Assembly (NCBI GenBank): GCA_905182525.1 | Contig: CAJJBV010000001.1 | Span: 248,001-312,000 of the forward strand | Direction of reading: 5' to 3' | DNA: 64,000 nucleotides | Source of the DNA: Cryomorphaceae bacterium | Lineage (GTDB): Bacteria > Bacteroidota > Bacteroidia > Flavobacteriales_D > Parvicellaceae | Shown: in pieces, positions 1 through 64,000 of the stretch | Numbering within the stretch: the stretch's first letter is position 1 | Layout: every line of letters starts with the position of its first letter | Program-made: the position numbers and the translations under genes | Notes under the pieces: generated by a model | The model's input: only the letters and a program-made list of their open reading frames with translations | Database searches by the model: none | What the model was told of the DNA's origin: nothing

Positions 1-427
1 CTACATCAACGGAATCTATAGGGTTGTCGTTTACGTCTAAAACATAATATCTGACATGTACATTTCCACTATTTTTAAAATAAAAAGAAGCTTTCATCAA
101 ACAAGAATCTCCAGGCTGTAATATATTTGGAGTTGGTGTTGTCCAGTCATTTCCAAAGCATGAATAACAAAGATTATTATCGCAAAATTGATCATTAAAA
201 AGTGAGTCATTTGAAGTAAGAACAACCCTTTTAATCTTAACATCTTGAACTAAAGAACTAAGATTATAACAATGCATCTTAACGTCAAAACTAGCATAAT
301 CTTTATTAATATTAATTGTTTGGCCATTATAAACTATACCAGGATCATCATCCCAAAGAATGTTTATTTGAGAAATTGCAAACAAATGAAATAAAACAAA
401 TGTCAGTGTAAAGAAAATATGCTTCAT
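1..427 (-). CDS. Secreted protein, N-terminal part (runs off the left edge)
   Basis: Reading the minus strand from an ATG at 427, an open frame of 142 codons continues past base 1. The first ~19 residues form a signal peptide (hydrophobic core FFTLTFVLFHLF, then AISQ), so the product is exported. The mature part is beta-rich, with a Cys-containing stretch (FCDNNLCYSC) and a conserved-looking segment (LQPGDSCLMKASFYF) followed by NVHVRYYVLD. This resembles the N-terminal region of many Bacteroidota T9SS cargo proteins whose sorting domain lies at the C-terminus, here outside the window. That assignment is inference; no named domain is recognised. It is divergent from the next gene, with 151 bases between them that may hold both promoters. 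Confidence 0.7.
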   Translation of the reverse strand, partial: MKHIFFTLTFVLFHLFAISQINILWDDDPGIVYNGQTININKDYASFDVKMHCYNLSSLVQDVKIKRVVLTSNDSLFNDQFCDNNLCYSCFGNDWTTPTPNILQPGDSCLMKASFYFKNSGNVHVRYYVLDVNDNPIDSVDV

Positions 428-578
428 AAATTTATATTTTAATAAATATATAGCTTATTGAATAATATCAACAATTATTAATTAAATTTTAATATAATTT
501 ATCTAACTTTATGATCTAATAATCATCGATAACTTTACGTTGAATTTAACTTCTATAAAATTAAAATAATTTGAACTT

Positions 579-2195
579 ATGAAAAATAATTTACTAACCC
601 TTTTTATTGCATTTAGCTTATTAAGTAACGCTCAGCCAATATATTTTGAAGATTTTAACTCAGGAATCCCTTCCGGAATGACTCTAACTGATGTGGACGG
701 AATGACTCCTGCAAGCACTGTTATAACTACTACTGGTTCTTTTGCAGCTGCAACAATACTTAACGAAGATTGTGCAGGAAGTGTTTCTTGGTTTAATCCA
801 TTAGGAACTGCAGACGACTGGATGGTAACTCCAGCAATATCATTACCTAACACTTCAAATGGAATTAATTTAGAGTTTGACGCAATTGTTTTTGAATCTG
901 CTTATCCTGATGGTGTTGAAATTTATGTTTCTACTACTGGCACTAGTCCCTCTGACTTTACAGGAACAGCTTTATATAGTTCAACTCCAACAACTCCAGG
1001 CCCTATTACTACTCCTATTCCTGGCAATGGCGAAAATGATACTTGGACAACTCGTTCTATATCATTAACACCATACGTAGGTCAAACAATTTATATTGCA
1101 TTTAGAAATAATTCCAACGACATGCATGTTCTTGGAATTGATAATGTGACTGTAAGTGAATTATTAGATGATAATGCTGAATTAGTTTCTTCAGAAATTG
1201 ATGCTATAATTGCCGGAAACAGAACTGTTGATATTACAATAAAAAATATTGGAGCTACTAACATCACTTCTTTAAACATTGATTGGGACTTTAACGGAGG
1301 ACCAACAACTCCTGTTAGTGTTACTGGAATTAATTTAACAACAGGACAAACGCATATTGAAACAATAAGTTTAGGAACCCTTACGATTGGAGGTCCTTAT
1401 TCATTCAATTCTACAGTTACACTTGTTAATGGAAATACTGACCCTGATATGAATAATAATACAATTGCTACTAACTACAATATAGTTGAAATGATTCCAA
1501 ACTGGACAATGACTGATTCATACGGAAATTCTATCACATTACATGATGAATTAGTTACAAAGGAAAAGTAGTTTTACTAGATTTTTGGGCATCTTGGTGT
1601 GGCCCTTGCCGAAGAGAAAACCACTATGTATGTAAATCATACTACAAATGGGATGGATAATTTAAATGTATTTGCAATTACAATAGAACCAAGTGATAAT
1701 GCTTCTGTTGTAAACAGTTTAGGATGGGGAGGTACTTATCCTAAATTTCCATATACCAGTAATAATGATAATATATATGATCATTATGAAAACACACTTG
1801 GGCTGGGTAGTGGCGGAATTCCTTTTTTTATTATGATTTGCCCTAATAAAACTGATCCTGGAAACAGTACTATTGTCCAGTCTGATGTAGGGTTTAGTAA
1901 TGGATTATTTCCTGCAGATTATGAAACAAAATTTACAGCTTGCTTTTCTGGTGGAGCAAATAATATAGAGGAATTATCTTCTTTATTTAACACTTTTCCT
2001 AATCCAGCAAAAGATATATTAACAATTCAAGGTAGTTATATTTCTGTTGATGTATATGATGTATATGGTAAATTAGTTTTATCGGCTGAATCTGCTAAAA
2101 CTATTAATGTCTCCTCTTTATGTAATGGGATTTATATGATTGAAATCAATACTGAAAAAGGAACTGCAACTCAAAAAATTATTATTACTAAGTAA
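579..2195 (+). CDS. Secreted thioredoxin-fold protein with choice-of-anchor-J domain and T9SS sorting domain (two frameshifts)
   Basis: Signal peptide (ends at NAQ, residue ~19). Residues ~20-195 look like a MAM/choice-of-anchor J beta-sandwich ([11 protein letters not shown], then IDNVTV), followed by an Ig-like stretch. A thioredoxin-like domain carries the redox motif [12 protein letters not shown], and the C-terminus is a T9SS type A sorting domain ([13 protein letters not shown]). The WCGPC motif lies in a different frame from the sequence on either side. One missing A near 1560 and one extra A near 1617 restore a single ~539 aa protein with the continuous sequence [19 protein letters not shown]. 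The product is probably a cell-surface or secreted thiol-disulfide protein. The downstream gene is a second secreted CxxC protein. Both indels sit in A-runs and look like sequence errors. Confidence 0.8.
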
Positions 2196-2271
2196 ACTTT
2201 TATAAATTTAGCACATCAAGCTCTGGCAGTTACAATATTTACTAAAAATTACAAATCTTAAAATAATAAAA

Positions 2272-5094
2272 ATGAGAAAATTATTACTTATAGTATTTTC
2301 AATATCATTGATAAACACAAGTTTTTCACAATATACTTACACTCTAAATCAAAATACTGGAAATCCTAGTGGATTAAACTCTGATTATGAATATCCTGTT
2401 GGTGCTGGCTTAGATGCTTCCTGGACAGTAATACTAGGTCCCAGTCAAACAACACCTAGTTGGTCGTCTACAGAAACTATTCCTTTTAGTTTTAATTTTA
2501 ACGGATGTTGCTGTTAGCTCAGTATAAAGTCTCATCTACTGGAGTTCTTACTTTTTCTACAACAACTACGCCTGTTCCTGGAACTGTTAATGCTGCATTA
2601 CCTAGTACTTCAATTCCAGATGCATCAATTTTGGTTTGGGGGATTCAAGGTACTGGAACAAATGATAATATTGTAAGTAAAACATTTGGAACTCCAGGTA
2701 GTCAACAACACTGGGTTTTCTTCTCATCTTACGATGGTGGAGGAAGTTGGTCTTATTGGTCAATAGTTTTAGAAGAAAGTACTGATAATATTTATATTGT
2801 AGACCAAAGACACGCTGCTGCTGCTGCACCGCTTATCACAGCGGGTATACAAATAAATTCATCTGCTGCTTTAATGGTAACTGGGTCTCCAAGTTTGAGT
2901 AATCTAGCTTCAACTGATGCTACTGCTGCTGATAATAGATACTATGAATTTAATTTTAGTTCTGCAAGTTGTTCAAAACCTTACGGATTTCTAAGTTCTA
3001 ATATAACTACAAATTCTGTTGATTTAAGTTGGGTCGGTTCTGCAAATGCTCTTTCCTACAATATAGAATATGGAATTTCTGGATTTTCGCAAGGAAATGG
3101 AACATATTTTAATGATACTGCAAGTTCATATTCATTTACTGGATTATTACCATCTCAATTTTATGATGTATATATTCAAGCATTATGTGACTCTAGTGAT
3201 TCTAGTTTATGGGCTGGGCCTGTGTCTTTCTCTACTCTTTGTGTAGAAAATGCTCCATATTTAGAAAACTTTGACAATTCATTTCCAAATTGTTTTACTC
3301 AAAGTTCAAATGACATATTTAATTGGACATTAAATAGTGGACCAACTACATCTACAACTACAGGCCCAACTGACGATATAACTAGTCGGAGGAGATTATA
3401 TTTATATTGAAGCATCTGACCCAAGAGTTCCTAATGACAGTGCGGTAGTGTTTAGCCCATTTATAGATATAAGTTCTCTAAGTGCAGCGAAACTAACTTT
3501 CTTCTCCCATATGTATGGAGCATCTATTGGCACACTTAGAATTGATGTTTCAGACGACGGTGGAAATTCTTACACTAATATATATTCTAAATCTGGTGAC
3601 CAAGGTGATCAATGGAATTTTGAAACTGTAAGTTTAGCTGGGTTTTCAGATACATTAAGATTTAAAATAAGCGCTACTGTTGGTGATGATGGCAGTGGAA
3701 CTCAATTTTATGGAGATATTGCAATTGATAACTTTGAAGTTAGTGAAGCACTTGCAATTGATGTTGCTGGAGTTTCCTTAGCTACAAGCCCTACTCTAGC
3801 ATTAACCAATGCACCTTTTACAATTTCTGGAGAACTTAATAACAGAGGAATCAATACAGTGACTTCAATGGATATAAACTATACAATAAATGGAGGGTCA
3901 GCTGTCACAATGCCTTTAACAAACTTAAATTTCACAACAGGAAGTAATTACTCCTTTAGCCATACTTCTTCATGGAACCCATCATCATCAGGAACTTATA
4001 CTGTTGAAATATGGGCAAGCAATATAAATGGTGCAAATGATATGAATCTTTCTAATGATAGAGTTTCTAAATCTATTACAGTAGCAAGTAACTTAGCTTT
4101 AAGAAGACCAATGCTAGAATCTTTTACAAGTTCTACTTGTGGTCCTTGTGCACCAGGTAATGTAAATGTTTCAAGCGTCTTACAAGGATATCAAGACAAT
4201 CAGTACTCAATCTTAAAATATCAAGTAGATTTCCCAGGTGCAGGTGATCCTTATTATACAGCTGAAGTTGGCGATAGACGAACCTATTATAGTGTTAATT
4301 CAGTTCCAGATCTAGTTGTTGATGGGAATGAATGGCAGGATAATTCCTCTAGTCTAACAAGTCAAATAGTTGATAATTCTATTGCTAAACCTTCTTTTAT
4401 AAATCTTTCTGCAAATTACAGTGTTTGGGTGGAGGACAAAAAGTTGATTTCCAAGTTACTATTGATCCGCTTGGAAATTTTACAAATTTAACTTTATATG
4501 CAGCAATTTTTGAATACAAAACATTTAATAATACTGGAACTAATGGTGAAACCGAGTTTGAATATGTAATGAAAAAAATGGTGCCTGGTTCATCAGGATC
4601 TAATTTAAACTCTCTTCAAGATGGTGTACAAAGAGTTGAAAATTTATCCTATACATTTAATGGTGATTATATACTTCCTCCAGATGCAAATAGTCCTGTG
4701 AATCATGCAGATTAATCATACTGTTGAAGATTTTGATGAATTAGGGGTTATTGTATGGATTCAAGACGATGCCACTAAAGAAATTTTACAATCAACTACT
4801 GCTTCATTAGTTACAAGTGTTATAGAAAACAATTCTCCTGCTAGTAAACTAATGATATTTCCAAACCCAACTAGTGATTTAGCTACTTTAGCATTTGAAG
4901 GATATAAAGATTCTGATATTGAAATTAATATCGTTAATCTTCTTGGTGAAGTGGTATTTTCTAAAAAAATAAACTCCTCAGCTTACTTAGATTATTACAA
5001 TTTAGATGTTTCTTTGTTAAGTAACGGAATTTACAATGTAGTTGCAAAATCGAATGGAAAAATAACTACTAAAAAATTACAAATTTTAAAATAA
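2272..5094 (+). CDS. Omp28-like secreted protein with FN3 and MAM-like domains, T9SS cargo (frameshifted)
   Basis: ATG at 2272 begins a signal peptide ending SFSQ (residue ~20). In order, the joined frames give an N-terminal beta domain, one FN3 repeat (~3010-3240), a MAM-like domain (SPFIDISSL through GDIAIDNFEV), a CARDB-like region, an Omp28-type domain beginning ESFTSSTCGPCAPGN, and a T9SS sorting domain (IFPNPTSDLATL) ending at 5094. Full length is about 940 aa. Frameshifts lie near 2500 (probably two), 3385 (extra C), 4425 and 4705 (extra G); removing them joins clear homology on both sides. The FN3 and MAM-like modules closely resemble those of the giant protein at 55-63 kb. The Omp28 domain has a CxxC motif (TCGPC), suggesting thiol chemistry outside the cell. 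Confidence 0.78.
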
Positions 5095-5130
5095 GACTAT
5101 ATAATCTAGTTGAATTTAACCTATAATATT

Positions 5131-5168
5131 TCCCCTTTTAAATTTAATAATTGAAAGGGGATTTTTTA
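5131..5168. terminator. Bidirectional rho-independent terminator
   Basis: A nine-base stem (TCCCCTTTT at 5131 pairing with GAAAGGGGA ending 5161, one G-T pair) is followed by a T-rich tract on the plus strand and preceded by A/T-rich sequence. It sits between the ends of the Omp28-like gene (+) and the acetyltransferase (-), so it probably serves both. Confidence 0.75.
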
Positions 5169-5669
5169 ATTTTTAACCATCATTGCAACTATTTTTTTAC
5201 CAAAAGAAATTTCTTCAATTATTGAAAACTCTAACTTTTTATGAAAATCTAAAGATTGTTGGTTTATTGGTTTAGTATTTACTTCACAACATAAAGGGAT
5301 ACCTAAATTTTTAGATTGATTATAAAGCTCTTTATAAATCAATGATCCAAAACCTTTTCTGTGATATTTTTCAGAAATTGCAATTCTGTCTATATACATA
5401 AAATCATTATACTTTTTTTTAAAATACAAAAAGTTAGGTGATGAATATTCACTTAAACTACCCATAATAATAGCAAACCCAACAAGATTATTATTAATCT
5501 TTATTAATGCAATAAACGATGAACTATTAAATAAATTTTCTAAATGATTTAAATCTTCTAAAGACCCTAAAGCAGGTATATTAAGTTGATTTAAATTAAA
5601 AATACTTTTCTTTAATGAAAATGACAGCTCATCTTTATTGCTACTTAAAAAACTTAAAGTGTGATTCAT
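5166..5669 (-). CDS. GNAT-family N-acetyltransferase
   Basis: 167 aa cytoplasmic protein, the usual size for a single GNAT domain. The central segment YIDRIAISEKYHRKGFGSL is the acetyl-CoA binding motif A (R/Q-x-x-G-x-G/A type, here RKGFGS around residues 110-117). It is followed by the typical beta5-alpha4 region (CCEVN and SLDFHKKLEF). It transfers an acetyl group from acetyl-CoA to an amine, but the substrate cannot be told from sequence. The gene is monocistronic, convergent with the upstream T9SS gene across a shared terminator. Family call is firm; function is open. Confidence 0.88.
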   Translation of the reverse strand: MNHTLSFLSSNKDELSFSLKKSIFNLNQLNIPALGSLEDLNHLENLFNSSSFIALIKINNNLVGFAIIMGSLSEYSSPNFLYFKKKYNDFMYIDRIAISEKYHRKGFGSLIYKELYNQSKNLGIPLCCEVNTKPINQQSLDFHKKLEFSIIEEISFGKKIVAMMVKN

Positions 5670-5829
5670 TTATAAATTATCATATAATAAAAAAGCAAAT
5701 TAATATTAAATATAATATCTAAAATCAATAAATAGAATTCTATATGCTATAATTTAAATATAGATTAACAAATGGTAAGTTAAATTTAATTAATTATTGT
5801 AAAATTGCAAAAAATTAAAATAAATAAAA

Positions 5830-6355
5830 ATGAAAAAAATATTATTCATCGCAGTTCTAGCTATTACAGCTATTTCTTGCGATAAAGACAAAGATGACAA
5901 CAATACAAATAGTATTGAAGGTAGATGGACAATCAATGAGCAAGTAGAAACTTTTAGTCAGATTGGTAGTTTCAATATCAGGTACTAATATTCCTGGATT
6001 AGACACTACTATTGTTTATGACTCAACTAGTACTGTAATAACACCTGTTGATTCACTTGATGGATCTGGAATTGAATTTCTTTCGAATGGAAACGCTATA
6101 TTTTTTGATGAAGATGGTAATGATGATACAACTACCTACACTTTTTCAAATAATGTTTTAGAATTAGTTATTCCTGAAGGTTCTGATAATGGTACAGATA
6201 CAACATATATTATTCCTGTATCAAATCTAACATCAAACTCTGCAGATTTATTATTTTATGATTTTTCTGAAACAATATATGAAGTTGACTCTTCATTTGG
6301 AATTCGTAATTGATTTTACAATAAGCACTTCTTTGACATGAGAGTTATAAAATAA
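5830..6355 (+). CDS. Lipocalin-like lipoprotein, copy A of a tandem pair (frameshifted)
   Basis: ATG at 5830 gives a lipoprotein signal peptide ending AITAISC (lipid Cys at residue 17), then an acidic stretch (DKDKDDNN) and a beta-rich domain beginning EGRWTINEQV, as in lipocalin-like Bacteroidota lipoproteins. The frame breaks near 5965 and again near 6306 and 6342. Aligning with its neighbour (6434-6955) restores one ~173 aa protein ending in IK. The two share near-identical stretches such as IIPVSNLTSNSADLL and LELVIPE, so they arose by tandem duplication. Function is unknown; attachment to the cell envelope is inferred from the lipobox. The breaks could be sequence errors or decay of one copy. 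Confidence 0.72.
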
Positions 6356-6378
6356 ATTATAAATAATTAATCTATTTT

Positions 6379-6403
6379 AAGGGGCCAATTGGCCCCTTTT
6401 TTA
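6379..6403 (+). terminator. Rho-independent terminator
   Basis: Perfect 8-bp stem AAGGGGCC / GGCCCCTT with an AATT loop, followed by TTTTATT. It separates lipoprotein copy A from copy B, so the pair is probably transcribed separately. Confidence 0.8.
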
Positions 6404-6433
6404 TTACATAATAATAATTCCTTATATTTAAAT

Positions 6434-6955
6434 ATGAAAAAGTTATTATTCATCGCGTTATTTATTATTGCTACTATTTCATGTGATAAAGATGATGACA
6501 ATAATACTAGTATTGTAGGAAAATGGACAGTAGCTGAGCAAGTAGACTTTTTTAGTACAGTTGGTTCGGTATTTGTCCCTGGGTTTCCTCCATTTACTAA
6601 TGATACAACAATTCTTTATGACACTAGTAGTACTGAGGTTCAAACTACTGCCGATCTTGATAGTCTGGAAATTGAGTTTTTAACTGATGGATCAACTGCT
6701 ATACTTTTTGATAAATTTGGTAGTGTAACTTCTAGTTATTCTTACTCAAATAATATCTTAGAATTAGTTATTCCAGAAAGTGCTGATAATGGATCAGATT
6801 CAACATTTATTATTCCAGTATCAAATCTAACATCAAACTCTGCTGATTTATTACTTTATAATTTATCTGAAAGAGAAATTGAGACTGACTCTTCTACTGG
6901 AATTATTTCTGATTTTACAACAACAATTACTGTTACCTGGAAACTTATAAAATAA
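6434..6955 (+). CDS. Lipocalin-like lipoprotein, copy B of a tandem pair
   Basis: Intact 173 aa lipoprotein. The ATG at 6434 is preferred over an upstream in-frame ATG at 6389 because it puts the signal peptide (MKKLLFIALFIIATISC, lipid Cys at residue 17) at the N-terminus. An acidic linker (DKDDDNN) follows, then GKWTVAEQVDFF and a beta-rich domain ending TVTWKLIK. It is the intact paralogue of the gene just upstream and is most similar to it in the last third. The layout (short lipoprotein, GKW near the start, W near the end) fits lipocalin-like families, but no ligand can be assigned. Confidence 0.85.
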   Translation: MKKLLFIALFIIATISCDKDDDNNTSIVGKWTVAEQVDFFSTVGSVFVPGFPPFTNDTTILYDTSSTEVQTTADLDSLEIEFLTDGSTAILFDKFGSVTSSYSYSNNILELVIPESADNGSDSTFIIPVSNLTSNSADLLLYNLSEREIETDSSTGIISDFTTTITVTWKLIK

Positions 6956-7024
6956 TTTTTATTGTGACTTTTAAAAAGAGGCTAATTAGCACATTTTATA
7001 TCTAATAAATTAAATTATTGTTGA

Positions 7025-9359
7025 TTAATTAACATTAAAAGGAATTGAAGTTAGTTCTTTAGAATTTGGGCCAATACTTATCATGAAATCTCCATTCTCA
7101 AGAGAAGATTCATTGTTAATATTAAAAAAAGATAGGTCCTTAACTGGTATCTTAAATTTTATTTTCTTAAAAGATCCTGATTCAATAAAAGTTTTTTCAA
7201 ATGCTCTTAATCTTTTATTATCAGGAGTAATGGAAGCGTACATATCTGTTGTATATAATTGAACAGTCTCAAACCCACTCATAGCTCCTTTATTATAAAC
7301 ATCTACAGAAACTTTGATTGTATCATTTATTGCTAATGAATCATTTTCTAAAACAAAGTCTTTATACTCGTATTTAGTATAGCTTAAACCGTACCCAAAC
7401 TCGTATAAGTTATTAAGCTTGCCTACGTAATTATAAGCACCCTGTGAATTGTTTTGAACCTCAGATGGCTTGTAGTAGTAAGTAGATAATGAATTTGGAA
7501 ATGCAGGATAAGTATATGGCAATTTACCAGAAGGGTTAACTTTTCCAGAAACAATATCAGCTAGAGCGTCTCCACCAAAGTTACCAGGCAAGTAAATATT
7601 TAAAATTGCAGACATAAAAGGTTCAATTTCAGAAATAAGCCTTGGTCTTCCAATATTTAAAACCAAAATTATTGGTTTTCCTGTTTTAGACAATTCATTA
7701 GCTAATTTTAATTGAAGCTTATGAAGGTTTAAATCGTTTAAATCTCCAGGTTTTTCTGTGTAAGAATTCTCCCCTAAACACAGTAAAATATAATCGTGAT
7801 CTTTTGCTGCCTTTACTACCTCCCCTATATTATCTTGAGTCATATCGTAAAAAGATGCATTTTCTTTATAAGAAACACCTGATATAAAGGTGACATTATC
7901 TTCTCCATAAACATTAGAAAATGATTCAAATATAGTATTATGACTTTCTGCAAACTTATCTGTAAATTTACCTTGCCAATTATAAGTCCAAGCACCATTC
8001 AAGGTTCTCATACTATTTCCATTAGGTCCAGCAACAAGTATTTTAGCGCCCTTTTTAATGGGTAAAATAGAGTTGTTGTTTTTTAATAATGTAATAGATT
8101 CACAAGCCGATTGATAGGCTAATTTTTTAGAATTATTTGATGCAAAATTCCCATAATTTCTATAATCTGTAACTGGATTCTTAAATAAATCTAATTCAAA
8201 TTTCAATCTTAATATTTTACTAACAGCATCGTCAATTCTTGATATTTTCACTTCACCTTCTTCAACAAGTTCCATTAGTAAATTAATAAATTCTTCATAC
8301 TCATATGGAACCATAGACATATCAATTCCTGCATTAATTGCCATTTTTATCGCTTCTTTTCTATTTATGGCAACTTTGTCTCTATCACAAAGTTTATTAA
8401 TATCTTCCCAATCGGTTAAAATAACTCCTTGAAAGCCTAATTTATTCCTAAGTATTTCTGTTAGTATTTTATAACTGGAATGCACAGGAATACCATTTAT
8501 AAGTCCAGAGTTTATCATAACAGTTTTAGCTCCAGCATCAATAGCTGCTTTAAAAGACTTTATATGGTATTCAAAAAGCACATTATCTGGAATATAAGCA
8601 GGAGTTCTATCTTTTCCGCTAATAGTTGCTTGATATCCTGTGAAATGCTTCATACAGGCAGCTACTTTACTATTACCAACTATATTTTCTTCGCCTTGGT
8701 ATCCTCTTTATCATTGCTTTTCCAAACTCAGTTACTAAGAATGGATCTTCCCCAAAAGTTTCAAATTGTCTAGGAAATCTAGGGTCAACTCCTAAATCTA
8801 AAACAGGAGAAAAATTCCAAGGTATTCCACAAGCTCTTGTTTCATAAGCACAAACTGTAGCCATATTATAAGCATGAACAGGATTCCAAGTTGCAGCTGT
8901 AGAAATTTGTTGAGGAAACATCGTTGCTCCATCAGTGTAAGTAGCACCATGAATAGCATCAATCCCATAGATTACAGGGACTTTAATATTTGTGCTATCT
9001 AAAGCGAATTTTTGGATATCTGAAATATTTTCAAACCAAGTTTTAGGTGTTTGAGCAAGATTGTTAACAGTGTTTAAAACTGAACCTACACCGTAGTCAA
9101 CTATCGCTTTTTTAGCTTTTTCATAGTCGATTTCCATTGTATCATTAGAAGCCCATTTATTGGGACCTTTAGCAATAACTGTTAAATTAATCTGAGTCAT
9201 TTGCCCAATTTTTTCTTTTAAAGTCATCAATGAAAGAATGGAATCTACTTTTTTAGAAATTGGATCTAAAACTTCAACAGTAGAATTATTATTTTGCTTA
9301 CAAGATGGAAAGAAAGATATAGCAACTAGAAATGAAATTATTATTTTATTATTCGTCAT
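7025..9359 (-). CDS. GH3 beta-glucosidase, lipoprotein (one frameshift)
   Basis: About 777 aa, normal for BglX-type GH3 enzymes. Lipobox FFPSC (lipid Cys20) anchors it, probably at the outer membrane or periplasm. The N-terminal TIM barrel holds PVIYGIDAIHGA and RFPRQFETFGEDP, both GH3 signatures. The nucleophile is the Asp of GVILTDWED (around residue 316). The (alpha/beta)6 domain carries GENSYTE (around residues 530-535), a candidate acid/base region, and a fibronectin-like C-terminal domain follows. One extra A near 8708 splits the frame; without it the text reads AMIRGYQGEEN. It is the last gene of the SusCD locus, 6 bases after the GH16 gene. It removes terminal glucose from beta-glucan oligosaccharides; laminarin as substrate is inferred from its neighbours. 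Confidence 0.9.
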
Positions 9360-9365
9360 ATTTTT

Positions 9366-10526
9366 TTATTGGAAAACTCTTACATAATCAACCACCATTT
9401 GTTGTGGAAATACAGTTGATGAATTTGGATTTCCAGGCCAATTACCACCAACAGCGACGTTAAAAATAAAAAAGAAATTGTTATGAAATGCACTTAAGTT
9501 AGTAATATCTATTACTTTATATTGAATATCATCTCTTAGCCAAATTATAGATGAAGAATCCCATAGTATTGAAAAAACATGAAACTCATCGTTAAATTTA
9601 CCCGTTGAAAGTGAGTAGAACCGTTAGATGTAGCATAACCATTATTATCCCAATGTAAGGTATCCGTGAACTGTTCTATCATTATAACCACTCCCCCCAA
9701 TTAATTCTACAATATCTATTTCTCCGCATCCAGGCCACTATCAGTTGTAATATTCTCTCCTAACATCCATAATGCAGGCCAAATTCCTTGACTATATGGA
9801 AGTTTTGCTCTAATATCTATTCTGCCATAAGTGAAACTTTTAATTCCCTGAGTTTTAATTCTAGAAGAAGTATAATTAGAACCTGAAAAATTCTCTTCTT
9901 TAGCAGTAATTGTTAAAAACCCATTTTCTAAAGAAGTATTTTCTGCTTTGTAAAATTGTAATTCATTGTTCCCCCAACCACAAAGATTAGGACACCCATT
10001 TCCTATTTCTTGAATCCAATTACTATTAAGTGATGTATCGTCAAATTCATCATTCCAAACTAATGTGTAATTTGGATATGATAATGGAGTAATGTAACCA
10101 GCATTTGATATTGTAGTATCTGTATTTTCAGGAACGTATATAAGAATAAGTTTCTTCTATGTATACATTAGCAGTAAGATGAGCCCTAATAGCAATTTTA
10201 TGCTGTCCAAAATCAGAATAAGTATGTGACGCGGTATTTAAAGATGAAAACTGAACATTAGATGAATCTAAGAGTTCATAAAAGACAAAGGAATATCCGT
10301 TTGCACCTATTGAAGTTGCTACAACATCCACTTTTTTGGTTCCCGAATCAACTGTAACAGTATAATTTAAGTTTGTAGGTAAAGTAAAATTATAACAAGT
10401 ACCATTGTCTTTTTTAGCATCAGGATCATAATTTGTAGCATTAGGATCGGTGCAACCTTTTTTGCAGTTAACTAAAAAAAAAGTAATTATTACAATCAAT
10501 AAAAATGGATTAAACCTTAAGTTCAT
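9366..10526 (-). CDS. GH16 endo-beta-glucanase (laminarinase-type) lipoprotein with PKD-like domain (several frameshifts)
   Basis: ATG at 10526 gives a lipoprotein signal (FFLVNC, lipid Cys21), followed at once by a GCTDP...NYD...DNGTC module and a PKD/Ig-like domain. The GH16 domain then begins YTLVWNDEFDD. It contains the catalytic signature GEIDIVE (nucleophile and acid/base Glu on either side of Asp), ALWMLGENI before it, and ends GGNWPGNPN...QQMVVDYVRVFQ, as in family 16 laminarinases. At least four indels (near 10130, 9730, 9650 and 9600) break the frame. Each can be bridged by homology to one protein of about 387 aa. It cleaves internal beta-1,3- or mixed-linkage glucan at the cell surface. 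Confidence 0.85.
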
Positions 10527-10536
10527 ATTTAAAAAT

Positions 10537-11427
10537 TTATTGAACGGCAATGAATTTCCCATACCATTTAGCAGCTTGATCATTAGATTGAAGATATTCA
10601 ACCCATAGGGTATCATCGTTAAGTTTTGTAATCTTGTATTCGCTTGCCCCAGTATAAAAACCCAAATGTAAACCTTGAGAAAAAGTTAATACAGAATCCT
10701 CATCAATATTCCATTTTCCAGTAGGAGGGTCAACAAATGGAGACGAATAGTCGAACAGATTTTGATAAGAATTGGGGAATTGAGATTGAAATGTATTATG
10801 AATATATATTAGACCATTTGTATTCATATCAAAAAGAAAGTTATTTAACGTAAATGTATAGCGATCATCATATAATCCTACACCTGGCTTTTCATTAGGT
10901 TGTGCACTATACCAAACTGGAGAAGTAGACGAAAGAGGACCTACACCAATATGGCCTGCACTATTTGAATCAACACACCAGGTTTTTGGATTAGCACCAC
11001 CTGAAATAAAAAACAACAGTGGGTTTTCTAGTAATTCGATGCTATCCTTAGTAATATTAAATTGTTGTGAATTGGAAGTGAAACCTTGAGAATTTGAAAC
11101 TAAAAGAGAGACTTCTTTTATTCCCTTAAATGGGTAAATCCCAATTACAGTAGAGTCATTGCTAGTTTTTCCGTTATCTAAATCCCAAAAATAATCTAAA
11201 TCGTTCCGTGGGCTAACAACTTTTAAAGAAACAATGTTAGAGTCTAAAAATTCAAATGAAAACTGAGCAGCCAAACTGTCTTTTATTCCGTAAAAACATT
11301 TGCCATCATCTTTTTTAGCACTATCATCAAAATTATGAGCAAGAGGATCTGTACATCCTTCTTTTCCGCAACTCTGAATTATACCTAAAAAAAATATTAT
11401 GTAAAATAGTTTGTTAATCATTTTCAT
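10537..11427 (-). CDS. PKD-domain surface glycan-binding lipoprotein of the PUL
   Basis: Start chosen at the ATG at 11427 because it gives a clean lipobox (GIIQSC, lipid Cys20) and lies 5 bases after the susD stop. 296 aa. Directly after the lipid Cys comes a GCTDP...NFDDSA...DDGKC module like that of the next gene. A PKD-like domain follows (FWDLDNGKTSND), then a C-terminal beta-rich domain with aromatic residues (WCVDSN, PVWYSAQPNEKPG, WVEYLQ). Its place between susD and the glycoside hydrolases is that of SusE/F-type or surface glycan-binding proteins. It probably binds the glucan on the cell surface and has no catalytic motif. Confidence 0.82.
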   Translation of the reverse strand: MKMINKLFYIIFFLGIIQSCGKEGCTDPLAHNFDDSAKKDDGKCFYGIKDSLAAQFSFEFLDSNIVSLKVVSPRNDLDYFWDLDNGKTSNDSTVIGIYPFKGIKEVSLLVSNSQGFTSNSQQFNITKDSIELLENPLLFFISGGANPKTWCVDSNSAGHIGVGPLSSTSPVWYSAQPNEKPGVGLYDDRYTFTLNNFLFDMNTNGLIYIHNTFQSQFPNSYQNLFDYSSPFVDPPTGKWNIDEDSVLTFSQGLHLGFYTGASEYKITKLNDDTLWVEYLQSNDQAAKWYGKFIAVQ

Positions 11428-11432
11428 AGAAT

Positions 11433-12923
11433 TTAATATCCTGGATTTTGAGACCAATTTCCACCAGCTAAATCAATTTCATCTTGAGGAATTGGAAATA
11501 ATTCGTGTTTACCAACTACAAAACCTGGAATTACATCTGCAGCTTTTCCAGTTCTAACTAAATCGAAAAAACGATGACCTTCACAAGACAATTCAGATCT
11601 TCTTTCTTTTAAAATATCTTCATAGAGCATCTCATTAGTTTGAAACGTTTTTAAAGGTAAACTTACACGAGAACGAACCAAATTTAAATATTCTAAAGCT
11701 ACTGTATCATAACCTAACTTATTACTTGACTCAGCAGCCATTAATAATACATCGGCATATCTTATAACTCTATAATTCACACCACTTGTTAAATCATTAT
11801 CTCCTAAACCGCTCATTTCAGCTTTTGACTTTATGTACTTATTGTTGAATAAACCAGTGTGACCTCCACCCCCAATTGAATAGGTTGATCCCGGAGAATT
11901 ATTAGATATGAAATTATCTAAATTTAAACATGTAACATCTCTCCTTGGATCCTTATACTCAAAAGAAGAAAATAAATCTTGAGTTGGTAAATTATAGCTA
12001 TTTCCATCGCCATAAACAGCACCTTCATAAGCTCTTATTCCTTGGTAACCTGGTGTTAAATTTCCTTCTAAGCAAATTAAACAATTATAGCCTCCACCCT
12101 CACCATCAGAATACTCTACATCAAAAACGGTTTCACTATTATTTTCATTAGATTTTGAAAACATGGTAGTGTAGTCTGAAGCCAATGTGTAATTTCCGCT
12201 ATTAATCAAATCACTAAAAACAAAGTCAGCATTGGACCATTCATTTTGATATAAATATACTTTACCAAGCAAAGCTTGTGCAGCACCCTTGTCCACTCTA
12301 CCCTTAATTCCTGAATGGGATGATTCCGATTTGTAAGAAAGTACTACTATAGCTTCGTTTAAATCTTTTTCAATTTGGTCATAAACTTCACTTGCAGGAT
12401 TTCTTATGCTTGATAAAACTTCATCATTGCCAATTCTTTTATTAATAATTAATGGCATATCACCAAATACTTTAACCAATTCAAAGTAATAAAATGCTCT
12501 TAAAAATTTAGCTTCTGCTAGAATGGTTGCTTTTGAAGCAAAATTAATTTCATTTTCTTTAGGTTCCAAAATAAAGTTACATCTAGAAATACCACAATAA
12601 TTCCATCGCATTAAATTTCTCAACTCGTTGTTAACAGCCCCGTGAGTCATATTGTCAATTTGATGAAGACCCTCTGTATCTGTAACACTTTCTCCTCCAG
12701 CAATAGTATTATCTGAAGCTATGTCTCCAATCCAGTAAGAAACAAACATTCCTTGCAAAAGATCATATGCACCAGTTAGAGCTCTGAAATATTCTTGTTC
12801 ATTTTGAAAATAATTTTCAGCATCTTGTGTGTATGGTGGGTCCAATTCTAAAAACTTTTTACAACTAGTAATAATTACTAACGAAAAAATGACCGATATA
12901 AAAACAATAAATATTTTTTTCAT
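11433..12923 (-). CDS. susD: SusD/RagB-family outer-membrane glycan-binding lipoprotein
   Basis: 496 aa, the usual size. Lipobox IITSC (lipid Cys21), then KKFLELDPPYTQDAENYF, a typical SusD start (FLdxxP). It has TPR-like helical segments (AEAKFLRAFYYFELVKVFGDMPL) and the SusD C-terminal motif RRSELSCEGHRFFDLVRTGKA, ending IPQDEIDLAGGNWSQNPGY. SusD caps the SusC barrel and delivers oligosaccharide to it. The gene lies 4 bases downstream of susC and is intact, unlike its partners. Substrate specificity is inferred from the GH16/GH3 neighbours. Confidence 0.95.
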   Translation of the reverse strand: MKKIFIVFISVIFSLVIITSCKKFLELDPPYTQDAENYFQNEQEYFRALTGAYDLLQGMFVSYWIGDIASDNTIAGGESVTDTEGLHQIDNMTHGAVNNELRNLMRWNYCGISRCNFILEPKENEINFASKATILAEAKFLRAFYYFELVKVFGDMPLIINKRIGNDEVLSSIRNPASEVYDQIEKDLNEAIVVLSYKSESSHSGIKGRVDKGAAQALLGKVYLYQNEWSNADFVFSDLINSGNYTLASDYTTMFSKSNENNSETVFDVEYSDGEGGGYNCLICLEGNLTPGYQGIRAYEGAVYGDGNSYNLPTQDLFSSFEYKDPRRDVTCLNLDNFISNNSPGSTYSIGGGGHTGLFNNKYIKSKAEMSGLGDNDLTSGVNYRVIRYADVLLMAAESSNKLGYDTVALEYLNLVRSRVSLPLKTFQTNEMLYEDILKERRSELSCEGHRFFDLVRTGKAADVIPGFVVGKHELFPIPQDEIDLAGGNWSQNPGY

Positions 12924-12927
12924 TGTA

Positions 12928-15900
12928 TTAAAATTTAATATTGACTCCCCCCATTATGGTTCTTGCTTGTGGGTAAAACCCATTATCTACACCACCGCTT
13001 AAAGCCCCGCCACCAATATCAGGATCATAACCCATATATTTTGTGAATGTAAATAAATTGTTTGCAGCTAAATAAAATCTCACATAGTTAGTTTGAAACT
13101 TTTTACAAAATTCTTTTGGTAAAACATAGCCAATTTGTATATTTCTAACTCTTAAAAAGGAACCATTTTCAACAAAAAAATCTGAAAAAACTCCATTTCT
13201 GTTTGACGCAGTTGTGTAAATAGGAACTTCGTTAGATGGATTATCCACTGTCCATCTATCTAAGACATAGTTTAGTTGATTAGCATATGGCTGTTGCCTT
13301 TCGTAATTTCTAATGATTTTTTGTCCAACAGCAGCATATAAATTAGCTGAAATATCAAAACCATATAAATTAAATCCTAAAACAGTACCAAACATAAATT
13401 TAGGTAACGGAGAACCAAGATTACTTTTATCGCTATTATCATTAAAATTAATTTTCCCATCACCATCTTGATCGACAAATATTAAATCGCCTACTTGTGC
13501 ACCATCTTGAATAATATTTGAATTATCAATTTGAGTTTGGTTTTGGTATATTCCATTAGTTTGATAACCAAAGAAATAACCAATTGGAAATCCAGCTTCA
13601 AACCTTGTAGCAGTATTTCCTCCAACACCAAAACTAGCACCAGGAATAAAATCAATACCATCAGGAACAGATGTTACTTCATTCTTAAGATAAGTAAAAT
13701 TCAAATTCACATTAACTCCAATAGGATTATTGGGATTCGTTGCATAACCAAACTCAAACTCAAAACCTTTATTAGAAACATTACCAGCATTGACGATAGG
13801 TGGATAACCCCCAGGTCCATATGATCCTATTAAAGCAGGATACATTAGGGCTAAAAAGTAAATCATTTGTATTCTTTATAAAATAATTAGCAGTAATATC
13901 AAAAGAATTAAATAATTGTAAATCAACCCCAATATTTAATTGTCTGGTAGTTTCCCATTTCAAGTCTGGATTAGCGGCAGTTCCAATTGCGACACCAGCA
14001 GTAATTATATCATCAAAGACATAAACACCTTCTCCATTTAAAAGTGCTCTATATGCAAAGTTAGCAATTTGATCATTTCCAGAAATACCATAACTGGTTC
14101 TTAACTTTAAAAAAGTAATTGGCTTAAAATTTAAAAAACTTTCTTCAGAAACTATCCAGGCTCCAGAAAAAGAAGGGAAATAACCATAACGGCTGTTAGG
14201 TCCAAATTTACTTGAGCCATCTCTTCTAATTACCCCAGAAAAAATATATTTAAACTTGTAGCTATATTCTCCTCTTAAAAAAGCAGATAGAAGTCTCTCT
14301 TCAAACTCATAAGAGCCTGTATTGTTTTGATTAAACTGTCCAGGGGATTGACTTGCAGAAATATCGGCATAATCAATTGAATTATTTGGAATGTTAAAAC
14401 CAGTTCCATTTAAAACGTCACCTTTTCTTCTAAAAACTGATGCCTCCTAAAGTAGATTTTATATTATGATCATTAATATTTAAATTATAATTTAAATAAC
14501 TTTCATAATTTAAATCTAAATAAGTAGCTCTTTGCTCTGAAACACTAGCTCCTCTTTCAACAAGAACACTATCATAAGAATCTGAATTTTGATTGTACTG
14601 AAAGCCATTAAAAACCATAACAGGGTCAAGATTAGCATTTAAAGCTGAGTTTGCATATTTTCCTGAGCCATACCAGGCTAAAGGGTTAAATGTTTTACCA
14701 TCAACAATTGCATAATTATAGCTTAGTCTATTAGTAAAAGATAAATTGTCAAGTATTTTAACTTCAAACTCTTGTTTACCTACTAATTTATTAGTAAAAG
14801 ATCTATTATAAGTATTTTCAATTTGAGCAACAGGATTAATAATATCACTAACCTCATCTAAATATTCATAATTACCATCTGGAGAATGAATATTTCTTGT
14901 TGGGAAAGCATTAATAGTATTATATAGAACCGAGCCAATACCATTTTCGGCAAGTACACTTCTTTGCTCGTGAGTATATAAAAATACGCTTGTTAATGTA
15001 AGTTTTTTTGTTAGTGAATTAACTAAATTTACTCTAGCATTATACCTTTCAAAATTAGATTTTTTACCTCCTACAATTCCATCTTGAGAAAAATAATTTC
15101 CTCCTATTGAATAAGAAGAGTTTTTTCCTCCTCCAGTTACACCAATATTAAAACTTTGAACAGGTGCATCCTGAAAAATTGAATCTTGCCAATTAGAACC
15201 TACTTTTAAGTCTGTATTATTAAAAATTGGTTGACCTCCTCCTCTTATAAACATTTCATTTTTGATTAAAGCATATTCACCTGCATTTAAAAGATTAAGT
15301 TTTTTAGTTGTGCTTTGCATCCCATAATAAGAACCTACTTCGAATTTAGGCTTAGATCCCTTTTTTCCCTTTTTGGTTTCTATAATAATTACGCCATTGG
15401 CAGCTCTAACTCCATATATACCAGCAGTAGCATCTTTTAAAACATTTATTGATTCAATATCACCAGGATTTAAAGCATTTAGACCCTGAGCATCGTATAC
15501 CACACCATCTACTAAAATTAAAGGATTATTATTACCTGAAGTTGACAACCCTCTTATTCTTATGTTTGAAGTTCCACCTGGTGAACCAGAATTTGTACTA
15601 ATTGTAACACCAGAAACTTGGCCCTGTAAAGCCTGATCCATTCTTGGAATATTTAATCTTTCAATACTTTCACCTTTAACTTGAACTGTAGCTCCTGTCA
15701 ATTCCTTTACTCTCGATGTTCCATACCCAACAACAACAACTTCGTCTAAATTTTCAGATGAGGGCTTAAGTTGAATATCTATATTAGTTTTATCATTTAC
15801 TGTAACAGATTGACTTTTATAACCAATAAAGGAAAAAACTAATATATTTAGTTGTTTTGTACACTAATTGAGTATCTACCATCTAAAGTCTGTAGTAGCA

Positions 15901-16043
15901 CCACCATCTATACCTTCAACTTTGATGTTAACCCCAGGCATTGTTTCCTTATTTTCATCAACTACTTTACCTGTAATAATTAAATTTTGAGAAAAAAATG
16001 ATATAGAAAAAAAGATTAAAAATGATAGTGTAATAAATTTCAT
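12928..16043 (-). CDS. susC: SusC/RagA-family TonB-dependent outer-membrane transporter (frameshifted)
   Basis: ATG at 16043 begins a signal peptide (FFSQ), then a CarboxypepD_reg-like domain (ITGKVVDENKETMPGVNI), a TonB box and plug region (VVVVGYGT, GATVQVKGESI, IRIRGLSTSGNNNPLILVDG, LKDATAGIYGVRAANGVI), and a long beta barrel ending in a C-terminal Phe (GVNIKF). Full length is ~1,038 aa, normal for the family. The frame breaks near 15880 (extra T), 15860 (missing A), 14435 and 13870; between 13870 and 14430 the barrel continues in other frames. It imports glucan oligosaccharides with SusD, powered by TonB-ExbBD. First gene of the PUL operon. No SusR, HTCS or anti-sigma regulator lies beside it. 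Confidence 0.9.
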
Positions 16044-16139
16044 AAAAAAAATAATTTAAAATATCATTGGGATTAAAATTTAAAGAAATGAATTATTGTA
16101 ATTTTGACACGAATATATAAATATATTTTATCCTACATT

Positions 16140-16153
16140 TTAACATATGTTAA
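16140..16153. promoter_or_regulatory. Perfect 14-bp palindrome upstream of susC
   Basis: TTAACATATGTTAA is a perfect palindrome in the 168-base region between susC (-) and the nucleoside-recognition gene (+), 97 bases before the susC start. It could be an operator for the glucan locus, but AT-rich palindromes also arise by chance here. No known regulator consensus is claimed. Confidence 0.3.
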
Positions 16154-16211
16154 TTCAAAAATTAATAATAATAAAAGATTAAATAAATTTATTATTCTAT
16201 ATTAGATTTTA

Positions 16212-17460
16212 ATGATTTTAAACTACATATGGGTTAGTTTTTTTATTGTAGCTTTTTTAGTGGCAATATTTCAATCCTTAGACTGGAAATCCTGAAATAT
16301 TTTCATTAATTGTTAATTCTATTTTCGAAAGAGCCGAATTGGGATTTAAACTCTCTCTGGGTTTAACAGGAATTATGGCCCTTTGGCTAGGAATAATGAG
16401 AATTGGAGAAAAAGGAGGAGCAATAAAAATATTATCCAAGTTGTTTTCCCCATTATTAAATAAACTTTTTCCTGAATTACCCGAAAATTCAAAAGCACAT
16501 GGTTCCATTATCATGAATATTTCTGCAAACGTGTTAGGACTTGATAATGCTGCTACTCCACTTGGACTAAAGGCTATGAAAGAACTTCAAGATGAAAATT
16601 CAGATAAAGAAACAGCTTCAAATTCTCAAATTTTATTTTTGGTTCTTAATACGTCTGGATTAACATTAATCCCAACAAGTATAATAGCTCTTAGAGCTAC
16701 TGCAATGGCTGAAAATAATATAACTGGAAATCCTACTGATATATTTTTACCAATTTTAATAGCTACCTACTGCTCAACATTGGCAGGATTAATTTTTGTG
16801 GCAATATTTCAAAAAATAAACTTATTTCAAAAAACAATTTTAGCTTATCTAGGAACAGCAACAATGTTAATAGGATTATTGGTATGGTACTTAATAAATC
16901 ATAAGGATCAAATTGAAGTGATTTCAGCGGTAACATCAGGATCTATTATTTTTTCATTTATCATTAGTTTCATACTACTAGGATTAAGAAAAAAAATAAA
17001 TATATATGAAGAATTTATTGAGGGTGCTAAAGAGGGGTTTAATGTAGCTGTTAGAATAGTTCCTTACCTAATTGCAATGTTGTGCGCAATTGGAGCATTT
17101 ACAACTTCTGGAGCTATGGGTTACATAATCGATGGTATTGGTAATTTTTTTAGTTTATTTTTTAATGATATTCGATTTGTAGATGCATTGCCTACTGCTA
17201 TTATGAAACCACTTTCTGGTGGTGGAGCTAGAGGAATGATGGTTGAATCATGGGGAGAAAACGCATCTCAAATAAATTCTTTTGTAGGTAGGCTAACCTC
17301 AACTCTTCAAGGTTCAACCGAAACAACTTTTTATGTACTTGCAGTTTATTTCGGTTCAGTAGGAATAAAAAATACAAGATATGCAATTATTGCAGGACTA
17401 TTAGCAGACCTAGTAGGTGTGATTGCAGCAATTATTATTGCTTATGTTTTTTGGGGATAA
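16212..17460 (+). CDS. Nucleoside-recognition (Gate) domain membrane protein, SpmA/SpmB-like (one frameshift)
   Basis: ATG at 16212 (MILNYIWVSFFIVAFLVAIFQ) begins the first membrane helix. An extra G near 16280 breaks the frame; removing it gives LTGNPEIFSLIVNSIFERAELGFKLSLGLTG-type sequence joined to the rest. The ~415 aa protein has two Gate domains. The first holds LWLGIMRIGEKGG and IIMNISANVLGLDNAATPLG; the second holds ALPTAIMKPLSGGGARGMM. That doubled layout is the SpmA-SpmB fusion common in Bacteroidota. Around 8-10 membrane helices are visible. Bacillus SpmA/B act in spore maturation, but this organism is not a spore former, so the role is unknown transport or membrane function. Confidence 0.87.
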
Positions 17461-17476
17461 TTATTAACTAATTAAA

Positions 17477-18070
17477 TTATTCAGAATCTTTTTTAATTTG
17501 CTGAATTACTAAATTTACTTTAGTATTTAAAGACTCTAAAGTTTCATTATTTTCAATAATATAATCAACATACTTTTTGTTTTTAATATCACTACTTTGT
17601 GAGTCCATTCTTTTTTTTACTGAATCAAAATCTGTAGAATCTCTTTTCAAAATTCTTTCAATTTTAAGATCATTTCTTGATTCTACTAGAATAATTTTAT
17701 TCATTTTTAGATATGCTCCACTTTCAATCAAAATAGCAGCTTCTTTAAAGATAATATTATGTGAAATATTTAATTTTAACCATTTATCAAAATCCTTAGA
17801 AACAGATGGATGAACTAAGCTATTTAATTGAACAATTTTGTCAGGATTACTAAAGACTATATTAGAAATGAAATTAGTATTTAAGACTCCATTAATATAA
17901 GAATTTTCACCAAAAATAGAAGAAATATTATTTTTTAAGATCGAATCATTATTCATTAACCATTTGGCTCTTTTGTCAGAATTATAAACTGGAAATCCTA
18001 ATTCTAAAAGTATTTTAGCAACTGTTGATTTACCAGATCCTATACCACCAGTTAAACCAACTTTCATCAT
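17477..18070 (-). CDS. coaE: Dephospho-CoA kinase
   Basis: 197 aa. P-loop GLTGGIGSGKST at residues 5-16, then NSDKRAKWLM (the Asp-containing substrate site), HPSVSKDF, and the CoaE lid and helix region (ERILKRDSTDFDSVKKRMDSQ). It catalyses the last step of CoA synthesis, phosphorylating the ribose 3'-OH of dephospho-CoA with ATP. Last gene of the minus-strand run leucine dehydrogenase, nusB, DUF1573, yajC, coaE, a conserved flavobacterial order, and 4 bases after yajC. Intact. Confidence 0.95.
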   Translation of the reverse strand: MMKVGLTGGIGSGKSTVAKILLELGFPVYNSDKRAKWLMNNDSILKNNISSIFGENSYINGVLNTNFISNIVFSNPDKIVQLNSLVHPSVSKDFDKWLKLNISHNIIFKEAAILIESGAYLKMNKIILVESRNDLKIERILKRDSTDFDSVKKRMDSQSSDIKNKKYVDYIIENNETLESLNTKVNLVIQQIKKDSE

Positions 18071-18074
18071 AGAA

Positions 18075-18401
18075 TTATTGCTTGTTATCTTCTGTTAATT
18101 TTGTGCTCTCGTCCATAGATACAGCAGATTTATCTACTTTAATTTTAACATTTTGATCTATAGATAATACAATTGTAGAATCTTTAACTTCAGCAACTTT
18201 TCCATGAATTCCTCCAATAGTGACTACACTATCACCTTTCTTTAAGGTATCTCTCATGTTTTGAAGCTCTTTTCTTTTTTTATTTTGAGGTCTAACCATG
18301 AAAAAATAAAAGATTACAAAAATTGTCACTAAAAAAGCAATATTCAATATTCCACTATTATCATCAACTTCGGATACTTGGAGAAAAAAAATCTTATTCA
18401 T
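18075..18401 (-). CDS. yajC: YajC, Sec translocon auxiliary subunit
   Basis: 108 aa. Short N-terminus, one membrane helix (ILNIAFLVTIFVIFYFFMV), then the family hallmark RPQNKKRKELQNMRDTLKKGD and a small beta domain (VVTIGGIHGKVAEV). YajC binds SecDF and assists protein export at the inner membrane. Size and motif are standard. It lies between the DUF1573 gene (16 bases upstream) and coaE (4 bases downstream), the usual flavobacterial context. Confidence 0.95.
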   Translation of the reverse strand: MNKIFFLQVSEVDDNSGILNIAFLVTIFVIFYFFMVRPQNKKRKELQNMRDTLKKGDSVVTIGGIHGKVAEVKDSTIVLSIDQNVKIKVDKSAVSMDESTKLTEDNKQ

Positions 18402-18417
18402 TTATTTATATTTATGT

Positions 18418-18840
18418 TTATATACCAGCAACAAATCCTTCTAAATATAGTCTATTTGTAGCAGGTCTGGTATTTGCTAAAATAGAAATGTATTTTTTAT
18501 TAAAACCTGCTCTTGAGGTTGTTAAAACCACAGGAATTTCTCCTGAATCTCCAGGTTTTATTGGAGTTTTTGGCCAACCTTTTAAAACTGTACAACCACA
18601 ACCGGCCTTTACAGAATTTATAAGTAAAGAAGTTTTACCTATATTTTTAAATACAAACGTATGTTCTACTTTTGAACCAAGAGCAACAGTATCAAAATTA
18701 AATATTAAATCCTTAAATTCAATTATAGGAGGATATTTAGGACTAATTAAATCAGCAGTTATTTGATTTGAATAATTAGATTGGTCATTATTACAAGACA
18801 CAATCAAAAACAATATAATTATTAAGTAAAAAATTCTCAT
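18418..18840 (-). CDS. DUF1573 lipoprotein
   Basis: The ATG at 18840 is preferred: it follows the nusB stop by one base and gives MRIFYLIIILFLIVSC, a lipobox with lipid Cys16. The DUF1573 domain (ASH/Hydin-like Ig fold) shows IEFKDLIFNFDTVALGSKVEHTF, FKNIGKTSLLI and KAGCGCTV, then PIKPGDSGEI, all typical of the family. 140 aa. Its molecular role is not known; the CGC motif and its constant position beside yajC in flavobacteria suggest an envelope function. Intact. Confidence 0.92.
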   Translation of the reverse strand: MRIFYLIIILFLIVSCNNDQSNYSNQITADLISPKYPPIIEFKDLIFNFDTVALGSKVEHTFVFKNIGKTSLLINSVKAGCGCTVLKGWPKTPIKPGDSGEIPVVLTTSRAGFNKKYISILANTRPATNRLYLEGFVAGI

Positions 18841-18841
18841 T

Positions 18842-19781
18842 TTAACCAATTAAACCTCTCCCTACTTTTTTCAATTTACCTTCTTTTTTAAAGTCAGTAA
18901 AAATTTTATCTAAAATACCGTTAATAAATCCATTACTTTTAGGTGTGCTATAAAATTTAGATATCTCAATGTATTCATTCAATGTTACCTTTAATGGGAT
19001 AGATGAGAATTCTTTAGCTTCTGTTATTGCTAAATTCATTAACAAGGAGTCCATTTTAGCTAATCTTTCACTCTCCCAATTTTTTGAATATGATTGTAAA
19101 ACTTGATCGTTCAAAGACTTATTTAATGTTGCTTTTCTGAACAAATTTAAAGCAAATTCCTCTTCATCATCTTTCCATAATGGTAAAACATATAGTTCAT
19201 TGTCTAATTCAATAGTTTTAAGTGTTTTAATAATCATTGAAGAAACATGATCTAAATCATCCTGCCAATAAATGCTTTTCTCGTCGAAAAAATGATGTAA
19301 TAATTCAAAATTACAAATCTCTTCCCTGAACAAGTTTATAATATCTGTTTTTTGGGAATTAAAATCGCTTGAATTAGAATTTAAAATATTCTGAAAAGAA
19401 GATGTTTCATACAATGATTTAAAAAGTTTTTTTATTAAGTCGTTTTCAACTACACCCTGCCAATTAATTTTTAATTTATTAGAAATGTTATCTAAATCTT
19501 TCGAAGATTCAATAATATTTATTACTTTGGTTTGAAACAAAAGCATTATTTAAAGAATTTTTATCACTATCTAAAAAAGACCTTTTAGATTCCTCAATTT
19601 TTATATTTGCATACTTTTTAAGAGGAATAAATATTTGAATTAAATAAATATATAAATCATATATTTTTTTCATACTATGGATGAACTCTTTTTCACCATT
19701 TTTCAAATCATCGTTATTTGACTGCGAAAAAGCATAAAAAGCCTGCAATACTTTTATTCTAATATGTCTTCTATTCAACAT
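18842..19781 (-). CDS. nusB: Transcription antitermination factor NusB (one frameshift)
   Basis: Starts MLNRRHIRIKVLQAFYAFSQSNND, the standard flavobacterial NusB N-terminus, and ends INGILDKIFTDFKKEGKLKKVGRGL with the NusB core motifs (EFSSIPLKVTLNEYIEISK, YSTPKSNGFINGILD). The two halves are in different frames. An extra C around 19534 explains the break, giving SNKVINII across the join. Restored length is ~313 aa, normal for the long flavobacterial form with its inserted helical middle. NusB with NusE promotes rRNA antitermination. nusB is essential or nearly so, which argues that this frameshift is an error. Start overlaps the leucine dehydrogenase stop by 1 base. Confidence 0.92.
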
Positions 19782-20839
19782 TAATTGATTCTTTTTTCTA
19801 ATTCCATATTGATTCTTTTTTCTGCAATTTTATTGGCTGCTAGTGAAGTAGGAATGTTTTCTTTTTTTGATTTATTTAAAATATCTAAAGTAGTATTATA
19901 AATCTCTCCAGCCATTTCCATAACCTTTTTATTATTTATACCATGTATTTCGGCATAACAATTCATAACTCCTCCAGCGTTTATTAAATAATCAGGAGCA
20001 TAAACTATTCCTTTATCAAATAAAATTTTACCATGAACATCCTCATCCATAAGTTGATTATTTGCTGCACCTGCAATGATAGAACATTTTAATTTCTCAA
20101 TAGTATTATTATTTACAGTAGCCCCAAGTGCACATGGAGCATAAATATCCATCTCTGCATCGTAAATATCATTTGGTTCTAAAAATTTACAATTATATTT
20201 AGAAACTGTATTTTTAACTGCCTCTTTATTTATATCTGAAATTGTAATTATAGCGCCTTCTTTATGAAGATACTCAAGTAAATACAGACCAACATGACCA
20301 ATACCTTGAACAAGTACTTTTTTTCCATTTAGGCTGTCATTCCCTTTGTGAAATTTTAAAGCTGCTTTCATTCCCATATAAACTCCGTAAGCAGTAATTG
20401 GAGAAGGATCACCTTTTTTGCCAGGTAATCCGGTAACATGTTTTGTGCTCTTGGAAACATGAAGCATATCTTCTGGATTTATACCAACATCTTCTGCTGT
20501 AATATAAGAACCAGCTAAAGAATTTACAAATTCTCCAAACTTAATAAAAAGCTCAGGTGATTTTTGAGTTTTAGAGTCACCGATAATAACAGCTTTTCCA
20601 CCTCCTAAATTTAATCCTGATATGGCATTTTTATAGGTCATTCCTCTTGAAAGTCTCATTACATCTGTTAGAGCAGACTGATCATCAGAATATTTCCACA
20701 TTCTGGTTCCGCCTAAAGCAGGACCACAAACAGTACTATGGACAGCAATGATTGCTTTTAGTCCAGTTTTTTTATCTTGACAGAATAAAATTTTCTCATG
20801 GTTCATATTGAAAAAATTTATTGAGCTATTGTCATTCAT
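19781..20839 (-). CDS. ldh: Leucine dehydrogenase (Glu/Leu/Phe/Val dehydrogenase family)
   Basis: 352 aa, correct for the family. N-terminal domain with GGTRMWKY and the glycine-rich catalytic segment GLNLGGGKAVIIGD (catalytic Lys). C-terminal Rossmann domain with VQGIGHVGLYLLEYLHKEGA and YAPDYLINAGGV. It oxidatively deaminates branched-chain amino acids with NAD+ to their 2-oxo acids and ammonium. First gene of the dehydrogenase-nusB-DUF1573-yajC-coaE run; its stop and the nusB start share one base. Leucine as preferred substrate is by family likeness. Confidence 0.9.
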   Translation of the reverse strand: MNDNSSINFFNMNHEKILFCQDKKTGLKAIIAVHSTVCGPALGGTRMWKYSDDQSALTDVMRLSRGMTYKNAISGLNLGGGKAVIIGDSKTQKSPELFIKFGEFVNSLAGSYITAEDVGINPEDMLHVSKSTKHVTGLPGKKGDPSPITAYGVYMGMKAALKFHKGNDSLNGKKVLVQGIGHVGLYLLEYLHKEGAIITISDINKEAVKNTVSKYNCKFLEPNDIYDAEMDIYAPCALGATVNNNTIEKLKCSIIAGAANNQLMDEDVHGKILFDKGIVYAPDYLINAGGVMNCYAEIHGINNKKVMEMAGEIYNTTLDILNKSKKENIPTSLAANKIAEKRINMELEKRIN

Positions 20840-20953
20840 ATTTTATTGATTAAATTAAATTGTCATTCATTATTTAAAGAATCATGAAATATTTGACAAA
20901 AATAATATTTTGACAATATAAACTCGGAAAAAAAAATAATCGTTTATTGTAAT

Positions 20954-20961
20954 TATATTTG
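20954..20961 (+). promoter_or_regulatory. Possible Bacteroidota -7 element
   Basis: TATATTTG fits the TAnnTTTG -7 consensus of Bacteroidota promoters. Transcription would start about 7 bases on, almost at the TTG start of the ABC transporter (20969), giving a leaderless or near-leaderless mRNA. No convincing -33 TTTG was found at the right distance, so the call is weak. Confidence 0.35.
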
Positions 20962-20968
20962 CTCACTA

Positions 20969-22732
20969 TTGAAATCACTTTTACACCTTAATAAATATTT
21001 TTTAAAATATAAATGGCACCTAACACTAGGTATAATATTTATAATTTTATCAAATTACTTTGGAGTTTATATGCCTGAAATCATTGATCAAGCAGCTGAT
21101 GAGCTTTTAAAACATGTAAAAAATAAATCTGATCAAAATAACAATATAATTCTTTGGGACTTAGGAATTAGACTAGTTCTAACTTATATGCTTTTCTCCC
21201 TTCTTAAGGGCGTTTTTTTATTTTTCACACGTCAAACAATTATTGTAATGTCCAGAAATATTGAGTTTGATCTAAAAAATGAAATCTTTTCTAAATATCA
21301 ACAATTAACAATTTCCTTTTATAAGAATAATAAGACTGGGGATTTAATGAATAGAATTAGTGAAGATGTCACCAAGGTTAGAATGTACCTAGGACCTGCG
21401 ATAATGTACTCTATCAATGTTATTGTTTTATTTGTAATGGTTATTTCATTTATGCTTTATAAAAATGCAGTTCTAACTATGTATGTATTATTTCCACTAC
21501 CAATACTTTCTTTAGTAATTTATATGGTTAGTAGTATTATCAATAAAAAAAGTGAAATCACACAACGTAAACAATCTAAAATCACATCATTTGTTCAAGA
21601 AGCTTTTTCTGGAATTAGAGTTTTAAAAGCATACAATAAAAAATTACACTTTACATCACTTTATGAAAAAGAAACTGAAGATTATAAACGAGCATCCTTA
21701 AGTCTTGCTTTAGTTAATTCACTTTTCTTACCCTCTATTATATTTCTAATTGGTCTAAGTACAGTTATTACCATTTATTTGGGAGGAATAAAAACAATTA
21801 ATAATGAACTCGACTATGGTGATATAATTCAATTTATATTTTATATAAACATGCTTACTTGGCCATTTGCCTCTGTTGGTTGGGTAAGTTCTCTAATTCA
21901 AAGAGCAGCTGCATCTCAAAAAAGAATTAATGAGTTTATAAATATTACTGACAAAGTTTTAAATAACGGAACTGAAAAACTAGAACAAATATTTAAAGTA
22001 GAATTTAAAGACATAAACTTTAAATATCCAAATAGTGATGATTATGTACTTAAAAACATAAATTTTAAATTAAATGCTGGAATGAGTCTTGGGATTTTTG
22101 GAAAAACTGGAGCCGGAAAATCTTCATTAGTTCAATTATTATGCAGACTATATGAACCCTCAGAAGGTGAAATTTTCATTAATGATATTTCATATAAAAA
22201 AATAGAATTAAATGCTTACAGAAAAAAAATTGGATATGTACCACAAGATGTTTTCTTGTTTTCTGATTCCATAGAAAACAATATTGCTTTCGGATTAAAC
22301 AAAGAGGATTTTAATGAGGATGAAATTAAAACTGCTGCAGAAAGCGCAGGTTTATTAAATGAAATTGAAACGTTTAATGATTCTTTTCAAACAAAAATTG
22401 GTGAAAGAGGAGTCACACTTTCTGGTGGGCAAAAACAAAGGGTTTCAATAGCAAGAGTATTGTTTAGAAAACCTCAATTATTAATTTTTGATGATTGCTT
22501 GTCAGCAGTGGATTCACAGACATCAAAAAAAATACAACATTCATTGAATAAAAACTCAAGTAAAAAAATATCAATTCATATAAGTCATAAAATAAATAAC
22601 ATTAGCAATTGTAATCACATATTGGTTCTAGAAAATGGTGAAATTGTCGATCAAGGAAACCATGAAAGTTTATTAAAAAGCAAAGGCTTTTACTATGATA
22701 TATTTAAAAAACAACAATTGGAAGATAATTAA
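20969..22732 (+). CDS. ABC exporter, fused membrane and ATPase domains (MsbA/LmrA-like)
   Basis: 587 aa half-transporter: six membrane helices (residues ~15-300), then the nucleotide-binding domain. The NBD has Walker A (GIFGKTGAGKSSLVQLL), Q-loop (YVPQDVFLF), signature LSGGQKQRVSIARVL, Walker B (LLIFDDCLSAVD) and H-loop (HISHKIN). The Walker B acidic pair is DD rather than DE, as in a known subset of these exporters. TTG at 20969 is the start: no in-frame ATG fits, and MKSLLHLNKYFLKY matches family N-termini. Substrate (lipid, peptide or drug) cannot be told. Divergent from leucine dehydrogenase. Two-subunit homodimer likely. Confidence 0.93.
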   Translation: MKSLLHLNKYFLKYKWHLTLGIIFIILSNYFGVYMPEIIDQAADELLKHVKNKSDQNNNIILWDLGIRLVLTYMLFSLLKGVFLFFTRQTIIVMSRNIEFDLKNEIFSKYQQLTISFYKNNKTGDLMNRISEDVTKVRMYLGPAIMYSINVIVLFVMVISFMLYKNAVLTMYVLFPLPILSLVIYMVSSIINKKSEITQRKQSKITSFVQEAFSGIRVLKAYNKKLHFTSLYEKETEDYKRASLSLALVNSLFLPSIIFLIGLSTVITIYLGGIKTINNELDYGDIIQFIFYINMLTWPFASVGWVSSLIQRAAASQKRINEFINITDKVLNNGTEKLEQIFKVEFKDINFKYPNSDDYVLKNINFKLNAGMSLGIFGKTGAGKSSLVQLLCRLYEPSEGEIFINDISYKKIELNAYRKKIGYVPQDVFLFSDSIENNIAFGLNKEDFNEDEIKTAAESAGLLNEIETFNDSFQTKIGERGVTLSGGQKQRVSIARVLFRKPQLLIFDDCLSAVDSQTSKKIQHSLNKNSSKKISIHISHKINNISNCNHILVLENGEIVDQGNHESLLKSKGFYYDIFKKQQLEDN

Positions 22733-22794
22733 TTACCCTGATTTTTTAGAAAAAATAAAAAGGTTAATTATATTGCAGATATAAAACACAAGGA

Positions 22795-23070
22795 ATGTCT
22801 ACTGAAAACACCAAGGATCAAGAAAACTATAGAAATGAAATTTATTCAAAATCTGTAAGAGCTGGTAAAAGAACCTATTTTTTTGATGTTAAATCTACAA
22901 GGTCTGGAGATCATTATTTAACAATTACAGAAAGTAAAAAAAAGTTTGATCAAGATGGTGATTTTCATTTTGAAAAACATAAAATATTTCTTTACAAAGA
23001 AGATTTTGATAAATTTAAAGATGGATTTATTGAAGTTATTGATAAAGTTATATCACTTAATCGAAGCTAA
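22795..23070 (+). CDS. DUF3276 (PUR-domain, Pur-alpha-like) protein
   Basis: 91 aa. The core SVRAGKRTYFFDVKSTRSGDHYLTITESKK...DGDFHFEKHKIFLYKEDFDKF is diagnostic of DUF3276, the bacterial Pur-alpha-like family, which forms PUR-repeat dimers that bind single-stranded nucleic acid. It is nearly universal in Bacteroidota and has no enzyme motif. Acidic N-terminus. It stands alone, 62 bases after the ABC transporter and 293 bases before parA. The cellular role is not established. Confidence 0.92.
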   Translation: MSTENTKDQENYRNEIYSKSVRAGKRTYFFDVKSTRSGDHYLTITESKKKFDQDGDFHFEKHKIFLYKEDFDKFKDGFIEVIDKVISLNRS

Positions 23071-23363
23071 TCCAGTTGAAAACAATAATTCATTGGAAAG
23101 TAAGTCCTTTAAGAATGTAGATTAATAAATTTCTAAATACTTTTTTTTCAACAATTTCTAAATCTTATATTTTTTTCAAAATAATTGATTTACAGGTTTT
23201 TAAATTATTTTATTCAAGAAAAAATCATTATTTTTTTTGATAAGTTAATTTAATTGGTCTTTAAACACAATTATGTGTAAAAATCAATTTTAAAATTAGT
23301 AATCCACAAAGTTTTAAGTTATAACTTTAGGTTATAATTATTTGATATTAAAACTAAATATTA
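23071..23363. other. AT-rich gap before parA with a 12-bp palindrome
   Basis: No open frame or RNA gene was recognised in these 293 bases. Contents: a perfect palindrome AAGTTATAACTT at 23316-23327, a second GTTATAA just after it at ~23331, and two sequences one base off the DnaA box (TAATCCACA near 23300; TGTGTAAAA near 23274). These may be operator or ParB/DnaA-related sites, but each is weak. No canonical parS (TGTTnCACGTGnAACA) was seen here. Confidence 0.4.
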
Positions 23364-24179
23364 ATGGGTAAAATCATAACCATAGCCAATCAAAAAGGTG
23401 GTGTAGGAAAAACTACTACTGCTATAAATCTTTCAGCCTGCTTAGGTGTGCTTGACAAAAAAACATTATTAATTGATGCTGACCCACAAGCTAATAGTAC
23501 TTCCGGTGTTGGTTTTGAGCCTCGTGACATTAATAAAGGGATTTATAATTGTATAATTAACGGTGAAAACCCTAAAGACCTTATACTGAAAACTAAAAGT
23601 CCAAATCTAGATCTATTACCATCACATATTGATTTAGTTGGTGCAGAAATTGAGATGATTAATTTAGAAGAAAGAGAATTTGTTTTCCAAAAAACATTTA
23701 AACATTTAGCTAATGATTATGATTATATTTTAATCGATTGTTCTCCATCATTAGGTCTTTTGACTTTGAATTCTCTCACACTTTCTGACAGTGTTATTAT
23801 ACCAGTTCAATGTGAATATTTTGCCTTAGAAGGATTAGGTAAGTTATTAAATACAATTAAAATTGTCCAAAGTAGATTGAATAAATCTTTAGATATTGAG
23901 GGCATCTTACTAACTATGTATGACACAAGGCTAAGACTTTCTAATCAAGTAGTTGAAGAAGTTAAAATACACTTTCAACAACTTGTTTTTGATACTATTG
24001 TTCACAGAAATACTAGATTGGGTGAAGCTCCAAGCCATGGTGAAACAATTATAATGCATGATGCAAGTAGTAAAGGGGCAGTTAATTATTTAAATCTTGC
24101 TAAAGAGCTTATAAAAAAGAACTTAACTGAAAATACTGTGAATGAAGTGGTAAATAATATTGCTGTAAATGGGTTCTAA
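23364..24179 (+). CDS. parA: ParA/Soj chromosome-partitioning ATPase
   Basis: 271 aa. Deviant Walker A KGGVGKTT at residues 11-18 (ANQKGGVGKTTTAINLSA), Walker A' (LIDADPQANSTSG), Walker B (DYILIDCSPSLGLLTLNSL) and IPVQCEYFALEGL, all standard for chromosomal ParA. It forms ATP-dependent dimers on DNA and moves ParB-bound origins. parB overlaps its end by 11 bases, so the two are co-translated. Slightly long C-terminal tail. Confidence 0.96.
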   Translation: MGKIITIANQKGGVGKTTTAINLSACLGVLDKKTLLIDADPQANSTSGVGFEPRDINKGIYNCIINGENPKDLILKTKSPNLDLLPSHIDLVGAEIEMINLEEREFVFQKTFKHLANDYDYILIDCSPSLGLLTLNSLTLSDSVIIPVQCEYFALEGLGKLLNTIKIVQSRLNKSLDIEGILLTMYDTRLRLSNQVVEEVKIHFQQLVFDTIVHRNTRLGEAPSHGETIIMHDASSKGAVNYLNLAKELIKKNLTENTVNEVVNNIAVNGF

Positions 24180-25047
24180 AAAAAGCGCACTAGGAAAAGG
24201 ATTAGGCGCTTTACTTGAAAATGCAAAAACAGATATTACATCTAATTCAAACAGTTCAATACAAAATCAAGCTGGATTAATATCAAGAATTAATATTTCT
24301 AATATTACCCCTAACCCATTTCAACCAAGGATAGATTTTGAAAAAAATTCTTTAATAGAATTATCAAATTCTATTAAAGAACATGGAATAATACAGCCAA
24401 TAACAGTAAGAAAAATAGGTCGAGATAATTTTCAAATTATTTCTGGTGAAAGAAGATATCAAGCTTCAAAAATTGCAAATATTAATGAAATTCCTTGTTA
24501 TATTAGAATAGCTAATGATGAAGAAATGCTTGAAATGGCAATTGTTGAAAATATTCAAAGAAAAGATTTAAATTCAATTGAAATAGGATTGAGCTATCAA
24601 AGGTTAATTGAAGAGTGTAATTTAACTCATGAACAATTAAGTAACAAAGTAAGTAAAAACAGATCTACAATAACTAATTTCTTAAGACTTTTAAAATTAC
24701 CTATTTTGGTTCAAAAAGCTCTCCGAGACAGTACAATTAGCATGGGACATGCTAGAGCATTACTCTCATTTACTAGCGAACAGGAAATACTTCAAGCTTA
24801 CAATAAAATTTTATCTGAAAATCTTTCTGTAAGACTTACTGAGCAAATGAGTACAAAAGTTAAAGAAAATAAAAAAAATAAAAAAGGAATTTTAAATAGG
24901 TATGAAATAAGAATGGAAAATAATATTTCGTTTCAATTTAAGTCCAAAGTGAAAATTAAAAAGAAATTAAACGGAAGTGGACAAGTATTAATTTCTTTTA
25001 AGAATCAAGAGCACTTATCTAAAATACTTGATAATTTTGATCAATGA
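24169..25047 (+). CDS. parB: ParB/Spo0J chromosome-partitioning protein
   Basis: 292 aa. N-terminus MGSKKSALGKGLGALLENA (ParA-activating motif), N-terminal nuclease-like domain (NPFQPRIDFE...LSNSIKEHGIIQPITVR and GERRYQASKIA), the box ENIQRKDLNSIE, a helix-turn-helix (LSNKVSKNRSTITNFLRLLKL), and a C-terminal dimerisation domain. Binds parS and spreads in a CTP-dependent way. Overlaps parA by 11 bases and the DUF5683 gene by 4 (ATGA). Intact. Confidence 0.96.
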   Translation: MGSKKSALGKGLGALLENAKTDITSNSNSSIQNQAGLISRINISNITPNPFQPRIDFEKNSLIELSNSIKEHGIIQPITVRKIGRDNFQIISGERRYQASKIANINEIPCYIRIANDEEMLEMAIVENIQRKDLNSIEIGLSYQRLIEECNLTHEQLSNKVSKNRSTITNFLRLLKLPILVQKALRDSTISMGHARALLSFTSEQEILQAYNKILSENLSVRLTEQMSTKVKENKKNKKGILNRYEIRMENNISFQFKSKVKIKKKLNGSGQVLISFKNQEHLSKILDNFDQ

Positions 25048-25628
25048 TTAGAACTTTAATTTTCTTATTAATAATTATAACTAATAATAACTTTGCTCAA
25101 AATTCCGATAGTTTAAAAAAAAATAAATTTTCATTTAAATCTACTTTATTTTCCTCTATTATTCCTGGTAGTGGTCAAGTCCATAATAATATAATAAGAA
25201 CAAACACTACAAAAAATAGATTGTGGTGGAAATTACCATTGATATATGGAGGGTTAGGAACAACGCTTTATCTTATAAACTTTAATAATCAAGAATTTAA
25301 TAGCATTAAAAATGAAAGATTAAGTAGAATAGACGGTAATAGCCCAATATATTACGCACAATATTCTGAAAATCAACTTAGAGAAATTCAAGATGAATAT
25401 AGAAGGTTAAGAGATTTATCAGTTATTTCCTTAATAGGAATATACTTTCTTCAAGTAATTGATGCAAATGTTGAATCCCATCTTTTTTTATTTGATATTA
25501 GTGATAACTTAACTTTTAGAATTAAGCCTTCTTACCAAATAAATAATAATTACAAAAATTCATTTTCAACTCAATTTTCACTAAATATTAAAATAAAAAC
25601 ACAAAAAGAAAATTTTTATTTTTTTTAA
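25044..25628 (+). CDS. DUF5683 membrane/secreted protein downstream of parB
   Basis: 194 aa. Signal peptide (ends NNFAQ, residue ~19), then the DUF5683 hallmark STLFSSIIPGSGQVHNN, followed by WWKLPLIYGGLGTTLYLI (membrane segment) and a second hydrophobic segment (LSVISLIGIYFLQVIDANVESHLF). A parA-parB-DUF5683 order is widespread in Bacteroidota. It is translationally coupled to parB by ATGA. In many relatives dapB and lepB come next; here they are replaced by an unrelated flavoprotein. Function unknown. Confidence 0.88.
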   Translation: MIRTLIFLLIIITNNNFAQNSDSLKKNKFSFKSTLFSSIIPGSGQVHNNIIRTNTTKNRLWWKLPLIYGGLGTTLYLINFNNQEFNSIKNERLSRIDGNSPIYYAQYSENQLREIQDEYRRLRDLSVISLIGIYFLQVIDANVESHLFLFDISDNLTFRIKPSYQINNNYKNSFSTQFSLNIKIKTQKENFYFF

Positions 25629-25637
25629 ACACACTTT

Positions 25638-27131
25638 ATGGAAAAATTTGATTTATGTATTATAGGTGCTGGTCCCTCAGGTTATGCTGCAGCAATGAGA
25701 GCTATTGACTTAGGTAAAAAAACTATTTTAATTGAAAAAGATAAAGTTGGTGGAGCAGGATTATATAACGGTGCCCTATCTTCTAAAACTATGTGGGAAC
25801 TTTCTGAAAAATTAAGAACAATAAATGAGGGAATTAAATCTGCAGGTCGTGAAGTTGTAGAATTATCATGGGAAGATGTACAGAAAAATCTTATGGAATC
25901 TACCTTTGATAGAAAGTTCCAATATTCATGTCATTTAAAATTACTTCAGTCCAAAGCTCTAAATAATATTTTCAAATATGAGCGTGGATTAGGAACATTT
26001 ATTGACAATCATCAAGTTCAAATTCAAAAATCGAAAGGTGAAAAAAAAACTATTCATGCTGAAAATATAATTATTGCTACTGGAAGTAAGCCTAGAACTC
26101 TTCCTAATATAGATGTTGATGAAAATATAATTATGACCAGTGACGGAGTTGATCATATGAAAGATTTTCCTAAATCAATGGTAATTGTAGGTGCTGGTGT
26201 AATTGGTTGTGAGTATGCTACTATATTTTCAAATTTTGGAAAAACTAAAGTTTATTTAATTGATAGATCAGATAGGATTCTTCCATTTGAAGATTCGGAC
26301 ATATCAGATATGATTAGTAAAAACCTTAAGAAAAAAGGGGTGACAATTCATAATAAAGCTCAATTAGAAAGGTTAGAAATAAAAAATGGAGAAGTTGAAT
26401 ATGAGTTATCTTATAAAGACGGTTCTAAAGAAATTATACAAGTAGAAAAAGCTCTTTTATCTGTAGGAAGAAAACTATGTATTGAAGGATTAAATATGGA
26501 AAATGCTGGAGTTACTCTAAGTAAAAGAGGTGTTCATATTGGTGATAATAATACTCAGACAAATATTCCTAATATATATGTAGTTGGAGATGCAAGCGGT
26601 CATATTTCATTAGTTAATGTTGGAGAATTAGAAGGTAGATATGCTGTTGAAAGAATATTTTCTAAAAAATATTACCCATTAAATTACTCCAACATATGTA
26701 CTATAATGTTTCTTCAACCAGAGGTTGCTTCAGTAGGAATCAATGAAAAAACATGTATTGAAGAAAATATTCCTGTTAAAGTAGTGAAACTTGATTATTC
26801 TTGTATTGCAAGAGCTATTGCGATGAGAAAAACTGAAGGTTTTTTTAAAATAATAGTTTCTGACGATAAAAAGATGAAAATACTGGGAATGAGAGCTGTT
26901 GGAGAGCATGCTTCAAGTGCTATTCAAGGGGTAGGTTTATTGATGAAAATGGATAGAAATATTCATGAGCTTGCAGAAATGGTTCATCCTCACCCATCTA
27001 TTATTGAAGGAGTTCAGGAATGCGTAAGAATGCTATTAAATAAGTCAATATTTAAAGCTTCCATATTTAAAGACAAACTTTCCTGTTACAGAAGAATCGG
27101 CGAGTACGTTGAGGATCTTCAAAGACTTTAA
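25638..27131 (+). CDS. Lpd-like FAD/NAD(P) oxidoreductase lacking the redox disulfide
   Basis: 497 aa class I pyridine nucleotide-disulfide oxidoreductase fold: FAD site CIIGAGPSGYAAAMRA (residues 7-22), NAD(P) site IVGAGVIGCEYATIFSNFG, second FAD motif NIYVVGDASGH, and a dimerisation domain ending HPHPSIIEGVQE (catalytic His and Glu kept). Where dihydrolipoamide dehydrogenase has GGTCLNVGCIPSK, this protein has GGAGLYNGALSSK at 38-50: both redox cysteines are gone (Gly41, Ala46). It therefore cannot act by disulfide exchange. Soluble transhydrogenase (SthA) also lacks the pair and is the nearest functional model; that is inference. Ten bases after DUF5683. Confidence 0.85.
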   Translation: MEKFDLCIIGAGPSGYAAAMRAIDLGKKTILIEKDKVGGAGLYNGALSSKTMWELSEKLRTINEGIKSAGREVVELSWEDVQKNLMESTFDRKFQYSCHLKLLQSKALNNIFKYERGLGTFIDNHQVQIQKSKGEKKTIHAENIIIATGSKPRTLPNIDVDENIIMTSDGVDHMKDFPKSMVIVGAGVIGCEYATIFSNFGKTKVYLIDRSDRILPFEDSDISDMISKNLKKKGVTIHNKAQLERLEIKNGEVEYELSYKDGSKEIIQVEKALLSVGRKLCIEGLNMENAGVTLSKRGVHIGDNNTQTNIPNIYVVGDASGHISLVNVGELEGRYAVERIFSKKYYPLNYSNICTIMFLQPEVASVGINEKTCIEENIPVKVVKLDYSCIARAIAMRKTEGFFKIIVSDDKKMKILGMRAVGEHASSAIQGVGLLMKMDRNIHELAEMVHPHPSIIEGVQECVRMLLNKSIFKASIFKDKLSCYRRIGEYVEDLQRL

Positions 27132-27175
27132 ATTTCAAAAAACAAATTATAAAATCTAATTTAAACACATTTTTT

Positions 27176-28336
27176 ATGAGATTTAAATACTATTTATTGT
27201 ACATATTTACTTTTTTTATTTTTTTGATTATTTTAATCACATCTTTTGGGAACAAAGAAAATAAGTCTTTAAACCAAATATCAGTTGATGTTGATAAAGA
27301 GCCTATAAAAAAAGATTTTATAATATTAAAAAATGATCCTAGGACTCTTAAAATAAATTCCTTTTTTAATAAAAAATATAAGAACAGAGTTTTTAATGGC
27401 AATATTCTATTTGCAGAAAAAGGACAAATAATTACTAGTAATAGTTACGGCTACTCTAACTTTAGAAATAAAGAAAAGCTAACTAAAGATCATTCTTTTC
27501 AATTAGCTTCAGTTTCAAAACCTTTTACCGCAATTGCTATTTTACAACTTATTGAAAAAGGAGAAATTAATTTAAATGATACTTTGCAAAAGTTTTTTCC
27601 TGATTTCCCATATAAGAAAATAACGATTCATCAATTATTAAGTCATAGATCAGGAATGAGTAAATACACGCATTTTTGTGATGCACCAGATAGTATCTGG
27701 CCAGACAAAAATTTAACTATAAATAATAAAGATGTTATAGAAATAATGTCTAAAATAGTTCCTCTAATAAACTATCCCCCTGGAAAAAGATATTATTACT
27801 GCAATACAAATTACTTACTACTTGCATCTATAGTTGAGAAAGTATCGGGAATGAGTTTTAAACATTACATGAAAAAAAATATATTTATTCCTATTCAAAT
27901 GAATAATACTAATGTTTATAACAGAACAAATTACAAAGAACTTATTTTACCTGTTCAAGGATATGAAAATAAAACACCTTGGGAAGATGTTTATCTTAAC
28001 GGAGTAGTTGGAGATAAAGGAGTGTATTCAACTACTTTAGATATGTTGAAGTTTGATAGAGCTTTGAAAAGTAATTTACTACTATCAGATTCGTTAAAAG
28101 AATTAGCTTTCAGTAAAATGAGTAAGGATTTTAGTGGATTAAAAAATTATGGCTATGGATTTAGATTAAAACAACATAAAATATATGGTAAAATTGTTTA
28201 TCATACAGGATGGTGGAAAGGGTTTAGATCTTATTTTATAAAAGTTTTAGAAAAAGATCAAACCATAATAGTACTTAATAATGTCAAAAGAGGAAGATTT
28301 TTAAACATAGATAATTTGATTGAACTTGTTAATTAA
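27176..28336 (+). CDS. Serine hydrolase, beta-lactamase class C / DD-peptidase family
   Basis: 386 aa. N-terminal hydrophobic segment (signal or anchor, residues ~4-24). Catalytic motifs of the family are present: SxxK as S112-V-S-K115 (QLASVSKPFTAIAILQL), YxN as YCN in YYYCNTNYLLLASIVEK, and a C-terminal HTG (YHTGWWKGFRS). These enzymes are periplasmic or lipid-linked esterases or peptidases; true beta-lactamase activity cannot be inferred. Its stop overlaps the end of the convergent TPR gene by 4 bases. Confidence 0.9.
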   Translation: MRFKYYLLYIFTFFIFLIILITSFGNKENKSLNQISVDVDKEPIKKDFIILKNDPRTLKINSFFNKKYKNRVFNGNILFAEKGQIITSNSYGYSNFRNKEKLTKDHSFQLASVSKPFTAIAILQLIEKGEINLNDTLQKFFPDFPYKKITIHQLLSHRSGMSKYTHFCDAPDSIWPDKNLTINNKDVIEIMSKIVPLINYPPGKRYYYCNTNYLLLASIVEKVSGMSFKHYMKKNIFIPIQMNNTNVYNRTNYKELILPVQGYENKTPWEDVYLNGVVGDKGVYSTTLDMLKFDRALKSNLLLSDSLKELAFSKMSKDFSGLKNYGYGFRLKQHKIYGKIVYHTGWWKGFRSYFIKVLEKDQTIIVLNNVKRGRFLNIDNLIELVN

Positions 28337-29394
28337 TATAAATTGTTTAGTGCATCTAAAGAAGGCCTATAATCATTGTCAATTTTAATAGCTTTTTTAT
28401 AACAAGATCTAGCTGAACTAAAATCTTTTTCTATTTCATGACATATTCCTAGATTATGAATTGCTTGAACATAATTCGAGTTTTTATAAATAGCTTTTTT
28501 AAAATAATAAAAGGCAGAGTCTAAATAATACTGATTATTATCTAAGTTATATTCACCTAAAAAAGTATTGCCAATATTAAAATACGTCTCTTCAAAGTTA
28601 GAGTCAATTTTCGTAATAATATGAAATGATTCTCTAGCTTTAGAGTAATTCTCATTGAAATGATAATAAAGACCTTTGTTTCTATGAGCTTCAATACTTA
28701 AATTGTTAATTGCTATAGCAGAATTATAATAATCTAAAGCATTAGTATTTCCTAAATTTTCAGATAACATACCCATATGAATATAGGCATCAAAATAATT
28801 AGGATCAACCTCAATTGCAGTTTGGTAAGAAGACGACGCTCGGTTTGAATTTCCCAAAAAATGATAAATCATTCCCTTTATGAGATAAGCTTCAGCTATT
28901 CTTTTATCAATTTTTAAAACATCATTTACAAGCTTCATAGCTTGGTCTGTATTCTTCTCAAAAAGAAAAATTTTTGACCTTAACAGTCTAGCAGCAATAA
29001 TTTCTTTGTCTTCTTTAATACAATTATCTAAGTATATTTTAGACTCATCAATCATACTTACATCTTGTTTAAAAACCGCTAGCTCATACAAAATTGCAGC
29101 TTTGTGATATTTTAAAAACGAAACATCAGGAGTTATACTTAAAGCTCGATTAATATCTTCTAAGGCAGATATGAAATTTCTTTTTTCTTGATAGTATAAA
29201 GCTCTTTTAAGATAAACATTTGGACTTTTAGGGTTATTAATAATTTCTTTATCAATATCAAAAAGAGAGTTTGAATTACTTTGGGAATTTATATTATTGT
29301 CGACCAGTATAGTTTTATCTTCTATTTGAACATTTTCACTATTATTAGAATTGCATCCTAAAAATATTAAAGTAATAAATAATATTTGTCTCAT
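28333..29394 (-). CDS. TPR-repeat lipoprotein
   Basis: 353 aa. Lipoprotein signal MRQILFITLIFLGC (lipid Cys14), then a low-complexity Asn/Ser linker and about eight tetratricopeptide repeats from residue ~55 to the end (for example PNVYLKRALYYQEKRNFISALEDINRA split over repeat 1, and YVQAIHNLGICHEIEKDFS near the end). TPR arrays bind other proteins, so it probably scaffolds an envelope complex. Separated from recA upstream by a terminator. Partner unknown. Confidence 0.87.
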   Translation of the reverse strand: MRQILFITLIFLGCNSNNSENVQIEDKTILVDNNINSQSNSNSLFDIDKEIINNPKSPNVYLKRALYYQEKRNFISALEDINRALSITPDVSFLKYHKAAILYELAVFKQDVSMIDESKIYLDNCIKEDKEIIAARLLRSKIFLFEKNTDQAMKLVNDVLKIDKRIAEAYLIKGMIYHFLGNSNRASSSYQTAIEVDPNYFDAYIHMGMLSENLGNTNALDYYNSAIAINNLSIEAHRNKGLYYHFNENYSKARESFHIITKIDSNFEETYFNIGNTFLGEYNLDNNQYYLDSAFYYFKKAIYKNSNYVQAIHNLGICHEIEKDFSSARSCYKKAIKIDNDYRPSLDALNNLY

Positions 29395-29398
29395 ATAT

Positions 29399-29420
29399 AA
29401 AAAGGGGCCTTTTTGGCCCC
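29399..29420 (-). terminator. Rho-independent terminator after recA
   Basis: On the minus strand GGGGCC, loop AAAAA, GGCCCC is followed by TTTTT. It lies 21 bases after the recA stop and just before the TPR gene start. Confidence 0.8.
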
Positions 29421-29440
29421 AATAAATAATAATGGTATAA

Positions 29441-30436
29441 TTAACTGTTTAATTGCTCTATTACCTTAATTTCTAATTCTTCTAAAAGTTCAGGGTTATC
29501 TTTGAGTATATCTTTAACAGCATCTCTACCCTGTCCTAATTTTGTTTCACCATAGGAATACCATGATCCAGATTTATTAATAATATTCATTTCAACTCCA
29601 AGATCTATTATTTCACCTATTTTAGAAATACCTTCACCGTACATAATGTCAAATTCAGCTTGCTGAAAAGGAGGAGCTACTTTGTTTTTAACCACCTTTA
29701 CACGAGTTCTATTGCCAATGATTTTATCAGCATTTTTAATTGCACTAGACCTTCTTATGTCTATTCTAACTGAGGAATAAAATTTCAAAGCGTTTCCTCC
29801 CGTCGTGGTCTCTGGATTACCAAACATTACTCCAATTTTTTCTCTTAATTGATTTATAAATATGCAACAAGTATTTGCTTTGCTTATAGATCCTGTTAGT
29901 TTCCTTAACGCTTTAGACATTAATCTTGCTTGAAGGCCCATTTGATTATCTCCCATTTCACCTTCAATTTCTGCTTTTGGTGTCAAAGCAGCAACTGAGT
30001 CAATAACTATTATATCAATCGCACCTGATCTTATTAAATTATCAGCGATTTCAAGAGCCTGCTCTCCGTTGTCAGGTTGAGAGATTAATAAATTATCTAC
30101 ATCTACACCAAGGTTTTTTGCGTAAAATTGATCAAATGCGTGCTCAGCATCGATAATTGCGGCTATACCACCTTTTTTTTGTGCTTCAGCAACAGCATGA
30201 ATTGCCAGTGTAGTTTTCCCTGAAGATTCTGGACCATAAATTTCAACAACTCTTCCTTTTGGAAAACCTCCCACTCCTAAAGCTCTATCTAAGGTTACAG
30301 ACCCTGTTTTTATAACTTCTAACTTCTCTACTGGTTCATCACCTAATCTCATTACTGATCCTTTACCATAAGACTTATCCAAACGATCCAGTGTAGCTTG
30401 TAAAGCTTTAAGCTTTTCTTTATTTATTTCTTCCAT
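29441..30436 (-). CDS. recA: RecA recombinase
   Basis: 331 aa. Walker [19 protein letters not shown], Walker B region [24 protein letters not shown] (split), the loop motif [28 protein letters not shown] (split), and the C-terminal domain. Binds single-stranded DNA, pairs homologous strands and stimulates LexA-type self-cleavage. Complete, slightly shorter in the C-terminal tail than E. coli RecA, as usual for Bacteroidota. A terminator follows. No SOS box was recognised upstream. Confidence 0.98.
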
Positions 30437-30487
30437 TTTTTAAATTTTCTACTAATTTCACAATTAAGTACATAAAGGTTTTACGTA

Positions 30488-30946
30488 CTAATTAAGAGCC
30501 TCCATAATTTGTTCGTAATGACCTGCTGTTTTAACCTTATCAAAAACCTTGATGATTTTATTATTTTCTATAACAAAAGTTTTTCTTAAAATACCATCGT
30601 ACTCTTTGCCCATAAACTTCTTTAAACCCCAACAATTATATTTGTTAATAACAGTTTTTTCAGTATCTGCCAACAATGAAAATGGTAAATTATATTTTTC
30701 AATAAATTTTAAATGCTTAGCTGAATTATCAGCGCTAACTCCTAACACTTCAAAATCTTTACTTTTTAATTGAGAAAAATTATCGCGTAAATTACAAGAC
30801 TCTTTGGTACATCCAGGTGTATCGTCTTTTGGATAAAAATATAGTATTAACTTTTTATTAGAGAAATCGCTTAATTCTACATTATTACCGTTTTGATCAA
30901 GGCCCTTGAAATTTGGTGCAGAGTCACCCTCTTTTAATATATTCAT
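30488..30946 (-). CDS. bcp: Peroxiredoxin, BCP type (thiol peroxidase)
   Basis: 152 aa, the normal size. Thioredoxin fold with the peroxidatic motif YPKDDTPGCTKESCNLRD: the first Cys is the peroxidatic residue and the second, five residues on, the resolving Cys of alpha-2 type PrxQ/BCP. It reduces H2O2 and organic peroxides in the cytoplasm. It lies 51 bases upstream of recA on the same strand and may be co-transcribed with it. Divergent from murQ. Confidence 0.95.
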   Translation of the reverse strand: MNILKEGDSAPNFKGLDQNGNNVELSDFSNKKLILYFYPKDDTPGCTKESCNLRDNFSQLKSKDFEVLGVSADNSAKHLKFIEKYNLPFSLLADTEKTVINKYNCWGLKKFMGKEYDGILRKTFVIENNKIIKVFDKVKTAGHYEQIMEALN

Positions 30947-31045
30947 ACTTATTTTTAAATTTCTAACAAATTAGCAAATAAGGATAGATAATAACAATAT
31001 TTGTATAACTTAATTTTTCAACATTTTAATTCTAATATATCAAAT

Positions 31046-31855
31046 ATGGATTTTAAAAAAATTACTGAAGAAAATTCTAATCACAATAATCTTGAAAATA
31101 AATCTACTATTGAAATTTTAAATAATATAAATTATGAAGATCAAAAGGTTGCAGTTGCTGTAAAAGCAGAAATTGAATCAATTCAAAGTTTAGTTGACGA
31201 TGTAGCAGAAAGAATGAAAAATGGAGGGAGATTATTTTATATTGGTGCAGGAACAAGTGGCAGGCTAGGAATTCTAGATGCCAGTGAGTGCCCTCCCACA
31301 TTTGGAGTTGCAGATGATCTTGTGAATGGAATTATTGCGGGTGGAGATTCGGCAATAAGAAAAGCTGTTGAATATGCAGAAGACGATATTTACAAGGGCT
31401 GGGAAGATTTAAAATCATATAATATTAATGAAAATGATAGTGTAATTGGAATTGCCGCTTCTGGAACAACACCATATGTTATTGGAACATTAGATATATG
31501 TAATAAAAATCATATTCTAACTGGTGGAATAACTTGTAACCCTGGAAGTCCATTAGATAATATTGCAAAACATGCTATTGTACCAATAGTTGGACCTGAA
31601 TTTATAACTGGAAGTACAAGAATGAAATCTGGAACAGCTCAAAAATTAATTTTAAATATGATTTCTACATCCCTAATGGTTAAATTAGGAAAAGTAAAAG
31701 GGAACAAAATGATAGATATGCAACTTTCAAATAATAAATTAATTTCTAGAGCTGAAAAAATGGTAATGGAAGAGTTAAATATAAATTTAGAAGTTGCAAA
31801 AAATCTAATATCAATTCATGGAAGTGTTAGAAAGGCTATAGACTCCTACAAGTAA
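31046..31855 (+). CDS. murQ: N-acetylmuramic acid 6-phosphate etherase
   Basis: The ATG at 31046 (MDFKKITEENSNHNNLE) is chosen over an upstream in-frame start because it matches family N-termini. 269 aa. SIS domain with RLFYIGAGTSGRLGILDASECPPTFG, the family signature, plus GIAASGTTPYV and GSTRMKSGTAQKLILNMIS. It cleaves the lactyl ether of MurNAc-6-P to GlcNAc-6-P and lactate in cell-wall recycling. No other recycling gene (amgK, murU, nagA, anmK) is adjacent. Its 3' end overlaps the convergent lipoprotein gene by 10 bases. Confidence 0.95.
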   Translation: MDFKKITEENSNHNNLENKSTIEILNNINYEDQKVAVAVKAEIESIQSLVDDVAERMKNGGRLFYIGAGTSGRLGILDASECPPTFGVADDLVNGIIAGGDSAIRKAVEYAEDDIYKGWEDLKSYNINENDSVIGIAASGTTPYVIGTLDICNKNHILTGGITCNPGSPLDNIAKHAIVPIVGPEFITGSTRMKSGTAQKLILNMISTSLMVKLGKVKGNKMIDMQLSNNKLISRAEKMVMEELNINLEVAKNLISIHGSVRKAIDSYK

Positions 31856-33464
31856 TTTTCAATGATTTTGTTTTCTAAAATATTTTCAACAAGTATTTTA
31901 AATGAATTTATCTTTTTCTTTTCAAAAATAACCTCAAATATTAAACCTTGATTATCTCCATTTATTAAAATACTTGAAATATCATTAGGTAATGTTTGTT
32001 TAATTATACTATTCCAACTTTCGTTTTGAAAATCGTAAGAATTTATTAAAGATTTAAAATCTAAAACACCAAAAAAAGGCTTGTTGAAAATACTATCATT
32101 AATCGCAGTGTTAGTAACTATATCACTATTCAAAATAAATTTTGAAAGAAAATTAAAATTATTAGAAATATGCAAAATATTATCTTTAAATAAAATTGAA
32201 TTTTGATCAATTTCAAAACAAACTCCTTTTAAAATATCTAAATTATTATCCTTAAAGTAAGGTAACAGAGCCTCTTGATCTTTAATACCAAAACTTAAAG
32301 CATAAGAAGGAGACTTTTTAAATACAGAATTTAGTTTGTCTTCATTTTGAATTTCAAAATCAAAATCATCCCAATATTCATTATCATTTTCTTCAACTAT
32401 TTTTTTTTATTGAAATCTGATCTTGAAAAATTAGATTCTTTTATTAAATATCCGCTATCTAAGGAGTCTAAATCTGATTCTAAAGAATTATTTAAAGAAA
32501 ACATAACATTACCATTCATCAAAGAAATAAGCTCTTTAAAATTAATAATACTGTTATTGTAAATTAAAGAGAAACCAAGTTTTGATAGCTTAGAAAAATA
32601 ACTTTCAATATTATTAGGTTTAATATTTGCAAATACAAAAGAAAATAATGAATCATCTTTTGGAACTAAACTTTTAAAATTTTTATTTAAAACACCATTA
32701 GAAAAATTATTATAAAACTTTGGATTACTTTTTAATTTACAGTTAATCTTTCCTTCTAAAAAATTCAAACTTAAAATTACATCTTCACTAAATTCATTAA
32801 TATTGACTCTACTATTAATCTGAGATTTAATAAAATCATTATTTAAATTATTAATTAATCTATTAATTTTTGAATAAGAAATATAAAATGAAAAATCATC
32901 TTTAAGATTTAGAAACTCTGAAATATATTCATTGTCTTGATTTGTATTTTCTTGTTTAAAATAATCTGAAATTTTAGCTTCCGAAAAGTTTTTATCTAAT
33001 GAAAAAGCAGCTATAAAATTTGACTCATTAAAACCAAAAGAAATATTATACTCAGATGAAAAACAAATAGTAGGATTTGAGGAAGTAAATTTATCTACTC
33101 CAAAAAAACTAGACAAATTCTGCTTAAATGTTTTAAAATCTTCAATATTTCCAGCTAAAAAAATTGCACCATTTATTTTTCCAGGTTCATTAATTACAAA
33201 TAGTTTTTGAGGGAGGTCTATATTAAAACCTAATAAACTACTATTGAAAGATGATTTAAACACACTGTAGATTAGCTTTTGATCACTTGTTAAAAAATCA
33301 ATATTTCCTAAGTTAGATTTACTAATAAGTTTCTTTAAATCAATAGAAGTTGCCATTAATACATCTTTCTCAGACTTAATTGTATTATTTATCCAAGTAT
33401 CTGGATTATTATCACAACTAAAAAAAAGAAAAGAAAAAAAAAGAATATTGAATATAAATTTCAT
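31846..33464 (-). CDS. DUF4836-like lipoprotein (one frameshift)
   Basis: ATG at 33464 (1 base after the pgk stop) gives MKFIFNILFFSFLFFSC, a lipobox with lipid Cys17. The remaining ~520 residues look like DUF4836 proteins: an N-terminal MATSIDLKKLISKSNL block, long alternating beta strands with FVFANIKPNNIESYFSKLSKLG, and a weak repeat of the same fold in the C-terminal half. A run of nine A bases (minus strand, near 32403) breaks the frame; eight A restore NKKIVEENDNEYWDDF. Function unknown; envelope-anchored. It is probably transcribed with pgk. Confidence 0.72.
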
Positions 33465-33465
33465 G

Positions 33466-34653
33466 TTAATTTCTAATAGCATGTAAGCCGGGTAATTCTT
33501 TACCTTCAAGATATTCAAGCATAGCTCCTCCTCCGGTTGAAACATGGCTGACTTTATCTGCCATATTAAATAAATTTATAGCCGCTACACTATCCCCTCC
33601 ACCAACAAGTGAAAAAGCTTTGTTTTTTGTAGCTTCAACTATTGAATTTGCAACTGAAATTGTTCCATTTTGGAAATTACTCATTTCAAAAACTCCCATT
33701 GGTCCATTCCATAATATCAAGGAGGAATTCACAATAATATTATTAAAAATTTTGATAGAATCTGGGCCAATATCTAGCCCCATTTCATCATTTGGTATTA
33801 AATCAATAGTTCTAATATTATATTCTAAATCGTTACTGAACTCTTTACAACATAATGAATCTGTTGGAAGATGAATTTTAACGTCTTTATCAGCTGCTTT
33901 TTTTAATATTTCTAGCGCTAAATCTAAATATTGATCTTCAACTAATGATTTACCTATAAGCCCATTTTGAGCTTTAATAAATGTGTAAGCCATTCCACCA
34001 CCTATAATTAAGTGATCTACTTTATCTAAAAGATTTAAAATTATAGTGATTTTAGAAGATACTTTTGCACCTCCAACAATTGCTGTAAGTGGATGTAAAT
34101 TGCTATTTAAAACTTTGTCTACACAACTAATTTCTTTTTCTATCAAAAGTCCAAACATTTTATCATTTGGAAAATAGTTAGCTATTAATGAAGTAGAGGA
34201 ATGTGCTCTATGTGAAGTTCCAAAAGCGTCATTTACGTAAACATCTCCGTGATTAGATAATTTTTGAGCAAAATCTTTATCTCCATTTTTTTCTTCTTTA
34301 TGAAATCTTAAATTCTCAAGCAAAACAACAGATCCATTTTCTAAGTTTTTAGTTGTTTTAAATGACTCATCGCTTACACAGTCAGAACAAAAGATTATTT
34401 TTTTTTCTAAAAGAGATTCAAGACTGGGAATTATTTGGCTTAATGAGAATTCCTTATTAGGTTCATCATTAGGCCTGCCTAAATGTGACATTAAAACAAT
34501 ACTTCCTCCATCATTAAGTATCTTTTCTAGGGTTGGTATTGCCATTTTAATTCTAGTGTTATCTGTTACATTTCCATTGTTATCAATTGGAACATTAAAG
34601 TCGACTCGAATTAAAGCTCTTTTATTTTTAAAATTATAAGATTTTAAATCCAT
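33466..34653 (-). CDS. pgk: Phosphoglycerate kinase
   Basis: 395 aa, standard. N-terminal signature RALIRVDFNVPIDNNGNVTDNTR (split), SHLGRPN, the substrate site region ENLRFHKEEKNGD, and the C-terminal nucleotide site WNGPMGVFEMSNF...SLVGGGDSVAAI...VSTGGGAMLEYLEGKELPG. Transfers phosphate between 1,3-bisphosphoglycerate and ADP in glycolysis and gluconeogenesis. Divergent from the exonuclease gene; followed after 1 base by the DUF4836-like lipoprotein. Confidence 0.98.
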   Translation of the reverse strand: MDLKSYNFKNKRALIRVDFNVPIDNNGNVTDNTRIKMAIPTLEKILNDGGSIVLMSHLGRPNDEPNKEFSLSQIIPSLESLLEKKIIFCSDCVSDESFKTTKNLENGSVVLLENLRFHKEEKNGDKDFAQKLSNHGDVYVNDAFGTSHRAHSSTSLIANYFPNDKMFGLLIEKEISCVDKVLNSNLHPLTAIVGGAKVSSKITIILNLLDKVDHLIIGGGMAYTFIKAQNGLIGKSLVEDQYLDLALEILKKAADKDVKIHLPTDSLCCKEFSNDLEYNIRTIDLIPNDEMGLDIGPDSIKIFNNIIVNSSLILWNGPMGVFEMSNFQNGTISVANSIVEATKNKAFSLVGGGDSVAAINLFNMADKVSHVSTGGGAMLEYLEGKELPGLHAIRN

Positions 34654-34737
34654 TTTAAATAAATATTTATTCAGCTAAAATACCAGATTAAAAAAGAATT
34701 TATACATTCATGATATATATATTTTAAAAATTATTTA

Positions 34738-35493
34738 ATGAAGTTAGTTTCTTGGAATTTAAATGGGATAAGAGCTGTAGAAAAAAAAGGTCTTTCTACT
34801 ATTTTAGAACATATTAACGCTGATATTATTGGGTTTCAAGAAACCAAAGCTCAAGATGATCAAGTATTAGAAGCATTAAAAGAGGTTTCTGGTTATCATA
34901 TATTTTCCAATAGTGCTGTTAAAAAAGGATATAGTGGAACTGCAATTTTATCAAAAAAAGAACCCATTAAAGTTACTTATGGATTAGGAATTGAAGAACA
35001 CGACCAAGAGGGAAGGCTTATTTGTGCAGAATATGAAGACTTTTATTACATCACTGTTTATGTACCCAATAGCGGAAATGGATTAGTTAGATTAAAATAC
35101 AGAACAAAGTGGGATAATGATTTATTAGAATTTGTTAATAATAAAGACAAACCTGTATTTCTTTGTGGAGATTTAAATGTTGCTCACCAAGAATTAGATT
35201 TAAAAAATCCAAAATCAAACTATAATAAAACTGCAGGATATACTCAGTTTGAGATTGATGGAATGACAAATTATATAAATTCGGGTTTTACAGATACTTT
35301 TAGACACTTCTATCCTCAGGAAATTAAATACTCATGGTGGAGTTATAGGTTTAGCGCTAGATTAAAAAATATTGGATGGAGATTAGATTATTTTCTTGCA
35401 TCTAAAGAAGCTCTTAATATGGTTAATGATGCATTTATACTAAATGATGTGATGGGATCTGACCATTGTCCAGTGGGAATAGAATTAAAATAA
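34738..35493 (+). CDS. xthA: Exodeoxyribonuclease III (AP endonuclease)
   Basis: 251 aa EEP-fold nuclease. Motifs in order: LVSWNLNGIRA (Asn), IIGFQETKAQDDQ (metal-binding Glu), YVPNSGNGLVRLKYR (Tyr), LCGDLNVAHQELDL (Asp/Asn), YSWWSYRFSARLKNIGWRLDYFLAS, and GSDHCPVGIEL (catalytic Asp-His). Cuts DNA at abasic sites and removes 3' blocks in base-excision repair. Monocistronic; ends 2 bases before the convergent SPOR gene. Confidence 0.96.
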   Translation: MKLVSWNLNGIRAVEKKGLSTILEHINADIIGFQETKAQDDQVLEALKEVSGYHIFSNSAVKKGYSGTAILSKKEPIKVTYGLGIEEHDQEGRLICAEYEDFYYITVYVPNSGNGLVRLKYRTKWDNDLLEFVNNKDKPVFLCGDLNVAHQELDLKNPKSNYNKTAGYTQFEIDGMTNYINSGFTDTFRHFYPQEIKYSWWSYRFSARLKNIGWRLDYFLASKEALNMVNDAFILNDVMGSDHCPVGIELK

Positions 35494-35495
35494 AT

Positions 35496-35972
35496 CTACA
35501 TTTGTTTTATCCACCCATTTATTAAAAATCTTTCTCTTGCTAAAATTGCTTCTTCTTTGTTTTTGTAAAGATTAAGTACAACCCAATAATTAGGGGAATT
35601 ATTTTTTTTAATTATTTTACAATACTTAAACCCTTTATTTTTCATTTGATTTCCAAATGCTACAGCATTTATCTTTTCTTGGTAACTCCCAACAATTAAT
35701 GCAATATCATTTTCAAGTTTATTGACCTCTACAATTTCATTATCAATTTCTAATGTATAATTGTCTTTTAAGGATGAAGATTTTTTTTCATCTATACTTA
35801 ATAAGCTTATTTTCTGATTATTTATTAATTCATTTTCTTGTGGCTCGTAGCAAACAAATGAAAGCATTGCAAATAAAACTGAGCAAGAAAATAAAAATAT
35901 AATTTTCTTATTACCCAATAATTTTTGATAACCATCATTTGAAAAATCAGAATTTTTGAATTTTTTATTCAT
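35496..35972 (-). CDS. SPOR-domain membrane protein
   Basis: 158 aa. One membrane helix at residues ~26-42 (IIFLFSCSVLFAMLSFV), a short linker, then a SPOR domain over the last ~70 residues (IALIVGSYQEKINAVAFGNQ...YWVVLNLYKNKEEAI). SPOR domains bind denuded peptidoglycan at division sites, so it probably acts in cell-wall or division work in the periplasm. It lies 78 bases before the cyclophilin gene on the same strand. Specific partner unknown. Confidence 0.85.
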   Translation of the reverse strand: MNKKFKNSDFSNDGYQKLLGNKKIIFLFSCSVLFAMLSFVCYEPQENELINNQKISLLSIDEKKSSSLKDNYTLEIDNEIVEVNKLENDIALIVGSYQEKINAVAFGNQMKNKGFKYCKIIKKNNSPNYWVVLNLYKNKEEAILARERFLINGWIKQM

Positions 35973-36050
35973 TTATAACTTAATTACAAATCTATTTACT
36001 CAAAATATAATATAAAAGTTACATTGGGTAAGGAATTTCATAAGAATAAA

Positions 36051-36860
36051 CTATAATTTGAAAGCCTTTATTGTTATGTAAACATTTTCAATTGGTCTAT
36101 TTTTACCATCTGTAATTTGATCACTAATTTTGTCTACAATAGACATTCCACTAATCACTTCTCCAAAGACAGTATATTCATTATCTAAATGTGGGCTTCC
36201 TCCTACCTTTCTATATGTAGCACGATTTTTTTCAGGAATTTCGATTTTATATTTTTTTTCTATTTCGTTCATATAATTATCAGATAAAGGTCCTTTTTGA
36301 ACAATATAAAAACTAAATGGACTTGACGACAAGTTATATTTGCTTGGATCCTTATAATATTGCTCTTGAACAGCCATAGCAATTGCCCCTCTTTTATGAA
36401 TATTTAAAGTATTGATTTCCGGAGGAATTCTATACATGCCAATTTTAGCCATTTTTTGTAATCTATTATTTTTATCGCTATTCCCTCCCTGAATTATAAA
36501 GTTTTTAATAACCCTATAAAATATTGTAGAATCAAAAAAATTTCTTTTAGAAAGTAAAATAAAATTTGATCTGTGTAATGGAGTGTTTTCATATAGCTTA
36601 ATTTTTATATCACCGAATTTTGTGGTAATTACAACAGTATTTTCATTATTAATGTTTCCAAATTCAAAAAGCTTTTCCTTAACATTTTGATTATTAATCA
36701 AGTTGGTTTTAAGAACCTTTTTATTATCTGTTTTTTTTGTTTTTAAATTGGTAATATTAATATAATTACTTTTTTTAGGCTTTGTAAAGTATTCTTTTGG
36801 AGGTTGGTTATCACAACTAAATAATAATAAAGCAAGAAAAAATGATGAAATTATTTTCAT
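36051..36860 (-). CDS. Cyclophilin-type peptidyl-prolyl isomerase lipoprotein
   Basis: 269 aa. Lipobox LLLFSC (lipid Cys16), a Lys/Asn-rich linker to residue ~75, then a cyclophilin domain (VVITTKFGDIKIKLYENTP, FFDSTIFYRVIKNFIIQGG, GAIAMAV, EYTVFGEVISGMSIVDKI). Catalyses cis-trans proline isomerisation during folding of envelope proteins. The motif FxRVIxxFxIQGG is intact. Start overlaps the DnaJ-domain gene stop by 4 bases (ATGA), so the two chaperone-like genes are coupled. Confidence 0.92.
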   Translation of the reverse strand: MKIISSFFLALLLFSCDNQPPKEYFTKPKKSNYINITNLKTKKTDNKKVLKTNLINNQNVKEKLFEFGNINNENTVVITTKFGDIKIKLYENTPLHRSNFILLSKRNFFDSTIFYRVIKNFIIQGGNSDKNNRLQKMAKIGMYRIPPEINTLNIHKRGAIAMAVQEQYYKDPSKYNLSSSPFSFYIVQKGPLSDNYMNEIEKKYKIEIPEKNRATYRKVGGSPHLDNEYTVFGEVISGMSIVDKISDQITDGKNRPIENVYITIKAFKL

Positions 36861-37696
36861 ATAATAAATGAAAGAAAAAGAAATATAATTCCAAAAACAG
36901 AAATACTAGATATTATATAAGTTGACAATATATAAACAACATTTGGTCCCTTTGATAAAATGGTAATTAAAGGCAGAAGAAGAAGAATAAAATAGAAATA
37001 AAAAACTCTGTAAACACAAAAGTTATTTATAATGCTTAATATTTCACCTTGATTATTAAAGTTTATATGTGTGTTTTGATTAAATATCTGACTTCTTTGT
37101 AGAGTTAACTGATTATTTTTAATTTGATTAATATATTTTACTTTATCCAAGGAAACACCAAATTCAATTTTTTTTTTATTAAAATCTAGACATTCTAATG
37201 CCAAAGTACCAGATTCCATATCAATATATTTTTTAACTATTTTAACATTTATAGAATTAGTCGGGAGTAATTTAAAATCCATAAGAATTAAAAAAGCAAC
37301 GCCAACAGCTATCCAACTAATTAATGGAATAAACCAACTGAAATAAGAGTTTTGTATATTGTAATATGTGATTTCATTAACTTTCTCTTCTTTAATTTTT
37401 TTGTAATAAGCATATTTCTTAGCCCATTCCATTCTTTTATTAAGTTCTTCTTCTGAATATCGGGATCTAGACTTGGATTTTTTAAAAGAATTGCTTACTG
37501 GATTTTCAAGTATTTTATGCTTATCATCAGTCAAATAAGCATAAGCTTCATTAATTTCAATGAATATATTTTTTGCATTAATAGAACTATTTTTGTCGGG
37601 ATGATATTTTTTAGCAAGCTTTCGATAAGCAGCTTTAATTTCATGTTTATTAGCAGAAGGAGATATTCCTAAAGATTTATAATAATTCTTAACCAT
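36857..37696 (-). CDS. Membrane-anchored J-domain protein
   Basis: 279 aa. J domain at residues 4-65 (YYKSLGISPSANKHEIKAAYRKLAKKYHPDKN) with an intact HPD motif (H33-P-D35). A basic helix (ELNKRMEWAKKYAYYKKIKEE) follows, then at least three membrane helices (SWFIPLISWIAVGVAFLIL; VFYFYFILLLLPLITIL; YIISSISVFGIIFLFLSFI). J domain inside, membrane C-terminus: it would recruit DnaK to the inner membrane. Coupled by ATGA to the cyclophilin lipoprotein. Client unknown. Confidence 0.87.
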   Translation of the reverse strand: MVKNYYKSLGISPSANKHEIKAAYRKLAKKYHPDKNSSINAKNIFIEINEAYAYLTDDKHKILENPVSNSFKKSKSRSRYSEEELNKRMEWAKKYAYYKKIKEEKVNEITYYNIQNSYFSWFIPLISWIAVGVAFLILMDFKLLPTNSINVKIVKKYIDMESGTLALECLDFNKKKIEFGVSLDKVKYINQIKNNQLTLQRSQIFNQNTHINFNNQGEILSIINNFCVYRVFYFYFILLLLPLITILSKGPNVVYILSTYIISSISVFGIIFLFLSFII

Positions 37697-37755
37697 TGTG
37701 CATATCTAAACTACAGTATTTTACAGATGCAAGAAAATTTATTAATGTATATTTC

Positions 37756-37763
37756 TATATTTG
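37756..37763 (+). promoter_or_regulatory. Possible -7 promoter element for fabI
   Basis: TATATTTG matches TAnnTTTG, 17 bases before the fabI ATG, a usual distance for short-leader Bacteroidota mRNAs. No clear -33 element. Confidence 0.35.
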
Positions 37764-37779
37764 AACAAAATATACCAAT

Positions 37780-38592
37780 ATGTCTCACAATCTATTAAAA
37801 GGAAAAAAAGGAATTATTTTTGGAGCATTGAACGACATGTCCATAGCTTGGAAAGTTGCTGAAAGAGCTCATGAAGAAGGTGCAACATTCACACTTACTA
37901 ATGCACCAATTGCTATGCGAATGGGCGCTATTAATGATTTAGCTAAAAAAACCAATTCTAAAGTTATACCAGCAGATGCTACATCCGTTGAAGATTTAAA
38001 AAATCTTTTTAATGAATCTCAGGAAATACTTGGAGGAAAAATAGATTTTGTACTTCACTCTATCGGAATGTCTCCTAATGTTAGAAAAAAGAAAAAATAT
38101 TCTAATTTAAATTACGAATGGTATAAGAAAACTTTAGATGTCTCCGCAATGTCATTACACAAAGTTTTGCAAGTCTCTTCTGAATTAGATGCTATGAATG
38201 AATGGGGTTCAGTTGTAGCTCTATCTTACATTGCAGCACAAAGAATTTTTCCAGATTATAATGATATGGCTGATGCTAAATCTTTATTAGAATCTATTAC
38301 TAGAAGTTTTGGCTATCACTATGGTACTTCAAGGAAAGTGAGAATAAATACTATTTCTCAGTCTCCTACAGTCACAACTGCAGGAAGTGGTGTGACAGGT
38401 TTTGATAAATTTATTGATTTTAGTGAAAAAATGAGTCCTTTAGGAAATGCAGGATCGTTGGATTGTGCAAACTACTGCATATCCATGTTTAGTGACTTAA
38501 CAAAATATGTAACAATGCAAAATCTATTTCACGATGGAGGATTCTCATCTACAGGTGTTACAGAAGCTGTAATGGATAGATTTGGAGAATAA
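37780..38592 (+). CDS. fabI: Enoyl-ACP reductase (FabI)
   Basis: 270 aa SDR. N-terminal GKKGIIFGALNDMSIAWKVAE (FabI nucleotide loop), LHSIGMSP, the catalytic YNDMADAKSLLES (Tyr and Lys in Y-x6-K spacing), and the C-terminal NLFHDGGFSSTG. Reduces trans-2-enoyl-ACP with NADH, the last step of the fatty-acid elongation cycle. The stop shares one base (TAATG) with murF, so the two essential genes are coupled. Confidence 0.96.
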   Translation: MSHNLLKGKKGIIFGALNDMSIAWKVAERAHEEGATFTLTNAPIAMRMGAINDLAKKTNSKVIPADATSVEDLKNLFNESQEILGGKIDFVLHSIGMSPNVRKKKKYSNLNYEWYKKTLDVSAMSLHKVLQVSSELDAMNEWGSVVALSYIAAQRIFPDYNDMADAKSLLESITRSFGYHYGTSRKVRINTISQSPTVTTAGSGVTGFDKFIDFSEKMSPLGNAGSLDCANYCISMFSDLTKYVTMQNLFHDGGFSSTGVTEAVMDRFGE

Positions 38593-39884
38593 TGATTGAA
38601 GAAATTTACAATGCTTTTTTAAGTTGTAATCAAAATATAGCAACTGACACTAGAAAAATTTGTAAAAATGATCTTTTTTTCGCCTTAAAAGGACCTAATT
38701 TTAATGGTAATGAATATGTTGAAAAAGCCATTAGTCTGGGTGCAAAATATGCTGTAATAGATCAAGAAAAGTACTTTGTAAATGGGAAAACATTTCTTGT
38801 TAAAAACGTATTAGAATCATTACAGAAACTAGCTCTACATCATCGGAAAATAATTAAAAACATACCTATTATTGGTATAACAGGAACTAATGGAAAAACT
38901 ACTACTAAAGAACTTATGGGATCAGTTCTTAGTCAGAAATTTAAAATTCTTATCACTGAAGGTAATTTAAACAATCATATAGGTGTTCCATTAACAATTC
39001 TTAAAATTTCAAAAAAACATGAAATTGCTGTTGTAGAAATGGGAGCAAGTAAAAAAGGAGATATTAAAGAACTTGTCGAAATAGCTTTACCAAATTATGG
39101 GATTATCACCAATATTGGCAAAGCCCATTTAGAGGGATTTGGAAATATAAATACTGTTAAAGAAACTAAGTTTGAACTGTATGATTTTATTATAAAAACA
39201 AAAGGAGAAATTATTGTCAACAAAGACGATAAAGTTTTAATTAATTATATACCAGAAAATATAAAAAAACATACCTATGGTTTAAAAAATGCGAATATCA
39301 CTGGTGAAGTGGTAAACCAATCTCCAACTGTTGAAATTAAATTAAATAATTTTAATGGAACTCAAGAAATAATTAAAACAAACCTACTTGGATCATACAA
39401 TAAAAGTAATCTGCTAGCAGCTGTAACCGTTGGAAAAATATTTGGAGTAAATGATAAATTAATAATAAATTCCATTACGAAATATTCTCCAACTAATAAT
39501 AGATCTCAGTTAATAGAAACTAAAAAAAATACCGTAATAGCAGATTGTTACAATGCAAACCCTACTAGTACACTTGAATCAATAATGAGTTTTAAATCGA
39601 TAGCTCATAAAAGTAAATTAATAATTTTAGGAGATATGCTTGAATTAGGTGAGTCTTCAGAAATTGAGCATCAACAAATTACCGATTATTTAATGGCCAC
39701 ATCAATAAATGTAATTTTAGTTGGGAAATGTTATCAAAAAACTAGTAATCATTTTGAAAAATTTCAAAATACTAACTTATTAATTAATTTTTTGAAGAAG
39801 AAGAATGTTAATGATAGTTTAATTTTATTAAAAGGTTCAAGAGGTATTAAATTGGAACAAATTTTAAAAGAAAATATACTTTAA
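38592..39884 (+). CDS. murF: UDP-MurNAc-tripeptide:D-Ala-D-Ala ligase
   Basis: 430 aa Mur ligase. N-terminal domain with ATDTRKICKNDLFFALKG and FNGNEYVEKAISLGA; ATP site GITGTNGKTTTKELMGS; central ILGDMLELGE and a C-terminal ligase domain (LLKGSRGIKLEQIL). Adds D-Ala-D-Ala to the UDP-MurNAc-tripeptide in peptidoglycan synthesis. Overlaps fabI upstream and a small membrane-protein gene downstream by 1 base each (TAATG). Confidence 0.96.
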   Translation: MIEEIYNAFLSCNQNIATDTRKICKNDLFFALKGPNFNGNEYVEKAISLGAKYAVIDQEKYFVNGKTFLVKNVLESLQKLALHHRKIIKNIPIIGITGTNGKTTTKELMGSVLSQKFKILITEGNLNNHIGVPLTILKISKKHEIAVVEMGASKKGDIKELVEIALPNYGIITNIGKAHLEGFGNINTVKETKFELYDFIIKTKGEIIVNKDDKVLINYIPENIKKHTYGLKNANITGEVVNQSPTVEIKLNNFNGTQEIIKTNLLGSYNKSNLLAAVTVGKIFGVNDKLIINSITKYSPTNNRSQLIETKKNTVIADCYNANPTSTLESIMSFKSIAHKSKLIILGDMLELGESSEIEHQQITDYLMATSINVILVGKCYQKTSNHFEKFQNTNLLINFLKKKNVNDSLILLKGSRGIKLEQILKENIL

Positions 39885-40045
39885 TGAGTCCAGGAGATTT
39901 TTTCATAACGTTTTTTGTTGCATTAATTTTTTTAGGAGGAATCACCATAGGTTACAAACTATATAAGTGGAATATGGATGATTTTCAAAGAAAAAAAGAA
40001 AGAAATAGAAAAATCAAAAACAACAATAAAATTAAAAAAGTATAA
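39884..40045 (+). CDS. Small membrane protein coupled to murF
   Basis: 53 aa, too short for usual cut-offs. Starts at an ATG sharing its A with the murF stop (TAATG). One membrane helix (FFITFFVALIFLGGITIGY, residues ~6-24), then a strongly basic tail (KLYKWN, then RKKERNRKIKNNNKIKK). The coupling to murF and the single-pass layout make it a likely real gene, not noise. No family recognised; possible interactor of the cell-wall machinery. Confidence 0.6.
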   Translation: MSPGDFFITFFVALIFLGGITIGYKLYKWNMDDFQRKKERNRKIKNNNKIKKV

Positions 40046-40071
40046 TTAAGAATATTTAAACCGGAAAAGAA

Positions 40072-40755
40072 TTAATTTAAAACCGATTTCTTAAAACTAA
40101 ATTGGTTTGGAGTAACCATTTGTTCTTTAACAGCATACATTACAATTCCTGCTGTATTATTAACACCCAATTTTTTCATTATGTTTTTACGGTGAGTGTT
40201 AACTGTATGGTTACTTAAATAAACAATTGCTGCAATTTGTGAATTAGTATAACCCTCTGCAATAAACTGAATAATTTGAAGTTCTCTATCACTTAAGTTT
40301 ACTGGATTAGGATCCAAAGATTTGAATGAAATATTATTAGGATTAATATTTTCTGTTCTCATTTGTTTAACAATGTCATTACAAAAGAACTTTTTACCTT
40401 TTGAAGTAGCATTAAATGCATCTTTTATTTCAACAGCCGAACATTCCTTTTTAATATGGCTTTCAATACCAGCTCTAACAGCTTGAACTATAGTTTGAGC
40501 ATTTGTATATGGTGTTACCGCCATAACCAACATTTTAGGATATTTATTTTTTAGTTCAACTATATTATCTAATGAAAATCCCTTTGAAGTGTAATCAATA
40601 ATTAGGAAACAATTTAGTGAGTTTTTTAAACAGTCCTTAAGAGATAATAAATTGGATGCAAGTAATATTTCATTATTTACAAATGGCTGTAAAATAGATT
40701 TTAATCCCTTTAGAATTAGTTCCGAATTATCTGCTATTACAACGTTTTTTACCAA
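40072..40755 (-). CDS. Response regulator, REC-LuxR (NarL/FixJ) type, orphan
   Basis: 227 aa. Receiver domain with phosphoacceptor Asp54 (CFLIIDYTSKG), Thr in AVTPY and Lys in IKKECS, so the phosphorylation site looks intact, though the usual second acidic residue near the N-terminus is absent (only one D in ADNSEL). C-terminal LuxR helix-turn-helix (LSDRELQIIQFIAEGYTNSQIA, then LSNHTVNTHRKNIMKKLGV). Start is a TTG; no in-frame ATG lies upstream before a stop. No histidine kinase is adjacent, so the input signal is unknown. Confidence 0.9.
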   Translation of the reverse strand: MVKNVVIADNSELILKGLKSILQPFVNNEILLASNLLSLKDCLKNSLNCFLIIDYTSKGFSLDNIVELKNKYPKMLVMAVTPYTNAQTIVQAVRAGIESHIKKECSAVEIKDAFNATSKGKKFFCNDIVKQMRTENINPNNISFKSLDPNPVNLSDRELQIIQFIAEGYTNSQIAAIVYLSNHTVNTHRKNIMKKLGVNNTAGIVMYAVKEQMVTPNQFSFKKSVLN

Positions 40756-40851
40756 AGCTTATTAAGAATGATTATAAATAAAGAACTAATATACTATTCT
40801 CATCAAGAAAAAAAGCATTTGTTTGTAAAAGAATATTAATATTTTTAAAGA

Positions 40852-41316
40852 ATGTATAGTAAAGAATATAAAAGTGAGATGAAAAAACTTTTTTATACAA
40901 GTTTTGGGAAATATATGTCAAAAAATAAATCCATTAATGACACTAAAATAAAATGGCTTAATTATAAAACAAATATTAAAGACCTATATTTTAAAATTGA
41001 TTGTAATGAAAACTACACTAAAATTTTAATTGATATTCAACATAATGATGATGAAATTAGAAATTTATTTTTTGCTCAATTTTTAGAATTAGAAAAATTA
41101 TTTATAAAAACTATGGGTGAAAAGTGGACATGGGATAGTGAGTATTTAAATTCTTACGGGCAAAAATCCTCACAGATCTCAAAAACTCTTAAAAAGGTAA
41201 ATATTTACGATAAAAAAACATGGGTGAGTTCGTTTAAGTTTTTAGAAAAAAGATTTATTAAAATCGATGAATTTTGGCTAAACTTTTATGAGGTTTTTAA
41301 AGCTTTAGAAAATTAA
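40852..41316 (+). CDS. DUF4268 protein
   Basis: 154 aa, matching DUF4268: begins MYSKEYKSEMKKLFYTSFGKYMS, then NYKTNIKDLYFKIDCN, a run of beta strand and helix (ILIDIQHNDDEIRNLFFAQFLELE) and a Trp-rich C-terminal half (GEKWTWDSEY, KKTWVSSFKFLEKRFIKIDEFWLNFYEVFKAL). DUF4268 is sometimes linked to restriction or nuclease systems, but nothing of that kind is nearby. Function unknown. Its end overlaps the convergent thioredoxin gene by 4 bases. Confidence 0.85.
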   Translation: MYSKEYKSEMKKLFYTSFGKYMSKNKSINDTKIKWLNYKTNIKDLYFKIDCNENYTKILIDIQHNDDEIRNLFFAQFLELEKLFIKTMGEKWTWDSEYLNSYGQKSSQISKTLKKVNIYDKKTWVSSFKFLEKRFIKIDEFWLNFYEVFKALEN

Positions 41317-42704
41317 AGATTTTCATCAAAAATTGTTTGTATTTCTTCATTAAGCAAATAATTTCCTTTATTAAAAGTAGCTGGTCTAGGAGCATTCGAA
41401 GAAATGATATTTCCCTTTTTATCAATTAAAATAAATCTAGGAATTCCCTCAATTACATAATCTAATACAAATGAAGATTTCCAAGCTTTGTCAGCCATAA
41501 TTTGAATACCTTTTAATTCTTTGTCAATGATCATTTTCTTCCACTTTATTGCATCTTTTGGATCATCTATAGACATACTTACAAAAACTATATCTTTTGT
41601 TCTATATTTTTCTTCCAGTTTTTTTAAATAAGGAATTTGTTCTTTACAAGGGCCACACCAAGTAGCCCAAACATCTATATAAACTAATTTATCTCTAAAA
41701 GATTCTAAAGAAATAGAGTTTCCACTAGTGTCAGCATAATTAAATAGTGGAGAAATATTCCCTTTTTCAAGACTCTTGATTCTTTTGTATTTAGTTTTGA
41801 TAGTTAATAGTGTTTTTTCATCATCAATTAGTTTTATAAGACAAGAATAGTAATCATCTAAATGATCTAAATTGTAAAAGGAAATTCCTCTTTTTAATGA
41901 TCTTATAATTCCCTTCTTTTGTTTTTCAGTGATTACTTCATTATAGATATTAATACAACTAGTGTTATTAGCAACTAACCCCGCACTCAAAAAAGAATTT
42001 AAAAAATTACGAGATAATTGGGACTCAAATAAATTAGAGTCATTAAAATTAATAAACTCTAATTTTTTATCTAAATATTGCTTTATATTAATATTTGAAT
42101 TAGCTGAGAAATAATTATCTCCTACTTTATTTATCATTTTTCTTAAATGATCGAATAATATAATTTCCTTTTGTTTTTCAATGAAACCTCTATTAGAAAT
42201 TAAACTTCTATTAAGCAATAAAATAGAATTTTCAAAAATCTCTTTTTCTTGTTCAAAAAATTCCTTGTCACTCATTTTTTGATAACTAGAATAATCTATT
42301 GAGTTTTGCTCATTAAAAATATAATAATTTGCTAAAAAATTATTTGGATCCTCACCAATGCCGGAATATTTAATAGTTTCATCAAATTCCTTTGTATTAA
42401 CTGTAATATTTAAATTATATCCTGGTTCTAAATACATTGATGTACTTTCTTTAAAATCATAAAAAGAATAATCTCCAGTTTTAATATTTAGAGTATCACT
42501 AAATTCACCCTGGGAATTTAACTTAATTTCTTTTTTATAATTCCCTCCTCTAATAAGTATTTTTTCGCCATTTGGATTAGTAATTTTTCCAGATATTCTT
42601 ACATATTTACTGAAATCTTGAGAATAGATCGTATTCAAGGAATATGTTAATGTCAAAGTTGTTAATATTGTTAAAATATTTTTGAAATAAATTTTTTGAA
42701 TCAT
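41313..42704 (-). CDS. Secreted TlpA-type thioredoxin with N-terminal beta domain
   Basis: 463 aa. Signal peptide (ends TIYSQ, residue ~28), a DUF4369-like beta domain (VRISGKITNPNGEKILIRGG), a helical middle of ~200 residues, and a C-terminal TlpA/ResA domain with YIDVWATWCGPCKEQIPYL (WCGPC around residue 350) and cis-Pro loop EGIPRFILID. Such proteins keep periplasmic cysteines reduced. Its strand and position give no operon partner. This is a third exported CxxC protein in the window. Confidence 0.9.
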   Translation of the reverse strand: MIQKIYFKNILTILTTLTLTYSLNTIYSQDFSKYVRISGKITNPNGEKILIRGGNYKKEIKLNSQGEFSDTLNIKTGDYSFYDFKESTSMYLEPGYNLNITVNTKEFDETIKYSGIGEDPNNFLANYYIFNEQNSIDYSSYQKMSDKEFFEQEKEIFENSILLLNRSLISNRGFIEKQKEIILFDHLRKMINKVGDNYFSANSNINIKQYLDKKLEFINFNDSNLFESQLSRNFLNSFLSAGLVANNTSCINIYNEVITEKQKKGIIRSLKRGISFYNLDHLDDYYSCLIKLIDDEKTLLTIKTKYKRIKSLEKGNISPLFNYADTSGNSISLESFRDKLVYIDVWATWCGPCKEQIPYLKKLEEKYRTKDIVFVSMSIDDPKDAIKWKKMIIDKELKGIQIMADKAWKSSFVLDYVIEGIPRFILIDKKGNIISSNAPRPATFNKGNYLLNEEIQTIFDENL

Positions 42705-42747
42705 AATTATTAAGGTGAATTTATTAAGTAAATATAAGTGTAAATAA

Positions 42748-44190
42748 ATGATTAAAAAAGGAGAAATAGTTAAGTTAGAAATTATAGACTATGCTTTTGT
42801 TGGAAAAGGGATTTCAAAATTAATTGTCGATGGTAGAGATTATATAATTTTTATTCAGCATGGAATTAAAGGTCAAATAGTAAATGCTAAAATCACTAAA
42901 AGAAAACCAAACTATGCAGAAGGAATAATTATAGATATTCTAGAACATTCTACACTAGAAGTTATATCAACATTTCAACCAATTTCTGGTGCTCCATACA
43001 TAAACCTGCCTATTGTAGAGCAAAAGAAAATGAAAACTCAGGTAACTAAAGAGGTTTTTCAAAAAATTGGGAAAATTGAAAAAATAGACAATTATTTTGA
43101 TCAATGGATTCCTTCGCCAACAAATCACCATTACAGAAATAAAATGGAATATTCATTTTCTTCAATTGGATACGATTTAGAAAAAAAAATAGTTTTAGAT
43201 GATGTTTTTACACTTGGTTTTAAGCGTAAAGGAACTTGGTGGATAGTTGAAAATTTAGACGCAGATTCTGGATTGTTTGATAAGGAACTAGATTCTAAAC
43301 TTATTTTAATTAGAAAATATTTATTTAAAACAGGACTTCCTGCTTGGCATCCGCCAAAAAAAGAAGGGTTTTTCAGACACCTTGTTGTAAGAAAAAGTTT
43401 TTCAGAAAATAATCTACTATTTAACTTAGTAACATCTTCAAATTCAACAAACAAATTCAATCCCCTTGAGTTTGGAAATCACCTTAAAGAACTATTAGGT
43501 AAAAGAATGGCTGGGCTAATTCACACGATTAATGACAACGTAGCAGACAGAGAAAAATTAGATAAAGGTTCAAGCAAACTGATAATTGGCAATCCCACTA
43601 TTAGTGAGACTATCAATGGATTAAATTTCGAAATAAGCATGCAAAGTTTTTTTCAAACTAATCCTCTATGCGCAGAAAAACTATATCAAAAAGTTATTGA
43701 TTATCTTTTAGAAAATGAAATACCAAATGATCAAATCATACTAGATTTATTTTGCGGTACTGGAACCATTAGTCAATTAATTGCAAGACATACTAACAAT
43801 AAAGTTATTGGAGTTGATATAGTTAATTCGGCAATTGAAAATGCTAACGAAAATGCTCAAAAAAATAAATTGTTAGGTTTGAAATTTATTTGTGCAGATG
43901 TTGGAAAATTTCTTTTAAATAATCCAGAATACCAAAACAAAATTCATACGATAGTTATTGACCCCCCTAGAGCAGGAATAGCACCTAAAACCCTTAGAAA
44001 AGTAATAAGGCTTAATGCTAAAATAATTATTTATGTAAGTTGTAATCCAGCGACTCAAGCTAGAGACTTAGTAACTCTAAATGAAATGGGTTATGATTTA
44101 GATAAATTTTCATTGGTAGACCAATTTCCGCACACTTCACACATTGAAAGCATTATGGTTTTTAGAAAATCATCAGTAGAAGTTATTTAA
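42748..44190 (+). CDS. rlmD: 23S rRNA (uracil-5-)-methyltransferase, RlmD/RumA type
   Basis: 480 aa. N-terminal TRAM domain (VKLEIIDYAFVGKGISK...GQIVNAKITKRKPNYAEG), central RNA-binding domain (HHYRNKMEYSFS, where the usual iron-sulfur cysteines are not evident), and SAM-dependent methyltransferase domain (ILDLFCGTGTISQLIA, VIGVDIV, VIDPPRAGI). The catalytic nucleophile is in YVSCNPATQARDL. Methylates a specific uracil (U1939 or U747 by family). Exact site not decidable. 3' end overlaps the convergent PLP gene by 18 bases. Confidence 0.92.
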   Translation: MIKKGEIVKLEIIDYAFVGKGISKLIVDGRDYIIFIQHGIKGQIVNAKITKRKPNYAEGIIIDILEHSTLEVISTFQPISGAPYINLPIVEQKKMKTQVTKEVFQKIGKIEKIDNYFDQWIPSPTNHHYRNKMEYSFSSIGYDLEKKIVLDDVFTLGFKRKGTWWIVENLDADSGLFDKELDSKLILIRKYLFKTGLPAWHPPKKEGFFRHLVVRKSFSENNLLFNLVTSSNSTNKFNPLEFGNHLKELLGKRMAGLIHTINDNVADREKLDKGSSKLIIGNPTISETINGLNFEISMQSFFQTNPLCAEKLYQKVIDYLLENEIPNDQIILDLFCGTGTISQLIARHTNNKVIGVDIVNSAIENANENAQKNKLLGLKFICADVGKFLLNNPEYQNKIHTIVIDPPRAGIAPKTLRKVIRLNAKIIIYVSCNPATQARDLVTLNEMGYDLDKFSLVDQFPHTSHIESIMVFRKSSVEVI

Positions 44191-45594
44191 AATAGACTTG
44201 AATAAATCATTACTTTGTTCTAGGTTTAAATCACTTTTTAAATCGTAAATCAATCTATTTTTAGATTTCTTTGAAGATGAATTTACTTTTCCCAGTATAG
44301 CTTTTTTTAAACTTTTATAACCTAACGATTTAACTGCATTTGTCGCAATTTTGTCTCCTAGTTTTAACAGCTTATTTTTAATTATTGAGTTATTTAATTT
44401 ACTTATTATCATTTGTAAATCTTTAATGAACCTCTCTGCAGCACCATCGTCATGAATTTGAGAGACAACTAAATGAATACCATTTGGGTTCTGTAGTCTT
44501 CCTATGTACCATCCCAAATCATTTAATAAGTCTGCTATTAAATAAATATTGTTGGTTTTACTTTTAAAAGCCAATAAACTCATAATAGGATCTCCTATTA
44601 AATATAAATCCTCATTTTCTTCAATAAAGTTTCTAATAGTTTTTGTGGCATTCATTGTTTTTTTAGTGAGTTCTAAATATCCATCGTCTCCTATATGGTT
44701 AAGAGCCATCCAAGTAGAAGCAACTATTCCGCCAGGCTTTGTCCCAAGAAAAGTTGTCGAACCATAAATACCACCTTCCCAGTTTGGATATACACTAAAT
44801 TGTTCTTTTCTAAGTTCTTCGTTTCTGTATAATAATACAGAAGAGCCTTTGGGGGAATAAGCATATTTATGAAGATCTACAGATAGAGAGCTAACTCCTT
44901 CTAATTCAAAATCAAATAATGGAATATCGTATCCCATTTTTTTTAAATATGAAAGTAAAAAACCACCTATGCAAGCATCAACATGAAGAAGAATTTTATG
45001 ATTGATTGCAATTTTAGAAAGCTCATTTATGGGATCAATCATTCCATAAGGATAATTAGGAGCAGAACCCACTAAAAGTATAGTATTAGCATTAATTGAA
45101 TTATTAAATAATTCTAAATCAAGTTTGTAATTTTTTTTTGTAGGTATTACAATTGGCTTAACATTTAAGAATTGCGTTGCTTTTAAGAATGCAGGATGGG
45201 CACTTGACGAAAGAATAACTTCAGGATTAATAATTCCTTTGTTTTTTTTAGACCAATTTCTAGCAGATAAAATTGATAAAAAAATACTTTCTGTACCTCC
45301 GCTAGTTAAATTACCAATTAAATTATCATTTTTTGAAAATAAGGATGCTGTTTGACCAACCAATTCATTTTCCATTGAAAGAATACTATTAAATAGTTTA
45401 GGATCAAAAGCATTTTCATGAACAAACCTATTAAATGCTTTAGAAATAACTTTTGAGTAATTTTCACCAGGATAATAAACAGCACCAAATGCTTTACCAG
45501 ATTTCCAATCAATATCACTTTTAATAGATTCATCCATTATTTGGAATAAATCTTCTTCTTTAAGTCCTTTATCTGGAATTTTATGGATTGACAT
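44173..45594 (-). CDS. PLP-dependent lyase of the sphingosine-1-phosphate lyase/decarboxylase group
   Basis: 473 aa fold-type I enzyme. PLP-binding signs: TSGGTES at 98-104, LLHVDACIGGFLLSY (Asp206 against the pyridine nitrogen) and the Schiff-base Lys243 in SVDLHKYAYSPKGSSVLLYR, followed by WEGGIYGSTTFLGTKPGG. These match eukaryotic and bacterial sphingosine-1-phosphate lyases better than glutamate decarboxylases. It would cleave a phosphorylated long-chain base or a related amino compound; bacterial relatives include enzymes acting on sphingoid or sulfonolipid bases. Substrate is inference. Start overlaps the DUF6150 stop by 1 base. Confidence 0.85.
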   Translation of the reverse strand: MSIHKIPDKGLKEEDLFQIMDESIKSDIDWKSGKAFGAVYYPGENYSKVISKAFNRFVHENAFDPKLFNSILSMENELVGQTASLFSKNDNLIGNLTSGGTESIFLSILSARNWSKKNKGIINPEVILSSSAHPAFLKATQFLNVKPIVIPTKKNYKLDLELFNNSINANTILLVGSAPNYPYGMIDPINELSKIAINHKILLHVDACIGGFLLSYLKKMGYDIPLFDFELEGVSSLSVDLHKYAYSPKGSSVLLYRNEELRKEQFSVYPNWEGGIYGSTTFLGTKPGGIVASTWMALNHIGDDGYLELTKKTMNATKTIRNFIEENEDLYLIGDPIMSLLAFKSKTNNIYLIADLLNDLGWYIGRLQNPNGIHLVVSQIHDDGAAERFIKDLQMIISKLNNSIIKNKLLKLGDKIATNAVKSLGYKSLKKAILGKVNSSSKKSKNRLIYDLKSDLNLEQSNDLFKSILNNFY

Positions 45595-45928
45595 TAATAC
45601 AGTAAGTGTTTTTTGGATTTATTTTTCCAACCTGCCCTTGATTCATAATCAACAAAAAATATTTTCAAGTCTGCTCTACTTTCATAGTCAACAAAAAATA
45701 TTTTTTTATCTGCTCTACTTTCATAATCAACAAAAAACCATTTTCCTTGATTTTCTCCAACTCTACTTTCATATTTGACTTTGTAAACCAATAAATCTGC
45801 CCTACTTTCATATTTAACTACAAAAACTTTTAGATCTGCTCTGCTATCATACTTTACTGAAAATATTTTTTGAGCTTCAATTCTAGGAATTAGAAATAGA
45901 AAAAAAACAATAAAAATATTTTTAGCAT
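45594..45928 (-). CDS. DUF6150 repeat protein (one frameshift)
   Basis: ATG at 45928 gives a signal peptide (MLKIFLLFFLFLIPRIEAQ, assuming one T is missing from the T-run near 45905). Six copies of a 12-16 residue unit follow: FSVKYDSRADLKV, FVVKYESRADLLV, YKVKYESRVGENQGKW, FFVDYESRADKKI, FFVDYESRADLKI, FFVDYESRAGWKN, and a basic tail KSKKHLLY. About 110 aa, fitting DUF6150. Function unknown; exported if the signal is real. Its stop shares one base with the PLP enzyme start (TAATG), so the two are co-translated. Confidence 0.75.
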
Positions 45929-45997
45929 GCTTAATTTTAATGTTAAATTAATAAAAAGTAATGAATATTTGCCTAATTATTAAGTGTTGAAATAGAA

Positions 45998-46023
45998 AAA
46001 GCTCATCAAAATTGATGAGCTTT
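45998..46023 (-). terminator. Rho-independent terminator after tRNA-Pro
   Basis: On the minus strand, AAAGCTCATCAA pairs with TTGATGAGCTTT and a T run follows. It lies 11 bases past the tRNA-Pro 3' end. On the plus strand it lacks a downstream T run. Confidence 0.7.
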
Positions 46024-46033
46024 AAATATTTAG

Positions 46034-46108
46034 TCGGGGTGGCAAGATTCGAACTTGCGACCTCCTCGTCCCAAACGAGGCGCGATAACCGGGCTACGCT
46101 ACACCCCG
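46034..46108 (-). tRNA. tRNA-Pro (anticodon TGG)
   Basis: Full cloverleaf on the minus strand: acceptor CGGGGTG/CACCCCG, D arm (TAGCCCGG), anticodon stem CCTCG/CGAGG with loop TTTGGGA (anticodon TGG, plus-strand CCA at 46071-46073), T arm (GTTCGAATC). A discriminator A ends it; CCA is not encoded. Reads CCN proline codons. Confidence 0.95.
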
Positions 46109-46214
46109 AATAAATTGGATTGCAAATGAAAGGATTTAAAAATTATCTTCAAAATAATTATGATAATATTTTAAACAATTATCATAAGAACTATATATTT
46201 GCCACTAATTAAAC

Positions 46215-46302
46215 AGAGAGGTGGCCGAGTGGCTTAAGGCGCACGCTTGGAAAGCGTGTTAACACCAAAAGTGTTACGCGGGTTCGAATCCCGCTCTCTC
46301 TA
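46215..46302 (+). tRNA. tRNA-Ser (anticodon GGA)
   Basis: Class II tRNA with a long variable arm (AACACCAAAAGTGTT). Acceptor AGAGAGG/TCTCTCT (one G-T), D arm GGCCGAGTGGC, anticodon stem around CTTGGAAAG with anticodon GGA at 46249-46251, T arm GCGGG TTCGAAT CCCGC. CCA not encoded. A terminator follows directly. Confidence 0.95.
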
Positions 46303-46307
46303 CTCTT

Positions 46308-46346
46308 AAATTCGCTTAGATTAAATTCTTTGCGAATTTTTTTTTT
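46308..46346 (+). terminator. Rho-independent terminator after tRNA-Ser
   Basis: AAATTCGC at 46308 pairs with GCGAATTT at 46332-46339 across a 16-base loop, then a run of T. Six bases past the tRNA. Confidence 0.7.
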
Positions 46347-46405
46347 GAATAAAATTAATTTCAAAAAAATTTATCATTAAAAATCTTTTTTTAGTCAAAA
46401 CTTGC

Positions 46406-46426
46406 TTAGTGTTTAAAATACACTAA
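46406..46426. promoter_or_regulatory. Inverted repeat upstream of the amt-asnB-ilv block
   Basis: TTAGTGT, 7-base spacer, ACACTAA: a perfect 7+7 inverted repeat, 27 bases before the small ORF that opens the amt block. Spacing of half-sites (14 bases centre to centre) would suit a dimeric regulator. Could also be a weak RNA hairpin. No known nitrogen-regulator consensus is claimed. Confidence 0.4.
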
Positions 46427-46452
46427 TTTTAATAGTATAAAATCTAAACGCT

Positions 46453-46650
46453 ATGACTAAAAAAAGAACATTAAACATGTATAGACAAACGAAAGATAGC
46501 CACTACGAAATATCAAATTCTATTAAAAAAGATAAAGCATCTTTAGTCTTAGAATCCTATTTATCTAACGTTAAAAACGAAATTAACAAGGATAATTATA
46601 CGGATTTTGTTAGTTACTTAAAAAGTAATAATTATAAAATTGTGACATAA
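46453..46650 (+). CDS. Small protein at the head of the amt operon
   Basis: 65 aa, cytoplasmic, charged and mostly helical (MTKKRTLNMYRQTKDSHYE, then SLVLESYLSNVKNEINKDNY and FVSYLKSNNYKIV). No signal peptide or membrane helix. Its stop shares bases with the amt ATG (ATAATG), so the two are coupled. No family recognised. It is not a PII protein (those are ~112 aa with a T-loop). Position suggests a role with Amt or in control of the operon, but that is inference. Confidence 0.6.
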   Translation: MTKKRTLNMYRQTKDSHYEISNSIKKDKASLVLESYLSNVKNEINKDNYTDFVSYLKSNNYKIVT

Positions 46651-47948
46651 TGTTTGAAGAAATTGGAAGAAAATTAAATTTTATAATCCTAACTCTAATA
46701 GTAACTGCAATTTTATTTGGAAATGAAGCATACAACTATAAAATTAATTCAGAACTTAAGATTGACAGTGGAGATACTGCATGGATGATTGTGTCATGTG
46801 CATTGGTTTTATTAATGACTCCGGGATTGGCATTTTTTTATGGTGGCATGGTAAATATAAAAAGTATTATATCAACAATGTTTCAGAGTTTTGTTGCTTT
46901 AGGAGTTGTTAGTGTTGTGTGGGTATTCATTGGTTTTAGTTTAGCTTTTGGCGAAAGCTTTTATGGAATTATTGGAAATCCATTTACTTATTTAAACTTT
47001 AAAGATGTTACTCTAAATCCAAATAAAGATTTTGGACCTACTATCCCTTTCTTACTTTTTGCATTATTTCAACTAAAATTTGCCATTATAACTCCAGCAA
47101 TTATTTCGGGGAGCTTTGCCGAAAGAATACGATTTAGAAGCTACATATTATTTATGTTCTTATTTACCATTTTTATTTACTCACCCCTAGCCCACATGAC
47201 TTGGCATCCAGATGGATTATTTCGAAGTTGGGGGGTTTTAGATTTTGCAGGTGGTACAGTAGTTCATATGTCTGCGGGGTTAGCTGCCTTAACAGGAGCC
47301 ATATTTCTTGGAAAAAGAAAAAAAATTATTGAAAAACCAGCAAATATTCCTTTTGTAATTTTAGGAACAGGGATGTTGTGGTTTGGATGGTTTGGATTTA
47401 ATGCTGGCTCTGCTTTAGGAGCAAACTTTGATGCTGTTGTAGCATTTGCAAATACAAGTTTAGCGTCTGCCACAAGTATGATAACTTGGATATTTTATGA
47501 ACGATTTACTAATAAAAAAATGAGTTCTGTTGGAGCATGTATAGGTGCAATTGTAGGTCTTGTTGCAATAACACCTGCTGCTGGTTTTGTTACCCTTGGA
47601 CAAAGTATATTTATAGGTTTTATAGCTGCTATCGTTAGCAATATTGCAGTGAAGTTAAATAATAAAAATAAAGTTGATGACACTTTAGATGTATTTGCAA
47701 CTCACGGAATTGGTGGAATTGTTGGAATGATTTTAACTGCTGTATTTGCAAAAAATGTTGGTTTAATCTATGGAGAGCTCACAACATTTATGTTTCATCT
47801 TCTTACAATAATAATAACTACGGTTTTTACTTTACTGATGAGTTATATTCTATTTAAAATTGTAGACTCTTTATTACCATTAAGAGTTCGAGAAGATCAA
47901 GAAGAGAGAGGACTTGACGCATCACAGCATGGGGAACTATATAATTAA
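46650..47948 (+). CDS. amt: Ammonium transporter, Amt/MEP/Rh family
   Basis: 432 aa with about 11-12 membrane helices. Family motifs: DTAWMIVSCALVLLMTPGLAFFYGGM, FGESFYGIIGNP, the AmtB signature region DFAGGTVVHMSAGLAALTGA (pore His), GWFGFNAGSALGAN, and FATHGIGGIVG (second pore His). It carries ammonium across the inner membrane. No adjacent glnB/glnK is present, although Amt is usually paired with one. Six bases before asnB. Confidence 0.96.
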   Translation: MFEEIGRKLNFIILTLIVTAILFGNEAYNYKINSELKIDSGDTAWMIVSCALVLLMTPGLAFFYGGMVNIKSIISTMFQSFVALGVVSVVWVFIGFSLAFGESFYGIIGNPFTYLNFKDVTLNPNKDFGPTIPFLLFALFQLKFAIITPAIISGSFAERIRFRSYILFMFLFTIFIYSPLAHMTWHPDGLFRSWGVLDFAGGTVVHMSAGLAALTGAIFLGKRKKIIEKPANIPFVILGTGMLWFGWFGFNAGSALGANFDAVVAFANTSLASATSMITWIFYERFTNKKMSSVGACIGAIVGLVAITPAAGFVTLGQSIFIGFIAAIVSNIAVKLNNKNKVDDTLDVFATHGIGGIVGMILTAVFAKNVGLIYGELTTFMFHLLTIIITTVFTLLMSYILFKIVDSLLPLRVREDQEERGLDASQHGELYN

Positions 47949-47954
47949 ATAAAA

Positions 47955-49622
47955 ATGTGTGGAATTGTTGCGGTATTCGAAATTAATAATCCTGAAAAAT
48001 TAAGAATTCAGGTTTTAGAAATGTCAAGAAAAATAAGACACAGAGGTCCAGATTGGTCTGGAATATATTCATCCGAAAAGGCAATTTTAGCTCACGAAAG
48101 ATTATCTATTGTTGATCCTAAATCTGGTAAACAGCCACTCTATTCCAAAAACAAAAATTTAATTCTTGCAGCAAATGGTGAGATTTATAATCATAAAGAG
48201 ATAAAGTCAAGTCTAAAATCAAATTATGAGTTCACAACAAGTTCAGATTGTGAAGTTATTTTGGCATTGTATAAAGAAAAAGGAGTTGACTTTTTAGAAG
48301 ATTTAAATGGGATATTTTCATTTGCCTTATATGATTCCAAAAATGATTCTTATTTAATTGCAAGAGATCATATGGGTATTATTCCACTTTATATGGGTTG
48401 GGATTCAGAAAGAAATTTTTTTGTCGCTTCTGAGCTTAAAGCTTTAGAAGGATATTGTACGGAAATAAAGCTATTTCCACCTGGTCATTATTTTTCTAGT
48501 TTGGAAGGAAAGTTGGTCAAATGGTATAAAAGAAAATGGAATAATTATGAAAATGTAAAAGGAAATTCTACCGATATTTCGTTAATAAGAGATAGTTTAT
48601 CAAAAGCTGTTAAAAGACAATTAATGTCTGATGTTCCATATGGTGTTTTACTTTCTGGTGGTTTAGATTCTTCAATTACAACTGCCATAGCAAAAATGTA
48701 TTGTCAAAGCAGAATAGAATCTAACGATGTAAAAAAAGCTTGGTGGCCATCATTACATTCCTTTTCAGTTGGGTTAGAAAACTCTCCTGATTTAAAAGCA
48801 GCTAAAAAAGCATCAGAATATATTGGCACTATTCATCATGAAATTATTTTCACTGTTCAAGAGGGATTAGATGCTATCAAAGATGTTATTTATCATTTAG
48901 AAACTTACGATGTTACAACAATTAGAGCATCTACTCCAATGTACCTAATGGCAAGAGTCATAAAATCAATGGGTATTAAAATGGTAATTTCTGGGGAGGG
49001 AGCAGATGAAATTTTTGGAGGTTATCTTTATTTTCATAAAGCTCCTAACGAAGAGGAATTTCATAAAGAGACTGTAAGAAAACTAGAAAAACTTCACCAG
49101 TACGATTGTCTTAGAGCAAATAAATCACTAGCTGCTTGGGGAATAGAAGGAAGAGTTCCTTTTTTAGATAAGGAATTTTTAGATGTTGCTATGAGTATTA
49201 ATCCCAAGGATAAAATGATTTCTGAAAATAAAATGGAAAAATGGATTCTTAGAAAAGCATTTGAAGATCTTCTGCCCGAAGAAATTGCTTGGAGGCAAAA
49301 AGAACAATTTTCAGATGGAGTTGGTTATAATTGGATAGACGAGCTTAAAAAACTAGTAAATAATGAAGTAAGCGATGATTTATTTGAAAATTCAAAACAA
49401 ATGTTTCCAATAAATCCACCTCTTAGTAAAGAGGAATATTACTACAGAAGTATTTTTAAAACAAAGTTCCCCTCTGATACAGCTGCGTTATCTGTTCCTT
49501 CTGAGCCTTCGGTTGCTTGTAGTAGTAAAGCAGCATTAAAATGGGATTCCTCATTTTCAGGAAAAAACGATCCTTCAGGAAGATCTATAACCAATCATGA
49601 TAACAATTACAAAAACTTGTGA
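47955..49622 (+). CDS. asnB: Asparagine synthase (glutamine-hydrolysing), AsnB
   Basis: 555 aa. Begins MCGIVAVFE, where Cys2 (after Met removal, the N-terminal nucleophile) hydrolyses glutamine. N-terminal glutaminase domain with [27 protein letters not shown] and [10 protein letters not shown]; synthetase domain with [15 protein letters not shown] (PP-loop SGGLDSS) and [13 protein letters not shown]. Makes asparagine from aspartate with glutamine or ammonia and ATP. Lies 6 bases after amt, and its stop overlaps the ilvD GTG start by 4 bases (GTGA). Confidence 0.95.
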
Positions 49623-51289
49623 AAAAATACAGTCATATTGTTTCTAACAATCCTTCTCAACCTGCTGCAAAAGCAATGTTGTATGCAATTGGACTTTCAG
49701 AAGATGAGCTAAACCAACCATTTATTGGTATTGGGAGTACTGGATATGAAGGGAATCCATGTAATATGCATTTGAATAATTTATCTACTGAAATAAAAAA
49801 AAATGTAAATCAAAATAAACTAACTGGACTAATTTTTAATACAATTGGAGTAAGCGATGGTATTTCAATGGGAACACCAGGAATGAGATATTCACTACCA
49901 TCAAGAGAAATTATTGCAGATTCTATGGAAACAGTCGTAGCAGGGATGAGTTATGATGGGTTAGTTACAGTAGTTGGTTGTGATAAAAATATGCCCGGTG
50001 CATTAATGGCGATGTTAAGATTAAATCGGCCAAGTATATTATCTTATGGTGGAACTATTAGATCTGGAAAATTCAAAAATAAAAAACTAGATATAGTTTC
50101 GGCATTTGAAGCTTGGGGTGAAAAAGTTTCGGGAAAAATAAATCAAAAAGACTTTGATTGTATAATTAAAAATGCCTGTCCAGGTGCTGGAGCTTGTGGC
50201 GGTATGTACACTGCAAATACCATGGCATCTGCTATTGAAGTTATGGGTTTTACGTTACCAAACAACTCTTCTACACCGGCAGTTTCAAAAGAAAAATTAA
50301 ACGATATTCAAAGAATTGGGATTGCGATGAAAAATCTTATCGATTTAGATTTAAAACCTTTAGACATAATTTCTAAAAAATCTTTTGAAAATGCAATGGT
50401 TTTAATTACTGCTTTAGGTGGCTCAACAAATGCAGTTTTACATTTATTAGCAATAGCACATACTGCAAACATTGATTTTAAGTTAGAGGATTTTCAAAAA
50501 ATTAGTGACAAAACACCATTTCTTGCTGATTTAAAACCAAGTGGTAAATACTTAATGGAAGATTTACATCAAGTTGGTGGAACATCTGCAGTAATAAAAT
50601 ATTTAATAAGTGAAAATCTTATTGATGGCTCTTGTATTACAGTAACAGGAAAAAGTCTATCAGAAAATCTTGCAGAATCTCCAGATTTAAGGGCCAATCA
50701 AAAGATAATTATGCCTATTGAAAGACCAATAAAAAATAGTGGACATATAAGAATTTTAAAAGGGAATTTAGCTCAAGAAGGGGCAGTAGCTAAAATAACT
50801 GGAAAAGAAGGATTATTATTCAAAGGAAAAGCTAGAGTTTATAATAGTGAACTGGAAGCAAATAATGGTATTAAAAATAGTGAGGTTAAAAAAGGTGATG
50901 TAGTTGTAATAAGATACGAAGGACCAATGGGAGGTCCTGGAATGCCCGAAATGCTTAAACCAACATCTGCAATTATAGGAGCAGGATTAGGAAAAGATGT
51001 TGCTCTTATTACCGACGGAAGATTTTCAGGTGGAACCCACGGGTTTGTAGTTGGTCATATATCTCCAGAAGCTCAAAAAGGTGGAGCAATAGCACTAATT
51101 GAAAATGGCGATTTAATAATTATTGATGCAGTTAAAAATACTATCACTCTGGATGTTAGTGATAATGAACTAAAAATTCGTAAATCAAAATGGATAAAAC
51201 CTAAATTAAAAGTTAAAAGTGGGAGTTTATATAAGTATGCAAAATGTGTTTCATCTGCATCATTAGGATGTATTACAGATAATTTATAA
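49619..51289 (+). CDS. ilvD: Dihydroxy-acid dehydratase
   Basis: 556 aa, starting at a GTG that overlaps the asnB stop. Iron-sulfur cysteines in VGCDKNMPG and [20 protein letters not shown]; other family blocks are [36 protein letters not shown] and [14 protein letters not shown], ending in the C-terminal [20 protein letters not shown]. Converts 2,3-dihydroxy acids to 2-oxo acids in valine and isoleucine synthesis. Two bases before ilvB. Confidence 0.97.
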
Positions 51290-51291
51290 AA

Positions 51292-52977
51292 ATGAAAATT
51301 TCAGGTTCAGAAGCAATTATAAAATGTTTAATCGAAGAAAATGTTGATTTGATATATGGTTATCCTGGTGGAGCCATAATGCCATTTTATGATTCGCTTT
51401 ATAATTTTCAAGATCAAATTAATCATATTTTAGTAAGACACGAACAAGGTGCAACGCATGCAGCACAAGGTTATGCAAGGTCATCTGGTAAAATAGGTGT
51501 TGTTGTAGCTACTTCTGGACCAGGTGCCACAAATTTAGTAACAGGAATTGCTGATGCTCAAATAGATTCTACACCAATGGTTTGCATTACTGGTCAAGTT
51601 TCATCTAATTTATTGGGAACAGATGCATTTCAAGAAACTGATATTATTGGAATAACTACTCCAGTAACTAAATGGAATTATCAGATAACAAAAGCTTCTG
51701 AAATACCAGAAATTTTATCAAAAGCATTTTTTATTGCTAGATCTGGTAGACCTGGTCCCGTCTTAATTGACATTACAAAAGATGCTCAGTTTGAGATGAC
51801 AGATTTTAAATATAAAAAACATAAAAAGCTAAAAAGTTATAACCCAGAACCTAAAATATCAAAGTCTAAAATTAAAGATGCTGCAGAATTAATTAATAAA
51901 GCTAAAAAACCATTTATCATATTTGGACAAGGGGTTATTTTATCAAATTCCGAAAAAGAATTTATTAAATTAATTGAAAAGACAGGAATTCCCTCTGCAT
52001 GGACAATACTAGGACTGTCTGCAGTATCAACTGATCACTATTTAAACGTAGGTATGGTTGGTATGCATGGTAATTATGGACCCAATGTTCTTACCAATAA
52101 ATGTGATTTATTAATTGCAGTTGGAATGCGTTTTGATGATAGAGTTACTGGAAATTTAAATAAATATGCTAAGCAGGCAAAGATTATTCATTTAGAAATT
52201 GACCCAGCTGAAATTAATAAAAATGTAAAAGTTGATGTTGCGGTCTTAGGCAATTTAAAAAATACATTACCACTATTAATTCAAGAAGTAAAAACTAATA
52301 AGCACGGCAATTGGCTTAAAAAATTTAGAGAATATAATTCTATTGAATATAATAAAGTAATTAAGAAAGACCTTTTCCCAACAAAAGATAAAATAACTAT
52401 GGGAGAAGTAATTCATCAAATTAATGAAGTTACTAACGGAAATGCAATTATAGTTTCAGATGTAGGGCAACATCAAATGATTGCATGTCGTTATGCAAAG
52501 TTTAATGAGACTAAATCTAATATTACATCAGGAGGTCTAGGAACCATGGGGTTTGCTCTACCAGCTGCAATAGGAGCTAAAATGGGTGCGCCAAAAAGAG
52601 AAGTAATAGCAATTATTGGAGATGGTGGATTTCAAATGACAATACAAGAGTTAGGAACAATTTTTCAAACTGGAGTTCCCGTAAAAATAGTTGTATTAAA
52701 CAATGACTTTTTAGGAATGGTAAGACAATGGCAACAACTATTTTTCGATAAAAGATATTCCTCTACAGAAATGGTAAATCCTGATTTTGTTGCCATTGCT
52801 AAAGGATACCACATAGAATCAGAAAAAATTTCAAAAAGAGAAAACTTAAAACAAAGTATAAAAAAAATGATTGACTCTCCAAAACCATTTTTTATGGAAG
52901 TAGTTGTAGGAAAAGAAGACAATGTCTTTCCAATGATTCCAACAGGCGAGTCAGTCTCAAATATGAGATTAAGTTAA
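51292..52977 (+). CDS. ilvB: Acetolactate synthase large subunit
   Basis: 561 aa ThDP enzyme. N-terminal GSEAIIKCLIEENVDLIYGYPGGAIMPFYDSL (split) with the catalytic Glu in RHEQGATHAAQGYAR, central FAD-binding domain, and C-terminal ThDP/Mg site IIGDGGFQMTIQELGT...VLNNDFLGMVRQWQ. Condenses pyruvate to acetolactate (or acetohydroxybutyrate), the first step of branched-chain amino acid synthesis. Small subunit follows directly, 0 bases apart. Confidence 0.97.
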   Translation: MKISGSEAIIKCLIEENVDLIYGYPGGAIMPFYDSLYNFQDQINHILVRHEQGATHAAQGYARSSGKIGVVVATSGPGATNLVTGIADAQIDSTPMVCITGQVSSNLLGTDAFQETDIIGITTPVTKWNYQITKASEIPEILSKAFFIARSGRPGPVLIDITKDAQFEMTDFKYKKHKKLKSYNPEPKISKSKIKDAAELINKAKKPFIIFGQGVILSNSEKEFIKLIEKTGIPSAWTILGLSAVSTDHYLNVGMVGMHGNYGPNVLTNKCDLLIAVGMRFDDRVTGNLNKYAKQAKIIHLEIDPAEINKNVKVDVAVLGNLKNTLPLLIQEVKTNKHGNWLKKFREYNSIEYNKVIKKDLFPTKDKITMGEVIHQINEVTNGNAIIVSDVGQHQMIACRYAKFNETKSNITSGGLGTMGFALPAAIGAKMGAPKREVIAIIGDGGFQMTIQELGTIFQTGVPVKIVVLNNDFLGMVRQWQQLFFDKRYSSTEMVNPDFVAIAKGYHIESEKISKRENLKQSIKKMIDSPKPFFMEVVVGKEDNVFPMIPTGESVSNMRLS

Positions 52978-53500
52978 ATGATTAAAAAAGAAAATTATAC
53001 AGTTTCAATTTATGCAGAAAATAATATTGGTTTATTAAACCGAATATCTGCTATATTTCTAAAAAGACATATAAGTATTGATAGCATTAATAGCTCACCA
53101 TCGGAGCTGGATCAAGTATATAGATTTGTAATTGTTGTTTGTGTTAGCAAGAAAGACATTGAAAAGATTATAACCCAAATTGAAAAACAAATTGAGGTAA
53201 TTGCTGCATTTTTCCATACCGATCAGGAAACAATTTTTCAAGAGTCGGCACTTTACAAAGTAAAGTCTAAGTCTTTATTTGAAGAAAGACATATTCAGAA
53301 TATTATTAAGAATAGTCATGCAAAGATAGTTACTGTTTCTCCAGAATTTTTTGTCATAGAAAAAACTGGTTTTAGGAGAAGAAACAGAAAGGTTATATAG
53401 AGATCTTGCGCCATATGGACTTTTACAATTTGTAAGGTCGGGAAGAATTTCCGTTACAAAAGAACCATTAAATATTACAGAAATTTTAAAGGACAAGTAA
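52978..53500 (+). CDS. ilvN: Acetolactate synthase small subunit (one frameshift)
   Basis: Starts [38 protein letters not shown], an ACT domain as in IlvN/IlvH. It is open to 53400, where an extra T in the T-run near 53373 shifts the frame. Beyond it [33 protein letters not shown] and a stop at 53498 finish a ~174 aa protein, normal in length. Binds IlvB and gives valine feedback inhibition. Essential for prototrophy, so the frameshift is probably an error. Five bases before ilvC. Confidence 0.92.
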
Positions 53501-53505
53501 AAATT

Positions 53506-54972
53506 ATGAAAAATTATTTCAATCAATTATCCATCAGAGAACAACAATTAGAATTAGGAAAATGTAGGTTAATGAATAAATCTGAATTCTCTGAGGGAAT
53601 TAATTGCCTAATCGGTAAAAAAATTGTGATTATAGGCTGCGGAGCTCAAGGTTTAAACCAAGGACTTAATATGAGAGATTCTGGTTTAGATATTTCATAT
53701 GCTCTTAGAGATTCCGCTATTTCTGAAAAAAGAGAATCTTATAAAAATGCAACTGAGAATAATTTTCAAGTAGGAAGTTATAATGAAATGGTCCCAATGG
53801 CAGATTTAGTAATTAATTTAACTCCAGATAAAAATCATTCTTCGGTAGTGAATAGTGTAGTTCCTTTAATGAAAAAAGAATCTGTTTTTTCTTATTCTCA
53901 TGGTTTTAATATTGTTGAACAAGGTGAGAAAATTAGAGAAGACATCACTGTAATTATGGTTGCCCCCAAATGTCCAGGGAGTGAGGTTAGAAAAGAATTT
54001 GAGAGAGGTTTTGGAGTACCAACTTTGATTGCTGTACATTCTAAAAACGATCCTTTATTAAAAGGTTTTGAATATGCAAAAGCTTATGCAGTAGCAACTG
54101 GAGGACATAAAGCAGGAGTGCTTGAATCCTCTTTTATTGCCGAAGTAAAATCAGATCTAATGGGAGAACAAACTATTTTATGTGGTGTTTTACAAACAGG
54201 ATCAATCATGTGTTTTAATAAAATGATAGAATTGGGGGTTGAAGCTGGTTATGCATCAAAACTTATTCAATTTGGCTGGGAAACAATAACAGAAGCCTTA
54301 AAGCACGGGGGAATTACCAATATGATGGATAGGCTTTCAAATCCAGCTAAGATTAAAGCCTATAAAATTTCTGAAGAATTAAAAATAATAATGAAGCCAT
54401 TATTTAATAAGCATATGGACGATATATTGTCTGGAGATTTTTCCAAAACTATGATGGAAGACTGGAAAAATGATGACTATAATTTATTAAAATGGAGAGA
54501 AAAGACATCTAAAACAAAATTTGAAAATACTAATCCAACTGTTAATGAGATTAAAGAACAAGAGTATTTTGACAATGGGTTGCTGCTTGTTGCAATGGCA
54601 AAAGCGGGTGTGGAATTAGCATTTGAAACAATGACAGATGCTGGTATAAAAGATGCTTCTGCATATTACGAATCACTTCATGAAACTCCATTAATTGCAA
54701 ATACTATTGCTAGAAAGAAATTATTTGAAATGAATAGAATAATTTCAGATACTGCAGAATATGGTTGTTATTTATTCGATCATGCATGTAAACCACTATT
54801 AGGCGATTTTTTCAAAAATGTTAATAAAAACATAATTGGAGAAAAATTTACAGAACCAAATCAAATAGATAACAAAGAACTTATTAAAATAAATAAATTA
54901 ATAAGAAATCATCCAATTGAAAAAGTTGGAAAAAAATTGAGAAAGTCCATGATAAATATGAAGAATATTTAA
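53506..54972 (+). CDS. ilvC: Ketol-acid reductoisomerase, class II (long form)
   Basis: 488 aa, the long form as in E. coli. Rossmann nucleotide loop [19 protein letters not shown] with NADP specificity loop ([16 protein letters not shown]), [25 protein letters not shown], and a duplicated C-terminal knot domain ([15 protein letters not shown]; the second copy around ANTIARKK). Isomerises and reduces acetolactate to 2,3-dihydroxyisovalerate. Last gene of the ilv block. The next 164 bases hold no gene and no clear terminator. Confidence 0.97.
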
Positions 54973-55069
54973 GCTTTTCAACATTCTTTTATTAGTAAAT
55001 ATTAAAATGTGTAGGCTAATTATTAAAAACTTTATATGCAAAGTAATATTTATCCCAAAAAATGGTACT

Positions 55070-55148
55070 CAAAAATTTTGTTAAACATTATTTTTATTTT
55101 AAGTTTATCAAAATTTGTTAAAATATCCTCCAAAAATTGTTAAAAATG
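55070..55148 (+). promoter_or_regulatory. Three near-identical direct repeats before the giant surface-protein gene
   Basis: CAAAAATTTTGTTAAA at 55070, CAAAATTTGTTAAAA at 55109 and CAAAAATTGTTAAAA at 55131, the last reaching the ATG at 55146. Starts are 39 and 22 bases apart. May be regulator or promoter sites; low complexity makes chance possible. Confidence 0.35.
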
Positions 55149-58100
55149 AAAAAATTTATACCCTTTGTTTTATCGCTAATAGTAGCAACTAATTTTTATT
55201 CTCAAACTTTATATTGTACATCTGGTGGGCCAGCAAACACTACGGATTCTAATGTAGAAAGTGTTGATTTAACTGGATCTAATTCAACAAGTATTGCATT
55301 TACAGGATGTCCAGGTGTTACTGGTGTTTCTCAAGACACCTCCCTTTCTGTAGATTTAATTGGGGATTCATCATACACTATAGATGTTCAATTTGGAACA
55401 TGTGGTGGTAGTTACTTTGGATATGGATCTGTTTGGATAGACTGGGATGAAGACAAAACTTTTGAAGCATCCGAAGTAATTGGCACATGGGATGGCACAC
55501 CAGGTCCAGCAAATGCAATTTCTTCTTTTACATTTACTGTACCATTATTTGCCATGAATGGCCAAACAAGAATTAGAGTAATGCAATGGGAAGATTGGCC
55601 TGTTGGTAGCGCTTCTACGCCACTAGACCCATGTGGATCATATTTATATGGTTCTGTAAACGATTTTACAGTAAATATTTCTGGAGCTTTTACTCCAACT
55701 TGTCCTAAACCAACTAATTTAACAGCAAGTAATATAACGTCAAACTCAGCTGATCTTTCTTGGACAGCAGGAGGAACTGAAACTTCATGGAATATAGAAT
55801 ACTCTTTTGCTGGTTTTACTCAAGGCACAGGTAGTCTAACCACAATTTCCGTTACTAACCCTACTATAACTGGTCTTAATTCTGGTTCTAATTATCAATA
55901 TTATGTACAGGCTATTTGTAGTACTAATGATATTAGCGTTTGGTCTGGTCCTTATACATTTACAACACCATGTTCTAATTCTGTTCCACCTACATTAGAA
56001 AACTTCGACTCAGGATTTCCAGTTTGTTGGTCTCAGGACCAAACCGATGATTTTGATTGGACTCTAGGTTCAAATGGAACTCCATCAGCACCAACTGGCC
56101 CGTCTGATGATGTAACTGGTGGTGGTAATTATATGTTTATAGAAACATCTCTTCCAAGAACAACTGGAGATTCTGCCTTACTAGTTTCTGAAAATTATGA
56201 TTTATCTAGTTTAACTAGTCCTCAAATAACTTTTTATTCTCATATGTTTGGTGCTTCAATTGGTGAATTATCTGTTTGGATTACAGATGCTTCTGGAATA
56301 GCTACTCGAGTTTTTGTTAAAAACGGTGACCAAGGAGACCAATGGAATGAAGAAATTGTATCACTATCTAACTATTCAGGAATCGTTCAATTTACCATTT
56401 TGGGTGTAGTTAGTGATAATGGTTCTGGAACATCTTTTTGGGGAGATATAGCAATAGATAATTTTGAAGTTATCGAAGCTCCTACATGTCCTAAACCATT
56501 AAGTAACTTTTTTAGTCTTTCTAATATATTTGCAACAAATGGAGACTTATCGTGGTTAACAGCTGGAAATGAATCTTTATGGGAAGTTCAATGGGGGGCT
56601 AATGGTTTTCCATTGGGAAATGGTTTTATAGATACTACCTCTTCAAATCAAAATTTCTCATTGACTAACCTTTTACCATCAACTTCTCATGATGTTTATG
56701 TTAGAGCAATTTGCGGAGTTGGCGATACTAGTCTTTGGTCTCAAGCTGTTACATTTACTACTCCATGTTTAGCATTAACTCCACCTCAAATTGAAGATTT
56801 TTCTACTGGGTGCTTTACCAACAATATGTTGGTCTCAAGCTGGAAATGGAACTCCATCAACTGGTCCAACACAATTTGGCACTAGTGGTTGGACTACTGA
56901 CGGATTTCAAAATGTAGGTACTACTGGTGCTGCTAGATGCAATTTATTTACTACTGGAGACAATGAATGGCTTATTTCTCCTCAATACGATTTTTCTACT
57001 GGCGGTCCTTATCAAATTGAGTTTGATTTTGGAGTATTTCCAGCAAATGGAACATCACCTGGAACTTTAGGTTCTGATGACAGAGTTGAAGTATTAATAA
57101 CAAGAGACGGTGGAGCATCTTGGAGTGTTATAAGAAATTTTAATAACAATTATGTCACTTCTTTAGGCGGTAGTCATGAAATTGTTGGCCTTCCAAACGA
57201 TAGTGGAACAGTTCAATTTGCATTCTGGGCATCTGAAGGTTCTATAAGTGATCTAGTAAGTAGCGATGTAATGCTTGATAATTTTGAAATTATAAATATG
57301 CCTAGTTGTCCAGAGATATCAACTTTACTATTAAATAATGTAAGCTGATAGCTCTGTTGATCTTTCTTGGTTTATAGTTGGATCAGAAACATCATGGAAT
57401 ATTCAATATGGCCAACCCGGATTTACTATTGGTACAGGTTCTAATTTAGTATCTAGTTCAAATACATATACTTTAACTAATTTAAATTCTGCAAATAATT
57501 ATGATGTTTATGTTCAAGCAATATGTTCTCCTACTGAGGTTAGCTTGTGGGTTGGGCCATTAAATTTTACTACTCTTGAAGTTTGTCCTAGCCCAACTAA
57601 TTTGTCTGATAGTAACACTACTGCAAATAGTGCTGATTTATATTGGACAGTGGGTGGTAGTGAAACAAGCTTGGGTAATAGAATATGGAACTTTCAGGTT
57701 TTTCCCAAGGAAGTGGAACTGTTGTTTCTGCAACAACTAATCCATATGTTTTAACAGGATTAGTTTCTTCTACAGATTACGACTACTATTTAAGAGCTGA
57801 TTGCGGAACAGATACTAGTTTTTGGGCAGGTCCCCATTCATTTACAACTGCATTCCAATGTCCTGCAAATGCTGTTTGCGGAACATATAATAGTGGAGAT
57901 ATTCCATCTGATTTCGATTATTTAGCCAATGGTCAAGTATCTTCTTGTCCTGGGACAATTGATGTTGTTATACCAACTGGGTATGTTCTTGACAGCATAC
58001 AAACAATGTATGATATGACTGCAACTGGTGGTGCTTGGATGAGTGAACAAAGGTCTAGAATATTTGTTCCTTCGATTGGAGCAGGAGAACAAGTTTCAGC

Positions 58101-61100
58101 TTCTGGAACAGGAGGAAGTCTTGCAGGAACTGAGAGTTACTCTAGAATGACTAATTTTTCTTACGGATTTAACGCAACAGATACGGTTTCCATAGAAATG
58201 CATGCTGGAAGAACATGGGGTGGATCAGGATGTAATACTACATTCAATTATGTGGATAATGGATCTTGGATGGTAATTGCTTACTATGGTTTAGCCCCAA
58301 GTTGTCTATCTCCCTATGGAATTGCAATTAGCAATTTAACTTCAACTAGTGCTGATATTTCTTGGGTTGCTCCAAATAATACAGATACTACATATAATTT
58401 ACAATATGGAACTTCTGGGTTTATACCTGGAACAGGAACCTCTTCTATTGTAAATGGAAACACATCATATTCAATAACTGGTTTAATTGGTTCAACTACT
58501 TATGACTTTTATATTCAAACATTATGTAATTCTGGAGACTCAAGTAATTTAATAGGGCCGATTAGTTTCACTACATCGATTCAAGGTCCTGTGGGAGTGA
58601 CTTGTACAACTGGAAATCCTGGGACTATTTTTTCTGAAGATGCAGAAAATGGTCAAGGTGCATGGACAGGAAATTTTGTTACTAGCGGTTTTGGATGGAC
58701 GTTAAATTCTGGACCTACTGGTTCAGTTGGTACAGGTCCAAATGCTGCGCATAGTGGAAGTAATTATTTATACTTCGAAACTTCTGGTGCTAGTTGGCCA
58801 ATGAATGGAGCCATTGTATCTCCAATGATAGATTTATCGAATGTTTCTGGTGATGCAGAACTTTCGTTTTGGATTCATGCCTATGGAGCTGACATAGGAA
58901 CATTAAATGTTGGTGTTAGCAATAGTCCAACTGGAACATTTACAAATGTTTTTTCATCTATTGGACAAATACAAACTTCTAATGCTGATTCTTTTATTAA
59001 TGTTGGAGTTAATCTTGCTAGCTATATTGGACAAAATATATATCTAGAATTCGACTACACATCAGGAACTTCTTTTGCAGGTGACATTGCTATTGATTTA
59101 ATTGAAATAAATACTTGTTTGGGATGTCCTGCTCCTACTGCATTATCTGCCTCAAATTTAACTGCAAATTCTGCTGATCTTTCTTGGACATGCAGGAGGT
59201 ACAGAAACAACTTGGGATTTAGAGTATGATTTTTCTGGGTTTGCACAAGGAAGCGGAACGGTTCTTTCAGTGAGTTCAAATCCTTACAATTTATCAGGTT
59301 TAAATCCTGCTTCCAGTTATGATTATTATCTTAGAGCTGATTGTGGCAATGACTCTAGTGTCTGGGTTGGCCCTTATACGTTTACTACACCATGCGTAAC
59401 TGTTAATGCACCTTATCAACAAAACTTTTCGTCTGGTAATCTACCAAATTGTTGGTCTCAAAGTGTAATAACTGGTGATGGGTGGCGATTTACAGGAACA
59501 CCAGGGTACGATGCAGCAAATAATGGTCGAGCTGGTGGAAGTTTTACTTGGATAGATTTTTCTGGAACTGACCAAGGTACCGTTATGGAAGTTATTCCAG
59601 TTGATGTTTCTAATTCTACAACACCAATTATTGAGTTCGACTATTTTAATTATAATTCTATTAATTCAACACCTGCAAACCTATTATTTGTTGAAGCTTT
59701 TGACGGTGCTAATTGGGTGTTAGTTGATTCTATTCAAGATAATTCCTTACCAGGATGGAATACTTACAATTTCTCATTATCTGGCTTTAGTGTTGCTGGA
59801 GTGGTTTCAGTTAGATTAAGAGGAGAGTCTGGTGGTTCTTCTCAAGATTTTTACAATGATATCTTAGTGGATAATTTATACATCGGTAATCCAGCTACTT
59901 GTCCTCAATTACTTTCCAATTCAATAAATTTGGATTCATCAGGGACAAATTTTGTTAATGTTTCTTGGTCTGGTGGAAATAACGCTAATCAGTGGGAAAT
60001 TGAATATGGTATTACTGGATTTAATTTAGGTAATGGTAGTTCTGTAATATCTATTGATTCTAATTATTCAATTACAGGACTTAATCCTTTAACATCTTAT
60101 GATGGTTATATAAGAGCAATTTGTGGAGCTGGTGATTCAAGCTTATGGATTGGTCCTTTTTCTTTTACTACACTTTTTGAATGTCCTCCTAATGCAGTAT
60201 GTGCGACTTATAATTCTGGAGACATACCTACAGATGACCTTTATTTAGGTCAACCGTTAGGATCATCCACATGTCCAGGTGTCTTAAGTCTAACAATTCC
60301 AACTGGAAATGTTATCGATAGTGTAAGAACTTTCCTAGATATAACTGCTGCAAATGGAGCTTGGATGAGCGAACAAAGGCATAGAATTAAGATTGATGCT
60401 CCTAACGTGCCAATTGGCCCTCTGAGATTTGGTCTAAACGGAAATTCGCTGCATGGAACAGAATCTTATGATTATTCTTTTAATTCAATGTTTGGATACA
60501 ATATTGGAAATACTATTAACTTTGAATTACATGCCGGTAGAACCTGGTCTTCAGGAGGATTCAATGGTTGTTTAACTTATAATAATAAGGTTGATAGCTC
60601 TAGTTGGACTGTTATTGCCTATTATGGCTCACCGCAATCTTGTGCAATAGCTTATAACTTAACTACAAATAATATTTCTAATACTGTTGCTAACTTAAGT
60701 TGGACTTCAGGATCAGTTAATGATTCATTGTGGCATGTTTATTTGGTTCCCGATACTATTCCAGGATCAGCAATTGTTCCGGATTCCAGTCACTTAATAG
60801 TTTCAACTAATGACACATTATCGTTAACTGGTCTTAACCCAAGTTCTGATTATTTGGTATACGTTAGAACAATATGTTCTGCTACTGACTCAAGTATTTT
60901 AGCTAGACCATTATCATTTTTCAACATTTTCTAACTGTCCAAATCCGGGAATTTTATCATTATCAAATAAAACTTTAAATAGTGCTGATATTTCATGGTT
61001 ACCTAATTATTTAAATACATCAGATAAATTTTGAAATTGAATACGGTCTTACTGGATTTACGCCATCAAATGGAGTTATTGATACTACTAGCTTTACAAC

Positions 61101-63386
61101 GTACTCATTAACTGGCTTAGATACTTTGACTAATTATGACTTTTATGTAAGATCTATTTGCGACACAAATAATATTGTTTCAGGACCATTTACATTTACC
61201 ACGTTGGAGTATTGTCCTGAATCCAGATAGTTTGATTATCTCAAATATTACTACCAATTCTGCAGATTTTAATTGGGTAGCTGGTGGGTGAAAATGAATG
61301 GAATGTTGAGTACGGACCTTCTGGATATCCTTTTGGATCGGGAACTTTAGACACAACTTATGTTACAAACTACTCAATTACCAATATACCTACATCTGGT
61401 GGTGGTACTAGTTATGACTTTTACTTAAGAGGTCAATGTTCTGTAGATGGTAGCGTTTGGACTGGACCTTTTACATTCACAACTTTACCTACATGTACTA
61501 GCCCAGACAGTTTAAGTGCCTCTAATATAACTGCAAGCTCTGTTGATCTTTCATGGGTTGCTGGATCCTTAGCACAATCGTATAATATAGAGTATGGTCC
61601 TGTTGGATTCCCTACAGGGTTTGGATTTACTGATACATCAAATACAACTTCGTTTACTCTATCTGGATTAAATGCATCTTCTTCATATGAAGCATATGTG
61701 CAAAGTAATTGTGGTGTAGGTGATTCAAGTATATGGATTGGCCCGGTCTCATTTACTACTGGAAATAGTTGTCCAAATCCAGATTCATTAAGTGTTTCTA
61801 ATATAGGAATAACAACTGCTGACCTTTCTTGGATAGCCGGTGGCACAGAAACAGAATGGAATATCGAATATGGACCTGCCGGTTTCCCACAAGGGTCACC
61901 AAATATTCCTAACGTTTACACTAATTTAGTTACAACGAGTACATATACAATAACTGGTCTTTTAGATGGTTTTAATTATGACTTTTATGTTCAAGCTAGT
62001 TGTGGTGCAGGAGATTCAAGTAATTGGATTGGTCCAGTAAGTTTCACAACTATTCCTTTTTGTCAACAGCCAACTTCATTATCAGCAGATAGTATAACCT
62101 CATCTTCTGCTAAATTATCATGGATAGCTGGTGGTACAGAAATCGAATGGAATGTTGAGTATGGAGTTACTGGATTTCCACAAGGAACGGGTTTTGGCGT
62201 CTTAGTTCCTTTTATAAACAATTACAACCTAAATGGATTAAGTGATGCAACAACCTACGATTATTATGTTCAAGCAGTTTGTGGAGTTTCTGATTCTAGT
62301 TTATTTTCAGGTCCATACACATTTACAACCTGCAAGGATTCTGATACTACAACTGTTTCTAGTTGCGTTTCTTACAATTGGAATGGAAATGTTTATAATA
62401 CTTCTGGAACATACGCATATTCTTATTTACCGATTCTGGGATGTGGTGATACAGTAGTTGATATACTTAATTTAACAGTTGGTGGTAATTACTCAACTAT
62501 GGACACAATATTAACTTGTGATTCTTATAGCTGGAATGGTAATAACTATACAACTAGTGGTACATATACAGACTCTATTCAAACAACTTTAGGATGTGAT
62601 AGTATCGTAACATTAATATTAACAATCAACAATTCTCCAATAATTCAAGATAATCAGACTTCTTGTGATAGTGTATATCTATGGAACGGTAATCTGTTAA
62701 ATTTAACAGGTTCGTACCTTGATACTCTTCAGTCAATAAATGGTTGTGATAGTATTGTAAAACTTAATCTTACTTTAAATTATAGCCCATCTAGTTTGAC
62801 TCCACTAGTGATTTGTAAGGGAGATAGTATAAAGTTTGGCGCAATGACCTACTCATTGGCTGGTATCTATACTGATACTTTACTTTCTTCTATAGGTTGT
62901 GATAGTTTAGCTAAACTAGATCTTTCAGTTACAGAAATAACTGTATCAATAGATACATCACAAGCAAATGTAACAGCAAATGTTTCTGGAGGTATAGGAC
63001 CGTATGTTTATTATTGGAGTAATGGTGATTCTAGCTCAACTTTATTTCCAGATTCTGTTGGATTATATCAAATCTTCGTTGTAGATGCTAATGGCTGTGT
63101 CTCAGATACTGCAACCTATAATGCAACATCTGTTGGTATAACATATAATACTAAGGATATTCTTAATGTATATCCTAATCCAAATAATGGCCAATTTATT
63201 ATTTCAAATTCGGAAATAATGAAAGATATCATTATAACAGATTTAAGAGGAAAGAATGTATATACAAACAAAAATTTAAATAGCAATTATTTAAATATTG
63301 AATTAGATTATTTAGATGGTGGAATGTATTTAGTTAATATTATTTCAAAAAATGGAATAATTACAAAAACTGTTATTATTCAGTAA
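55146..63386 (+). CDS. Giant T9SS cell-surface protein with GEVED, ~13 FN3 repeats and MAM-like domains (many frameshifts)
   Basis: ATG at 55146 gives a signal peptide (ATNFYSQ). About 2,740 aa in order: GEVED domain (VWIDWDEDKTFEASEV); FN3 repeats of ~95 aa (consensus CPxPTNLxASNITxxSADLSW ... YDYYVQAxCG ... WxGPxTFTT), 13 countable between ~55690 and 62330; three MAM-like inserts (for example SSLTSPQITFYSHM, GDIAIDNFEV); two copies of an unnamed ~145 aa module; four Cys-rich SYxWNG..GxYxD..GCDSI repeats (62340-62930); an SprB-like unit; and a T9SS sorting domain (VYPNPNNGQFIISN). Frameshifts near 56810, 57345, 57680 (two), 59190, 60915, 61025, 61220 and 61287 are mostly one extra base. Likely adhesin or scaffold on the cell surface. 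Confidence 0.85.
57859..58293 (+). repeat. Unnamed ~145 aa module, copy 1, inside the giant protein
   Basis: Starts CPANAVCGTYNSGDIPSDF and ends VIAYYG. Shares with copy 2: CxTYNSGDIP, CPG...IPTGxVxDS, GAWMSEQRxRI, GTESY, HAGRTW and the final SWxVIAYYG. It replaces an inter-repeat spacing between two FN3 units. No domain name is known to me for it. Confidence 0.75.
60182..60628 (+). repeat. Unnamed ~145 aa module, copy 2, inside the giant protein
   Basis: Starts CPPNAVCATYNSGDIPTDD and ends TVIAYYG. Diverged but clearly homologous to copy 1 over its whole length, sharing GAWMSEQR and ELHAGRTW. Like copy 1, it sits between FN3 repeats, so module and flanking FN3 may have duplicated together. 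Confidence 0.75.
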
Positions 63387-63411
63387 TAAATAACAAAATT
63401 TAATTAAGCTT

Positions 63412-63449
63412 AAAAGGTTGAAGTAAAATTTACTTCAACCTTTTTTTTT
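63412..63449 (+). terminator. Rho-independent terminator after the giant surface protein
   Basis: AAAAGGTTGAAGTAAA pairs with TTTACTTCAACCTTTT across a short loop and is followed by a T run (8-9 T). 25 bases after the stop. Strong. Confidence 0.85.
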
Positions 63450-63476
63450 AATAAAAAGTAAATTTAAATTAGAAAA

Positions 63477-64000
63477 TTGAGAGCAATTGAAAAATTAATC
63501 AAAGAGTATGGCGAAAGCCACCAAAATAAGACTAACAAATTAGTTCACTGGCTTTGTGTTCCTGCGATTTTCTTTAGCATCATTGCTTTGCTTTGGTGTA
63601 TTCCATTAGGCCCTTTAGGTTTATTTAAAATAAATGACTTTAAATATATTAATTGGGCAGCCATACCATTGGTTTTAGTATTTATATTCTATAATAAATT
63701 ACCAACTGCAAAAATATCATTTGGAATATTGTTGTTGATTTCAAGTTCATACTATGGTCAAGAAATGAAGGGAACCCAATTGAATTCATTAAAAAACAAT
63801 AAATATTCAGCTATCTGTGGCCCTGTTGGAACAGTTTTATGTAGTTCAGCTTCGTATCAATTGTTAGGAGCTAATATGGGAACAAATAGTGCTACAGTAT
63901 TTCCTGCTCCCTTTGGAAACTATTATAAAACTATTAAAGAACAATATTTATTCAAAGCTTCAGAAATAATTGCAGCTGGATTTACGGGGGGAGAAATTAC
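63477..64000 (+). CDS. DUF962 (Mpo1-like) N-terminus joined in frame to a secreted protein (runs off the right edge)
   Basis: TTG at 63477 gives MRAIEKLIKEYGESHQNKT, then NKLVHWLCVPAIFFSIIALLW and membrane helices, a clear DUF962 start. After LVLVFIFYNKLP (codon ~75) the frame runs on as AKISFGILLLISSSYYGQE, which reads like a Bacteroidota signal peptide missing its MKK. A mature secreted sequence follows (CGPVGTVLCSS, then ASEIIAAGFTGGEI), like T9SS surface proteins. The expected second half of DUF962 (~80 aa) and the start of the secreted gene are both missing. Either an assembly/amplification deletion joined two genes or it is a real fusion. Continues past base 64000. Confidence 0.65.
   Translation, partial: MRAIEKLIKEYGESHQNKTNKLVHWLCVPAIFFSIIALLWCIPLGPLGLFKINDFKYINWAAIPLVLVFIFYNKLPTAKISFGILLLISSSYYGQEMKGTQLNSLKNNKYSAICGPVGTVLCSSASYQLLGANMGTNSATVFPAPFGNYYKTIKEQYLFKASEIIAAGFTGGEI

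Follow-up and report, generated by a model that had tools for sequence, protein, structure and literature searches.

A duplicated module in a long adhesin gene

The window, that is, the whole 64,000-nucleotide stretch of DNA analyzed here, contains a long adhesin gene in which an earlier note had pointed out a duplicated module that it could not name. What is this module, where else does it occur, and what might it do in such a protein?

We found that both copies are present and lie on the forward strand. Copy 1 (positions 57859-58305; 149 amino acids, CPANAVC...LAPSC) and copy 2 (60182-60643; 154 amino acids, CPPNAVC...SPQSC) are approximately 55% identical. Their global alignment score (BLOSUM62) is 387, and the maximum obtained with shuffled copy 2 (n = 300) was 13. 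The shared blocks described previously are found in each copy, both on the forward strand: GAWMSEQR is at 58030-58053 in copy 1 and 60356-60379 in copy 2, and HAGRTW is at 58201-58218 and 60530-60547, respectively. Residues are numbered with copy 1 as the reference (Phe1 at position 57853). With this numbering, the first block contains Trp62, Glu65, Gln66 and Arg67, and the second contains His117, Arg120 and Trp122; the conservation of these residues is described below.

As sequenced, the adhesin is not a single open reading frame. Positions 55122-63383 are almost completely covered by seven stop-to-stop segments that do not keep to one frame. The first segment (55122-56882, forward strand) has a start that resembles a signal peptide, as judged by eye, followed by GEVED, FN3 and MAM domains. 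The segment with copy 1 (57682-59226, forward strand) contains FN3, the module, FN3 and a MAM / choice-of-anchor-J domain, and the segment with copy 2 (59162-60931, forward strand) contains FN3 repeats and the module. Each copy is contained whole in one segment, and FN3 was matched in both of these segments, which confirms the reported placement of the module between FN3 repeats. A type A C-terminal sorting signal of the type IX secretion system (T9SS; TIGR04183, PF18962) is encoded at 63168-63383 on the forward strand, corresponding to residues 630-701 of the open reading frame at 61281-63383. This match exceeds the curated cut-offs of both Pfam and NCBIfam.

The frame changes are more likely due to base-level assembly errors, because other genes of the genome are also split. 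The module-bearing genes on another contig of the same genome (contig C3) are likewise split. So, it seems, is a gene for a TonB-dependent receptor at approximately 12931-15800 of the window: the Plug domain was matched in its first piece, and the receptor apparently continues through two further frames (judged from the frames alone). We rejected decay of the adhesin gene alone as the cause, since the C3 genes, and apparently the receptor gene, are split too. The six frame-switch zones of the adhesin contain no A/T run of six or more and no G/C run of four or more, and this counts against the simplest form of the assembly-error reading. Long open stop-to-stop frames with the module occur in other genomes: 3307 amino acids at locus L015, where the frame is still open as the locus ends, 2579 in Thermaurantimonas and 2573 in Schleiferia.

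The module matches no named domain in Pfam-A or NCBIfam

We searched Pfam-A and NCBIfam with both copies (hmmscan, E ≤ 10) and found no family for either one. No profile of FN3, MAM, GEVED or choice-of-anchor-J in these two libraries matched the module itself. Scans of 22 members of the family gave only weak matches to one or two members each. With Pfam, there were two members with a match to PPC (E = 3.6), and five other families matched one member each, the best being DUF4360 (E = 0.0051); with NCBIfam there were three single-member matches (best E = 0.022). Within the reach of hmmscan against Pfam-A and NCBIfam, the earlier note, which recognized no named domain here, is thus upheld. MAM, choice-of-anchor-J and GEVED domains take the same architectural place as the module, in that they too interrupt the FN3 repeats of T9SS cargo, but no such match is listed for the 22 members scanned.

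A sequence search of the PDB gave only weak matches, to galectin-1 (E = 0.052), GspI (E = 0.63) and BACOVA_04980 (E = 1.5), all of which we judged spurious. Three PHROGs families matched copy 1 weakly (best phrog_19444, E = 0.0012, over residues 8-56 only), and none matched copy 2. No relatives were found in viral contigs, annotated phages or plasmids at the sensitivity of those searches, and a phage origin of the module was rejected on these grounds. Searches of an open-access library yielded no description of the module, and the passages of PMC11982257 consulted do not mention it.

Relatives of the module and history of the copies

Two further copies of the module are encoded in the same genome, on contig C3. 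They are approximately 1.5 kb apart and differ at one residue. Their DNA is identical at 455/456 bases within the module, 143/144 bases downstream and 268/300 bases upstream. At this level of agreement, the C3 pair is a recent duplication.

A tree built from 37 rows places copy 1 of the window together with the C3 copies and a copy from a genome of the same genus (support 99/93). Copy 2 joins just outside this group (support 99/91), on a branch of length 0.86 as compared with 0.23 for copy 1, and is probably either faster evolving or older. Because the C3 copies fall with copy 1 and copy 2 lies outside on this long branch, the pair in the window is an old or fast-diverging pair and not a recent duplicate. 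The duplication described earlier therefore holds in the sense that there are two copies, approximately 55% identical, and fails in the sense of mutual closest relatives, since the tree puts the C3 copies nearer to copy 1.

The module is also present in other genomes. A profile made from two sequences matched 9/100 relatives and 18/399 genomes of the order (each count includes the genome of the window, one fragment and the doubtful locus L012), a 22-row profile matched 38/395 genomes in a class-level sample, with a distant group described below counted in, and a 36-row profile matched 7/395 genomes in a phylum-level one. Because the samples are not the same and share members, the match rates are not comparable with one another. 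Named genomes with the module, from a strict-pattern scan of genome contigs, are Schleiferia thermophila, Thermaurantimonas aggregans and an uncultured Flavobacteriales MAG. The search beyond the phylum of the window consisted of one such strict-pattern scan.

Several matches were left out of the alignments. Alignment A4 excludes L012 (E = 7e-4, no motif), the fragments L011, L013 and L014, and L004, which is one residue different from L003. Alignment A5 excludes L055 and L057. The aligned rows also exclude matches from the class sample that have no locus and the extra loci L068 and L069 from the phylum sample. Larger stretches from the genomes of L049 and L055 (L130 and L129, respectively) hold module DNA and were not matched in hmmsearch by the 36-row profile at thresholds up to E = 10, although L049 is itself a row of that profile.

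Profile comparison linked the module to a second, distant group (probability 96.7%, E = 3e-10), which comprises 13 rows and comes from proteins approximately 780-840 amino acids long. In this group, a Pfam scan of two proteins showed a CHU_C type IX signal at the end of each. Given this relationship between profiles, the module is part of a larger superfamily to which we could attach no name.

The module is an accessory domain of type IX secretion cargo

We found that the proteins containing the module typically end in a T9SS signal, which makes the module an accessory domain of T9SS cargo. A match to the 36-row profile is present in 34 module open reading frames, 16 of which we scanned with Pfam. 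Fifteen of these 16, which had been picked partly for an apparently complete C-terminus and so favor finding the signal, contained a C-terminal signal for T9SS (E ≤ 0.001). Of these, 14 were at or above the Pfam cut-off; L116 had none. NCBIfam matched the signal in all nine parents given, with L124 just below the cut-off.

The companions of the module in these proteins include FN3, MAM, GEVED, PKD, SprB, Ig_7, BNR_assoc_N and SusE, with a P domain once and a CotH kinase domain together with LTD in one parent (L111). The position of the module varies. It is found between FN3 domains (L015), directly after a start that resembles a signal peptide (L028-L030), and near the sorting signal (L117).

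Conserved residues of the module

The earlier note had singled out conserved Trp, Glu, Arg and His residues as hints of a binding or even catalytic site. In an alignment of 36 members, Pro41 and Cys127 are invariant (36/36 each). Cys32 is present at the aligned column in 34/36, and the other two members (L034 and L035) have a Cys just upstream. Arg120 is found in 34/36 and Gln66 in 33/36. A set consisting of an aromatic residue at 62 (Trp/Tyr), an acid at 65 (Glu/Asp) and an aromatic residue at 122 (Trp/Tyr) is complete in 33/36 and wholly absent in the other three (L048, L050 and L051). Arg120 is also missing in two of these three (L050 and L051). The coupling of the three positions is only suggestive, because the three members without the set represent just two lineages.

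Positions in the distant 13-row group were assigned from the register of the profile comparison. The Arg and the Cys are kept in 13/13 rows; aromatic-62 is lost in 13/13, aromatic-122 in 12/13 and the acid in 9/13. The acid, as Asp, is kept in 4/13 rows that lack aromatic-62, indicating that the set is not always lost together. Based on these alignments, there appear to be two layers of conservation. One is a fold core formed by the Cys pair, the Pro and, mostly, the Arg; the other is a set of loop residues that tend to be present or missing as a unit.

Only 18/36 members retain His117; the others have Arg, Gln, Tyr, Glu or Met at this position. Because of this, catalysis by the module is unlikely. 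The conserved Trp (or Tyr) at 62, Glu at 65, Arg at 120 and Trp (or Tyr) at 122 are thus borne out and the His is not; likewise, we retain a binding site as a putative function and set aside a catalytic one.

The module is predicted to be a jelly roll

Structure prediction of each copy, one of the checks named in the earlier note, gave a jelly roll, more firmly for copy 1 than for copy 2. The AlphaFold model of copy 1, built from six sequences, is an all-beta sandwich (pLDDT 77, pTM 0.71). VIA-align ranks the furin P domain (residues 446-578) first among its matches (Z 11.0, 3.2 Å, 125 of 151 residues, 10% identity), followed by Kex2 (10.1), Pgp3 (9.9), BcsB (8.8), an Aeromonas serine protease (8.5), PLTL (8.4) and BC2L-C (8.1). 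Foldseek placed BcsB first (E = 5e-6), and its list also holds the BC2L-C lectin (E = 5e-5), CBM15, CBM35 and furin. The model of copy 2 is weaker (pLDDT 67, pTM 0.68) and its top matches are tied: Pgp3 (8.4), BcsB (8.2), Kex2 (8.0) and furin (7.9). The predicted jelly-roll fold is well supported by these models. Special nearness to P domains, as modeled, rests on copy 1, because the leading matches of copy 2 are tied near Z 8.

Two of the other systems matched are like the module in shape. TNF/C1q-like lectins (the N-terminal domain of BC2L-C, and PLTL) have a jelly roll that superposes over 125 and 126 residues (Z 8.1 and 8.4, respectively), but identity is 7% and no sequence relation was found. 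Unlike these lectins, the module is a single domain within a long secreted protein. Residues 70-210 of the cellulose synthase subunit BcsB are the top Foldseek match given above, but with an RMSD of 3.9 Å, 11% identity and no sequence link found. We rejected Pgp3, viral capsids and 4-1BBL as relatives; they are jelly rolls at 5-10% identity. The 50 matches listed in BFVD look generic (C1q-like, tail fiber, capsid and many unnamed).

We read the order of strands in the copy 1 model as jelly-roll strands C (residues 44-57), D (66-72), G (111-120) and H (127-134). In jelly-roll topology, the CD and GH loops are at the same end of the sandwich. On this reading of the model, loops 58-65 (CD) and 121-126 (GH) would share one end. 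Cys32 and Cys127 probably form a disulfide.

A putative binding module

With middling confidence, we suggest that the module represents an unnamed jelly-roll family of Bacteroidota and serves T9SS proteins as an exchangeable accessory module with no catalytic role, most likely one for binding. The family fold would be a jelly roll pinned by a disulfide, nearest in shape to the P domain of proprotein convertases and to TNF/C1q-like and lectin jelly rolls. The aromatic pair (62 and 122) and the acid (65) would lie in two loops at one end of the sandwich, adjoining Arg120, and would contact a ligand, either a glycan or another extracellular polymer. The module is probably displayed on the cell surface, where the FN3/MAM repeats would hold it away from the cell. 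The conserved aromatics could instead be a mere hydrophobic plug. A bolder version, which we put forward tentatively, is that the module founds a new family of lectin or polymer-binding jelly rolls confined to Bacteroidota type IX cargo, that the Trp/Tyr-Glu-Arg-Trp/Tyr site at its end recognizes one class of extracellular glycan, and that the sister group without the set has changed ligand.

The module might also be a passive structural spacer that lengthens or stiffens the FN3/MAM stalk, with the conserved residues serving to hold the fold. The repeat stalk of the parent protein and the varied positions of the module in T9SS proteins (L015, L028-L030, L117) are consistent with a spacer. However, a pure spacer would hardly be expected to conserve an aromatic-acid-aromatic set in its loops that certain members lack altogether even though they retain the Cys and Pro residues, and we regard this explanation as less likely than binding.

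Comparison with P domains

P domains (PF01483; furin, Kex2) stabilize or dock with subtilisin-like proteases. A divergent true P domain that stabilizes or docks with a neighboring domain would account for the best fold match of copy 1, in which the beta-sandwich superposes over nearly the whole domain (Z 11.0). P domains are widespread in the clade as well (48/60 relatives), and one parent open reading frame (L109) carries both. We aligned twelve of them for a profile comparison (alignment A6, which excludes L093, L094 and the remaining P-domain loci beyond the twelve). In global mode, HHalign gave an E of 0.0066 for the module against these P domains, as compared with 0.5-1 for 8/8 column-shuffled controls and 0.43 for an FN3 profile. 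A pattern search yielded just three MAM-like segments, not enough to build a control profile from MAM.

However, the HHalign probability was 2.5% in global mode and 1.2% in local mode (local E = 0.043), which does not establish homology at the level of profiles, and PF01483 (P_proprotein) is absent from the Pfam families listed at E ≤ 10 for the 22 members. The global alignment sets GAWMSEQRSRI against the HTxxGDLxIxL motif of P domains; its N-terminal half is sensible, and the C-terminal register fails. The invariant His50, Asp55, Asp130 and Gly137 of P domains have no clear counterpart in the module, which has the aromatic-acid-aromatic set and the Cys pair in place of the P-domain His/Asp motif. 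No protease domain was found in the 16 parent open reading frames scanned with Pfam, a weak criterion in that bacterial P domains also occur without one. We consider a true P domain improbable.

An enzyme domain using Glu65, His117 and Arg120 is hardly credible: Glu or Asp is present at 65 in 33/36 and Arg at 120 in 34/36, but His117 is kept in only half of the members, P domains, Pgp3, BcsB and lectins head the fold matches, with a few parts of enzymes lower down (the enzyme-derived entries among the copy 1 matches listed include furin, Kex2, the Aeromonas serine protease, PaL, TYR and PorU, and the part matched in furin and Kex2 is the non-catalytic P domain), and catalysis in parent L111 has a domain of its own, the separate CotH kinase domain.

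Implications

As a putative binding module of T9SS cargo, the module looks new as a family and of a kind already known. T9SS cargo of Bacteroidota contains modules that are named in no domain library. Naming this one lets annotators split long proteins now described as "FN3 domain-containing", and the module offers a candidate site of three loop residues and a small soluble domain for glycan-binding assays. The ligands of such modules decide which particles and polymers these bacteria stick to.

Reading frames in the window

The adhesin reads as seven stop-to-stop segments (window 55122-63383), with the frame changing from one to the next, and we found no long homopolymer within its frame-switch zones. 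A TonB-dependent receptor on the minus strand (window 12931-15800), in which a Plug domain was found, is also seemingly split, over three frames. That a second gene appears to be broken like the adhesin suggests that the assembly of this genome contains errors at the base level. The gene next after the adhesin (window 63477-63998) matches the Mpo1-like family (PF06127) over residues 2-60 only; its remainder may lie in another frame.

Relatives of the module

A distant relative of the module occurs within proteins of about 780-840 aa (L052-L054, L056 and L058-L066; 13 rows in alignment A5), where the aromatic-acid-aromatic set is mostly missing. In the two proteins of this type that were scanned, no library name fell over the region of the distant-relative domain, and both end C-terminally in a CHU_C signal.

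In L033-L036, L047, L049 and L052-L066, a stretch with an ending like FPVVIDP or YPITIDP precedes the module. This shared ending in the sequences suggests a recurring upstream domain.

Contig C3 of the window's own genome carries an apparent pair of neighbouring T9SS adhesin genes (L018, 331-13923), frame-broken like the window adhesin. One of these apparent genes holds the module twice, the copies lying about 1.5 kb apart and identical but for one residue: a recent tandem duplication.
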